Below are positions 1 to 39,760 of a stretch of 39,760 bases of DNA, one piece after another. This DNA is from Nitrospira sp. bin75. Lineage in GTDB: Bacteria > Nitrospirota > Nitrospiria > Nitrospirales > UBA8639. The position numbers were made by a program, and so were the translations under genes. How positions within the stretch are numbered: the first letter of the stretch is position 1; each line of letters begins with the position of its first letter. The DNA is taken from NCBI GenBank assembly GCA_002238765.1, contig MPMZ01000025.1, positions 1 through 39,760 of the forward strand. Direction: 5' to 3'. Below the pieces are notes generated by a model. That model had not been told where the DNA came from. It was given only the letters and a program-made list of their open reading frames with translations, and ran no database searches.

Positions 1-42
1 CTTCAAAGCCGGGCTATGGTTTCGGCGTAGTCGTCTCGTCAT
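1..42 (-). CDS. IS3-family transposase OrfA, N-terminus only (runs off the window)
   Basis: Fourteen codons can be read leftward from an ATG at 42 to the window edge, giving MTRRLRRNHSPALK. This matches the typical opening of IS3-family OrfA proteins, the HTH subunit that is joined to the DDE transposase by frameshifting. A strong Shine-Dalgarno (GAGGAGG) lies a few bases before the ATG. The element lies directly downstream of rloB, so its outer terminus is probably between about 43 and 92; a TGACATTT sequence on the minus strand at 84-91 is a candidate end. The family call rests on 14 residues only, and another family with a similar N-terminus is possible. Confidence 0.5.
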   Translation of the reverse strand, partial: MTRRLRRNHSPALK

Positions 43-92
43 GGGTCCTCCTCATTCACGGCAATCATGCCGCTCGTGAGCAGAAATGTCAC

Positions 93-716
93 TTATCCCC
101 CTTGTTCAAATTTCCCGAGCCACCTCTGAGATTGTACCAGTATGTGGACTTTCGTGGATGGGTTGTCGGTTCTGGCTTGGGTTCTATCTTCCAGCGATCG
201 TGCTGCGTTTTTCTTTGCTGTTTCCAATTTATCCCGTAACTCAGCAAAAATGCCCGCATAACTTTTATGATAATTCGGCATCCATTCCTTGAGAGCATGC
301 AATACGCCCGACACATCGTCGTAGGGCTTCGTCGTGTAGCGAAAATGCAGTAATAGCCAGTATTCAAAGGCGGGCACCGAGGTGACGGCTACATAGTTTT
401 TTTGTGCGCATTGATCTATGGCTGTTTGATAATCGGCATGGGTATCCTTGTCGAACACACAGAATATCTTATCAAACGGATCGCCCATTCCCTTCCACCA
501 CTTATCCAATGCTTTGGCACGTTCGACGATTGTCGTGGGGGCGGCGCCTTCTCCAACGATTGCCACGTTGGCGCCGTTCAACCTGAGATAATTTTTCAGC
601 CCGTTGAAATAGTTGGGTTCGGTCTGTTGACCTTCACAGACGACGAGAATTTTGTCGTAAGGTTTCCTGGAGGGCTTCCGGCGCGAGAAAGACTTTGCCC
701 TCGTGCGTTTACTCAT
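93..716 (-). CDS. rloB: RloB-like protein (AbiLii-type), TOPRIM-like
   Basis: A 207-residue protein of the RloB family, the usual partner of an RloA-type ATPase in restriction-linked and abortive-infection loci (AbiL-type systems). After a basic N-terminus, the sequence ILVVCEGQQTEPNYF carries a conserved Glu at residue 28. FCVFDKDTH has Asp at 89 and 91, so the protein shows the Glu and DxD layout expected of a TOPRIM-like metal-binding fold. The length is normal for the family, so it looks intact even though an insertion sequence follows immediately. Its ATG is 4 nt after the stop of the upstream ATPase gene, so the two are co-transcribed and probably translationally coupled. Nuclease activity is inferred from the fold and has not been seen directly. 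Confidence 0.8.
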   Translation of the reverse strand: MSKRTRAKSFSRRKPSRKPYDKILVVCEGQQTEPNYFNGLKNYLRLNGANVAIVGEGAAPTTIVERAKALDKWWKGMGDPFDKIFCVFDKDTHADYQTAIDQCAQKNYVAVTSVPAFEYWLLLHFRYTTKPYDDVSGVLHALKEWMPNYHKSYAGIFAELRDKLETAKKNAARSLEDRTQARTDNPSTKVHILVQSQRWLGKFEQGG

Positions 717-720
717 GCCT

Positions 721-2004
721 TTACGTTTGTCGTTCGGGAACGTACGGTAAGGCCCCGTATCGACCTGACAAGTAAGCCGCTTCCAGATTTTCGCGCATCT
801 TGCGCGGGCGAAAATCAGTGAGAGGAAAGACCTGCGTCGCCCGTGTGCTGTCTTTTTCGCAGAACCAGATTTGATCCCGACGCAGAATAGTTTGATTCAA
901 TATGTGGGTTTCGTGGGTGGTGAAGACCAGTTGGGCGTTGCCTAGGTTAGTTCCTTTGTTGTTGAACAACCCGACCAGAAATTTCACCAATCCCGGATGC
1001 AGGTTATCAGGTAGTTCATCAATGAACACGACGTGACCTCTTTCCAGACTGTCAAGAAACGGACCGGCAAGGGCAAAAATTTTCCGGGTGCCATCCGACT
1101 CATCTTCCAGGTCAAATTCGATGGACTCCCCATCGGAGTCCTGGTGAATCGTTTTTACATCATAGATTTCTTCGTTTTTCATTTCTTTCAAGATAACTTG
1201 TTTGAAACTATCCGGCATATCTTGAGATAAGTTTTTCAGATTGAAAATCTCTTTTGTGATGCGCACGTCATCGATACCAAGATCGGCTTCATTGAGAAAC
1301 TTTATAATTTTTCTTTTATCTCCTCCTTCCGCGCAGAAAGAGGCACTAAAAATTGGCTCTAAGCCCAAAATATCAGAATTGTCCGAATAGTATAATGTGT
1401 TGTTGAACCAGTCATAAACCGGTTGCAACTGCTGGCTGTTAAGTTGTACTGCCGTGGAAAGAAACAGGGCGTTATCCCTGGTCGATTTTTGCCAAAGTGC
1501 TTTTTCACCTGTCAGAAACGTTCCAAACGCCCAGTCATGTTTCTGTTCGTCCGCGTTCCACGTACGTTTGAACCAACGTTGGACGCGATTTCTGGGAAAA
1601 GCAGAAAGCCATTCCTCAAAAATACGTTCCTTCGTGGCTGAAAAGCCATATTGGTAGCGAATACCATCTACAAGGAACACAACTTCAAACGTACTGGGGG
1701 CTTGGCGTGAGTCACGGTGTAATTTGAAGGGAACAACCGGAAGCGTATCTCCACGGCTTTTTTCCAAAGCGGAGGTCCGCACAATTGTTTCCATGACTCT
1801 GAGGGCACGGACCAAATTGGTTTTACCTGCCGCATTGGGGCCATAGATCGCCACCGAGCGCAACAATTTCATGCTTGATTGCTCTGAAAGCCGAACATCA
1901 AATGTATGGGAGTCCATCAATTCCTTGTTCTTCGACGCCACCAGACTGAACGTCTGCTCTTCCTTGATAGACTTGAAATTGGAGATTGTGAACTCAATTA
2001 ACAT
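721..2004 (-). CDS. rloA: RloA-like AAA ATPase (AbiLi-type), SMC/ABC-like
   Basis: A 427-residue ATPase of the AAA_15/AAA_21 type (SMC/ABC-like head). Walker A GPNAAGKT is at residues 55-62, a signature-like DGTRKIFAL near 304, Walker B HVVFIDE at 324-330 and the H-loop TTHET at 362-366. The opening MLIEFTISNFKSI is typical of RloA/AbiLi proteins. It is the first gene of a two-gene unit with the RloB-like gene 4 nt downstream. Family knowledge suggests the ATPase senses infection and the partner acts as effector, but the trigger is unknown. The middle of the gene is strikingly AT-rich (about 30% GC at 1201-1260 by hand count) compared with the housekeeping genes to the right, which suggests recent acquisition. 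Confidence 0.82.
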   Translation of the reverse strand: MLIEFTISNFKSIKEEQTFSLVASKNKELMDSHTFDVRLSEQSSMKLLRSVAIYGPNAAGKTNLVRALRVMETIVRTSALEKSRGDTLPVVPFKLHRDSRQAPSTFEVVFLVDGIRYQYGFSATKERIFEEWLSAFPRNRVQRWFKRTWNADEQKHDWAFGTFLTGEKALWQKSTRDNALFLSTAVQLNSQQLQPVYDWFNNTLYYSDNSDILGLEPIFSASFCAEGGDKRKIIKFLNEADLGIDDVRITKEIFNLKNLSQDMPDSFKQVILKEMKNEEIYDVKTIHQDSDGESIEFDLEDESDGTRKIFALAGPFLDSLERGHVVFIDELPDNLHPGLVKFLVGLFNNKGTNLGNAQLVFTTHETHILNQTILRRDQIWFCEKDSTRATQVFPLTDFRPRKMRENLEAAYLSGRYGALPYVPERQT

Positions 2005-2194
2005 TTCTGAACCTATTTTTAAGAATGATTATGGCATATTTTTCCATAAATTTATTTAAAAGTGCAATATTGTCTTATTTTAAGTCGATTTTTTGGTGTG
2101 ACAGACAATACACCACGTGCCTGCCACCTCCTGGAATCGTCGAGGATAGTTGACGGTCTTTCCTTGTTGTAGCTGCGGGGTCCCGGATTAAAGC

Positions 2195-2231
2195 CCCTCC
2201 CCCTTGCTCTCTCCCGGAGGGAAAAAGGGAA
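2195..2231. repeat. Diverged copy of a dispersed GC-rich palindromic repeat
   Basis: In the otherwise empty gap between rloA and ilvE, a CCCTCCCCC / CTCTCCCGGAGGG arrangement resembles the cleaner copies at 13738-13772 and 15952-15983, with several mismatches. No gene is visible from 2005 to 2302. The 5' flank (2030-2090) is AT-rich and probably holds the rloAB promoter, although I see no clean -35/-10 pair. Confidence 0.4.
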
Positions 2232-2302
2232 CTGCAAACAGCAACAACCCTGGACCCCCGATTACAGATGTCGGGGATGACCGAGAGGGACAAGCCGGAG
2301 GC

Positions 2303-3217
2303 TTACACCGGCGTCAGCCAATGGGCGTGGGAATCGTCTTTGCCCTTCACGATGTCGAAGAAGGCATTCTGGAGCAGATCCGTGACGGGGCCCCGTTTGC
2401 CGGTTCCGATCCGGCGGTCGTCGATTTCCCGAACCGGCGCCACTTCGGCGGCCGTTCCCGTGAGGAACACTTCATCGGCCACGTATAACGCATCCCGGGT
2501 AAACCGTTCTTCGACCACCGGGATATTATTCTCCCGGGCCAACTCCAGGATGGAATGACGAGTGATGCCTTCCAGAATGGAAGTCAAGGGAGTGGTCTTG
2601 AGCGCGCCCCTCGACACGGTGAACACGTTTTCTCCGGTCGCCTCGGCCACGTAACCCTCCGTGTCCAGGAGAATGGCCTCGTCGTATCCCGCGTTCTTCG
2701 CCTCACATTTGGCCAGGATGGAATTCACGTAGTACCCGGAGACCTTGGCGCGGGTCATGGAGACATTGACGTGGTGGCGGGTAAACGATGACACCTTGGC
2801 CCGGATGCCATGCACCAGGGCGTCATCTCCCAGGTAGGTGCCCCACGGCCAGGCGGCGATCGCCAGCTTGACGGGATTGTTCCCGGGATACAGCCCCATT
2901 TCCCCATACCCCACGTACAGCAGGGGACGGATGTAACAGGATTCCAACTTGTTGATCCGCACCGTCTCCACGATGGCGTCGAACACGTCCTTGCGACTGT
3001 AGGGGACGTTCATCATCACGATATGCGCCGACTCGAACAGCCGGTCCACGTGCTCCTGCAAGCGAAAAATCATCGATCCGCCTTTCCTCCGGTAGCAACG
3101 AATGCCTTCGAAGGCTCCCAAGCCGTAATGCAAGGAATGCGTCAACACGTGGACGGAGGCTTCGTCCCAATTCACAAAGGTTCCGTCCATCCAGATTTTT
3201 TCACTCGGCGTCACCAT
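2303..3217 (-). CDS. ilvE: Branched-chain amino acid aminotransferase
   Basis: A 304-residue fold-type IV PLP transaminase that exchanges the amino group between glutamate and the 2-oxo acids of Val, Leu and Ile, the last step of their synthesis, in the cytosol. Typical features are HSLHYGLGAFEGIR near residue 27, the RAKVSGYYVNS segment with the Schiff-base lysine at about 158, and a glycine-rich TGTAAEVAPVREIDDR phosphate-binding region near the C-terminus. I chose the ATG at 3217 because AAAGGGGAG lies just before it and the protein then begins MVTPSEKIWMDG, as relatives do. An upstream in-frame extension to 3388 would overlap the promoter and rplU. It is transcribed alone, diverging from rplU. 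Confidence 0.93.
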   Translation of the reverse strand: MVTPSEKIWMDGTFVNWDEASVHVLTHSLHYGLGAFEGIRCYRRKGGSMIFRLQEHVDRLFESAHIVMMNVPYSRKDVFDAIVETVRINKLESCYIRPLLYVGYGEMGLYPGNNPVKLAIAAWPWGTYLGDDALVHGIRAKVSSFTRHHVNVSMTRAKVSGYYVNSILAKCEAKNAGYDEAILLDTEGYVAEATGENVFTVSRGALKTTPLTSILEGITRHSILELARENNIPVVEERFTRDALYVADEVFLTGTAAEVAPVREIDDRRIGTGKRGPVTDLLQNAFFDIVKGKDDSHAHWLTPV

Positions 3218-3272
3218 GACTCCCCTTTCTGCCCTCGGCTCCGGTCCCGGAAATACGTCTCCATACTTATAG

Positions 3273-3301
3273 CTTATAGCGAGGGGGGCATGGCCTGTCA
3301 A
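3273..3301 (-). promoter_or_regulatory. Sigma-70-type promoter of ilvE
   Basis: Read leftward, TTGACA (3301-3296) is followed after 17 nt by TATAAG (3278-3273). The predicted start is near 3266, leaving a leader of about 50 nt before the ATG at 3217. The perfect -35 box and ideal spacing support it. Confidence 0.7.
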
Positions 3302-3329
3302 TCCGGCCGTTCCACTCCCCCGTCCCGCC

Positions 3330-3357
3330 TTGACACCTTCTTCAGGGTCATGATACA
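3330..3357 (+). promoter_or_regulatory. Candidate promoter of the rplU-rpmA-obgE cluster
   Basis: TTGACA at 3330-3335 is followed after 16 nt by GATACA at 3352-3357, about 30 nt before the rplU ATG. The -35 box is perfect and the -10 is weak. It lies back-to-back with the ilvE promoter. Confidence 0.45.
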
Positions 3358-3386
3358 CGTGCAGGCAGTGAAAGGATAACACGCTC

Positions 3387-3701
3387 ATGTACGCGATCTT
3401 GGAAAGCGGCGGAAAACAATATCGGGTCGAACGAGGGTCGATCCTTCAGGTCGAATCGCTTGACGCCGACATCGGGCAGACCGTGGAATTGAAACCCGTT
3501 CGATTCATTTCGACGGGTGAGGCACTCCTTCAGGGACAACCGGTTGTCGAAGGGGCGCACGTGCAAGCCACGGTCATCCGGAACGGCAGGACCAGATCGA
3601 TCACGGTGTTCAAGAAGAAACGACGGAAGAATTACCGGAAGACCCGCGGGCATCGTCAATCATTCACCCAACTCCGAATCGACGACATCGTCACGGGGTA
3701 A
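3387..3701 (+). CDS. rplU: 50S ribosomal protein L21
   Basis: A 104-residue protein of normal family length that binds 23S rRNA in the large subunit. It begins MYAILESGGKQYRVERG, the family signature, and has the basic VFKKKRRKNYRKTRGHRQ stretch near residue 75. It is the first gene of a conserved run: L27 follows 21 nt later, then the GTPase ObgE, which acts on the same 50S particle. The start is fixed by alignment to the family. Confidence 0.97.
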   Translation: MYAILESGGKQYRVERGSILQVESLDADIGQTVELKPVRFISTGEALLQGQPVVEGAHVQATVIRNGRTRSITVFKKKRRKNYRKTRGHRQSFTQLRIDDIVTG

Positions 3702-3722
3702 CGGGCAGGAGAAGGACTCGGC

Positions 3723-3977
3723 ATGGCACACAAAAAAGGCGGCGGCTCATCCCGAAACGGACGCGACAGCAACCCTCAATATCTGGGAGTCAAGCGATAC
3801 GCCGACGAACGGGTTCAACCGGGCAACATTCTCATTCGTCAACGAGGCACCAGGTTTCATCCCGGCCATAACGTCGGGATGGGCAGGGATCATACTCTCT
3901 TTGCCAAAGTTGCCGGAACCGTGAAATTCGAGGGAGGAGAAGCGCGCCGCAAGATCAGCGTGTATCCCTCAACATAG
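3723..3977 (+). CDS. rpmA: 50S ribosomal protein L27
   Basis: An 84-residue protein of family length. It begins [19 protein letters not shown], whose flexible N-terminus reaches the peptidyl-transferase centre, followed by LGVKRY and the [11 protein letters not shown] core. There is no N-terminal extension of the kind cleaved in Firmicutes. It is co-transcribed with rplU. Confidence 0.97.
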
Positions 3978-4040
3978 ACGACTCAGCTTCCTCCCCGGGC
4001 TCTTTTTCTTTCCCCTTTCCTATGACAATCGTGGTGCCTT

Positions 4041-5048
4041 ATGTTTATCGACCACGCAAGAATTTTTGTCCGTTCCGGCAAGGGCGGAAACGGAGGCTGT
4101 AGCTTCCGGCGGGAAAAATTTGTCCCCAACGGCGGGCCGGACGGCGGAGACGGCGGGAACGGAGGTCACGTCGTTGTCGCGGCTTCGACCCGCGTGACGA
4201 CGTTGCTCGACCTGAAATACCGGCGCCACTATGAGGCCGAGTCCGGCGCTCCCGGGCAAAGAGCCAATCGTCATGGCCGTTCCGGCTCAGACGTGACGAT
4301 TACCGTACCGGTCGGGACCATGATCAAACGCGCGGAAACCCACGATCTCCTGGCGGATCTGGTGACACCCGAACAATGTGCGATCGTGGCTCTGGGCGGG
4401 AAAGGCGGGAAAGGGAACGCGCGATTCACCACCTCCACGAACCGGGCGCCGCGGACGTTTGAAGAGGGGGAATCCGGCAAGGAGTTGCATCTCGACCTGG
4501 AACTGAAACTCCTGGCCGACGTCGGGCTTGTGGGGTTTCCGAACGCCGGAAAGTCCACGTTGATTTCCACGCTCTCGGCCGCTCGGCCGGAAATTGCCGA
4601 TTATCCCTTCACGACCCTGCAACCGCATTTGGGAGTCGTCCCCCTGGGCGAATACGATAGTTTCGTCATGGCCGACATTCCCGGACTCATTCAAGGCGCC
4701 CATAAAGGCAAAGGCCTGGGACATCAATTCCTCAAACACATTCAACGGACGCGTTTCCTGTTGTATCTGATCGACATTTCAGAATGGACCACGGATGATC
4801 CCGTGAACACGTTGCACGTGTTGCAGGACGAACTCTCCGCATTCGATCACACCCTGGGGCAGCGTCCCTTTGCCGTCGTCGGGACCAAAGTCGACAGCCA
4901 GGGTAACGGGCAACACCACCGGGAGATCCGCCAATACTGCCGGGAACGCCGGATGGACTTTTTCCCGATCTCCTCGGCCACGCGTGAAGGGCTCGACGCG
5001 TTACGCGAGTGTGTGGCGCAACACCTTCATGAAATCGAAGCGGCATGA
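4041..5048 (+). CDS. obgE: Obg-family GTPase ObgE/CgtA
   Basis: A 335-residue GTPase involved in late 50S assembly and growth control. The glycine-rich Obg fold covers residues 1-155 (VRSGKGGNGGCSFRREKF, then GGDGGNGGHV). The G domain follows with G1 GFPNAGKST near 163, G3 DIPGL near 216, a TKVD version of the G4 NKxD motif near 280 and a SSAT G5. The protein ends after the G domain, so the variable OCT domain found in some relatives is absent. The last four bases of the gene overlap the proB start (ATGA), so the two are translationally coupled. The preceding 63-nt gap holds only a pyrimidine-rich stretch. Confidence 0.95.
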   Translation: MFIDHARIFVRSGKGGNGGCSFRREKFVPNGGPDGGDGGNGGHVVVAASTRVTTLLDLKYRRHYEAESGAPGQRANRHGRSGSDVTITVPVGTMIKRAETHDLLADLVTPEQCAIVALGGKGGKGNARFTTSTNRAPRTFEEGESGKELHLDLELKLLADVGLVGFPNAGKSTLISTLSAARPEIADYPFTTLQPHLGVVPLGEYDSFVMADIPGLIQGAHKGKGLGHQFLKHIQRTRFLLYLIDISEWTTDDPVNTLHVLQDELSAFDHTLGQRPFAVVGTKVDSQGNGQHHREIRQYCRERRMDFFPISSATREGLDALRECVAQHLHEIEAA

Positions 5049-6169
5049 GAGATCTCATCCTCCCACACGCCAAGCGGCTCGTCATTAAGATCGGCAGCAG
5101 TATCCTGGCCGCCCGGTCGGCGGGATTGCGACTCGACCACATTCAACGCCTTTCCGGTGAAATCGCGCGGCTCAAGCAGGAAGACCGGGAAATCGTCCTC
5201 GTATCGTCAGGCGCCATTGTAGCGGGCATCGGGAAACTCGGCCTCAAGGCCTATCCGCAAACCCTCCCATTGAAACAGGCCGCGGCTTCAGCCGGACAAA
5301 GCCGTCTCATTCACGCCTATGAAACCTGTTTCCAGGAAGCGGGGCAACACATCGCCCAGGTGTTGCTCACCCATGAAGACCTGGCCGATCGTAAGCGTTT
5401 TCTCAATGCACGGCATACGCTCACGACGTTGCTCCAGTTGGGAGTGATTCCGATCATCAATGAAAACGACGCCGTGTCCGTGGACGAGATCCGTTTCGGC
5501 GACAACGACACCCTCGCGGCGCAGGTCGCGCACCTGGTCGATGCGGACCTGTTCGTGATCCTCTCGGACGTCGACGGGCTGTTCACCCGGGACCCGCGGC
5601 ATGATCCGGAGGCCGCGTTGATTGCACACGTGACGGAGATTACCTCCGAGATCGAACAGGGAGCGGGCACCTCGCAGAGCCAGGAAAGCCGCGGGGGCAT
5701 GGTGACGAAAATCCAAGCAGCCAAACTGGCCCGGCAATTCGGGGTCCCGACGTTGCTGCTCAATGGTGAAACCCCGGGCTTGCTGCCCGACGTCCTTGCC
5801 GGATCCGAAGGAGGCACCCTGTTCTTTTCCCAAGGCCGGAAACTCCCCAGCCGCAAGCATTGGATCGCCTATACGCTCCGGCCCAAGGGACAACTCGTGC
5901 TGGATGCCGGAGCCGTCACGGCGCTCACCAGCCGGGGGAAAAGCCTGCTGCCTTCCGGGATCGTCGACGTGAAAGGGACGTTTGCGGCAGGCGATCCCGT
6001 GTCCTGCGTGGATGCGGACGGGAAAGAGTTTGCCAAAGGATTGGTGAATTTTTCATCGGAGGTCGTTTCCGGGATCAAGGGGCGTCGCACCAACGAGATC
6101 GCCCATGAGGCGGGGACTCACGACTATGAAGAAGTCATCCACCGGGACAATCTTGCGCTGTTGGTCTGA
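5045..6169 (+). CDS. proB: Glutamate 5-kinase with PUA domain
   Basis: A 374-residue enzyme for the first step of proline synthesis (ATP-dependent phosphorylation of the glutamate gamma-carboxylate). The amino-acid kinase domain covers about residues 1-255 with VIKIGSSIL near 9, VSSGAIVAG near 54, and INENDAVSVDEIRFGDND near 139. A PUA domain runs from about 275 to 370 and includes GTFAAGDPVSC. Its length is usual for the two-domain form. It starts inside the obgE stop region with a 4-nt overlap. I see no proA (gamma-glutamyl phosphate reductase) in the window. Confidence 0.95.
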   Translation: MRDLILPHAKRLVIKIGSSILAARSAGLRLDHIQRLSGEIARLKQEDREIVLVSSGAIVAGIGKLGLKAYPQTLPLKQAAASAGQSRLIHAYETCFQEAGQHIAQVLLTHEDLADRKRFLNARHTLTTLLQLGVIPIINENDAVSVDEIRFGDNDTLAAQVAHLVDADLFVILSDVDGLFTRDPRHDPEAALIAHVTEITSEIEQGAGTSQSQESRGGMVTKIQAAKLARQFGVPTLLLNGETPGLLPDVLAGSEGGTLFFSQGRKLPSRKHWIAYTLRPKGQLVLDAGAVTALTSRGKSLLPSGIVDVKGTFAAGDPVSCVDADGKEFAKGLVNFSSEVVSGIKGRRTNEIAHEAGTHDYEEVIHRDNLALLV

Positions 6170-6189
6170 CCGCCCCATCCTCGATCCTG

Positions 6190-6882
6190 TTGCGTGACGC
6201 GGTGAGCGATTCCCCTTTCACTCGGACCGGATTGCTGGGCGGCACGTTCAATCCCGTGCACAACGGCCACTTGGCGATTGCCGGGCAAGCGCAAGCCGCC
6301 TTGTCGCTCGACCGGGTGATCTTCATGCCTTCGGGCGCTCCGCCCCACAAGTCGTGTGACTTGCTGGCCCCGGCGCACCATCGTTTGCGCATGATGCAAC
6401 ACGCCGTCGCGGGCCTGCCGGGCTTTACGGTCTCCGACGTGGAGGCCAATGCGCCGGAAACCTCCTATACCATCGACACCATCCGAACGCTTCGGGAAAC
6501 CCTGGAGGACGAACTCTGGTTTATCATCGGTCTGGATGCGTTTCTCGAGATTGAAGGATGGAGATCAGCTGAAACCCTCTTGACCCTGATGAACTTTCTC
6601 GTTCTGTCACGGCCAAACGTGCCCTTTTCCCAGGCGGCCTCGCTGGCGCTGTTGCCTTCCCTGCCGGCCACGCAACTGGAACGTCTGGACGAAGGTCTGC
6701 AACGCCGCCTGGATCTCCCTATCGGCTCGCAGGCCACGATTACGTTCCTGCGAATCGACCCGTATGAGGTCTCCTCGTCCGCGGTTCGAGAACGCATACG
6801 GACGGGCGCGGACGTCGCGGACTGGTTGCCACCCTCCGTCCATTCTTATATAATCCGGCACAACTTGTACGTCCCGCGTTAA
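6190..6882 (+). CDS. nadD: Nicotinate-nucleotide adenylyltransferase
   Basis: A protein of about 230 residues that makes nicotinate adenine dinucleotide from NaMN and ATP in NAD synthesis. The nucleotidyltransferase motif GGTFNPVHNGH is near residue 18 and SSSAVRERIRTG, the second ATP-binding motif, is near 195. The start is uncertain: TTG at 6190 and GTG at 6202 are in frame, neither has a convincing Shine-Dalgarno, and the gene may rely on coupling to proB 20 nt upstream. The gene is followed at once by rsfS, as in many bacteria. Confidence 0.92.
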   Translation: MRDAVSDSPFTRTGLLGGTFNPVHNGHLAIAGQAQAALSLDRVIFMPSGAPPHKSCDLLAPAHHRLRMMQHAVAGLPGFTVSDVEANAPETSYTIDTIRTLRETLEDELWFIIGLDAFLEIEGWRSAETLLTLMNFLVLSRPNVPFSQAASLALLPSLPATQLERLDEGLQRRLDLPIGSQATITFLRIDPYEVSSSAVRERIRTGADVADWLPPSVHSYIIRHNLYVPR

Positions 6883-6896
6883 GGAGCCGCCCTATT
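6881..6896 (+). promoter_or_regulatory. Ribosome binding site and ATT start codon of rsfS
   Basis: AAGGAG at 6881-6886 overlaps the end of nadD and is spaced 7 nt from ATT at 6894-6896. This spacing is ideal for an initiation codon, and there is no ATG, GTG or TTG at that position. Confidence 0.6.
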
Positions 6897-7307
6897 TCAG
6901 AAATCAAACGCAAAGCGTTGCTCATCGGAGGAACCGCCCTCGATAAACAAGCCTCCGACGTCATGGTCCTGCAAATAGGACACCTCACCTCGATTGCCGA
7001 CTATTTCGTCATTTGCTCCGGAACTTCAGGACGCCAGGTCAAAGCCATCGCCGAGGCCATCCGGCAGGAAATGGCGCATCGTTTCGGGGACCACGGCACG
7101 ATCGAAGGAGAAACCGCGGCGAATTGGATCCTGCTCGATTTTCGGGACATCATCGTTCATATTTTCCGGGAAGAAAGCCGCACGTATTACGGGATCGAGA
7201 ACATGTGGAGAGACGCCCCGCAAATTCCGCCGACGGAGTATGACTCACAAGCTCTCGGGCACCTGTTGTCGGAACCATCCGCGAAGATCATTCATCAAGC
7301 CAGTTGA
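6894..7307 (+). CDS. rsfS: Ribosomal silencing factor RsfS, probable ATT start
   Basis: RsfS (Iojap/DUF143 family) binds L14 on the 50S subunit and blocks subunit joining in starvation. The core is LTSIADYFVICSGTSGRQVKAIAEAI, then NWILLDFRDIIVHIF. The first conventional in-frame start is a TTG at 6918, but it has no ribosome-binding site and would remove the family's usual N-terminal lead-in. Eight codons upstream, ATT at 6894 begins (M)SEIKRKALLIGG and lies 7 nt after AAGGAG at 6881-6886. I therefore prefer ATT, giving 137 residues. The nadD stop lies 12 nt before this start. Confidence 0.85.
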   Translation: MSEIKRKALLIGGTALDKQASDVMVLQIGHLTSIADYFVICSGTSGRQVKAIAEAIRQEMAHRFGDHGTIEGETAANWILLDFRDIIVHIFREESRTYYGIENMWRDAPQIPPTEYDSQALGHLLSEPSAKIIHQAS

Positions 7308-7346
7308 CGCCATATTTGTCCGGACCGGTACAGAGGGAGTAAGCGA

Positions 7347-8339
7347 ATGACTCGATTCGACGTTCTCGCGGAACAGGTGCTGCAAGGACATTCGGTCACC
7401 CGTGAAGAAGGCTTGGAACTGCTTCAAACCGACGACGCCCAACTCTTACCCCTTGTCAATGCCGCGTATACGATCCGCCACGCCTGTTTCGGTCGAAAAG
7501 TCACCATCCAGATGTTGTTCAACGCCAAGAGCGGCGCGTGTCAGGAAGATTGTCATTATTGTTCGCAGTCCAGTATCTCCACGGCCCAGATCGACCGCTA
7601 TGCGCTGGTATCCCCCGAGGACATGCTCAAGGCCGCCCGCCGGGCCCATGAGGCCAAAGCGGAGCGGTATTGCGTGGTCATCAGCGGACGCAGTCCCCTA
7701 GAAAAAGAAGTGGACGACATCGCCTCGGCGGTGACGCGGATCAAACGGGAACTCCCGATGCAGGTCTGCTGTTCCCTGGGACTTCTTACCGAACCTCAGG
7801 CCAAACGACTCAAGGCCGCCGGGGTCGATCGCATCAACCACAACCTGAACACGAGTGAAGCCTATCACTCCTCCATCTGCACGACCCACACGTATCAGGA
7901 CCGGATGACCACCTTACGAAACGCGCGCGCCGCGGGACTGGAATTGTGTTCGGGCGGGATCGTCGGCATGGGCGAATCCGACGAGGATCTCGTGGACCTG
8001 GCCCTCGCCCTGCGGGACCTCAATCCCGACTCGATCCCGTTGAACATGCTGCATCCGATTCCGGGGACTCCATTGGCCGACGCCAACCACCTGACCCCGC
8101 AACGGTGCCTGAAAATCCTCTGCCTGTTCCGCTTTGTCCATCCTCGCAGGGAACTGCGCGCGGCGGGAGGACGGGAGTTCAATCTCCGGTCCCTGCAACC
8201 CATGGCCCTATACGTGGCGGACTCGCTGTTCGTCAACGGCTATCTGACGACACCCGGACAACCCGGCCACGAGGTCGAACGGATGCTCTCAGACATGGGC
8301 TTCGAAGTTGCGGGGGAGCCATCACCCTGTCAGGGGTAA
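7347..8339 (+). CDS. bioB: Biotin synthase
   Basis: A 330-residue radical SAM enzyme that inserts sulfur into dethiobiotin. The 4Fe-4S cluster motif is CQEDCHYC near residue 63, preceded by VTIQMLFNAKSGAC. Later motifs YCVVISGR, INHNLNTSE and CSGGIVGMGE are typical of BioB. The start ATG follows GAGGGAGTAAGCGA. It is the last gene of the rightward housekeeping cluster, and no other biotin gene is visible in the window. Confidence 0.95.
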   Translation: MTRFDVLAEQVLQGHSVTREEGLELLQTDDAQLLPLVNAAYTIRHACFGRKVTIQMLFNAKSGACQEDCHYCSQSSISTAQIDRYALVSPEDMLKAARRAHEAKAERYCVVISGRSPLEKEVDDIASAVTRIKRELPMQVCCSLGLLTEPQAKRLKAAGVDRINHNLNTSEAYHSSICTTHTYQDRMTTLRNARAAGLELCSGGIVGMGESDEDLVDLALALRDLNPDSIPLNMLHPIPGTPLADANHLTPQRCLKILCLFRFVHPRRELRAAGGREFNLRSLQPMALYVADSLFVNGYLTTPGQPGHEVERMLSDMGFEVAGEPSPCQG

Positions 8340-8363
8340 TTCACTCCTTTTCCCGACCTTTCC

Positions 8364-8540
8364 TCAACGCCCTCTTTTCTTGCTCTTTGCCCGTTCCCTG
8401 TCTCGTTTTTTAATGTCCTCAAAATCCAGTCTCTTTGTCGGGCCGCCGTTAAAACCCGCCTGAATGTCTTTGCGAAACTGCTCCATTCGCAGTTCACGAA
8501 GATGTTCTTGCTCACCCCACAAATGATTTGATTCATCCAT
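8364..8540 (-). CDS. ParD-like antitoxin C-terminal fragment (58 aa)
   Basis: A short reading frame from ATG at 8540 to TGA at 8364. Its EHLRELRMEQFRKDIQAG, GPTKRLDFEDIKKRDRER pattern matches the C-terminal, toxin-binding half of ParD-type antitoxins (an acidic or amphipathic helix, then PLD.E.IK.RARER). The N-terminal ribbon-helix-helix DNA-binding half is missing, and a stop codon lies three codons upstream in frame. It begins 17 nt after the res stop codon with an AAAAGGG at some distance before the ATG, so it is the last gene of the restriction operon. No ParE-like toxin is present in the gap to bioB. It could be a remnant left when the island inserted, or a genuine minimal protein. Confidence 0.5.
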   Translation of the reverse strand: MDESNHLWGEQEHLRELRMEQFRKDIQAGFNGGPTKRLDFEDIKKRDRERAKSKKRGR

Positions 8541-8557
8541 GGCAGCCTACCCTTTTC

Positions 8558-11500
8558 TCATTGACTCCCGGAAACACTCTTAAGGATCTTCGGAACTTCC
8601 GACACCTTCTTGGCAATGGCATATTCCCATTGCCCAAACGTTCCATCCGCATTGACCGCGCTTACCCATCGTTCGGCAGCGGCACGCTTGACCTCTTCCA
8701 ATGGATCATAGCCTTTTGTTTCAAGGATCAGGTGGCATGGCGGGTCGGATTTCAGACGAACGATAAAATCAGGGACATAGTCGTGCATTTGCCCGTTGTG
8801 GAGATAAGGGACGGCAAACCCCAGACCGGCGTTTTTCACAAAAGCCTCAACCGACTCGTTCTTATCCAGGAAATAGGCTGCGGACTGTTCCCATTGTTTG
8901 GTATCGGCAACCATGTAATTCAGGTGGCTTTTCACAACTTCCCGGACTTCACGGCTGGTCCAGAAATCCACGTCGGCCGTCGAGCCAACCCCGCGCGTGG
9001 TTTCGTAGCGAGGCACTTCCGGGGCTTCACCTTGCGAAGCATCAGGACGGATAGCCTCCAATAAACGCTCGACAACCAAATTGTAGTACGGCAAGAGAAA
9101 AATGTCCTTTTTGTCCGAGGGCGGTGGAGCCATGACCTTGTTATTGAGGTAGCGGTGAACAATAATGGCTAACTGGGGAAAGAGCTTATGGGCGGGAACG
9201 AAGCATTGATTCTGAGCAACGTAATCCCGCGTTAGCGTTTGGGCAAGGTCAAACACCAATTCCTGAATTCTGCGTTTGGCACGAAACTCCGTGAGTGTGA
9301 CGTCATCAATTCGACCCGGCCCGCTCAGTGAAAGTCTTCCTTGATTGTTGACGTGCAAACCCTTCACCTCAACTTCCGGAGGGATACGGTCCGGGTCCAA
9401 GACTTGAGGAGTAATCTTCTCCCAGTCCACGGTCAAGCGATTGCGAATGGCCTGCGTATACCCTTCAACGCGAGGGAAGGTGATTTCATAACACGATTTC
9501 GCAGGAAGGGCATGAACGTGATAGCGCTTGACCCGTGGTGGAGGTTGGCCCTTCGGAGAAGCTTTGAACGGAATAACCTCGAAAGGAACACCAAATACTG
9601 TGGCCGTTTCCTCAGTCAGCAACCCATCCGGGCCGACTTCGTAATCTGTCCGGCGCAATCCGCGTCCAACGACCTGCTCACACAGGAGTTGAGACATAAA
9701 AGGACGCAGGCCGATGATGTGCGTCACCGTGTTGCAGTCCCAACCTTCGGTCAACATACCCACGCTGACAATACACCGAACGTCACGACCGGGTGGATGA
9801 TCCGGTCTCTCAAGCTTATCTGCCAGTTCTTTGAAACCATCGGGGTAAAGAGGACGGCCCATTTGATCGGTCGGCCACGCGGTCTTCCCCACCGTATCAA
9901 GGGTAAAGCGCATCCAGCGCACTTCGTTACTCTTGGCCTCGCCGGAGTCCGATTCATGCACAACTTTGGAATCCACGCGGATCGTGTTTTGGGGACCGTG
10001 CAATTCCTGTAAGCCCAGCGTATCGACGCCTAAGGTGAAGCTGCCGAGGATGCCGCCGACCGATTGTGTTTTGTTTTTAAATCCCTCAATCTTTACCGGA
10101 GGAATTCCCGTTGGCGCATGATCCTCTGCCAACCATTCATAGAGCACCTTGGCAATCTGCGTGTTTTTGCATACGAGAATAAAAACAGGATGGCGCGTAT
10201 CTTCTTGATTTTGGCTCCATTCCTCTCGTTCTTTTTCCCAGAGCCCCCCGAGCATGGCGATGGGGTGATGGGCATATTTCAGGATAGCTTCCGGCTTTGG
10301 ATTGGCCTTCTTGCCGCCACGCTCGGCAGCGGTCAGTTGCGGTAAGATCCAGTGCCAAATATTGAAGTAACCGGGAATTTCTTTGCCGGTCGTATCCCGA
10401 ACGGCCAGTTGCGGAATCTTCACCAGTCCGGATTCGATGGCATCAATCAGACCAAAGTCGCTGACGACCCAGGGAAACGGCCGATTCGTATCCTGTCCGA
10501 CTTTTCCGAGAAAATAAGGCGTTGCCGAAAGATCCAGACAGAAATTGATTCCCCGAAGTTTCTGGATACGATCCAAGCCTTCTATCCAAACCGTGGCTTC
10601 CTTAAAAAAATCCTCGGCATCCTCTTCCTCGCCGAAAAGGTCCTCCTCATCCTCGTCTTTATTCTCACGCACGATGCGATAGGCGTGATGCGCCTCATCA
10701 TTCATGATGAGGATGTTCTGTTTTCCTCCGACTTCCCGACCCAGAAGACGGTTAAGAAGAGCCGTATCGCTTTCAACGTAGCGTCTCGATTCAACTGTGA
10801 CCTTTTGTAGAATTCCACCTTTGTCGCTTTCTTTATCCAGTACGGAAAGCATGCCAGCGGCGACTTGGCGTTCAAAATCCTTCAAGGTCAGGTAGCGGCG
10901 GCCACGGGCCGTTGTAGTTTGGGAACCGATGGTAATTGTCTCTTTGGTGCGGACCTCGACCCCGGCTTTCGTTACCCTAGCTCCCACGCCACCCGTTTGG
11001 ATGGCCTGCGGCTCGAACACGTGCCAATTTCTCACCAAAACCCGACCCTGCATTAGTTGCGGCATCAAATGTGACGGAACGAGATCGCGGGTGCGATACA
11101 GACTGGCCTCACCTCCATCAGGATCGAGTTCCCGGAGCCGGTTGCGGATCGTTACATTCGGACAGACGACCAACACGACGTCCGAAAATCGTTTATCCTG
11201 ACGGTCGTTAACTTTATTGAGAATGCTCCAGGCTGCAAGCATTCCCATGACGGTGGTCTTCCCGGAGCCTGTTGCCATCTTGCAGGCATAGCGACAGAAT
11301 CCCGTAAAACCCTGAGCCTTTTTCTCATCACTGACTTCCTCCCGAGGAACGTTGATGCCCTGCAAAAAATCATCCCGGGCCTCGGTGAGAAAAATAATCG
11401 TTTCAGCCGCATCGAGTTGGGCAAAGAAGAGTCGCTGGCCTCTTCCCTCACGTTGCCACCATTGCAGCAACTCCTGAGTGGTCCTGGTGACACAGGGATA

Positions 11501-11743
11501 CCCCTCCAACCGCCATTTCTTTACGTGCTCTCGAATGCGGTTGACCAGCTTCAGTTCGATAGCGGTGGCAGCCACAGGCCCATATTCTTTCTCGGGCTTA
11601 GCCTTGGGATCACGATAAAAGTACGTGGCCGGGCGGCGACCCGGTTTTCGCGAAGGTGTTTCACCTTCAACAATATGCCAATGTTCCTTGGGTTCTCCGA
11701 AAGGAGGATTGAGAATAGGCTGAGGAACTTCGTACGCACTCAT
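8558..11743 (-). CDS. res: Type III-like restriction enzyme Res subunit (helicase-nuclease)
   Basis: A 1061-residue SF2 helicase with a C-terminal nuclease. Motif I ATGSGKTT is at 157-164, a DEAH box (MNDEAHHAYR) at 349-352 and motif III LSATPYF near 405. The second RecA domain has LTEGWDCNTVTHIIGLRPF and VVGRGLRR. At the C-terminus PDF (Asp about 992) and ETKG (1008-1011) form a PD-(D/E)xK site. An acidic segment near 362-380 is unusual. In type III enzymes this subunit translocates or switches on ATP and cuts unmodified DNA. Its ATG overlaps the stop of the ATPase gene by 4 nt, and the methyltransferase lies two genes upstream. Confidence 0.9.
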   Translation of the reverse strand: MSAYEVPQPILNPPFGEPKEHWHIVEGETPSRKPGRRPATYFYRDPKAKPEKEYGPVAATAIELKLVNRIREHVKKWRLEGYPCVTRTTQELLQWWQREGRGQRLFFAQLDAAETIIFLTEARDDFLQGINVPREEVSDEKKAQGFTGFCRYACKMATGSGKTTVMGMLAAWSILNKVNDRQDKRFSDVVLVVCPNVTIRNRLRELDPDGGEASLYRTRDLVPSHLMPQLMQGRVLVRNWHVFEPQAIQTGGVGARVTKAGVEVRTKETITIGSQTTTARGRRYLTLKDFERQVAAGMLSVLDKESDKGGILQKVTVESRRYVESDTALLNRLLGREVGGKQNILIMNDEAHHAYRIVRENKDEDEEDLFGEEEDAEDFFKEATVWIEGLDRIQKLRGINFCLDLSATPYFLGKVGQDTNRPFPWVVSDFGLIDAIESGLVKIPQLAVRDTTGKEIPGYFNIWHWILPQLTAAERGGKKANPKPEAILKYAHHPIAMLGGLWEKEREEWSQNQEDTRHPVFILVCKNTQIAKVLYEWLAEDHAPTGIPPVKIEGFKNKTQSVGGILGSFTLGVDTLGLQELHGPQNTIRVDSKVVHESDSGEAKSNEVRWMRFTLDTVGKTAWPTDQMGRPLYPDGFKELADKLERPDHPPGRDVRCIVSVGMLTEGWDCNTVTHIIGLRPFMSQLLCEQVVGRGLRRTDYEVGPDGLLTEETATVFGVPFEVIPFKASPKGQPPPRVKRYHVHALPAKSCYEITFPRVEGYTQAIRNRLTVDWEKITPQVLDPDRIPPEVEVKGLHVNNQGRLSLSGPGRIDDVTLTEFRAKRRIQELVFDLAQTLTRDYVAQNQCFVPAHKLFPQLAIIVHRYLNNKVMAPPPSDKKDIFLLPYYNLVVERLLEAIRPDASQGEAPEVPRYETTRGVGSTADVDFWTSREVREVVKSHLNYMVADTKQWEQSAAYFLDKNESVEAFVKNAGLGFAVPYLHNGQMHDYVPDFIVRLKSDPPCHLILETKGYDPLEEVKRAAAERWVSAVNADGTFGQWEYAIAKKVSEVPKILKSVSGSQ

Positions 11744-13398
11744 AGACGAAAGGCCTGCTGAATGGCGTCAAGTTTTTCTTTGACTTCGGGATGTATTTCT
11801 TCCGGCAGCATCGCGGCAGCGATTTCATTGAAGCGTGTATAGGGAAAGCCATGCAACCCGGCCGCATCGAGAATCGGCGGAATGACTTCTGTCCTGGCTT
11901 TACGTTGTTGGAGATACGCATCGACCAAAGGATAGGGCTTTAGGGGACCTTGAAGAAAGGCAGGGGTAAATGTCTCCTCAAGATAGGCCAACATATCTTT
12001 CCTGGCTTCCGCAGAAAAATCGCCGGCACCTATCTCTTTCTCAATAAACCGCTCCAGTGCTTTCGGGTGGACGAGATAGCTTTCGATTTCGTAGCGATTC
12101 CAGCGAAGACGTTGCAATCCGGTCCCCGTCACGTCCGTACTAGGAATCCTCGAAATGTCATCGCCATCAAGGAGGACCAAACCCGGCAAATCCGCACGGA
12201 TGAGTTTCAGGGCATCATAATGATCTTCAGCCTTGATCCCTGATGCCCCCGGTCTCGGCTCCCAGACGGATGGTTTCCAAAATAATCGCGTCGTCAGTGT
12301 TTCACACGCTGGATGATTCAAAATCTTGGCCCATTCAACGAGGATATTGATATCCGTATACCCATCGACATACAAAATGCCTGGAGCATCATGGGCCAGG
12401 AGAATATCCGTATTGGATAACACCCCAAGGGAAGCAGCAAGTCTCTTTCGATCAACAACAGAGTCCAAAAGTTTTGGTTCATTGAGAAGTACACAGAGTT
12501 CACGAGGCTCGACGGAGTTGATAATCACCTCCGAATGCGTGGAGATAATGAGTTGCGAGTTTTGTTGAGCGGCGACGGAGCGCAACTCTCCATAGATCGC
12601 GTCTTGAAGGATCACGTGCAGATGCGCATCCGGTTCGTCCAATAGGAGGATCGAACCAGGCCTGATGTGTAGAAAGGTTAAAAGCATGAGAACTTGTTGA
12701 AAGCCGCTTCCGGCACTCGCAATGTCAAGCCGTGGTCCGTCGAGATGGTCCTGGTATTCGGCAATGATATCAGCCCCTGTCGCATCGGGAGGTAAAATTT
12801 CATAATGAAAAAGCCGTGCAATTGAATCACGGAGGGAATCCCAAGCTGAACTCTGATGGGCCTCGACCAGCAAATTGCGGATCACGTCGCCTGGTTTTCC
12901 CTGACCCAACAATTGTTCGACTTTCGGTCGTTGATACACGGGTTCGCCGGTACTGAGCCCCGTCATGGGCGGAACAAACGCCGTATTGAGTGCAACCTGC
13001 CTGACCGTATTCGGTTCGACGTCGGGTTTGGGACGCACGTAGACCTGCTCCGTACTATCGGCTATCCATTCCATGGTTAAGCTCCACCCTTTAGAGTGGC
13101 GAACCGCAATCTCTACGGAGCCGGAATATTTGCGATCATTCCAAAGAAGATCGAAGGCACGAAGAGGAACCGCCGTGAAAGCTTGTCTGGCAACAGGCAC
13201 TTTTGCGTAAAACCCTCTATGACGTTGAAAATCGTGTCGCTGCTTCCAGTAGGTGAGCGCCAGATCCCAAGCAGTAATGGCCTGTAACATTGTCGTCTTT
13301 CCACAATTATTCGGGCCGGCGATAACGACGTGTCCGGGAAGTGTGAAGGTTACATCGGCAAAACGCTTGAAGCGCCGAATGGTGACTCGTTCGATCAC
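11740..13398 (-). CDS. OLD-like ATPase with TOPRIM-like domain, between mod and res
   Basis: A 552-residue protein. The ABC-type ATPase half has Walker A GPNNCGKTT at 28-36, a signature-like ASAGSGFQQVLML near 227, Walker B ILLLDEPDAHLH at 250-261 and the H-loop STHSE at 286-290. A TOPRIM-like segment follows with LYVDGYTDINIL near 342 and LLDGDD at 409-414, the arrangement of OLD-family nucleases. The position usually held by the catalytic Glu (VEG) is Asp (VDG). Both ends overlap neighbours by 4 nt (ATGA): mod upstream and res downstream. It is therefore an integral part of the operon. It may act as a sensor, a second nuclease or an assembly factor; the sequence does not say which. Confidence 0.8.
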   Translation of the reverse strand: MIERVTIRRFKRFADVTFTLPGHVVIAGPNNCGKTTMLQAITAWDLALTYWKQRHDFQRHRGFYAKVPVARQAFTAVPLRAFDLLWNDRKYSGSVEIAVRHSKGWSLTMEWIADSTEQVYVRPKPDVEPNTVRQVALNTAFVPPMTGLSTGEPVYQRPKVEQLLGQGKPGDVIRNLLVEAHQSSAWDSLRDSIARLFHYEILPPDATGADIIAEYQDHLDGPRLDIASAGSGFQQVLMLLTFLHIRPGSILLLDEPDAHLHVILQDAIYGELRSVAAQQNSQLIISTHSEVIINSVEPRELCVLLNEPKLLDSVVDRKRLAASLGVLSNTDILLAHDAPGILYVDGYTDINILVEWAKILNHPACETLTTRLFWKPSVWEPRPGASGIKAEDHYDALKLIRADLPGLVLLDGDDISRIPSTDVTGTGLQRLRWNRYEIESYLVHPKALERFIEKEIGAGDFSAEARKDMLAYLEETFTPAFLQGPLKPYPLVDAYLQQRKARTEVIPPILDAAGLHGFPYTRFNEIAAAMLPEEIHPEVKEKLDAIQQAFRL

Positions 13399-16256
13399 CT
13401 CCCAGCCCCATTCAGTTTTTTTACGACCAGCAACTCGTTCCCACGATCGTCTATGACTTTCACGGCAATCTGCTTGTGCTCACCAGCTAGGAATGGCGCA
13501 CTCGTCGCGCCTGCAAGATGATCCCAAACATTTTCTTCATATTCGCCTTTCAAAGCCTTTTTGAGATTGTTCCAGGCGCCGGTGCGTGGGAAGAACGCCT
13601 GCGAAACGTGAAAACACAGGTCGTTATAGTCGATGTCCAGAAACCAAGCTGGTACGTCATTCCCGGAACGGTGGACCACTTCCATGCTGATGGGATCAAA
13701 CACATCCAACCCGAGTAACTCCACTTGATAATAAACTCCCTCTCCCCTTGTGGGAGAGGGCTGGGGTGAGGGGGTTTTGATCTTTCGCACTTCAATTTCC
13801 GGCTGGCCGCAGACGCTGAAGATCTGGCTGGAACGCATATTCTTGAGCAGATCTCCCATCATCAAATCGGGAGTGGCCTGCACGTAGGTAGCGGGCACGC
13901 CCACCACCTCGGTACATTTTTCCACCAACGTTCGAGCATTGGGTTGAATGGCAAAACCGATGACATAGAGATGTGTGTAGCTTTTGACGTGGGCTTCACG
14001 TGCAGCTTCATACACCAGTTTTTCACTGACCGCCCCGTTTTCGGGTCCGAACACCAACGCCACCAGCTTCCCGGATAACGGGAGATGGCGGCCGCTTTTC
14101 TCTTCCGCCTCATCGATCGCTTCTGACAAAGAGGGGCTTTGCCCGTGCGCGGTGGCATCAACAAGGGCTTCAGCGGAAAGGGATAGAGTCTTTGCCGGCG
14201 GGCGGACATTCTTGAAAGTGACAGTCTTGTTGCCCTCCAATCTTAGGATAGGGCTCTTGCGCAACACTTCCAACATCCGATCCACGAAGGAGCCGTAGCC
14301 ATCTCCCTCATCATTGACGGGTGAGGGTGAATCTTCCAAATCCACCGGAGTGGGAATTGTGGCCTCGAAGCAGAATGGACCCGTTACACGGGTGATGCCA
14401 CTTTGTTGCTCCGGGCGGTCCACAAGGACTTCTTCCCGTGGAGACTCATTGTTTGTTATTGAACCAAGCGTAACATGGGGAACAATGCCTCCAACCTCTT
14501 CACCCTTTTTGTTCTGCTTTCGTTTGTAAACGAAGCCTCCGGCTGGGCCACGTTGTTCGTCTTCAAGTTCGTACCAGGGAAAAGTCCCTGTCAACAGACG
14601 TTGCCGAGCTAGTGCCAACGGCACCCGGCTGGTATCAATCGTGATCCAACGCCGGCCCGACTGTTCTGCCACATAGGCGGTCGTGCCACTGCCACATGTG
14701 GGGTCGAGAATAAGATCACCTGGATCAGTGGTCATAAGGAGGCAGCGTTGAATTGCCGTAGCAACTGTCTGAACAACATAGTGTTTTCCTGTGGCACCTA
14801 ATGTGTCAGTCCAAACATTTGCAAGTTCCATGACGGGAAAATCTTCATGGTATAGAACATAGCGTAGAGCCTTAGCTGTCGCATGCAGTCTGTTTGCACT
14901 AATCAAACGATTCATGCCTTCTAGGTTAGTTTTCCAACTTTTCCCCGTCGTTGGAGTATAGACTTTACCCTTGTATTCAAATGGGAACACACACGTTTCA
15001 GTTCTACCAGAAGATGATAGATCAAGACTCGTAAACACTCTCGCGTCCTCCGGCAATGTTTCTGGAGCAGTCTTTTCTTCCGTAGTCATTGAACGACGCT
15101 CGCCAGTAGATAACTCTACCATATTGAACTGTGAATCAATTCCAACATCCTTGGGCACGAAAAGTCTCCGAAATTTTGTCAATGTTATTTCTCGTGAATA
15201 CCAGAGTATGTAGTCGCAAACGCCAGCGATGTAGGTAGTTCCAAGCGGTATCTTGGTTTGAAATGAAATGAGCCCGACAAAGTTTTCTGCTCCAAACACC
15301 TCATCCAGCACTTCCCGGACATGGTGCAGATTTTCGTCGCTGATCTGAACGAAGAGGCTGCCGCTGGGCGTGAGCAGGTCGCGAGCCAACAACAACCGGT
15401 CACGCAAATATGTCAGGTAGGAATGCAGGCCCAGTTCCCATGTGTCCCGATACGCTTGGACCATTTCAGGCTCGCGGGTCATGTCTTCATCATCGTTGTG
15501 GGTGACGTCCCGTTTCTTAACAAACGGCTGGAAGTTGGACCCGAACTTCACGCCGTAGGGCGGGTCCATATAGATCATCTGCACCTGCCCGCCGAGCCCT
15601 TCATAGTGCAACAGCGAGTTCATGACCACGAGCGAATCGCCGAGGACCATCCGGTTCACCCATTGGTCGGGGTATTCATACGCTTTCAACACCTGATCGG
15701 TGATGGAATGCCGGGGATCACCAAACAAGTCATACATGTCCATTTGCTTGTCGGTCTTGTGCCCTACCAGCGTTTCAATGATGGCTTTTGTAGAGAGCCG
15801 CTCGTGAATGAACAGCGGCAAGGTGGGCACGTCAAAAGACAGACGTTCCGCTTTGCCTGCCCAGTTCAGGAAAGGTTTGCTCAGGGCTTTAAGCTCGCGC
15901 AACGTTCCTTCGGCTTGACGAAGGGCCTTGGCAACTTCACCCTTATCTGCGCCCTCACCCTGCCCTCTCCCAGAGGGAGAGGGTAAAGAGGCGGTTCGCA
16001 ATTCTTCTATGTGCCGCTCAAGCTGTGCGATCAGCGCTTCGCCTTGCTCGCGGGCAGGATTCTTGGCATCCCAATCAAGCGCCGGCGACAATGACGAATC
16101 GTACCGGTAGGTTTTCGGTGGTTTCTTCTTCTTGAACTGGGCTTGGGTCCCGACTTCCGGCCGCATGAGGCTCGTCGCCTCCGCGTGCCTGTACGGTTCC
16201 GCCTTTTTAGATTTGGCCTTTACGACTTTCGTCTTTCTACTCTTTGGTACAGCCAT
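13395..16256 (-). CDS. mod: Type III-like DNA (adenine-N6) methyltransferase Mod with repeat insertions
   Basis: A 953-residue beta-class amino-methyltransferase. The catalytic DPPY (MIYMDPPYG) is near residue 232 and the SAM-binding LDPTCGSGTT near 517, the motif IV-before-I order of type III Mod subunits. The region between them should hold the target-recognition domain and is lower in GC than the flanks. About 350 residues follow motif I, longer than a typical Mod, and contain LYVIGFAIQPNARTL and VPATYVQATPDLM of unknown role. The basic N-terminus is followed by a 13-residue repeat-derived insert near 93-105, and another is near 830. It is the first gene of the operon and overlaps the ATPase gene by 4 nt. 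Confidence 0.88.
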   Translation of the reverse strand: MAVPKSRKTKVVKAKSKKAEPYRHAEATSLMRPEVGTQAQFKKKKPPKTYRYDSSLSPALDWDAKNPAREQGEALIAQLERHIEELRTASLPSPSGRGQGEGADKGEVAKALRQAEGTLRELKALSKPFLNWAGKAERLSFDVPTLPLFIHERLSTKAIIETLVGHKTDKQMDMYDLFGDPRHSITDQVLKAYEYPDQWVNRMVLGDSLVVMNSLLHYEGLGGQVQMIYMDPPYGVKFGSNFQPFVKKRDVTHNDDEDMTREPEMVQAYRDTWELGLHSYLTYLRDRLLLARDLLTPSGSLFVQISDENLHHVREVLDEVFGAENFVGLISFQTKIPLGTTYIAGVCDYILWYSREITLTKFRRLFVPKDVGIDSQFNMVELSTGERRSMTTEEKTAPETLPEDARVFTSLDLSSSGRTETCVFPFEYKGKVYTPTTGKSWKTNLEGMNRLISANRLHATAKALRYVLYHEDFPVMELANVWTDTLGATGKHYVVQTVATAIQRCLLMTTDPGDLILDPTCGSGTTAYVAEQSGRRWITIDTSRVPLALARQRLLTGTFPWYELEDEQRGPAGGFVYKRKQNKKGEEVGGIVPHVTLGSITNNESPREEVLVDRPEQQSGITRVTGPFCFEATIPTPVDLEDSPSPVNDEGDGYGSFVDRMLEVLRKSPILRLEGNKTVTFKNVRPPAKTLSLSAEALVDATAHGQSPSLSEAIDEAEEKSGRHLPLSGKLVALVFGPENGAVSEKLVYEAAREAHVKSYTHLYVIGFAIQPNARTLVEKCTEVVGVPATYVQATPDLMMGDLLKNMRSSQIFSVCGQPEIEVRKIKTPSPQPSPTRGEGVYYQVELLGLDVFDPISMEVVHRSGNDVPAWFLDIDYNDLCFHVSQAFFPRTGAWNNLKKALKGEYEENVWDHLAGATSAPFLAGEHKQIAVKVIDDRGNELLVVKKLNGAGR
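13738..13772. repeat. Dispersed palindromic repeat inside mod (C-terminal copy)
   Basis: CCCTCTCCC and GGGAGAGGG form a 9-bp stem, followed by CTGGGGTGAGGG. On the coding strand it reads in frame as TPSPQPSPTRGEG, a low-complexity peptide with no counterpart in the methyltransferase fold. This is the same element type as at 15952-15983 but in the opposite orientation. Confidence 0.75.
15952..15983. repeat. Dispersed palindromic repeat inside mod (N-terminal copy)
   Basis: CCCTCACCCTG is followed by CCCTCTCCC and GGGAGAGGG, a stem-loop of the same type as 13738-13772 but inverted. It is translated in frame as LPSPSGRGQGEG within the N-terminal region of Mod. Both copies keep the reading frame open. 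Confidence 0.75.
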
Positions 16257-16381
16257 AACGCATTGACATCCCTTGATTCCTGAAGGTTGGAGTCAATCAC
16301 AATACTCTTCAAAGGAAGCTATGCTATCCAACCTCTATAAAAAAGTACAGCTAAAGGAAGGAGTGCCCTTAGATTCTCTCG

Positions 16382-18934
16382 TCACTCGTACCGTAACCCG
16401 TCGGCGATGGTGCCGCCGGTGGCCCAGCGAGCCGGAAGATACCCGGCGAGCAGCCCCGTGATTCCCGTGACGAGCACGGCTTCCAGGATGGTCTTGAAGG
16501 GAACGGCCATGTGGATGGTCCAGCCGAAGGACTGTTTGTTGATCACGCTGATCAGCAGGGTGGCCAGCAGGAGCCCGGCCAGCAACCCGAGCACCAACCC
16601 CAGCGTTCCCAGGCAGAGCGATTCGCGCACCACCAATCCCTGCACTTGCCGGCGACTGCCGCCGATCGCGCGAAACGTGGCAAACTCCCGTTGGCGTTCG
16701 ACCACGGTCGTCAGGAGCGTATTGATAATCCCCAGCAGACCGACGATCACCGTGACGATTTCCAACCCGTAGGTCAACCGGAAGGTCCGGTCGAAAATTT
16801 CAAGAATGTGCGCCCTGAGTTCCTTATTGCTGATGATCGATACCGGCAGGAGCGGGCCGAGGGCTTTTTTCAGATCGCTCCGCACGCGTTGAGCACCGGC
16901 GGCAGGATCGAGGTACACCGCCAATACCGTTGCCGTGTGATCACCCCACCATTGTTCATAGAGCGACCGGTCCAGCACGATCTTTCCTCCGTCCGTGGCA
17001 TAATCATAAAAGACGCCGGCCACGGGAAAGTCCTTCTGCCCGGCGCCGGTCGGCAACGACAACACGTCACCCGCGTTCACCCCGAGCCGGTGGGCCAACA
17101 CTTCCGACACCACCACACCCTGTTCTCGAATGGCTTGGCGAAGACGGCGGGACGAGTCGCCGTCCACGAACAGGTATCGACTCCGTTCCGCGTGAAGGGC
17201 AAGATCGCGTGCCGCGACGTAGGCCTGGGTGGAGCCCACTTGTATGCGGACCTGACGGTAGGGATCGACGGCGGCCACGCCCGGCACCGCCCCGGCGCGT
17301 TGGACCGTTTCCGGTGAAAAACGAAAGACGTTCTCATGCGGGCCGGCATCCAATCCGTCCTCATGGGGCGTCACCACCAGGTCCGCCATGAGGGTCTGGT
17401 CGATCCATCGCTCAACGGTATCCCGGAAACTCTCGATCATTACGCCGACGCCCACGACGATCGCAATGCCGACCATAAAAGCCGACAGGGTGACGCTGTT
17501 TCGACCCGAAGATCTGGCAATCTGATCCACGGCCAGGCGGGTCATGGAACCCGACGATGGTTTGAAGAAGGTCATCAGGCCCAACAAATGAATGCCCAGC
17601 GGAGAGAGCAGGGTGCATCCCAGCAGGACGCAAAACGCCGCAGCATATCCGAATACGGGAAGGCCGTTCACCGGACCGGGCAAGGCAAGCAACCCGGCCA
17701 AACCCAAGACCCCCACGGCCAGGACGGTCCACCGGCCATGATGCGGACGCGTGGTTTCATATTGCCCGGGCGCGATGGCCAACGCCGGGGTGGTCCGGCT
17801 CGCCTCCAGGCACGGGCCCAACGCCCCGATCACGGACAGCGCCATGCCCAATAAGCATCCTCCCAACAGCACGGGCAGGGTCAAGGGCAGTTCTCCCATT
17901 GTCGCGATGCCATAGAGTTCGGAAACCGTTTGCCGTTCGAGCCCGACGAGCCAATGCGCCAACCCAATGCCGAACACGGATCCCAGTCCTCCGCCGACGG
18001 TGCCTGCGATGATCGCCTCCCCCAGAAACAACAGGGCAACGTGCCCCCGAACCATGCCGATCGCCCGCAGGATGCCGATCTCCCGTCGATATTGGACCAC
18101 GGAAAATCCCACGGCGTTGTAGACCAGGAACGTGCCGACGAAGAGCCCGACCATACTGAGGGTGGTGAGGTTCAACTGAAAGGAGGTGAGCATCCGTTGC
18201 ACCTGCGCATCGCGCTGAGATGGACGATCGACCAGAACGGACGGGCCCAGACGCGCCTGCAATTCCTGAATCACGCGATCCACGGGTATGCCGGGGGACG
18301 TCACCAGATCCACCCCGTCGAGTTGGCCAAACCGTTTCAATTGCACCTGCGCGGCGGCAATATCCATGATAGCCATGGAATCCCAGCGTTGTTCATCATC
18401 GGAAAACGTCAACACCCGGCTCACGGTCGCCTCGAATTGATGCGGCCCGGCGTGAACCGTCACGGGATCGCCTCGGACCACGCCCAAGCCGGCCGCCAAC
18501 TCGTGATCCACGAAGATCGCGTCCCGGCTGAGCAGGGGATCCAGCGAGAATTCTTCCTGACCGGACGATTGCCGCACACCCGTCTCCTCACTGAGGACGT
18601 CCAACAGGTCCAGTCCCCACACCATACTGGTGCGGGTATTCCCGTGAGGCGTTTCGAGTGTGACGGATTGTGCAATATACGGGTGGACCGCTTGGACGTC
18701 CGGATGCAGGCGAATCCGTTTGATGAGGGTTTCATCGATTCGACGTTCAGCCCCTGAGAGGTGAATCGTGGCCTCTCCTACGACCTTGGTGACTGCTCGC
18801 TGAAACGATGCAAAGACGGTTTGATTCGCCAGGTAGATGGCAAGAGCGGCCGCCACCCCAACGCTGACCCCGGCCACGGTGAGCGTGGTTCTGAAAGGCC
18901 GGCTCGTCAAGTGTTTGAAAGCCAGCATCGCCAT
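16382..18934 (-). CDS. FtsX/MacB-type ABC transporter permease, two FtsX domains
   Basis: A membrane protein of about 850 residues with a first TM segment (FRTTLTVAGVSVGVAAALAIYL), a large periplasmic region, three TM helices around 270-400 and a second TM bundle. A second periplasmic domain and a final FtsX domain (three TM helices at the C-terminus) follow. The FtsX signatures YRREIGILRAIG and QREFATFRAIGG occur once in each half. This duplicated layout is found in permeases for lipoproteins or other envelope lipids, paired with LolD-like ATPases. A LolD-like ATPase lies at 21217-21930, separated by three genes. I prefer the start at 18934 (MAMLAFKHL); ATG 18928 or 18976 are alternatives, and none has a strong ribosome-binding site. 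Confidence 0.85.
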   Translation of the reverse strand: MAMLAFKHLTSRPFRTTLTVAGVSVGVAAALAIYLANQTVFASFQRAVTKVVGEATIHLSGAERRIDETLIKRIRLHPDVQAVHPYIAQSVTLETPHGNTRTSMVWGLDLLDVLSEETGVRQSSGQEEFSLDPLLSRDAIFVDHELAAGLGVVRGDPVTVHAGPHQFEATVSRVLTFSDDEQRWDSMAIMDIAAAQVQLKRFGQLDGVDLVTSPGIPVDRVIQELQARLGPSVLVDRPSQRDAQVQRMLTSFQLNLTTLSMVGLFVGTFLVYNAVGFSVVQYRREIGILRAIGMVRGHVALLFLGEAIIAGTVGGGLGSVFGIGLAHWLVGLERQTVSELYGIATMGELPLTLPVLLGGCLLGMALSVIGALGPCLEASRTTPALAIAPGQYETTRPHHGRWTVLAVGVLGLAGLLALPGPVNGLPVFGYAAAFCVLLGCTLLSPLGIHLLGLMTFFKPSSGSMTRLAVDQIARSSGRNSVTLSAFMVGIAIVVGVGVMIESFRDTVERWIDQTLMADLVVTPHEDGLDAGPHENVFRFSPETVQRAGAVPGVAAVDPYRQVRIQVGSTQAYVAARDLALHAERSRYLFVDGDSSRRLRQAIREQGVVVSEVLAHRLGVNAGDVLSLPTGAGQKDFPVAGVFYDYATDGGKIVLDRSLYEQWWGDHTATVLAVYLDPAAGAQRVRSDLKKALGPLLPVSIISNKELRAHILEIFDRTFRLTYGLEIVTVIVGLLGIINTLLTTVVERQREFATFRAIGGSRRQVQGLVVRESLCLGTLGLVLGLLAGLLLATLLISVINKQSFGWTIHMAVPFKTILEAVLVTGITGLLAGYLPARWATGGTIADGLRYE

Positions 18935-19037
18935 CAAGAATATTCGTTCCAAAAAGTGTTGCCTTCCAACATCCACTATGGTAATTTACGAGAATTTCAA
19001 TCGACGAATGCAGAGCTGAAACACGCGGGAGTTTCTT

Positions 19038-19328
19038 ATGGCCAAAGTCAAACCGGCTTCTCGAGAGAGCAAAGCCAACTCGAAAGAAAAGGCCGCAGAA
19101 GTTCTCTCGCTGACCGCCCGTCAAAAGGAAATTCTTCGCCTCGTGGCCCAGGGTCACACGAATCGGGAAATCGGTGAACAACTGAATATCAGCGTCCGGA
19201 CGGTTGAAGTCCACCGGTTTAATCTGATGCGACGACTCCGCGTGCAAAACGTGGCCCAACTGCTCAGGCAGGCGATCCTCCTACGGCTTATCCCGAAGAG
19301 TACCATCCCCACCGGCAAAGCCCTCTGA
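19038..19328 (+). CDS. Orphan LuxR/GerE-type HTH regulator (no sensory domain)
   Basis: A 96-residue protein that is almost only a LuxR C-terminal HTH: LTARQKEILRLVAQGHTNREIG, then ISVRTVEVHRFNLMRRL (residues about 24-75). A short Lys/Ser-rich N-terminus of about 22 residues replaces the receiver or ligand domain normally present. A GGGAG precedes the ATG. It is divergent from the FtsX-type permease (about 100-nt shared upstream region) and converges on dmeF, overlapping its 3' end by 48 nt. It may control one of these neighbours, but no operator is recognisable. Confidence 0.85.
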   Translation: MAKVKPASRESKANSKEKAAEVLSLTARQKEILRLVAQGHTNREIGEQLNISVRTVEVHRFNLMRRLRVQNVAQLLRQAILLRLIPKSTIPTGKAL

Positions 19329-20264
19329 ACTGATTGCTCCTCCATCCGGCGTGTTGTTCAGACACGTATGGACCTCGACGGCAATGTGAACCAAACCAAG
19401 GTTTTTCTGAATACGCTCTTTGTATTGCCGGGGCGTCGCGGGATCGTGAGCCACAATGGCGATGACTGCGGAATAGATATTCGGACCGATCGACCACAGA
19501 TGGAGGTCGGTAACCCGACTGTCTTCATCCTGTTCGATACTGTTCCTGATCCCATCCCGGATGCTTTTCGGACCTTGCTTGTCGAGCAAAATTCCGCTGG
19601 TGCTTCGCAGCAAGCCGAGTGACCAACTGGACACGAGGATGGCACCGACAATGCCAACCACCGGATCCATCCACAGCAAGCCCAGGTATTTCGCACAGAG
19701 CAATGCCACGATGGCCAGAAGGGACGTGAGCGCATCCGCCAACACGTGCAGATAGGCGGCCTTCAGGTTGTGGTCGTGGTGGTGGTGATCGTGGTGATCC
19801 CGATGGTCGTCCACCCGGAGGATGAAGACGCTGGCGCCGTTGACCGCCAACCCGAGAATGGCCACGAGAATGGCTTGATCGACGATGATCGCCACCGGGT
19901 GCAGAAGGCGGCCCACGCTCTCCCAGGCCATCAGGAGGGCGAACAGGGCCAGCAGGACCGCACCGGTGAACCCTCCCAGGGCGTTGACCTTGCCGGCGCC
20001 GAAACTGAAATCCTCGTCGTATGCGTGGCGGCGCGCATAGACATAGGCGAAGACATTGAGGCTGAGGGCCCCGGCATGCGACGCCATGTGCAGGCCGTCG
20101 GCCAATAACGCCATGGATCCCGTCAGGATTCCCGCGATGATCTCCACGACCATCATGGTGCCGGTGACGGCAATGACGATCAGCGTCCGCCGCTCCCCCG
20201 GACGTTTCAACTCCTGTCCGAACGTGTGACTGTGCTGCCAGGCATGAAGGTCGTCGGCATGCAT
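19281..20264 (-). CDS. dmeF: CDF-family Co2+/Ni2+ exporter DmeF
   Basis: A 327-residue cation diffusion facilitator with six TM helices. The start MHADDLHAWQHSHTFG and the TM2 motif ADGLHMASHAGAL (HxxxH instead of the HxxxD of zinc exporters) followed by FAYVYARRHAYDEDFSFGAGK match DmeF proteins, which export Co2+ and Ni2+. A His-rich cytoplasmic loop (HRDHHDHHHHDH) precedes TM5, which holds HVLADALTS. The C-terminal cytoplasmic domain has VTDLHLWSIGPN. The last 48 nt overlap the convergent LuxR-type gene. No RcnR-type repressor is seen next to it. Confidence 0.88.
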   Translation of the reverse strand: MHADDLHAWQHSHTFGQELKRPGERRTLIVIAVTGTMMVVEIIAGILTGSMALLADGLHMASHAGALSLNVFAYVYARRHAYDEDFSFGAGKVNALGGFTGAVLLALFALLMAWESVGRLLHPVAIIVDQAILVAILGLAVNGASVFILRVDDHRDHHDHHHHDHNLKAAYLHVLADALTSLLAIVALLCAKYLGLLWMDPVVGIVGAILVSSWSLGLLRSTSGILLDKQGPKSIRDGIRNSIEQDEDSRVTDLHLWSIGPNIYSAVIAIVAHDPATPRQYKERIQKNLGLVHIAVEVHTCLNNTPDGGAISSEGFAGGDGTLRDKP

Positions 20265-20288
20265 GCTTCCGTCTTTCCCGTGGCCGCC

Positions 20289-21215
20289 TCAGAGTTCCTG
20301 TAACTTGCCACGACAGTCCGAGAGAGAGGCGTAGCCTTTTCGTTGCAAGAGTTCGCCGAGTTCCTGTTCCAGCCGTTGAAACACGCCGACCCCTTCGTCA
20401 ACGAGGGCCGTTCCGATTTGCACGGCGGACGCCCCGCATAACACGTGTTCGAACACGTCCGTGCCCGAGACGATCCCCCCGGTCCCGATGATGGGCATCC
20501 GGCCGTCAAACAACTTCCAGAAGGCCCGCACGTTGGCCAGAGCCACGGGCTTGATCATCGCGCCTCCCAGGCCGCCAAATCCGCCTTTGGGCTTGATCGC
20601 CACGCGTTCCTCGTCCGGGTCCACCACCAATCCGTTTCCCACGGAATTGATGACCGACAGAAAGTCGACGCCGACGTCTTGCAACGTCCGGGCCGCGGCC
20701 TCATGGTGCACCGGATCAAAATACGGAGGCAGCTTGACGCCCATCGGCACGGTAACGATTTCTTTCAATTCCAGGAGTAACGAGCGTGAAGCCTCCACGT
20801 CATAACCGATCTGCGGCTTTCCCTGGATGTTCGGGCAGGAGAGGTTGACTTCGATGAGATCGGGAGCAACGGCTGTGATCGCCCGGGCCGCCTCCAGAAA
20901 ATCCGGCGGGCTGAGCCCGGCGATGCTTGCAACTACGGGTTTCCCGAATTCTCGTAGGGTCGGAATGATGTCGGCGTAGGCGGGATAGCCGAGATTGGGC
21001 AGCCCCATGGAATTGATGGAGCCACCGGGAAAGCTGTAATACCGGGGCTCCGGGTTGCCTTGCCGGAACGCCGGCGTCATGGACTTGGTGACGATCGCCC
21101 CGCTCCGGCACCCGCCCAGGGCTTCCAGTTCTTCCCGGGTCACGCACAAGGCCCCCGAGGCATTCATCAGGCAGGATGAGAAGCGTACGTTGGCGATCGT
21201 GGTCGAAAGATCCAT
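20289..21215 (-). CDS. pyrD: Dihydroorotate dehydrogenase, class 1A-like
   Basis: A 308-residue FMN enzyme of pyrimidine synthesis that oxidises dihydroorotate to orotate. NLSCPNIQGKPQ carries the catalytic Cys at residue 127, and GKPQ following CPN is the class 1A (soluble, fumarate-using) signature. FMN-binding segments such as GTGGIVSGTDVFEHVLCGA are intact. The ATG at 21215 directly follows GAGGTGAG and begins MDLSTTIANVRF. The stop of the upstream ABC ATPase (21217) is one base away, so the two are co-transcribed although functionally unrelated. No electron-transfer subunit PyrK is nearby, which fits class 1A. Confidence 0.9.
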   Translation of the reverse strand: MDLSTTIANVRFSSCLMNASGALCVTREELEALGGCRSGAIVTKSMTPAFRQGNPEPRYYSFPGGSINSMGLPNLGYPAYADIIPTLREFGKPVVASIAGLSPPDFLEAARAITAVAPDLIEVNLSCPNIQGKPQIGYDVEASRSLLLELKEIVTVPMGVKLPPYFDPVHHEAAARTLQDVGVDFLSVINSVGNGLVVDPDEERVAIKPKGGFGGLGGAMIKPVALANVRAFWKLFDGRMPIIGTGGIVSGTDVFEHVLCGASAVQIGTALVDEGVGVFQRLEQELGELLQRKGYASLSDCRGKLQEL

Positions 21216-21216
21216 C

Positions 21217-21930
21217 TCACCTCGTTGCCGGGATACGGGCAACCGGATGCAGCCGCCCGGCGTCCAGTTCGTACACGTGATCGCCGACGCGCGCGGCCGA
21301 TTCCGAATGGGTCACGAAGATGACGGTTTGGGATGCGTCATGGGACACGCGCCGGATCAGCGCCACGATCTCTTTGGCGGTGTGCGAGTCGAGATTACCC
21401 GTGGGCTCGTCCGCCAACAGGAGGCGCGGTTGATGGACGAGGGCGCGAGCCAAGGCCACGCGTTGTTGTTCGCCTCCGGATAATTCCCAGGGCCGATGCC
21501 CGGCCCGATGTTGAACCCCCACCCGCTCGAGCGTCTCCCCGACGCGTTGCCGGATGAAGGCCGAAGACGTCTTCTGAAGCCGTAGCGGCAACCCGACGTT
21601 TTCGGCGGCCGTCAACCCTGGCACCAAATGAAACGCCTGAAAGACCATGCCGATCGTCTCCCGTCGATACCTGGTCCACTCCGCGTCGGAAAATTGGTGA
21701 GCCGGGTGGTCATCGAGACGAATGGCACCGGAGGTCACGGTGTCGAGACCCGCGACCAGATTCAGAAGCGTGCTTTTCCCGCTTCCACTCGGGCCCATGA
21801 TCACACAAAATTCTCCCGAGGCCACGTGGAGGTCCGCGTCCTGAAGCACGGACACCGTGACGCTTCCCCGTTCATAGACTTTGCAGACGTGATCCAAGGT
21901 GACCGTCGACACCGATACCCCTCTCGACAC
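21217..21930 (-). CDS. ABC transporter ATP-binding protein, LolD/MacB-like
   Basis: A 237-residue ABC ATPase: Walker A GPSGSGKST near residue 44, signature LSGGEQQRVALARAL near 145, Walker B LLLADEPTGNLD near 165 and H-loop THSE near 200. FQAFHLVPGLTAAENVGLPL is typical of the LolD/MacB/FtsE group that pairs with FtsX-type permeases. The obvious partner in the window is the double-FtsX permease at 16382-18934. The pair probably moves lipoproteins, lipids or peptides at the inner membrane, driven by ATP; the substrate is unknown. Start candidates within the first seven codons include the ATG at 21930. Confidence 0.9.
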   Translation of the reverse strand: MSRGVSVSTVTLDHVCKVYERGSVTVSVLQDADLHVASGEFCVIMGPSGSGKSTLLNLVAGLDTVTSGAIRLDDHPAHQFSDAEWTRYRRETIGMVFQAFHLVPGLTAAENVGLPLRLQKTSSAFIRQRVGETLERVGVQHRAGHRPWELSGGEQQRVALARALVHQPRLLLADEPTGNLDSHTAKEIVALIRRVSHDASQTVIFVTHSESAARVGDHVYELDAGRLHPVARIPATR

Positions 21931-22070
21931 GTCGAGCGTGTACAGGCGGCCTTGTCATGACGACTCCCTATAGCACATGATGGAAACGTCCAACAACACG
22001 AGTTGACGGGGTGCGCGGTATTCCCCGGGATGTTCCCGGGATTGGCGCTCACTCCCCGGGCATGGGAACC

Positions 22071-22811
22071 ATGACCTCCCGATTGCTTCGACGATTCCTC
22101 CACACCGTGTTTCCCATGAATTGTCGGACGTGCGACCATGCCCTCGACGACGATCCCATTCCTTTTTTTTGTCAACGCTGCTGGAACGATATAACGCCGA
22201 TCCCTTTGCCGAGTTGCCCGCGCTGTGCGCATCCCTTTCCTTCTCCGCACGCGCTGTCTCATAGTCCCGAACACGTATGCGGCTCCTGTCGAAAGCACCC
22301 GCCGGCCTATAACCGGGCCTGGACGCCGTATGCCTATCAATCTCCATTGAAGGAGGCCATCGGGTTGGTGAAGTACCGCGGCAAGACTCAATTGGCGCCG
22401 GCACTCGCTCGACTGATCACCCAAACCACCCCCGCGCCGGTGAACGTCGAGGCGATGATCGCCGTCCCGTTGCACCCCGATCGACTCCGGGAACGGGAAT
22501 TCAATCAGGCGCTCCTGTTAGCCTACCATTTGGGCAAACGATGGAATCTTCCCGTGCTCACCGGCGTCCTCAGGCGGACCAAACCCACCGCTCCCCAAAC
22601 GTCCCTCACGCGACGCGAGCGATTGAGAAATCTTCGAAAATGCTTTGCCGTGACGGCCCCTGCGGCCGTTGAGGGGAAAAGCCTCTTGCTCGTGGATGAC
22701 GTGTTCACCACGGGAACCACGGTCAATGAATGCGCCAAAACGTTGAGAAAAGCCGGCGCGCAGGCCGTCTACGTGCAGACCTTGGCCAGGATGATCGCCA
22801 ATGAACATTGA
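22071..22811 (+). CDS. comF: ComF-family phosphoribosyltransferase-like protein
   Basis: A protein of about 246 residues. The N-terminus has paired CxxC zinc-finger motifs (CRTC near residue 17, CQRC, CPRC, CGSC). The C-terminal half is a type I phosphoribosyltransferase fold with the PRPP loop LLLVDDVFTTGTTVNEC near 205. ComF proteins are linked to DNA uptake and repair in transforming species, though many carriers are not known to be competent. The start is uncertain: ATG 22071 and ATG 22062 are both possible, and GTG 22011 lies among CCCGGG repeats. It is divergent from the ABC ATPase. Confidence 0.85.
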   Translation: MTSRLLRRFLHTVFPMNCRTCDHALDDDPIPFFCQRCWNDITPIPLPSCPRCAHPFPSPHALSHSPEHVCGSCRKHPPAYNRAWTPYAYQSPLKEAIGLVKYRGKTQLAPALARLITQTTPAPVNVEAMIAVPLHPDRLREREFNQALLLAYHLGKRWNLPVLTGVLRRTKPTAPQTSLTRRERLRNLRKCFAVTAPAAVEGKSLLLVDDVFTTGTTVNECAKTLRKAGAQAVYVQTLARMIANEH

Positions 22812-22831
22812 GCCGGCGCGAAAAGAACCTC

Positions 22832-22860
22832 TTGACTTCATAGATGGTTTTCTCTAGTCT
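22832..22860 (+). promoter_or_regulatory. Candidate promoter of mraZ
   Basis: TTGACT at 22832-22837 is followed after 17 nt by TAGTCT at 22855-22860, about 50 nt before the mraZ ATG. The -35 box is good and the -10 weak. No TGGG-type MraZ direct repeats were obvious in the leader. Confidence 0.45.
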
Positions 22861-22910
22861 AAACACCTGAGAGCCGTGTGCGGAACGGGTCTCTGCAAAG
22901 GAAGAACAGC

Positions 22911-23351
22911 ATGTTTGCCGGACAATATCACTGTAAACTGGACGAAAAAGGTCGCTTCATCGTTCCGACTCCCTTGCGCGAGCAGTTGGAGTCGGAGGGA
23001 GACCGCGTCATTTTCGTCAAGGGACAAGACCTTCCGTTGTCCGCCTACTCGGTGCAGGAATGGGAAAAAGTCCTCGCGCGCGTCAAAGACACGTTCAATG
23101 AGGATCAAAGCCGGCTCTTCATGCATGTCGTCGTGGCTGAAGCCGCGACTTCTGAAATCGACAAGACGGGCAGAGTCCTCATTCCCGGACGGCTGAGAAA
23201 AGCCATCCCGTTGGAAGACGACATGGAAGTCGTGCTGGTGGGCATGTTTCACCGGCTGGAAATCTGGAATCCTTCCGAATGGCGACGCTATCTCATGAAG
23301 CAGGATGAGCAATTGGAAGAAAACATCGGGAAAATGCTCGACCTGCTGTAG
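22911..23351 (+). CDS. mraZ: MraZ transcriptional regulator, outside a dcw cluster
   Basis: A 147-residue protein with two AbrB-like repeats: MFAGQYHCKLDEKGRFIVP at the N-terminus and TSEIDKTGRVLIPGRLRK near 80. AAAGGAAG precedes the ATG at 22911 at good spacing. MraZ normally opens the division and cell-wall cluster and represses it, followed by rsmH. Here neither rsmH nor any division gene follows; a RusA-like gene does. The dcw cluster must be elsewhere, or this is a second copy. Confidence 0.93.
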   Translation: MFAGQYHCKLDEKGRFIVPTPLREQLESEGDRVIFVKGQDLPLSAYSVQEWEKVLARVKDTFNEDQSRLFMHVVVAEAATSEIDKTGRVLIPGRLRKAIPLEDDMEVVLVGMFHRLEIWNPSEWRRYLMKQDEQLEENIGKMLDLL

Positions 23352-23417
23352 AGCCCCGATGCCCATACGTCCCAAACGTCCGAACGAAACTCCATAAACC
23401 CCCTGCGAACCTGACCC

Positions 23418-24170
23418 GTGCCCTCATCGGATCGACCGGGAAGCCTTCCTCAAGACGTTTTGAAAAACAGTCGCGGGAGAACAACCAGGGCGCCCGGCGT
23501 CGCCATCGCCCAATTTGCACGGGACACCGCCATTGACGCTTCATCCGGATCTCGCAGGAAACCCAAGTGGCCTCGCCTCTCCACCGAAGCCTTCGTGCAT
23601 GCCACGCATTTCTCCCTGACCGACGACGCCCTGTCGATCACCCTGCCCATTCCGCCAAGCATCAACCGGCAATATGCCACGGTCAACGGACGCCGCGTGT
23701 TGTCGGCAACGGGGCGTCGCTACAAAGGGACGGTCGGACAATTGCTCATGACTGCCGGCTCTTCCTCCGAGTGGCACGCTTTTTTGCGGAAGGCCCGGGA
23801 ACACGGCTTGGCCCTGACGATCCGTTTTCACTTTCCGACACTGTTACGGCGGGATCTTGACGGCGGGCTTAAAATTGCGCAAGACGCCTTATGTGAAGCC
23901 ATGAGCCTCAATGACAATCGCATTATGGAAATCCATCTCTATAAAACTCTGGACCGGGACAATCCCCGGCTCGAATGTACCCTGGCCCTGACGAGTCCCC
24001 TGAGCAAGTCCTCTACCCCACCCCGCATTCCCTCTTCGGAAATGCGCCCACTTACAAGAGAGAGGGACGATCGGACTCTACCCCACCTGCCCTCCCCTTA
24101 CAAAGGGAAGGAAGAGGACCGGCATGCCTTCCTATCCCCCGCCTTTGTAAGGAGGAGCAAGGGGAGGTAG
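23418..24170 (+). CDS. RusA-like Holliday junction resolvase with repeat-derived tail
   Basis: The core (about residues 70-200) matches RusA-family endonucleases: ITLPIPPSINRQY, then RRDLDGGLKIAQDALCEA and NDNRIMEIHLYK, which hold the conserved Asp/Lys metal site. RusA dimers cut four-way junctions; the genes are often phage-derived. The region upstream of residue 60 has no recognisable motif and the GTG at 23418 has no clear ribosome-binding site, so the true start may be later. After residue 195 the C-terminus runs into Pro/Ser/Arg-rich sequence encoded by dispersed repeats (24040-24175), which probably extended the gene. Confidence 0.7.
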   Translation: MPSSDRPGSLPQDVLKNSRGRTTRAPGVAIAQFARDTAIDASSGSRRKPKWPRLSTEAFVHATHFSLTDDALSITLPIPPSINRQYATVNGRRVLSATGRRYKGTVGQLLMTAGSSSEWHAFLRKAREHGLALTIRFHFPTLLRRDLDGGLKIAQDALCEAMSLNDNRIMEIHLYKTLDRDNPRLECTLALTSPLSKSSTPPRIPSSEMRPLTRERDDRTLPHLPSPYKGKEEDRHAFLSPAFVRRSKGR

Positions 24171-24175
24171 AGGCA
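24040..24175. repeat. Cluster of GC-rich inverted repeat units
   Basis: Several related units occur within about 135 nt: CTTACAAGAGAGAGGG, then CCCTCCCCTTACAAAGGGAAGG, and the inverted CCTTTGTAAGGAGGAGCAAG. The units can fold into stem-loops and overlap the 3' end of the RusA-like gene. They are the same broad class of dispersed palindromes seen inside mod, but a distinct sequence family. Confidence 0.6.
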
Positions 24176-24279
24176 TTCGTCTTTCCCCCTCCCTTGCATT
24201 TCGTACGTTCTCCTTGGTATGCAGATGGCCACACCGTCAGGACGGCGCGTCCTGACTTTCAGAATGGAGCACACTGGGC

Positions 24280-25359
24280 ATGCGTACCCCATTATCCTGG
24301 TTTATCGGTCTCGCACTTTTGGGCACCTGTTACGTTCCACAACTCGTTTCCGCCGAACGGATTCGCTTCAACCCGCAGCAGAAGTTGCAGCTTCAACAAG
24401 TCGAAACCATTGTCATCAAGGCGGTCGCACTGACGGAAAAGGGGTTGGTCGATCCGACTCTTATGGAGAAAGCGGCGGCAGAGCGCCTGACGGCAAGCGG
24501 CTTTGCGGCCATTTCGACGAAGAATGAGCCGCATGACGTCGTACTGAAAGTGAAGTGTGAGGAACGAAAATCCTGGAGGGGTGTCAGGAAATCCGATAGA
24601 GAGCTCCAGCAACCGGGGGCCCCTTCTCGAAATTGGAAAGGACCGGCGTGTCAGCTCAGCTACTTTTTCGACGGCCAGAAGGGTCCTTGGCAATATGAAG
24701 TACGCACTACGTTCGACAATGCCTGGGAGGCGGCCCGCGCCAACGGGCACAAGGATTCCGGCCAATTCGCGTTGCAGCACCTCAGCCAGGCGTTGAAGAA
24801 GAGCGACTTCCCGCTTGATCTCGCAGCGGAATGGAAACAGGCCGAGCGGCTCTCTTCCCTGTTGACCGATCCTAAAACCGACAAGGGAACGAAGCGCAAA
24901 ATTCTCTCGCTCGCCGGCCACATGCCCGGAGACACCATGCTGCACGCCCTTCAACGGATCAGAGCCGAGGCCGAATACGCCGTCCCCGCTACGCTCGCCC
25001 TGGGGTTCATGGGTGAACCGGCCATTCCGACCCTCATGGAGCTCTTGTCCGATCCCTCAGTGGACATTCAAGCCGCGGCAGCCGAAGCCCTCGGGGAAAT
25101 CGGCGCCCACAGCGGCAACATCGAAATCCTGCCTCCCCTCCTGGCTATGATACAGGCGCCCGACGTACACCTTCGCGTTCAGACGGAAGTCGTGAGAGCC
25201 ATCGGGAAAACACCGGATATGCGTTCGCTCGAACCGCTTGAACAGTTCGCCCTCAAGGTGTGGACTGCCCGTTCAGACGATCCACTCATGCAGGAACTCC
25301 GTGAAGCCGTGGATTGGAGCATGTGGCAGATCAACCCCACCGCGCACACCGACGAATAG
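24280..25359 (+). CDS. Secreted HEAT-repeat protein of unknown function
   Basis: A 359-residue protein with an N-terminal signal peptide (MRTPLSWFIGLALLGTCYV, predicted cut after VSA near residue 25), so probably periplasmic. The middle part has Lys/Cys-rich sequence without a known motif. From about residue 225 it has HEAT-like repeats: AVPATLALGFMGEPAIPTLMELL, then IQAAAAEALGEIG and RVQTEVVRAIG. HEAT repeats are scaffolds for protein contacts. An AATGGAGC precedes the ATG. It stands alone between RusA-like and the TA pair, and I see no function for it. Confidence 0.75.
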   Translation: MRTPLSWFIGLALLGTCYVPQLVSAERIRFNPQQKLQLQQVETIVIKAVALTEKGLVDPTLMEKAAAERLTASGFAAISTKNEPHDVVLKVKCEERKSWRGVRKSDRELQQPGAPSRNWKGPACQLSYFFDGQKGPWQYEVRTTFDNAWEAARANGHKDSGQFALQHLSQALKKSDFPLDLAAEWKQAERLSSLLTDPKTDKGTKRKILSLAGHMPGDTMLHALQRIRAEAEYAVPATLALGFMGEPAIPTLMELLSDPSVDIQAAAAEALGEIGAHSGNIEILPPLLAMIQAPDVHLRVQTEVVRAIGKTPDMRSLEPLEQFALKVWTARSDDPLMQELREAVDWSMWQINPTAHTDE

Positions 25360-25410
25360 ACCCGGGCTTCGTTATACCCCTTTTTCACGCTGCCTCCTCC
25401 TTCTCTTGGT

Positions 25411-25923
25411 CTATGCCGCCACCCGCCATTGATTTCTGATGAGTTGAAAGGTGGGCTTCCTCTTCTCCTTGGGCTGTTTCGCCATCATGAGTCGCTTCGC
25501 AAAGTCGAGCAGGGCTTCCTTGCCGGGCTCGCCTGTACTTGCCTCTCGAATGAGCACGCGCGCCAAGGTATCGCCGGTTTCACCAAGATTCTTATATTTC
25601 CCATTTTCAACCCGCGAGAGATGAGCGGGATTAATTCGCAAAAGGGCCGCCAACTCTTGCGCTTGGAAGCCGGCATGCTTACGGAGATAGCGTAATTCCT
25701 GACCAGTTAGGAGCCCTGGTTTTCGCAACAGGGTCCCGGCAATGACATCCATCAAAGGCCCAAGCTTGGGAATCTCCACGTCATACTCACGGCAAGACGC
25801 ACAATGATGTAACGTGACACCGGCCAGGTAGACATTGCTCAACCCACTTTCCACGAAGCGGTAAGGCTTTTCAATAGTCGTCCGTTCGGGCACCAACGAG
25901 CCTCCGCATTTCTGACATTTCAT
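25411..25923 (-). CDS. MqsA-like zinc-finger HTH antitoxin
   Basis: A 170-residue protein. A zinc-binding N-terminus (CQKC at residues 3-6 and CASC near 41-44) is followed by an XRE-type HTH (TGQELRYLRKHAGFQAQELAALL, then INPAHLSRVENGKY). This is the MqsA/YgiT arrangement of antitoxins. Its ATG overlaps the stop of the DUF4258 gene by 4 nt, and the toxin comes first, as in MqsRA and HigBA loci. The C-terminus is basic (KQPKEKRKPTFQLIRNQWR). It is expected to bind the operator upstream of the pair and repress it. Confidence 0.8.
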   Translation of the reverse strand: MKCQKCGGSLVPERTTIEKPYRFVESGLSNVYLAGVTLHHCASCREYDVEIPKLGPLMDVIAGTLLRKPGLLTGQELRYLRKHAGFQAQELAALLRINPAHLSRVENGKYKNLGETGDTLARVLIREASTGEPGKEALLDFAKRLMMAKQPKEKRKPTFQLIRNQWRVAA

Positions 25924-26213
25924 CGGTCCCTCCTTTCACCAATGACCGTTACGATGATGAGTGCGCCTTCGATTTCAACCACACAAGCCCCTTGTTTATT
26001 ATTCAGTGTGTGCCCCTCGATTTTGTACCGCCAAGTTCCCTCCGGCATGGAGTGATCGACCAACCGGCCATACCATAAAATGTTTTTCATATCCTGGATT
26101 GTGATGTTCCGTTCGGCCATACGCTTGCTGGCATGGTGCCGAATGATGACAGCGTTGTTACTCCAGCGTTCCTTGAGTCGCCGCACTCCCAGTGGCTTAG
26201 CTTGACAAATCAT
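25920..26213 (-). CDS. DUF4258-domain protein, probable toxin of the MqsA-like pair
   Basis: About 97 residues. It carries the DUF4258 signature: IIRHHASKRMAERNIT, then a conserved GACVVEIEGALIIVTVIGE end. DUF4258 proteins occur beside MqsA-like antitoxins and are regarded as RelE/MqsR-like toxins, probably RNases; this is by association. The start is uncertain: ATG at 26213 (or TTG 26216) lies within the palindromic operator sequence, and a later GTG start is possible. It is co-translated with the antitoxin through ATGA overlap. Confidence 0.7.
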   Translation of the reverse strand: MICQAKPLGVRRLKERWSNNAVIIRHHASKRMAERNITIQDMKNILWYGRLVDHSMPEGTWRYKIEGHTLNNKQGACVVEIEGALIIVTVIGERRDR

Positions 26214-26262
26214 CAATTTTTACATCATTGTCAATTATTGATAAATTGTCAACAAAAAGATT
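26206..26262 (-). promoter_or_regulatory. AT-rich operator/promoter of the DUF4258-MqsA pair
   Basis: A strikingly AT-rich segment in a GC-rich region has four TTGACA/TTGTCAA arms: at 26203-26208, 26229-26235, and 26246-26252 with partial matches between. They form overlapping inverted repeats spaced about two helical turns, and contain -35-like TTGACA for leftward transcription. This is the expected place for antitoxin binding. The exact dyad needs comparison with related loci. Confidence 0.5.
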
Positions 26263-26381
26263 GGCCTGTTTCTGCTTTTTGAATGCTATTGTGCCGGACT
26301 TGGTGGCGAAAGGAGGGAGAGAAACTATTCAGGTATTGAACAGCAGCAGTTCGTGCAGGCGCTTGGGGCTCCCGAATGAAA

Positions 26382-26457
26382 TGGCGCGCCCGAGAGGAGT
26401 CGAACCTCTAACCTTTTGATCCGTAGTCAAATGCTCTATCCATTGAGCTACGGGCGC
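26382..26457 (-). tRNA. tRNA-Arg (anticodon ACG)
   Basis: A 76-nt cloverleaf. Acceptor arms GCGCCCG and CGGGCGC pair, the D-arm is AGCTCAATGGATAGAGC, the anticodon stem TTTGA/TCAAA encloses loop CTACGGA with anticodon ACG, and the T-arm has GGTTCGACTCC. The CCA end is encoded (26384-26382). It reads CGU/CGC after inosine modification. Confidence 0.95.
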
Positions 26458-26586
26458 GGTACTTGGCGGTTTTGATCGCCGGGAGGACATGTTCCCGTGC
26501 AGCCCATCTTATACAAGGCCTTGCGGAGCCGGTCAACCCGGCCGTCCGGGTCAGAACCGCTGCCTCATTGGATTGCCGAAATGCTT

Positions 26587-27915
26587 TCAGACAACGGACG
26601 CGAATGAGGAAACAGGTATCCCGAAGAGCGTGGAGGCCGAGGCGTCCTCCACCTTGATCGTGACTCGATCTCCGAGAGCGAGAGGGGTTGTGTCCTTGTC
26701 CCAAACGACGGTGACGTTGCTTTCCGTGTGCCCCATCCATTGACGAGAGGATTTCTTGGCGTTGCCTTCCACCAGCACGTCCACTTCCGTTCCGATCAAC
26801 TGCCGGTTTTTTCCGGCGGAAATCGTTCGCTGGAGTTCCACCAACCGCGTGACCCGTTCCGATTTGACGGCGTCGGGCACGTCATCGGAAAATTTCCGAT
26901 AGGCGATGGTATTCTTTCGTTCCGAATATTTGAAGATATAGGCCGATTGAAATTCGATTTCCCGCACCAGTTCATAAGTCTCGATAAATTCCTCGTGGGT
27001 CTCGGTGCAAAAACCCGCGATGATGTCCGTGCTGAGGGCAATGGCGCCCTGCCTCCGGATTTCGGTTGCCAAAGCCTCATACTCGGCTCGCGTGTACGAC
27101 CGTCCCATCAGGTCGAGGATGCGGTCGCTTCCCGCTTGGAGGGGCAGATGAATCTGCCGGCACACGTTCGGGTGATGCGCCACCACCTCGATGAGGGCCG
27201 GCGGAAAATCCTTGGGGTGCGGGGACGTGAAGCGGACGCGTTCGATGCCGGGCACGTCGGCCACGTCCGACAGGAGCCGGGCAAACGTGACGTCGTCGCT
27301 CCGATATGAATTGACGTTCTGTCCGAGAAGCGTGATCTGTTTGTACCCTTGAGCCGCAAGGGCATGCGCTTCTTCGAGAATTCCCTGCGCGGGGCGTGAC
27401 CGTTCCCGCCCACGGGTATAGGGCACCACACAGAAACTGCAAAAATTATCACAGCCCCGCATGATGGCAATCCAGGCGTTGACCCCGGGCATGCGCTCCG
27501 GAAGAATCGATTCGTAGGTTTCGTATTCCGATAAATCCACGGCCATTGACTGTTCCCGGCGTTCCAGGGCCTTCGTCAGGAGGTCCGGCAACTGTCGATA
27601 GGAGTCCGGCCCGGCGAGCACGTCGATAACCGGTTGAGACTCCATCAGTTCTTTTTTGAGATTCTGGGCCATGCACCCCAGGACGCCGATCACCAGGTCC
27701 CGGGATTGTTTCATCGCTTTCCACTCGGCCAAATGGCCGTAGACCCGATTATGGGCGTTTTCCCGGATGGCGCAGGTATTCATCAACATCACGTCGGCCT
27801 GCTCAGGGGAAGGCGTCAACACGAATCCACGGTCTTTCAACAACGACCGCACCAATTCGGTATCATACTCATTCATTTGACAACCGAACGTTTGAATGTA
27901 GACGCGATAGGACAC
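26587..27915 (-). CDS. miaB: tRNA-2-methylthio-N6-dimethylallyladenosine synthase MiaB
   Basis: A 442-residue radical SAM methylthiotransferase that makes ms2i6A at tRNA position 37. The N-terminal UPF0004 domain starts YIQTFGCQMNEYDTELV with its cluster cysteines. The radical SAM motif CDNFCSFC is near residue 155, followed by VPYTRGRERSR. A TRAM domain ends the protein. The GTG at 27915 follows AAGAGG and starts (M)SYRVYIQTFGC, so the longer upstream frame is not real. It follows mtaB by 40 nt in the same direction. Confidence 0.93.
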   Translation of the reverse strand: MSYRVYIQTFGCQMNEYDTELVRSLLKDRGFVLTPSPEQADVMLMNTCAIRENAHNRVYGHLAEWKAMKQSRDLVIGVLGCMAQNLKKELMESQPVIDVLAGPDSYRQLPDLLTKALERREQSMAVDLSEYETYESILPERMPGVNAWIAIMRGCDNFCSFCVVPYTRGRERSRPAQGILEEAHALAAQGYKQITLLGQNVNSYRSDDVTFARLLSDVADVPGIERVRFTSPHPKDFPPALIEVVAHHPNVCRQIHLPLQAGSDRILDLMGRSYTRAEYEALATEIRRQGAIALSTDIIAGFCTETHEEFIETYELVREIEFQSAYIFKYSERKNTIAYRKFSDDVPDAVKSERVTRLVELQRTISAGKNRQLIGTEVDVLVEGNAKKSSRQWMGHTESNVTVVWDKDTTPLALGDRVTIKVEDASASTLFGIPVSSFASVV

Positions 27916-27955
27916 CCGAGAACCTCTTGAACCGTTGCTCCCCTGCCGGCCTTCG

Positions 27956-29338
27956 TTACGCGGACGGAAGGCCCACGGCTTCCTTTTCAAAAGATTGAAA
28001 CACCGGTAGCGGGAATCGCCTGGGCCGCGGCGGATCCTCGTCCACCAATTTCCCCAAGGCCGCGTGCTCCATGACACCCGTCAGCCTGACTCGCCGTAGC
28101 TGATTGGCCAACGAACCGGAACAGGCGACGCCCACCCGGATAAAATTATCCGTCAGGCCGGTCCATAATCCGTCTTTGCCGATGGATTCAAACAGCGCCA
28201 GACAATCCCGGTCCAGAAATTGTTGATAGAACCGCGCCCGCTTGATCCGGGAGAGCTCCGACAGTTGTTGGTTCCGAATTTTGATCTCTGCGTGAGGCAC
28301 GGGATTGCCCAACCGCGCGGCCGGCGTCCCCGGTCGAGCGGAATAGCTGAAGACGTGGGCATAGGCCAACGGCAGTTCCCGGACCAGTTCACAGGTCGCG
28401 GAAAACTGGCGATCCGTTTCTCCGGGAAATCCCACGAGCACGTCGGTCCCCACGCACACGTCGGGGATCGTTTGCACGGCGCGTTCCACCCAGTCCCGGT
28501 ACTCTTTCACGGAGTAACGACGGCTCATGGCCGACAGGATCCCGTCATGCCCACTCTGCAAAGGCACGTGCAAGAACCGGCACAACTTCCGGGAGGTGCT
28601 CATATACTCAAGGAGCGCATCAGGGATGGTCGTCGGCTCGATGGAAGAAATGCGGATGCGGGCCAACCCGGGAATGGCTTCCAGCCGTCGAATCAGGTCG
28701 AGCAGCCCTCCGGCGCCATTCGCGAATCGCCCGATGTTCACCCCGGTCAGGACCAGTTCCCGGTGACCCCGTTCCACGAGTTGTTCGGCCTCTCGCACCG
28801 CGTCGTCGGACAACCGGCTTCGCTCACGTCCCCTGGCAAACGGGATCAGGCAAAAGGAGCACATGAAATTGCAGCCGTCCTGGATCTTCAAATTGGCTCG
28901 CGTCGTCGCATATTCCCCCACCCCATCCTGAACAAAATCCTCCCGGCTCATCGATCCCGAATGCCGGACGAACGTCGACGCGCGTTTTTGAACGCGGGGC
29001 ATCTCCTCCAGGTAGTCCGGCAGTAACATTTTGTATTGGTTGCCCAACACGAGATCCACGCCCGGCAGGTGCTGCAACGTGTTGAGCCCGGTTTGCGCGT
29101 AACATCCCGTCACCGCGACGAACGCCTGCGGAGAGTGGCGCAACGTCCGGCGAATGACCCTCCGGCAATCGGCCTCGGCGTTTTCCGTGACGGTGCAGGT
29201 ATTCAGGACGAGCAGGTCGGTCGGCTCTCCATAGGACACCTTTTCGTAACCCATTCTCGTGAACCGGTCGGTCAGGACAGCGGTCTCCGATTGATTGAGA
29301 CGACATCCGGCCGTGTAAAAGGCGACTTTTTTCTTCAT
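27956..29338 (-). CDS. mtaB: tRNA t6A37 methylthiotransferase MtaB
   Basis: A 460-residue radical SAM enzyme that adds a methylthio group to t6A in ANN-decoding tRNAs. Signatures: KKVAFYTAGCRLNQSETAV, VLNTCTVTENAEAD, the radical SAM cluster CNFMCSFC followed by IPFARGRERSR, and LTGVNIGRF. A C-terminal TRAM-like region follows. The ATG at 29338 fits the family start, and a -10 TATAAT at 29372-29367 lies just upstream, which rules out the longer frame. It is co-transcribed with miaB, so two position-37 methylthiotransferases form one operon. Confidence 0.92.
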   Translation of the reverse strand: MKKKVAFYTAGCRLNQSETAVLTDRFTRMGYEKVSYGEPTDLLVLNTCTVTENAEADCRRVIRRTLRHSPQAFVAVTGCYAQTGLNTLQHLPGVDLVLGNQYKMLLPDYLEEMPRVQKRASTFVRHSGSMSREDFVQDGVGEYATTRANLKIQDGCNFMCSFCLIPFARGRERSRLSDDAVREAEQLVERGHRELVLTGVNIGRFANGAGGLLDLIRRLEAIPGLARIRISSIEPTTIPDALLEYMSTSRKLCRFLHVPLQSGHDGILSAMSRRYSVKEYRDWVERAVQTIPDVCVGTDVLVGFPGETDRQFSATCELVRELPLAYAHVFSYSARPGTPAARLGNPVPHAEIKIRNQQLSELSRIKRARFYQQFLDRDCLALFESIGKDGLWTGLTDNFIRVGVACSGSLANQLRRVRLTGVMEHAALGKLVDEDPPRPRRFPLPVFQSFEKEAVGLPSA

Positions 29339-29366
29339 GAGGACCGCGTTTCGTGTCAGGAGATCC

Positions 29367-29396
29367 ATTATAGAGAACCGGCCCTCACGCCCACAA
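29367..29396 (-). promoter_or_regulatory. Candidate promoter of mtaB-miaB
   Basis: Read leftward, TTGTGG (29396-29391) is followed after 18 nt by a perfect TATAAT (29372-29367). The start would be near 29360, about 20 nt before the mtaB ATG. The -10 is strong and the -35 partial. Confidence 0.5.
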
Positions 29397-29448
29397 CCAT
29401 TGACGGTTCCTGCGTCGAGACCAGCAAGTATGCCCTCCACCCTGCCGT

Positions 29449-29499
29449 GGTCATCCTGAGCAATACGCTTGTCCTGAGTCTGTCGAAGGAAAGGATTTG
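29449..29499. repeat. Dispersed 'tcctgag...ctgtcgaagga' repeat
   Basis: TCATCCTGAGC is followed by CTTGTCCTGAGTCTGTCGAAGG, with internal TCCTGAG repeats. The CTTGTCCTGAG-CTGTCGAAGG module is recognisable as a repeat found dispersed in many bacterial genomes. It lies in the 419-nt gap between mtaB and the DUF433 gene, where I see no gene. Confidence 0.5.
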
Positions 29500-29542
29500 C
29501 TTTTAAGGGCATTCGGTTGTTGAGCGAGAGATTCCTATAGCG

Positions 29543-29569
29543 GCGCCATCTCATGGCGCTTTCTCTTTA
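29543..29569 (+). terminator. Hairpin with pyrimidine tail (possible terminator)
   Basis: GCGCCA (29543-29548) and TGGCGC (29554-29559) form a perfect 6-bp stem with a 5-nt loop, followed by TTTCTCTTT. No rightward gene ends just before it, so its role is unclear; it may shield the DUF433/DUF5615 operon from upstream transcription. Confidence 0.35.
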
Positions 29570-29757
29570 CCATTGACCACGATGCGAGCCCTCAGTGGTT
29601 GACACCAAGGGTGACGTGTGCGCTAATAGCCCCCCAAGAAAAGCCTAATCTGCAAGTTTAATTATGCCCGACCACGGCTACTTCCCCAAACCTGCGCCGG
29701 TGGATTATGGCTGGCACAAGCTCTAGCGCGGCGGAACTATGATAAGAAGGTGAGCCC

Positions 29758-29985
29758 ATGAATTGGCGAGACCACATTACCATTGATCCTGAAATCTGCC
29801 ATGGAAGGGCCTGCATCACCGGCACCCGAGTCCTGGTGACGACGGTCCTCGACAATTTAGCGGCCGGTCTGAAGTCGGAGGAAATCATGAGAAGCTACCC
29901 GTCGATCACCAGAGAGTCTATCCAGGCGGCGGTATACTATGCTGCGGAGTTGGCGAGCGAACGGGTAGTTTCACTGTCAGAATAG
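29758..29985 (+). CDS. DUF433 (VapB-like) antitoxin
   Basis: A 75-residue DUF433 protein: ITIDPEICHGRACITGTRV near the N-terminus, then NLAAGLKSEEIMRSYPSITRESIQAAVYYAAE. DUF433 proteins have a winged-HTH-like fold and are usually encoded before a PIN-like DUF5615 toxin, as here (10 nt gap). AAGGTGAG precedes the ATG. Antitoxin function is inferred from this pairing. Confidence 0.85.
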   Translation: MNWRDHITIDPEICHGRACITGTRVLVTTVLDNLAAGLKSEEIMRSYPSITRESIQAAVYYAAELASERVVSLSE

Positions 29986-29995
29986 GACATTCCGT

Positions 29996-30349
29996 GTGCG
30001 ATTCAAGCTGGACGAGAACCTGCCGGTCGAACTGGCAGATTTGTTCCGCAAGGCCGGCCATGACGCAGTGACGGTTCTCGACCAAGGACTCGGCGGAGCG
30101 AGAGATCCCGATCTCGCATTAGCCTGCGTTCGCGAGGGCCGGGTCATCGTCACGTTCGACACGGACTTTTCAGACATCAGGACGTATCCACCCGGTGCGT
30201 ATTCCGGGCTTGTCGTATTTCGACTCAATAGCCAAGCGCGTGATCACGTTTTGGGAATCGGAACGCGGTTTCTCCGGACGCTGCCCGGTGCCGGACTCGA
30301 CGGTCAACTATGGATCGTAGAAGAGTCGCGCATTCGAGTGCGTGAGTAA
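29996..30349 (+). CDS. DUF5615 PIN-like toxin
   Basis: A 117-residue DUF5615/Mut7-C-like PIN-fold protein: FKLDENLPVELADLF with the first acidic pair, GHDAVTVLDQGLGGARDPDLA, and VIVTFDTDFSDIRTYPPG with the later acidic metal ligands. The PIN-like site suggests a Mg2+-dependent RNase toxin neutralised by the DUF433 product. The GTG start at 29996 follows an AGGA. No rightward gene is coupled downstream; a promoter for the next gene begins at 30432. Confidence 0.82.
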   Translation: MRFKLDENLPVELADLFRKAGHDAVTVLDQGLGGARDPDLALACVREGRVIVTFDTDFSDIRTYPPGAYSGLVVFRLNSQARDHVLGIGTRFLRTLPGAGLDGQLWIVEESRIRVRE

Positions 30350-30431
30350 TATGAAGCGCACCAGCGAAGCAAAATTCGCTACCGTCATCGAAATGCCTCT
30401 CCTGGCTAATCGTCAATCACAAAAAATCAAA

Positions 30432-30460
30432 TTGCCCAAGGGAACGGTTAGGAGTACAAT
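30432..30460 (+). promoter_or_regulatory. Promoter of the secreted protein gene at 30519
   Basis: TTGCCC at 30432-30437 is followed after 17 nt by TACAAT at 30455-30460, about 58 nt before the ATG at 30519. This supports the short reading frame over the longer one that begins at 30342. Confidence 0.55.
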
Positions 30461-30518
30461 GATAAGGACTCGCGACGGAAGCGGCAGTTCGACCTCTCTT
30501 GTTGATGGAAGGTGCCGT

Positions 30519-30929
30519 ATGTCCCACCCTTTTTCGATTGCACCGATCTTCCTCTCATTGTTGCTTGCCGTGTTCCTGCCCGGCTTGAGCGGCGCGCAGT
30601 ACTCCCTGCCCATCGAGCCGGACGAAGAAACCCGGCTGGAGGAAATTTACGACCATGAGACGAGCATGGTCATGTTTTTGTATTCACTGAAAGGGACGGA
30701 AGAAGTCGATTACGTGGTCGGGAGAAAAGTGTGGGAGCACCAGAGAAGCGTGTATGGGAATCCCGTGTACTACCTCGAACCCTATCCCCTGTTTTACTGG
30801 TGGAACCATAAGATGTGGAATGATCCCGAACAGGATGGAGTCAATGGCAACGAACTCGTCTATCAAGAAGACGTTGATTTCGACGCGACCCGCTATAAAC
30901 CCTGCCTGTTTAACGGGCAACGCTGCTGA
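30519..30929 (+). CDS. Small secreted protein of unknown function
   Basis: A 136-residue protein with a clear signal peptide (MSHPFSIAPIFLSLLLAVFL, cut near LSGAQ) and a mature part rich in Tyr, Trp and acidic residues. It includes YYLEPYPLFYWWNHKMWNDP and two late cysteines (CLF and QRC). GGAAGG lies before the ATG at 30519. I do not recognise a family. It may be periplasmic or attached to the envelope. Confidence 0.65.
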   Translation: MSHPFSIAPIFLSLLLAVFLPGLSGAQYSLPIEPDEETRLEEIYDHETSMVMFLYSLKGTEEVDYVVGRKVWEHQRSVYGNPVYYLEPYPLFYWWNHKMWNDPEQDGVNGNELVYQEDVDFDATRYKPCLFNGQRC

Positions 30930-31018
30930 ACGCTTCCGTCCTCCGCTTGCCCGTCAGGGGATGACGGCACTCTCCTGGATGCGAATAGACGCCCTCAGAC
31001 TCACGCGATGCCGGCCCC

Positions 31019-32413
31019 ATGCCAGTGCTTGAACGGTCCTCCACGGCATCACCCTCCCTTCGCAGCCGGATGGCGGCCATTCGCCTGTTACCCGGTCAGG
31101 TCGTGGCGTTAGCCGCCGCGGCCCTGATTTTCATCGGCACGGCCCTCCTGATGCTCCCGTTCGCCACCCCGGACGGCGTGGAATTACGGTTCATCGACGC
31201 CATGTTTACCGCGACCTCGGCCGTGTGCGTGACCGGGTTGATCGTGATGGATACCCCTCACGAATTCACCACCTTCGGGCAACTCATCATCCTGCTGCTC
31301 ATTCAAATCGGCGGGCTGGGCTATGCCCTGCTGGCGACGATCATCCTGCTGGCCTTGGGGCATCGCATCGGCTTACGCGACCGGATGATGCTGGCCGAAA
31401 CGCTGAGCACGTTCGATATGGCCGGATCGATCCGCTACGTCAAAATCGTGGCCGTCGCCACCGTGGCCTTGGAAGGATTGGGGTTTCTCTTTCTCGCCCT
31501 GCGTTTTTCGCGGGACATGTCGTGGGGGGACGCCCTCTACTCCGGACTCTTCCATTCCATCTCCGCCTTCAACAACGCGGGATTCGCCCTGTTCTCCGAC
31601 AGCCTGATTACCTATCGAACCGACCTGTCCATCAATATGATCGTGACGGTCCTCGTCATTCTGGGAAGTATCGGATTTCTTGTTTTTCAGGACGGGTGGG
31701 ACAATCTCAAGGGCCGCCGCTTTCGGCTCCAGACGCATACGAAACTCGTGATCGTGGTCACCCTGATCATTCTCGTGTCAGGCACCCTGGGGATCACCAT
31801 TCTCGAATGGAACAATCCGCAGACGTTTCAACCCATGGGCATCGGCGAACGACTGGCCACGGCGCATTTCCACGCGATGTCGCGTACCGCGGGATTTACG
31901 ACCATTGATATCAGCGCGATGAATGACGCCACCCTCTATTTTCTGCTGCTCCTGATGACCATCGGTGGTTCACCCGGCAGCATGTCGGGAGGCATCAAGA
32001 CCACGACGTTCGCCATCATCTGGCTGACGATCTGGGCGGTGCTTCGACGCCGGCACGACGTCGAAGTCTTTCACAGGCGCATTCCGAGAGAACTGGTGGT
32101 CCGCGCGTTTTGTCTCGCGATTCTGGCATTCACGGCCATCACCCTGTTTACCCTGGCGCTGGCTTTTACGGAAGAGCGCCCGTTTTTGAGCATCATGTTC
32201 GAAGTCACGTCGGCGATGGGAATCGTGGGCATGTCCCTCGGAGACGGGGACGGGCGAAGCTTCTCCGCCCTGTTCACCGACTTCGGCAAGCTGGTGATCA
32301 TCGCCTCGATGCTGATCGGCCGTTTCGGGCCGCTCCTCATCGGCCTGTTCGCCGTGCACACCACGACCACGCCCCGGTATCGCTTTCCGGAGTCCCGGGT
32401 GATGATCGGATAA
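31019..32413 (+). CDS. TrkH/KtrB-family potassium uptake channel subunit
   Basis: A 464-residue integral membrane protein with the four repeated M1-P-M2 units of the SKT family. The first filter is TSAVCVTGL near residue 72; later half-filters are FNNAGFAL, SRTAGFTT and the last TSAMGIVGMSLGDG. The GGSPGSMSGGIKTTT loop between units 3 and 4 is diagnostic. It would need a KtrA/TrkA-type RCK regulator, and none is in the window. The start ATG 31019 has no strong ribosome-binding site; MAAIRLLPGQ a few codons later is an alternative. Confidence 0.9.
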   Translation: MPVLERSSTASPSLRSRMAAIRLLPGQVVALAAAALIFIGTALLMLPFATPDGVELRFIDAMFTATSAVCVTGLIVMDTPHEFTTFGQLIILLLIQIGGLGYALLATIILLALGHRIGLRDRMMLAETLSTFDMAGSIRYVKIVAVATVALEGLGFLFLALRFSRDMSWGDALYSGLFHSISAFNNAGFALFSDSLITYRTDLSINMIVTVLVILGSIGFLVFQDGWDNLKGRRFRLQTHTKLVIVVTLIILVSGTLGITILEWNNPQTFQPMGIGERLATAHFHAMSRTAGFTTIDISAMNDATLYFLLLLMTIGGSPGSMSGGIKTTTFAIIWLTIWAVLRRRHDVEVFHRRIPRELVVRAFCLAILAFTAITLFTLALAFTEERPFLSIMFEVTSAMGIVGMSLGDGDGRSFSALFTDFGKLVIIASMLIGRFGPLLIGLFAVHTTTTPRYRFPESRVMIG

Positions 32414-32425
32414 GGGAGACACCCG

Positions 32426-32716
32426 TCAGTTCAGGCGCCGCTGAAGGAGCAGAACAAAGGCCATCAGGGTGGGCAGCGGGGCCACCAGAAGAGGGAGCAA
32501 CCAGACCCACGCATTTTTCCCGCGGACGCGCGCCTGGTCGTACATCCAGACGAACACCCACACCACCAGCAGGAAATAGTTGATCCCCAACCAGTGCGTG
32601 GTGCGCGTGGTGAGTTCACTGGTGCTCCCACCCGTTGCGGCATTCCAAAAGACTATTTGCAGGACGCCGAACGTCACCAACAAGGTGACGACAATCCGTT
32701 TACTCCACACGTACAT
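32426..32716 (-). CDS. Small integral membrane protein (about 3 TM)
   Basis: A 96-residue hydrophobic protein with three predicted TM helices: VTLLVTFGVLQIVFW, NYFLLVVWVFVWMY and VWLLPLLVAPLPTLMAFVLLL. A strong AAAAGGAGG precedes its ATG. It converges on the K+ transporter gene (12-nt gap), so the two may affect each other's transcription. I do not recognise a family. Confidence 0.65.
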   Translation of the reverse strand: MYVWSKRIVVTLLVTFGVLQIVFWNAATGGSTSELTTRTTHWLGINYFLLVVWVFVWMYDQARVRGKNAWVWLLPLLVAPLPTLMAFVLLLQRRLN

Positions 32717-33069
32717 GATTCACGCCTCCTTTTGTGAGAGAGATCTTGTTTCGACTGTGATGGTGAGCTTCTCCCTTTTGGGGAATCAACAGAATAGTAC
32801 GGATCCCGGCAAAAATCGAGACGCAAACCGGAAAGCTGTTCCAACATTGGGCCAATTACAGGGAGGGACAGGGACAAAAAGTCTCCCGGTTTTCCCTTGC
32901 CCGCCTCCATCGGCATGGATTCCGGAACATTCCCGTCCTGTTGATGAAGGAAAAAGTCCTCTTTTTCATCCTGTGGATAACACAAAATCATCGTTCTAAC
33001 GTTTTGAATTACAATGGTTTTTTTTGTTCCCAGACTATCCACTTGTATCCCCCGGTTATTGAGATGAAA

Positions 33070-33085
33070 GCACAACATTTAGTAT
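33070..33085 (+). promoter_or_regulatory. NrdR-like box 1 upstream of nrdJ
   Basis: GCACAACATTTAGTAT matches 12 of 16 positions of the NrdR consensus (ACACWATATATWGTGT) and overlaps the start of the -35 box. It starts exactly 32 bp before box 2, the spacing NrdR usually needs. Confidence 0.55.
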
Positions 33086-33113
33086 TGACAATTCCTCTTT
33101 GACTCTATAGATT
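33085..33113 (+). promoter_or_regulatory. nrdJ promoter
   Basis: TTGACA at 33085-33090 is followed after 17 nt by TAGATT at 33108-33113. The start would be near 33120, giving an untranslated leader of about 300 nt before nrdJ. Both hexamers are touched by NrdR-like boxes. Confidence 0.6.
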
Positions 33114-33117
33114 GTGT
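33102..33117 (+). promoter_or_regulatory. NrdR-like box 2, overlapping the nrdJ -10
   Basis: ACTCTATAGATTGTGT matches 14 of 16 positions of the NrdR consensus and covers the -10 hexamer at 33108-33113. Binding here would block RNA polymerase. NrdR is the dATP/ATP-sensing repressor of ribonucleotide reductases; its gene is not in the window. Confidence 0.6.
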
Positions 33118-33323
33118 GACTTCAAGAAACACTCTCTAGAGTCAGAATCCTTATGCTTTCCTCTCTAGGTGCAGAAATGGATCAGTCACGTGTCAGATTC
33201 CACTATGGCAACAAAAGGCTGATCGTGCACTCAAATCGCCAAATCGCCCGAAGCCAATCCGGCATTTTCCCGGCAGTACCCCCCGTTCAGGGCCGGCAGG
33301 CATCCAAAGGGAATCGCAGTCGA

Positions 33324-33336
33324 CTGCCGAAGGCAG
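33324..33336 (+). other. Leader hairpin in the nrdJ 5' region
   Basis: CTGCC-GAA-GGCAG forms a perfect 5-bp stem in the long nrdJ leader. The rest of 32717-33426 holds no convincing gene; the promoter for the small membrane protein should lie near 32720-32800. I looked for a cobalamin riboswitch in 33120-33426 and could not identify the conserved B12 box. Confidence 0.3.
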
Positions 33337-33426
33337 CTACGAGGGAAGGGGCATGCTGTCCGGTCCCGGAAACCACATGAACCTGGCCTCCTGACCTGAG
33401 ACTGGTCGGGCGTAGGGAGAATCGTT

Positions 33427-36400
33427 GTGAAAATAGAACGCCGTTTTACCCGCGCCGAAGAATCTCCCTACGAAGGCATTCCCTTTTCCACCCGGTCGTC
33501 GGAAATCAAGAATCCGGACGGCTCCGTGGTGTTTCAACTCAATGACATCCATGTCCCCGATCAATGGTCCCAACTAGCCGTGGACATTCTGGCGCAAAAA
33601 TATTTCCGGAAAGCCGGAGTGCCGCAGTTCGATCCCGATGGGGAGCCCGTCAAGGATGAGCACGGCAACCCGGTGACGGGCGGCGAACGCGATGCCCGGC
33701 AGGTGTTTCATCGCTTGGCCGGTTGCTGGACCCAATGGGGCGAAACCCATGGGTATTTCGATACGGACCGGGATGCCCGGGCCTTTTATGCCGAACTGTG
33801 TTTCATGCTGGCCAAACAAATGGCCGCCCCCAATTCACCGCAGTGGTTCAACACGGGCCTGCATTTTGCGTACGACATCAGCGGCCCCTCTCAAGGGCAT
33901 TATTTCGTCGATCCCCATACCCAAAAACTCAACCTGTCCCAAAACGCCTACGAACGCCCCCAAGTTCACGCCTGTTTCATCCAGTCCGTCAGTGACGACC
34001 TCGTCAACGAGGGAGGGATCATGGACTTGTGGGTCCGGGAGGCCCGGTTATTCAAATACGGGTCAGGCACCGGGACCAACTTCTCCAGGCTTCGCGGAGA
34101 AAACGAGCCGTTGTCGGGTGGTGGGAAATCTTCCGGGTTGATGTCGTTCCTCAGGATCGGAGACCGGGCGGCAGGCGCGATTAAATCGGGTGGCACCACC
34201 AGACGGGCCGCCAAAATGGTCTGCCTGGATTTGGACCATCCCGACATCGAAGAGTTCATCGACTGGAAGGCCATCGAGGAACAAAAGGTGGCCGCCATGG
34301 TGACCGGGTCCAAGATGTGCGCCGGTCAATTGAACGCCGTCCTGAAAGCCTGTCGTCAAAAAAATGCCGAAGGGCTGGAGGAAGTCGAGGTCGACCCCGA
34401 ACGGAATCGTCCGCTCAAGGACGCCCTCCGCTCGGCTCGTCAAGCAAGCGTGCCCGAAGCCTTTATCCAACGCATTTTTGCCTATGCCCGGGAAGGCTAT
34501 ACTCATTTCGTGTTTCATGAATACGACACGAACTGGGACAGCAAAGCCTATCAAACGGTGTCCGGACAAAATTCCAATAACAGCATCCGGGTACCCAACG
34601 GATTTTTTCAGACGTTACGGGAAGACGGCGAATGGCACCTCACCCGCCGGACGGACGGAGCCGTGGCGAAGAGGCTCAAAGCCAAGGATTTGTGGGATCG
34701 CATCTGTTGGGCGGCCTGGATGTGTGCCGACCCTGGCATGCAATACGATACCACGATCAATGAATGGCATACGTGCCCGGACGACGGGCGCATCAACGCC
34801 TCCAACCCGTGCAGCGAATACATGTTCCTGGATGATACCGCGTGTAACCTGGCGTCCCTGAACCTGGGCGCCTTCATGACGCCGGACGGTGAATTCGACG
34901 TCCCGGCGTATCGACACGCCATCCGGCTCTGGACCATCGTCCTGGAAATCAGCGTGCTCATGGCCGGCTTCCCGAGCAAGCCGATTGCCGAGAAAAGTTT
35001 TATCTTTCGAACGTTGGGGCTGGGGTATGCCAATCTCGGGTCCCTGCTCATGCGGATGGGCATTGCCTACGATTCTCCGAAAGCGCTGGCGATCTGCGGG
35101 GCCCTGACCGCCATTCTGACCGGCGAAGCCTATGCCGCCTCCGCGGAAATGGCGTCGGAACTCGGCCCTTTCCCCGGATTCACGAAAAACCGCGACCACA
35201 TGCTGCGAGTCATGCGAAACCATCGAAGGGCCGCGTATCAGGCCAAACTTGACGACTATGAAGGCCTGACGATGACACCAAAGGGCATCGACCCGGCTTC
35301 CGCCCCTGCCGCGCTGTTGCATGCCGCGCAGGAGACCTGGGACCGTGCCATCGAATTGGGGGAAGCCCACGGATTCAGGAACGCGCAGGCCACGGTGATC
35401 GCCCCCACGGGCACCATCGGCTTGGTCATGGATTGTGATACCACTGGGATCGAGCCGGACTTCGCGCTCGTCAAATTCAAGAAACTCGCCGGAGGCGGCT
35501 ACTTCAAAATCATCAATCAAAGCCTGCCCCCGGCGCTCAAGAAACTGGGCTATTCCCAGGAACAGATCCACGACATCATCACCTATGCCACGGGAACCCG
35601 GACCCTGAAACACGCCCCGTTCCTGAATCACGAATCGCTCCGGGCCAAGGGGCTTACCCCGGAAGTGCTCGACCGCCTGGAATCGACGTTGGACGAGGTC
35701 TTCGAAATTCAATTCGCCTTTAATAAATGGACGTTGGGTGAAGATTTCTGCCGGGACGTCCTCGGCTTCTCCGACGCCCAACTCAACGATCCCCAATTCA
35801 ACGTTCTCAACGCGTTGGGGTTTACTCAGGAAGAAATTCTCGCGGCCAACGATTTTTGCTGCGGGACCATGACGGTGGAAGAGGCGCCCCATCTCAAAGA
35901 CGAGCATCTGCCGATTTTCGACTGCGCCAACCGGTGCGGTCGCATCGGAAAACGCTACATTTCGACACAGGCGCACATCCGGATGATGGCCGCGGCCCAG
36001 CCGTTTATCAGTGGGGCTATCAGCAAGACCATCAACATGCCTTCGGATTCCAGCGTCGGGGACGCGGAAGGCGCGTACCTGATGGGGTGGCAGCATATGC
36101 TCAAGGCCGTGGCCTTGTACCGGGACGGGTCGAAACTGAGCCAGCCCCTGAACGCCTCGGCCGACTCGCAGTCCGAACGGCACGACGACGTCATGAAGGC
36201 GGCCCAACAGGTGACGGAGCGGGTGATGGTCCGGTATCTCGCCAAACGTCGCCCGCTTCCCTCACGACGCGGGGGGTACACGCAGAAGGCCATGATCGGC
36301 GGACATAAGATTTATCTCCGCACCGGCGAATACGAAGATGGGACACTCGGAGAAATCTTTCTCGACATGCACAAGGAAGGGGCCGCGTTTCGCAGCCTCA

Positions 36401-36954
36401 TGAACTGTTTTGCCATTGCGATTTCTTTGGGCCTCCAACACGGCGTCCCGCTCGAAGAATTCGTCGAAGCCTTCCTGTTCACCCGCTTCGAGCCCAACGG
36501 CCCGGTCAACCTCAATGACCATATCAAAATGTCCACGTCGATCATCGACTATATCTTCCGTGAGTTGGCCATTACCTATCTCGACAAGAAAGAACTCGCA
36601 CAGGTGAACCAGGAGGACTTGCGCGGGGATTCCGTCAAACAGGACCCCGAATGTACGGAGGATGAACCGGCCGACCCCAGAACCATCACGACAACCGCCA
36701 TCAACCCGGAACTGTTTCCCGCTCGACATCGCATTCAAAGCGACGCCGCGACCGGAAACGGCCAGGGAAACGGAAGCGTATCACACAAACTCGAAATGAA
36801 GCGGGAGACCCTCGCCTATGCCACTGAAATAGAAACGGCGTTTCAGAAAGGGTTTGAAGGCGACCCCTGTCCCAATTGCAAGCAATTCAAACTCATCCGC
36901 AACGGGATGTGCCTGGTCTGCAGAAACTGCGGTGAAACCACGGGGTGTTCGTAG
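33427..36954 (+). CDS. nrdJ: Adenosylcobalamin-dependent ribonucleotide reductase (class II)
   Basis: A 1175-residue class II reductase that makes deoxynucleotides using B12 and works with or without oxygen. The ten-stranded barrel includes [21 protein letters not shown] near 430 and [23 protein letters not shown] near 455, the active-site and redox cysteine segments. A TSCPD domain ([18 protein letters not shown], near 955) and a C-terminal zinc ribbon (CPNC, then CLVCRNCG) mark the long B12-type subfamily. There is no N-terminal ATP-cone. GTG at 33427 follows AGGGAG at good spacing. The gene is alone and ends one base before the stop of the convergent SUMF1 gene. Confidence 0.95.
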
Positions 36955-36955
36955 T

Positions 36956-37855
36956 TTATTTCTTCACGTCCATCGCACACCGGAACCCGATAGTCAGGTC
37001 ATTCGCGTCGATGGGAAACATCGGCTCGGCGCTTCGCCGGGCCGTCACTTTCAGCCACTTGGGCGGATCTTCCCACGACCCGCCGCGATAGACTTTCCGC
37101 TCTCCCTCTTTGGGCCCGGGTGGATTTTTCTCCGGACTCTCTTCGTAATACGTCCGGTCATACCAATCCGCCACCCATTCAGAAGCGTTTCCCGCCATGT
37201 GATAGAGGCCATAGGGACTTTTGGTACCCTCCTTCAATCCATGGCGAATACTCATTCCGGTCACCCCGCTCTTCACGGGCGCCAACGTCACTTCGTAACT
37301 GACCCATCCAGTCGTCCCGAAATTGTACCGTGCAATATCGACGAACGGCTGCATATGCCCCCAGGGATACCGGCGGCCATCGGTGCCCCGTGCCCCCTTC
37401 TCCCATTCGGCTTCTGTCGGCAGCCGCCTGCCCACCCATTCACAATAGGCTTTCGCGCTGTCCCATGCCATGCCGACGGCCGGACGGTCTTTCGCCTCTT
37501 CGAGCGCAGCATAATCATCCCACAACGGCGGCAAATCGTGATTGGTCTCATCGAGAAACTTCTGATACCGCTCCATCGTCACTTCAAATTGATCGATATA
37601 ATAACTGTCCAACCGGACCATGTGTTCCGGACGCTCATTCCTCGACCCGTCATTGGCTCCCATCAGAAACTCCCCCTCGGGGATCTTGATCATCGGAGCC
37701 CCATCCTTCCCCTCGATCATTTCAAATTGGGATTCGATTGGAGGTTCGGTTGACTCATATTTCCATTCAGCGAACGCGGAGGACCATCCCAGGACCATCC
37801 CCGTCATGCCAATGACAAAGGTCAACCACGCTCCCCGCTTGTTGTGCCGATTCAT
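36956..37855 (-). CDS. SUMF1/FGE-domain protein, secreted, lacking the catalytic cysteines
   Basis: A 299-residue protein with an N-terminal signal segment (AWLTFVIGMTGMVLGWSSAFA) and a formylglycine-generating-enzyme (SUMF1) fold: IPEGEFLMGANDG, PVGMAWDSAKAYCEWVGRRLPTEAEWE, NASEWVADWYD and YRGGSWEDPPKWLKVTARR ending IGFRCA. True FGE enzymes carry two redox cysteines just after RGGS; here that loop has none, so it is unlikely to oxidise sulfatase cysteines. Such SUMF1 paralogues often bind substrates or act in cofactor maturation; the role is unknown. GGAGGAGAATC precedes the ATG at 37855. Confidence 0.8.
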   Translation of the reverse strand: MNRHNKRGAWLTFVIGMTGMVLGWSSAFAEWKYESTEPPIESQFEMIEGKDGAPMIKIPEGEFLMGANDGSRNERPEHMVRLDSYYIDQFEVTMERYQKFLDETNHDLPPLWDDYAALEEAKDRPAVGMAWDSAKAYCEWVGRRLPTEAEWEKGARGTDGRRYPWGHMQPFVDIARYNFGTTGWVSYEVTLAPVKSGVTGMSIRHGLKEGTKSPYGLYHMAGNASEWVADWYDRTYYEESPEKNPPGPKEGERKVYRGGSWEDPPKWLKVTARRSAEPMFPIDANDLTIGFRCAMDVKK

Positions 37856-37924
37856 GATTCTCCTCCGTCCCCGACTCCGCATCGAAAAGAGTCGCTGAAA
37901 CAGAGTTCAGCGGCTGCTCTATGG

Positions 37925-38002
37925 TGGCGTCCCCAACGGGATTTGAACCCGTGTTGCCGGCTTGAAAGGCCGGCGTCCTAGGCCAGGCTAGACGATGGGG
38001 AC
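37925..38002 (-). tRNA. tRNA-Glu (anticodon TTC)
   Basis: A 78-nt cloverleaf with encoded CCA (37927-37925). Acceptor GTCCCCA/TGGGGAC, anticodon stem CCGGC/GCCGG around loop CTTTCAA, anticodon TTC, and T-arm GGTTCAAATCC. It reads GAA/GAG. Confidence 0.95.
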
Positions 38003-38120
38003 ACGAGGCGAATTCTCAGAGAGAGCGCATGCTAACAGGGGAGATCGGACAGAGTCAAACCGCACCTTCGTTTCCGAACGGTCGAATGACCCATCATGCG
38101 GTCAGGGCCGGCTTGAAAAA

Positions 38121-38573
38121 GGTATGGGGTGGGTCGATAAGCCGGATTCTGTTCCGTATCGATTCTGCATACGGCGGTGACCATGTCTCTACGGCTTCTG
38201 TTACCACAAGCCTCCAGCGACCTACCCGAGAACCTCGGCCGGGCCGGCCTCTCCCGAACGTCATCGACTCCTCTCCGCAAACGGCTGTCGCCGTGCGAAG
38301 CCGATCGGGCCGTTCGGAGCGTCCTCCTATTTGGTCTTGCTCCGGGTGATGCTTACCCTGCCGTCCACGTTGCCGCGGACGCGGTGGGCTCTTACCCCGC
38401 CGTTTCACCCTTACCCCGGCACCATCCGAAGATCGTCCCGGGGCGGTTTGTTTTCTGTGGCGCTCATGTCGGATTGCTCCGCCTGGGCGTTACCCAGCAC
38501 CCTGCCCTGTGGAGTCCGGACTTTCCTCCCACCTGCGACCAGGTGAGCGGCCACCTGACCCACGCCTCATACC
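38121..38573 (-). ncRNA. rnpB: RNase P RNA (bacterial type A)
   Basis: The catalytic RNA of RNase P, which trims tRNA 5' ends. The 5' half has GAGGAAAGTCCGGACTCC and CACAGGGCAG, and the 3' end ACAGAATCCGGCTTATCGACC, both hallmarks of bacterial RNase P RNA. The 5' GGTATG...GTGGGTC pairs with 3' GACCCAC...CATACC to form helix P1, which sets the limits at 38573 and 38121. TTTTT follows P1 directly, so P1 may double as terminator. The length is about 453 nt. Confidence 0.95.
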
Positions 38574-38580
38574 TGAAACT

Positions 38581-38609
38581 ATGATACGCAATGGCTGTCC
38601 GGGAAACAA
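38581..38609 (-). promoter_or_regulatory. Promoter of rnpB
   Basis: Read leftward, TTGTTT (38609-38604) is followed after 17 nt by TATCAT (38586-38581). The predicted start is 7-8 nt downstream at 38573, exactly where helix P1 of the RNase P RNA begins. This mutual agreement supports both calls. Confidence 0.65.
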
Positions 38610-38642
38610 GAGACGTACGGAAAGGGAACGTGGCGGAGACGA

Positions 38643-39413
38643 TCAGCCTTCCAGGTGTTCCTGCGCCACGGGCTCCTGGGCACTCACGCATTGAGGCGTT
38701 TCATTGAGCGCATCTTCATAATACAAAATGCGATAGCAGTAGGGACAGGTCAACAGTTCATCGGCCCGCTTGACACTGGCGCACAATTGGGGGGGAATTT
38801 GCAATTGACACCCCTGGCAGGTTTCACCGCGAACGGTGGCCACCACCACGAGTTTCAAGGACGATTTGAGTATCGAGTATCGCTGATAGATTCGTTTTTC
38901 CAATGAGGCCAACAGGCTTTGCTTCTCCTGCTCGATCCGCGCGACCTCATCCGTCAGTTGAGCGGATAAGGCCTCCAGAGCAACCTTTTCCTGCTCCAGG
39001 GTTTGCGTCACGTCCTGAAGAAGTTGCTCGACTTCTTCCAATTCTTTCTGCTTCTCTTCCGCTCGCTCCATGGCCAGGAGGACTCGTTCTTCCAGGCCAT
39101 CCTTTTTCTTGTTGGCCATTTCAATTTCAAACAAATGGGCTTGGTACTCCTTGTTCGTTTTCAATTCGTTCAACCGCTCGCGCATTTTCTGGACGTGACT
39201 CTCATGCGCACTCAAGTCCTGTTCACCGCTCCGGCGATCCGCAGCAATGGTCTCCAGCATGGCCTTCAGGTCTTCCGATCGCGTGCGGGCTTGGTCAACC
39301 GGCGACTGCGCCGCTTGCAGACGTTGGGGAATCTGTTGTTGCTGTTTTTCGAGATCATGCAGCTTCAGATCAAGCTGCTGGAGTTGCACCAGGAGGGAAA
39401 GTTGAAAATTCAA
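38643..39413 (-). CDS. Coiled-coil C4 zinc-ribbon protein (zf-RING_7/CdsZ-like)
   Basis: A 256-residue protein: a long coiled coil over about residues 1-185 (rich in Gln, Glu, Leu and Lys heptads) and a C-terminal zinc ribbon with CQGC near 201 and CPYC near 226. This is the CT398/CdsZ-type family, found in many bacteria between rpoD or dnaG and rnpB genes; proposed roles include binding to sigma-54 or secretion proteins, but the function is unsettled. The TTG at 39413 has GAGGCG upstream; a later GTG is possible. It lies between rnpB and the CAU tRNA. Confidence 0.82.
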   Translation of the reverse strand: MNFQLSLLVQLQQLDLKLHDLEKQQQQIPQRLQAAQSPVDQARTRSEDLKAMLETIAADRRSGEQDLSAHESHVQKMRERLNELKTNKEYQAHLFEIEMANKKKDGLEERVLLAMERAEEKQKELEEVEQLLQDVTQTLEQEKVALEALSAQLTDEVARIEQEKQSLLASLEKRIYQRYSILKSSLKLVVVATVRGETCQGCQLQIPPQLCASVKRADELLTCPYCYRILYYEDALNETPQCVSAQEPVAQEHLEG

Positions 39414-39492
39414 GAACGCCTCTGCGCGTGAGAAAGAAGTGAGCCGTTCATGATCAAGTACCTTACCGTATCCGCCGTATAAATTGCAAAGT

Positions 39493-39569
39493 TGGTGGGC
39501 CCACCAGGACTTGAACCTGGGACCAACTGATTATGAGTCAGCCGCTCTGACCAACTGAGCTATGGGCCC
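39493..39569 (-). tRNA. tRNA with anticodon CAT (Ile2 or elongator Met)
   Basis: A 77-nt cloverleaf with encoded CCA (39495-39493). Acceptor GGGCCCA/TGGGCCC, D-arm AGCTCAGTTGGTCAGAGC, anticodon loop CTCATAA, T-arm GGTTCAAGTCC. The GGGCCCA acceptor resembles tRNA-Ile species more than elongator Met, so a lysidine-modified Ile2 is plausible; anticodon alone cannot decide. Confidence 0.9.
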
Positions 39570-39590
39570 CGGAGAACGTTCGGTCGCCCG

Positions 39591-39760
39591 TTAAAACCCT
39601 TCGGCAAAACTGCGCAGTTTCTTACTCCGGGTGGGGTGGCGGAGTTTGCGCAGGGCCTTGGCTTCGATCTGCCGGATCCGCTCCCGCGTCACCTCGAAAT
39701 CCTGCCCCACTTCCTCCAAGGTATGGTCCGTCGCCTCCCCGATCCCAAACCGCTTCCGCA
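39591..39760 (-). CDS. rpoD: RNA polymerase sigma factor RpoD, C-terminal end (partial)
   Basis: The last 56 residues of the housekeeping sigma factor. Region 4.2 reads [29 protein letters not shown], the helix-turn-helix that contacts the -35 element, ending LRSFAEGF at a TAA at 39591. The gene continues beyond the window. Its presence fits the TTGACA-type -35 boxes found in the window. Confidence 0.92.

Follow-up and report, generated by a model that had tools for sequence, protein, structure and literature searches.

A type III-like restriction-modification operon found in the window, that is, the whole stretch of 39,760 nucleotides of Nitrospira sp. bin75 DNA that was analysed, carries a fused ABC-ATPase and TOPRIM gene between mod and res, and comparison with related loci indicates that this gene is more plausibly a guest occupying a variable slot than a core subunit. 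On balance, we regard the operon, with moderate confidence, as a mobile type III-like locus whose mod-res junction is exchangeable and whose ATPase-TOPRIM guest would act as a latent backup effector. The junction is a slot with a turnover of cargo, the guest is under purifying selection, and its fold and its remote kinship to AriB and OLD proteins are those described below.

The operon consists of three co-directional genes on the minus strand, mod (13395..16256, 953 aa), the guest gene (11740..13398, 552 aa, with a GTG start), and res (8558..11743, 1061 aa), each junction being a 4-nt overlap. The preliminary description, in placing an OLD/TOPRIM-like ATPase between a type III-like mod and res, was borne out by the open reading frames and by the domain matches. 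It had reported ATGA at both junctions, which is correct for the ATPase stop and res start (11740..11743, minus strand), but the mod stop and ATPase start overlap (13395..13398, minus strand) reads GTGA; both are 4 nt long. A search for the mod-ATPase-res order in other genomes, as had been suggested, revealed that it is conserved in nine loci, all of which (9/9; L161 judged by coordinates) kept the 4-nt mod/ATPase overlap. Because this overlap recurs in nine loci, a frameshift or a sequencing or assembly artefact at the overlaps is very unlikely and was rejected. Comparison with the nearest relative, locus L062 from the same genus, indicated that all three genes are under purifying selection (dN/dS: ATPase, 0.105; mod, 0.16; res, 0.127).

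The operon is flanked on the res side by bioB (7347-8339, plus strand) and on the mod side by an ftsX-like permease gene (16382-18976, minus strand), which is followed by a terminator-like stem (16351..16372, minus strand). The operon probably has its own promoter within positions 16257-16350, where a consensus match was found that does not rise above those of shuffled sequences. A charged 58-aa open reading frame (8364..8540, minus strand) located 17 nt after res had no family match in profile searches. Its counterpart in L062 is 65 aa long and overlaps res by 4 nt, and L232 retains a remnant at the corresponding chromosomal site. This open reading frame may be a fourth gene of the operon.

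In Mod, the DPPY motif IV precedes the DPTCGSGT motif I, which is the order of beta-class N6-adenine methyltransferases. The protein matched the PADLOC MTase_III profile (8.7e-148), Pfam N6_N4_Mtase (1.8e-24), and the solved type III Mod structures 6k0w and 4zcf, and is thus predicted to be a beta-class, type III-like methyltransferase. Res, which combines an SF2 helicase with a C-terminal PD-(D/E)XK nuclease, matched model NF046055 (BPTD_3080 restriction endonuclease) over residues 7-1056 with 1039.7 bits, exceeding the curated threshold (800 bits), and ResIII with an E value of 2.2e-6. Its helicase and nuclease motifs are intact (MATGSGKT, DEAH, DLSATP, QVVGRGLRR, and PDFIV...ETK). The score against PRK15483, the model for classical type III endonucleases, was 17.8 bits, below the cut-off of 564. 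The predicted Mod-Res system is labeled type III-like because Mod is type III-like and Res belongs to BPTD_3080 and falls far below the classical type III model. It thus resembles type III systems of the EcoP15I kind in the fold and motifs of Mod and in the presence of a helicase-nuclease Res, but differs from them in that Res belongs to a separate family. The mod gene also contains two in-frame palindromic CCCTCTCCC...GGGAGAGGG repeat elements (15933-15995 and 13719-13775) encoding SLPSPSGRGQGEG and SPQPSPTRGEG. These repeats are common to L062 and absent from several other Mod proteins; L060 has one similar element. The genome from which the window comes contains a second BPTD_3080 Res (G000:C50:2-1687, 723 bits), truncated by the contig end.

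The middle protein starts with an ABC-ATPase head (residues 1-326; 12421..13398, minus strand) in which Walker A (GPNNCGKTT), the signature (SAGSGFQQ), Walker B (LLLDEPD), and the H-switch (STHS) are all intact. Matches to Pfam AAA_21/AAA_15 had E values of about 1e-18, and the AAA_15/AAA_21 scores of 68.2 and 68.7 bits exceed the PARIS thresholds of 32/27 bits (PMC9122126). An ABC transporter was also considered and rejected, there being no permease partner and a TOPRIM domain fused to the ATPase. An AlphaFold2 model computed from 27 homologues (pLDDT 89, pTM 0.79) replaced an earlier, useless model from only 5 sequences (pLDDT 43). With this predicted model, Foldseek retrieved OLD nuclease 6p74 as the best match (E 1e-12), followed by PtuA and GajA. 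The VIA-align comparison covered residues 1-326 (PtuA, Z 21.5; AriA 8v46, Z 18.8) and hardly probed the C-terminal part. Low amino acid identities in structural matches were not counted alone as evidence of kinship.

The TOPRIM domain (residues 327-552; 11740..12420, minus strand) contains a DxD motif at positions 411/413 and glutamates E437/E439. When C-terminal domains alone were searched, the PADLOC AriAB profile matched 7 of the 13 family members (best, 2.8e-5) and the AriB profile matched 5 of 13 (best, 4.7e-5); the C-terminal domain of the window protein itself had no significant match to either. The AriAB profile spans both domains in L094, which is a slot member, and in L098, L100, and L136, the match in the window protein being confined to the ATPase. 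Pfam DUF4435, for which the PARIS criterion is ≥27 bits, was detected neither in the window protein at E ≤ 1 nor in its C-terminal domain, and was found weakly in 2 of the 13 relatives; the sampled genomes supplied too few DUF4435 homologues to make a profile comparison worthwhile. Pfam OLD-like_TOPRIM (PF20469) was absent among the matches of the window protein at E ≤ 1. Alignment of the guest and OLD TOPRIM profiles by hhalign gave an E value of 6.4e-5 and a probability of 64%; in it, the invariant OLD glutamate falls opposite guest residue 345, and the DxD motif opposite residues 411/413. A search of solved structures with the TOPRIM profile alone retrieved nothing, and DUF4276 could not be convincingly aligned with the guest TOPRIM. 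Together, the OLD fold match, the AriB/AriAB matches in relatives, and the hhalign match to OLD TOPRIM domains identify the middle protein as a predicted OLD/PARIS-like fused ATPase-TOPRIM protein with remote kinship to AriB and OLD.

The content of the mod-res junction was surveyed in a phylum sample of 296 genomes, 40 of which have Res above the cut-off, and in further loci from Gammaproteobacteria and plasmids. Among 45 loci with the mod-to-res order, some of which are cut by contig ends and which were partly chosen for the ATPase, the junction is empty in 11, contains the ATPase-TOPRIM gene alone in 9 or with other genes in 2, and contains other cargo or is disturbed in 23. When only the phylum sample is considered, which has about 25 mod-res loci, 4 carry the ATPase and 6 have an empty junction. 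Other cargo, designated by Pfam names, includes HEPN+MNT, DUF2281+PIN, DUF4160+DUF2442, AAA_21+DUF4276, AAA_14/DUF4143, BRO-N, BrnT+PIN (BrnTA), a CAP12-type TIR protein, and a module of multi-ubiquitin, E2, ThiF-JAB, and DUF6527 proteins. In a second Res subgroup with the res-mod order, the junction holds Fic, YhcG, HicAB, BRO, or DUF4062 proteins. Toxin-like families dominate this cargo, which varies across Nitrospira-type genomes, Gammaproteobacteria, and plasmids. Since the junction of related mod-res loci is empty or filled with unrelated cargo, the ATPase is not an obligate third subunit.

Elsewhere, members of the ATPase family lie by themselves or within other defence loci. No relative of the ATPase was found in viral contigs, and the matches from plasmids were remote, none covering 80% of the query. 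In L157 (5815-8765, minus strand), multi-ubiquitin, prokaryotic E2, ThiF/JAB, and DUF6527 genes lie directly upstream of the BPTD_3080 res gene with a 4-nt overlap, and a similar multi-ubiquitin module adjoins an ATPase-TOPRIM gene in L096 and L097. In L095 (6472-14193), cargo is stacked upstream of Res, comprising ATPase-TOPRIM, an ATPase with a DUF4276-like protein, and SLFN AlbA_2 with HATPase. An ATPase-TOPRIM homologue occurs in a different methylation-type defence locus in L164 (147-9655), where it is flanked by an AAA/PIN pair and by large methyltransferase-like and DUF499-like genes, as named by eye from the sequence.

Exchange of the cargo was observed directly. In loci L160 and L161 from two genomes, both on short contigs, the res DNA is 99.4% identical over 3101 nt and the mod tail 100% identical over 55 nt, whereas the DNA between mod and res encodes AAA_21+DUF4276 in the former and ATPase-TOPRIM in the latter, the boundary of the cargo falling cleanly between mod and res. 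The same replacement was seen on longer contigs in L068 and L094 (Res, 90%; Mod, 78.5%). The ATPases of L093 and L094 are only 43% alike, compared to 88% for Res and 79% for Mod. In a tree of the Res subfamily of the window (27 rows; a quick tree in which some forks are weak), the cargo switches class at least 12 times, and the ATPase is gained or lost at least 7 times. The ATPase tree places eight slot members in a single supported group and L094 with L095/L156, indicating that the slot was entered more than once or that exchange occurred after entry.

The chromosomal site was also variable within the genus. The bioB and ftsX-like genes are adjacent with nothing between them in L220, L222, L223, and L224, and are separated by fragments of res or of the 58-aa open reading frame in L231, L232, and L234. 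In L230 (G341), decayed mod and res genes at this site flank DUF1828/1829 and DUF6978 genes instead of the ATPase. Thus, the locus is gained and lost at this one site, where its cargo differs as well. The decayed mod/res remnants in L230, L231, and L234 are a record of repeated loss.

The preliminary description held that the three proteins probably form one machine. In such an obligate three-subunit enzyme, the ATPase would work in restriction, by DNA looping, proofreading, or as an extra nuclease, and the overlaps would set the stoichiometry. The conservation of the order and of the 4-nt mod/ATPase overlap in nine loci is in favor of this proposal, as is a co-occurrence that had been put forward as a check and did exceed chance: BPTD_3080 Res was found in 6/10 genomes with the ATPase versus 18/321 (P 2e-6), and in 5/10 versus 40/296 in another comparison (P 0.005). 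However, most of this co-occurrence is produced by the slot itself. The empty junction in 11/45 mod-res loci, the unrelated proteins in most of the others, Res proteins that are 99% identical with or without the ATPase, and ATPase family members occurring without mod-res make the claim of one machine unlikely. The junction could also be a tolerated landing site at which toxin-like modules stabilize the locus as hitch-hiking addiction cargo, with no functional link to restriction. The presence of classic toxin-antitoxin pairs (DUF2281/PIN, HicAB, BrnTA, and HEPN/MNT), the GC content of the operon (51.5-54%, versus mostly 55-62% in surrounding genes), and the empty or decayed sites in congeners are consistent with this explanation, which we view as a tentative possibility, since the placement between mod and res is precise, involves start/stop overlaps, and recurs in separate Res subfamilies, and since no dedicated antitoxin gene accompanies the ATPase cargo.

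A further question concerns the window copy alone. Codon 345 (12364..12366, minus strand) is GAT, specifying Asp at the position of the TOPRIM glutamate, a residue that is Glu in 30/30 aligned homologues, and its TOPRIM nuclease may be impaired or weakened for this reason. If E345D abolished TOPRIM cleavage, the copy would be catalytically dead or regulatory and only the ATPase sensor would matter. This is unlikely in view of the gene-wide dN/dS, of the intact ATPase motifs and DxD, and of the conservative nature of the substitution, which is one base from the codon of the relative.

The slot suggests a place for a fallback weapon, probably acting by cell shutdown. If the guest is a backup effector, Mod and Res alone would carry out restriction and modification, and the ATPase head would sense failed or inhibited restriction, in the form of a phage anti-restriction protein or of a disturbed Mod-Res-DNA complex. 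The head would then free the TOPRIM nuclease, which would bring about shutdown of the infected cell by cleaving either tRNA, like AriB, or DNA, like OLD and GajA. The action of the guest would probably be abortive and be triggered once restriction is overcome by phages, as in the case of PrrC and PARIS. We infer the latency of the guest, its trigger, its substrate, and any physical contact with Mod-Res; by analogy with PrrC and EcoprrI, a physical association with Mod-Res is possible. The toxin-dominated cargo agrees with published schemes of backup effectors and suicide coupling (PMC12839542, PMC3506569). Against this, some cargoes are ordinary toxin-antitoxin pairs that bring their own antitoxin and can do without control by restriction-modification. 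The ability of PARIS to work without a restriction-modification system in the cell (PMC9122126) counts against the simplest version of a backup. The trigger cannot simply be Ocr-type inhibition, since type III enzymes reportedly escape inhibition by the anti-restriction functions of phages T7/T3 (PMC12707154). A broader and rather doubtful proposal is that Mod-Res is the common controller of unrelated effectors in one slot, the complex or its loss gating ATPase-TOPRIM, ATPase+DUF4276, HEPN, PIN, Fic, and ubiquitin-like modules; if so, a restriction-modification system would serve as a universal antitoxin or guard interface.

Several known systems resemble the guest or its host. PARIS couples an ABC ATPase that senses anti-restriction proteins to the TOPRIM nuclease AriB, in which E26 is required (PMC9122126, PMC12409363). 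The guest resembles AriA/AriB, including their single-gene fusions, in the combination of an ABC ATPase with a TOPRIM nuclease, in the C-terminal profile matches of several relatives, and in the logic of a counter to anti-restriction, but it sits inside a mod-res operon, lacks detectable DUF4435 in the window protein, and is only weakly similar to AriB. Immunity-suicide coupling with repeated toxin displacement in restriction-modification loci was proposed by Makarova et al. in 2012 (PMC3506569), and PrrC in EcoprrI is the tested case of such coupling (PMC3874165, PMC12707154). As is proposed for the guest, PrrC is an ABC-ATPase effector with a guard logic encoded within a restriction-modification operon. 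Unlike the guest, it carries another nuclease and belongs to a type I locus (hsdMSR), the present slot having a TOPRIM domain, a type III-like mod-res host, and many alternative cargoes. A 2026 survey (PMC12839542) describes OLD-ABC+TOPRIM, HEPN-MNT, PIN, and Schlafen modules that serve BREX and related loci as backup effectors. The cargo repertoire in these methylation-based defence loci, including Schlafen/AlbA, is the same, but here the host, a BPTD_3080 mod-res locus, has just two genes and one defined slot, for which there is direct evidence of cassette swaps. Class 1 OLD nucleases (TsOLD, P2 Old) likewise carry ATPase and TOPRIM domains in one chain and provided the best Foldseek match, but they are encoded by single genes, and the kinship of the guest TOPRIM, which is not matched by the Pfam OLD-like_TOPRIM model, is remote. 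Gabija differs in that the neighbors of the guest are mod and an SF2 res, with no adjacent UvrD-like GajB helicase.

Every ingredient was already known, and the slot, by analogy, fits the backup-effector scheme in a new host. In the open-access papers that were searched, we found nothing on BPTD_3080 and no description of accessory genes of mod-res loci or of a variable slot between mod and res of the BPTD_3080 kind, a subject that may be covered in part by the ABC ATPase classification of 2020 (NAR, gkaa726). The loci offer a natural experiment on the old question of whether restriction-modification loci control the toxin-like genes lodged inside them. Because near-identical Mod-Res hosts carry different guests, one guest could be replaced by another in laboratory constructs that use the natural junctions. 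Inspection of the junction between BPTD_3080 mod and res is, in addition, a simple rule for finding candidate effectors. Elsewhere in the window, an RNase P RNA (RF00010, 284.8 bits; 38122-38566, minus strand) adjoins tRNA-Glu.

Follow-up and report, generated by a model that had tools for sequence, protein, structure and literature searches.

In-frame BoxC/TM repeats in a type III DNA methyltransferase gene and a possible DUF559 partner of the repeat

The repeat found in frame inside the mod gene of this stretch of 39,760 nucleotides (the window) is, as judged from its three-block consensus, the BoxC/PIT/TM triplex motif (TM) of E. coli; the repeat is known and its location is little known. 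BoxC/PIT/TM repeats have been known since the 1990s and the manner of their spread is unexplained. The new part of our results is a link between TM and genes of the DUF559 family, which gives a testable answer to how BoxC/TM spreads. Our full proposal, which we regard as evenly poised, is that DUF559/YcjD is the mobilising nuclease of BoxC/TM and TM-DUF559-TM an autonomous element of a new REP-like class, from which solo TMs and doublets in hundreds of genomes, E. coli K-12 included, would be derived. Related DUF559 lineages would serve other GC-rich palindromes in cyanobacteria, Sphingomonas and Deinococcus, and restriction-modification (R-M) genes would have been invaded in frame, with a whole endonuclease domain in HsdM. 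As the bracketed partner gene is present as ycjD in E. coli K-12, the question of spread can be tested in a laboratory strain. The link would also suggest a candidate function for DUF559, a large orphan family, and the peptides that the repeat encodes in R-M enzymes of different phyla may be a record of passage through repeat-rich genomes.

The window is contig C32 of a genome (G000) of 3,038,306 bases in 115 contigs with a completeness of 97.8%, whose nearest named relatives are Nitrospirota MAGs. Its mod gene is intact (Table 1) and has DPPY at residues 231-234 and DPTCGSG at residues 518-524, and its product matches N6_N4_Mtase (1.8e-24) and PADLOC MTase_III (8.7e-148). The features of a type III R-M Mod were therefore all observed, namely an N6/N4 methylase, DPPY with motif I and a Res gene in the operon; the similarity to Res is weak (1.2e-7), and this gene is separated from mod by an ATPase gene. 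No TM was found in the ATPase gene or in the ResIII-like gene, and an Rfam scan across the window gave RNase P and tRNAs and nothing else.

Table 1. Features of the mod operon and TM copies in the window
Feature	Position	Strand	Details
ResIII-like helicase/restriction gene	8558..11743	-	weak type III REase match
AAA-family ATPase gene	11740..13398	-	4-base overlap with mod
mod, type III DNA methyltransferase, intact	13395..16256	-	953 aa, no stop in ORF
TM/BoxC copy, site B	13738..13772	-	C-rich half first in mod direction; encodes PSPQPSPTRGEG, residues 829-840
decayed TM copy, site T	14305..14331	-	residues about 641-650
TM/BoxC copy, site A	15952..15983	+	encodes LPSPSGRGQGEG, residues 91-102

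The site B copy falls within CTCCCTCTCCCCTTGTGGGAGAGGGCTGGGGTGAGGGGG and the site A copy within CCCTCACCCTGCCCTCTCCCAGAGGGAGAGGG, in opposite orientations. The original prediction had taken these for one inverted repeat that is translated in frame without breaking mod, together with a weak third match, and the sequence agrees on each point: both peptides are part of the single ORF, and at site T, where the window has SPSPVNDEGDG, the nearest homologue (L057/L106) was found to carry a full copy, SPSPLPSPTGRGE. When the string CCCTCACCCCNNCCCTCTCCC was searched against the window with up to three mismatches, two matches were found (mean of 0.00 in 100 shuffles), one being site B with no mismatch and the other an unrelated stretch at 2195-2215 with three; the site A copy is shorter by one base and is not matched by this string. 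A count of copies in the whole genome had also been suggested. The pattern CCCTCACCCN{2,4}CCCTCTCCC occurs 74 times in G000 (3.04 Mb) and its backward control 0 times, which marks a dispersed family, and the profile of 71 copies has the consensus CCCCCTCACCCCAGCCCTCTCCCACCAGGGGAGAGGGAGTTAGG. Table 1 of PMC4666352 gives the corresponding three-block TM sequence of E. coli MG1655, a sequence reported there to fold in vitro into an intrastrand triplex. The three-block C/G/G consensus with its two short loops and the copy number (74) both agree with BoxC/PIT/TM. The intergenic location does not, as the window copies are intragenic, like 7 of the 74 in G000, but membership stands by sequence because the intergenic rule is a report on one strain and not a property of the sequence. 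Neither this identity nor the DUF559 partner formed part of the original prediction.

Our alignments show that the TM peptides of mod are insertions. The mod DNA of the window was aligned with that of L057 (G012, same genus), L058 (G051), L059 (G046), L060 (G055) and L061 (G007). Site B was observed to be occupied in the window, L057 and L058 and to be missing, as a 36-bp block, from L059 and L060. Among these six sequences site A is occupied solely in the window and L057 and missing in L058-L061, so that the gaps which had been expected in relatives were found at both sites, while site T is occupied in L057, decayed in the window and free of the repeat in L058-L060.

The TM profile was also run over 80 named Mod loci, taken as the best of 164. 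Inside mod (223 kb) it found 19 copies in 13 of these 80 loci, against one copy (L167, E 0.0099) in 520 kb of flanks, a difference with a binomial value of 1.7e-9 when computed as if the loci were unrelated. All 19 copies are located at four positions, residues about 90-104 (A), 641-655 (T), 702-730 (C) and 828-842 (B) in window numbering, and their holders include members of Nitrospirota, Betaproteobacteria, Gammaproteobacteria and 'Deltaproteobacteria', a Methylococcaceae MAG and Jettenia. On the 80-row Mod tree the presence of TM requires at least ten changes, six of them forced by well-supported (starred) branches. Frames or orientations vary between lineages at sites T and C; for example, the L148 copy and one copy of L172 have the opposite orientation at site T. 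The occupants of site B all use one frame and may share ancestry. We examined 15 C-first copies with both blocks readable, the window included and some of them related by descent, and observed the frame PSPxPSP in nine, PHPxPLP in six and LTPALS in none, LTPALS being equally open. An AlphaFold2 model of Mod serves as a guide only because its mean pLDDT is 62 and its pTM 0.43. In this model site A would be flanked by helices 67-90 and 103-136 and site B by strands 820-826 and 842-854. Sites T and C would fall in loops of low confidence near 590-655 and 704-727, and all four sites would be in coil or loops between secondary-structure elements.

Repeated insertion at loops that tolerate it, together with horizontal transfer, is the better reading of the TM copies at the four sites, because frames and orientations differ between lineages within one site, relatives lack a copy there and the tree requires at least ten changes. 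The original prediction held that repeat mobility had added peptides to Mod. Its observation is confirmed and its insertion reading is right in outline, but the interpretation is supported in part only: peptides were added by insertion, whereas copies at the same sites in distant genomes make the account incomplete. Such copies had been named in advance as evidence against mobility, and they were found; we prefer repeated insertion with transfer as their explanation.

The distribution of TM among the holder genomes carries a possible mark of this transfer. G060 (same record as G051; L107) and G065 (Jettenia) have one TM each, located in mod, and G064 and G066 have two, of which one is in mod and the second in a different DNA methylase, while the remaining holders have 2 to 153 copies. 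A TM within the mod of an otherwise TM-free genome would fit acquisition of mod by transfer from a TM-rich host. The seven intragenic copies of G000 are found in mod (two), HsdM (two), HsdR (one), a second type III methylase (MTase_III, one) and MnmE (one). Some long ORF runs through 18 copies in this genome. Evidence from sequence, Pfam or PADLOC placed seven of them within genes; the other 11 (L007, L013, L019, L024, L026, L033, L048, L052, L205, L212 and L214) were called antisense, spurious or upstream of the likely start by eye, only L205 being scanned. A second census covered 34 genomes that have 1-5 copies each, 79 in all. Seven of these copies are in Mod (L217, L230, L242, L265, L273, L279 and L285), a count that is biased because some genomes were chosen for this mod, seven are in other R-M-type methylases (L227, L228, L229 with three, L249 and L276) and six in other Pfam-supported genes (L235, L261, L262, L275, L280 and L283); L215, L223, L238, L255, L260, L278 and L287 were assigned to no class. 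Besides MnmE, the non-R-M genes with TM include DprA, a metal ATPase, an Lhr-like helicase and a tRNA synthetase. In-frame repeats in DNA-metabolism genes have a precedent, since GTAG/CGTC REPs are reported within DNA-repair and tRNA-related genes (PMC3733652); the available text of that paper holds no mention of TM in R-M genes.

The HsdM of G000 (L009) has a DUF559 domain flanked by TM copies. The block (TM, TM, DUF559, TM-like) comprises about 200 residues and is absent from the HsdM of L228, where tblastn matched query residues 9-135 and 338-412 with 18 residues between them. DUF559 (PF04480) loci were collected because of this arrangement and the lack of a Y1_Tnp match, from 59 relatives and 49 further genomes, with the best 30 loci kept per search (60 in total). 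TM was found within 150 bp on the left of 23 of these loci, on the right of 22 and on both sides of 18, versus 2 of 111 control windows placed 700-870 bp away. In 33 of the 60 no TM was found within 150 bp on either side, and 22 of these 33 belong to the 46 loci with a near-full domain. A partner gene between inverted repeat copies, as in REP-like systems, is therefore observed, with mixed orientations (left TMs 18 minus and 8 plus, right TMs 17 plus and 10 minus). The loops are mostly TTA-like at left ends and CTG/TTG-like at right ends, and the loop type differs between left and right in most full TM-DUF559-TM units. This split recalls TM types A and B of PMC4666352, where the five close pairs described for E. 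coli are all A+B.

A TM-DUF559-TM core of about 430 bp (427-457 bp), 81-89% identical, was found in L289/L290, L294 and L317/L318. Similarity of the flanks is confined to within L289/L290 and within L317/L318, so the three groups share the core alone, and the similarity stops at the outer TM edges; in L289, for example, it covers 1455-1882 when compared with L318, the TMs being at 1452-1490 and 1842-1882. These comparisons show the core at three unrelated places with its edges at the outer TM ends. We also compared the L294 site across 12 loci, with types assigned by eye. The full unit is present in G005, a solo right TM in G011, G013 and G008 (the last with another repeat) and a solo left TM in G006, while G003 and G009 are empty; decayed or hybrid pieces were observed in G000, G010 and G012, and unrelated repeats in G001 and G004. 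According to this series, one orthologous intergenic site is empty, holds a solo TM (left or right) or is full, depending on the species. No clear target-site duplication, as would be looked for in a classical IS or MITE, was seen at the L294 site, the only site compared.

The numbers of TM and DUF559 were found to be correlated across 31 genomes (rho +0.79) and across 59 (rho 0.54), and the correlation vanishes outside the genus of the window (rho 0.17, p 0.26, 45 genomes); p-values here are merely indicative because the families are related by descent. A DUF559 match is absent from 5 of the 19 genomes with at least ten TMs (G003, G007, G022, G026 and G052). Insertion of DUF559 in Mod itself was considered and rejected, as the domain was found in 0 of 94 scanned Mod-type loci, among which some genes are represented twice, and the Mod copies are therefore tied to the DUF559 element through the repeat alone. 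In the available listings and passages of open-licence literature no earlier link between DUF559 and a repeat was found, the repeat letters GGGAGAGGG and CCCTCACCC included.

The DUF559 gene of E. coli is ycjD (YcjD against DUF559, 1.4e-49), with matches in 3365 of 5426 genomes. A TM overlaps the 3' end of the gene; this TM is complete in strain 118UI and truncated in K-12-type sequence, and the C-terminus of YcjD (SPSPQPSP or SPSP) is TM-encoded. The TM at 1351204-1351239 of MG1655, 167 bases past the end of ycjD, is by sequence and position TM_ECO no. 9 of PMC4666352. Strain IAI39 was considered as a clean empty ycjD site and rejected because other genes lie beside sapF, a place which the eef operon occupies according to PMC12817139. 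The solved structure nearest to DUF559 by sequence is PDB 3hrl. In a plasmid collection, 16 DUF559 loci were taken from 43 matching records, and six had a TM of at least 13 bits within 150 bp (Azospirillum lipoferum, two E. coli, Sinorhizobium meliloti and two Klebsiella). Exact inverted matches of other sequence, 22-40 bases long, were present at three more loci (Pseudanabaena, Sphingomonas and Deinococcus), and seven loci had neither.

DUF559 could instead be the traveller and TM its target, with TMs and doublets spread by other means and DUF559 inserting between, or homing into, TM pairs. The solo TM count, which is far above that of DUF559 copies, the TM-rich genomes without DUF559 and the DUF559 genes between other GC-rich palindromes in cyanobacteria, Sphingomonas and Deinococcus all speak for this reading; we nevertheless consider it unlikely, as the L294 site is empty in two species and its single full copy has both TMs, core identity extends to the outer TM edges and the two ends of most full units differ in loop type. 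A RAYT (Y1_Tnp) that spreads TM in trans, as with classical REPs, is hardly credible. Although TM resembles the GTAG/CGTC REPs of PMC3733652 in its short palindromes, inverted pairs and intragenic copies, the TM consensus is without a GTAG or CGTC end tag and no bracketed Y1_Tnp gene was found, with 0 of 20 Y1_Tnp loci having a TM within 150 bp. Y1_Tnp matches number 0 in G000 and are lacking in 8 of 13 congeners, TM number shows no positive correlation with Y1_Tnp (rho -0.15, 31 genomes), and RAYT was rejected as the mover of TM.

The peptides might also be ancestral in mod and have been lost many times, without any need for repeat mobility. The use of the same four positions across distant phyla and the single frame at site B favour this, yet it is very unlikely given the variable frames or orientations at sites T and C, the reversed T copies, the changes forced on the tree and the high scores that Mod copies still have with the profile of dispersed G000 copies. 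We give similarly little credit, perhaps slightly less, to the idea that repeats in R-M genes are selected as useful linkers or as aids to recombination that swaps or switches methylase specificity. R-M genes are frequent among intragenic copies and the two intact copies of the window are inverted on either side of the catalytic region, but an inverted allele was not seen in the alignments made, and tolerance may suffice because TM also lies in non-R-M genes.

We consider it probable that solo TMs represent a DUF559 element in its non-autonomous form and are retained in coding DNA at tolerant loops. The putative nuclease, a PD-(D/E)XK fold nearest to Vsr, would recognise the folded TM ends and cut there; we infer its catalysis. 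The TM-DUF559-TM unit would then spread like REP/REPIN with RAYT, and so would solo TMs and doublets, its derivatives by internal deletion. Insertions in genes would survive only if the frame is kept, the peptide is hydrophilic and rich in Pro/Gly and the position is in a loop. R-M genes would retain TMs often because they are dispensable, modular and mobile between genomes, and a TM would therefore mark the passage of such a gene through TM-rich hosts.

Rickettsia palindromic elements are palindromic repeats located in frame inside proteins. They are mentioned in PMC3733652 and, compared by description only, resemble TM in this respect while their host group differs. The BoxC/PIT/TM repeats of PMC4666352 (Holder et al. 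2015) share with the repeat studied here the blocks CCCTCTCCC-loop-GGGAGAGGG-loop-GGGTGAGGG, an equal length and many copies in many genomes. They are described there as always intergenic in E. coli MG1655, whereas we found them in frame within genes, and the available text of that paper reports no mobility gene near them, transposase or integrase remnants never being found beside them, whereas here the repeat brackets DUF559, the vicinity of ycjD included. According to PMC1189080, YcjD belongs to the PD-(D/E)XK proteins and its profile finds Vsr. This is the family of the partner gene proposed here; the available text of PMC1189080 mentions no role in repeat mobility, which is the role we propose. 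With the REP/REPIN-RAYT system of PMC3733652, TM shares short palindromes, inverted pairs, a bracketed partner gene and in-frame copies in DNA-metabolism genes. The two differ in the GTAG/CGTC tag, which those REPs have and TM does not, and in the partner, a Y1 transposase with REP/REPIN and a member of the PD-(D/E)XK nuclease family with TM.

Three DNA-methylase ORFs, two of them HsdM and one PglX/IIG-like, were found to carry an internal in-frame DUF559 (PF04480) endonuclease domain, which is adjoined by peptides of the palindromic TM repeat within the loci L009, L229 and L276. These ORFs are listed in the table with the RNase P RNA gene and three tRNA genes called from an Rfam scan of the window.

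DUF559-containing methylase ORFs and RNA genes
Feature	Location	Strand
HsdM of the window's genome (G000)	L009:1079-2335	
Methylase ORF	L229:3-2960	
Methylase ORF	L276:1-2541	(-)
RNase P RNA	window 38122-38566	(-)
tRNA	window 26385-26457	
tRNA	window 37928-38002	
tRNA	window 39496-39569	(-)

Low-complexity inserts were also observed in TM-used loops of the Mod homologues L133 (site C), L165 and L136 (both site B). Their peptides (ADARGSDSRGSD, RGTGFQPV and RAVPGAPSG) look, by eye, like those from other repeat families. At the L294 site, an intergenic slot, non-TM palindromic repeats including GTAGGGGCGGACC... and TTCCCCTCCTTTGTAAGGAGGGG occupy the slot in other species (L366 and L370-L373).

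In the sapF-fabI interval (L379 and L381), K-12-type E. coli strains have the DUF559 gene ycjD with its TM copies and IAI39 has other genes. PMC12817139 reads this E. coli difference as loss of the eef operon; a replacement around a ycjD-TM unit is a candidate alternative. The PF04480 search of the control-panel genomes gave no match in E. coli, though ycjD itself scores 1.4e-49.

In the window, the interval 8558-13398 holds a Res-like gene and, between it and mod, a 552-aa AAA ATPase gene with AriA/NsnB-like matches; the 1061-aa Res-like product has only a weak ResIII match. The set may be a type III variant that includes one additional subunit.
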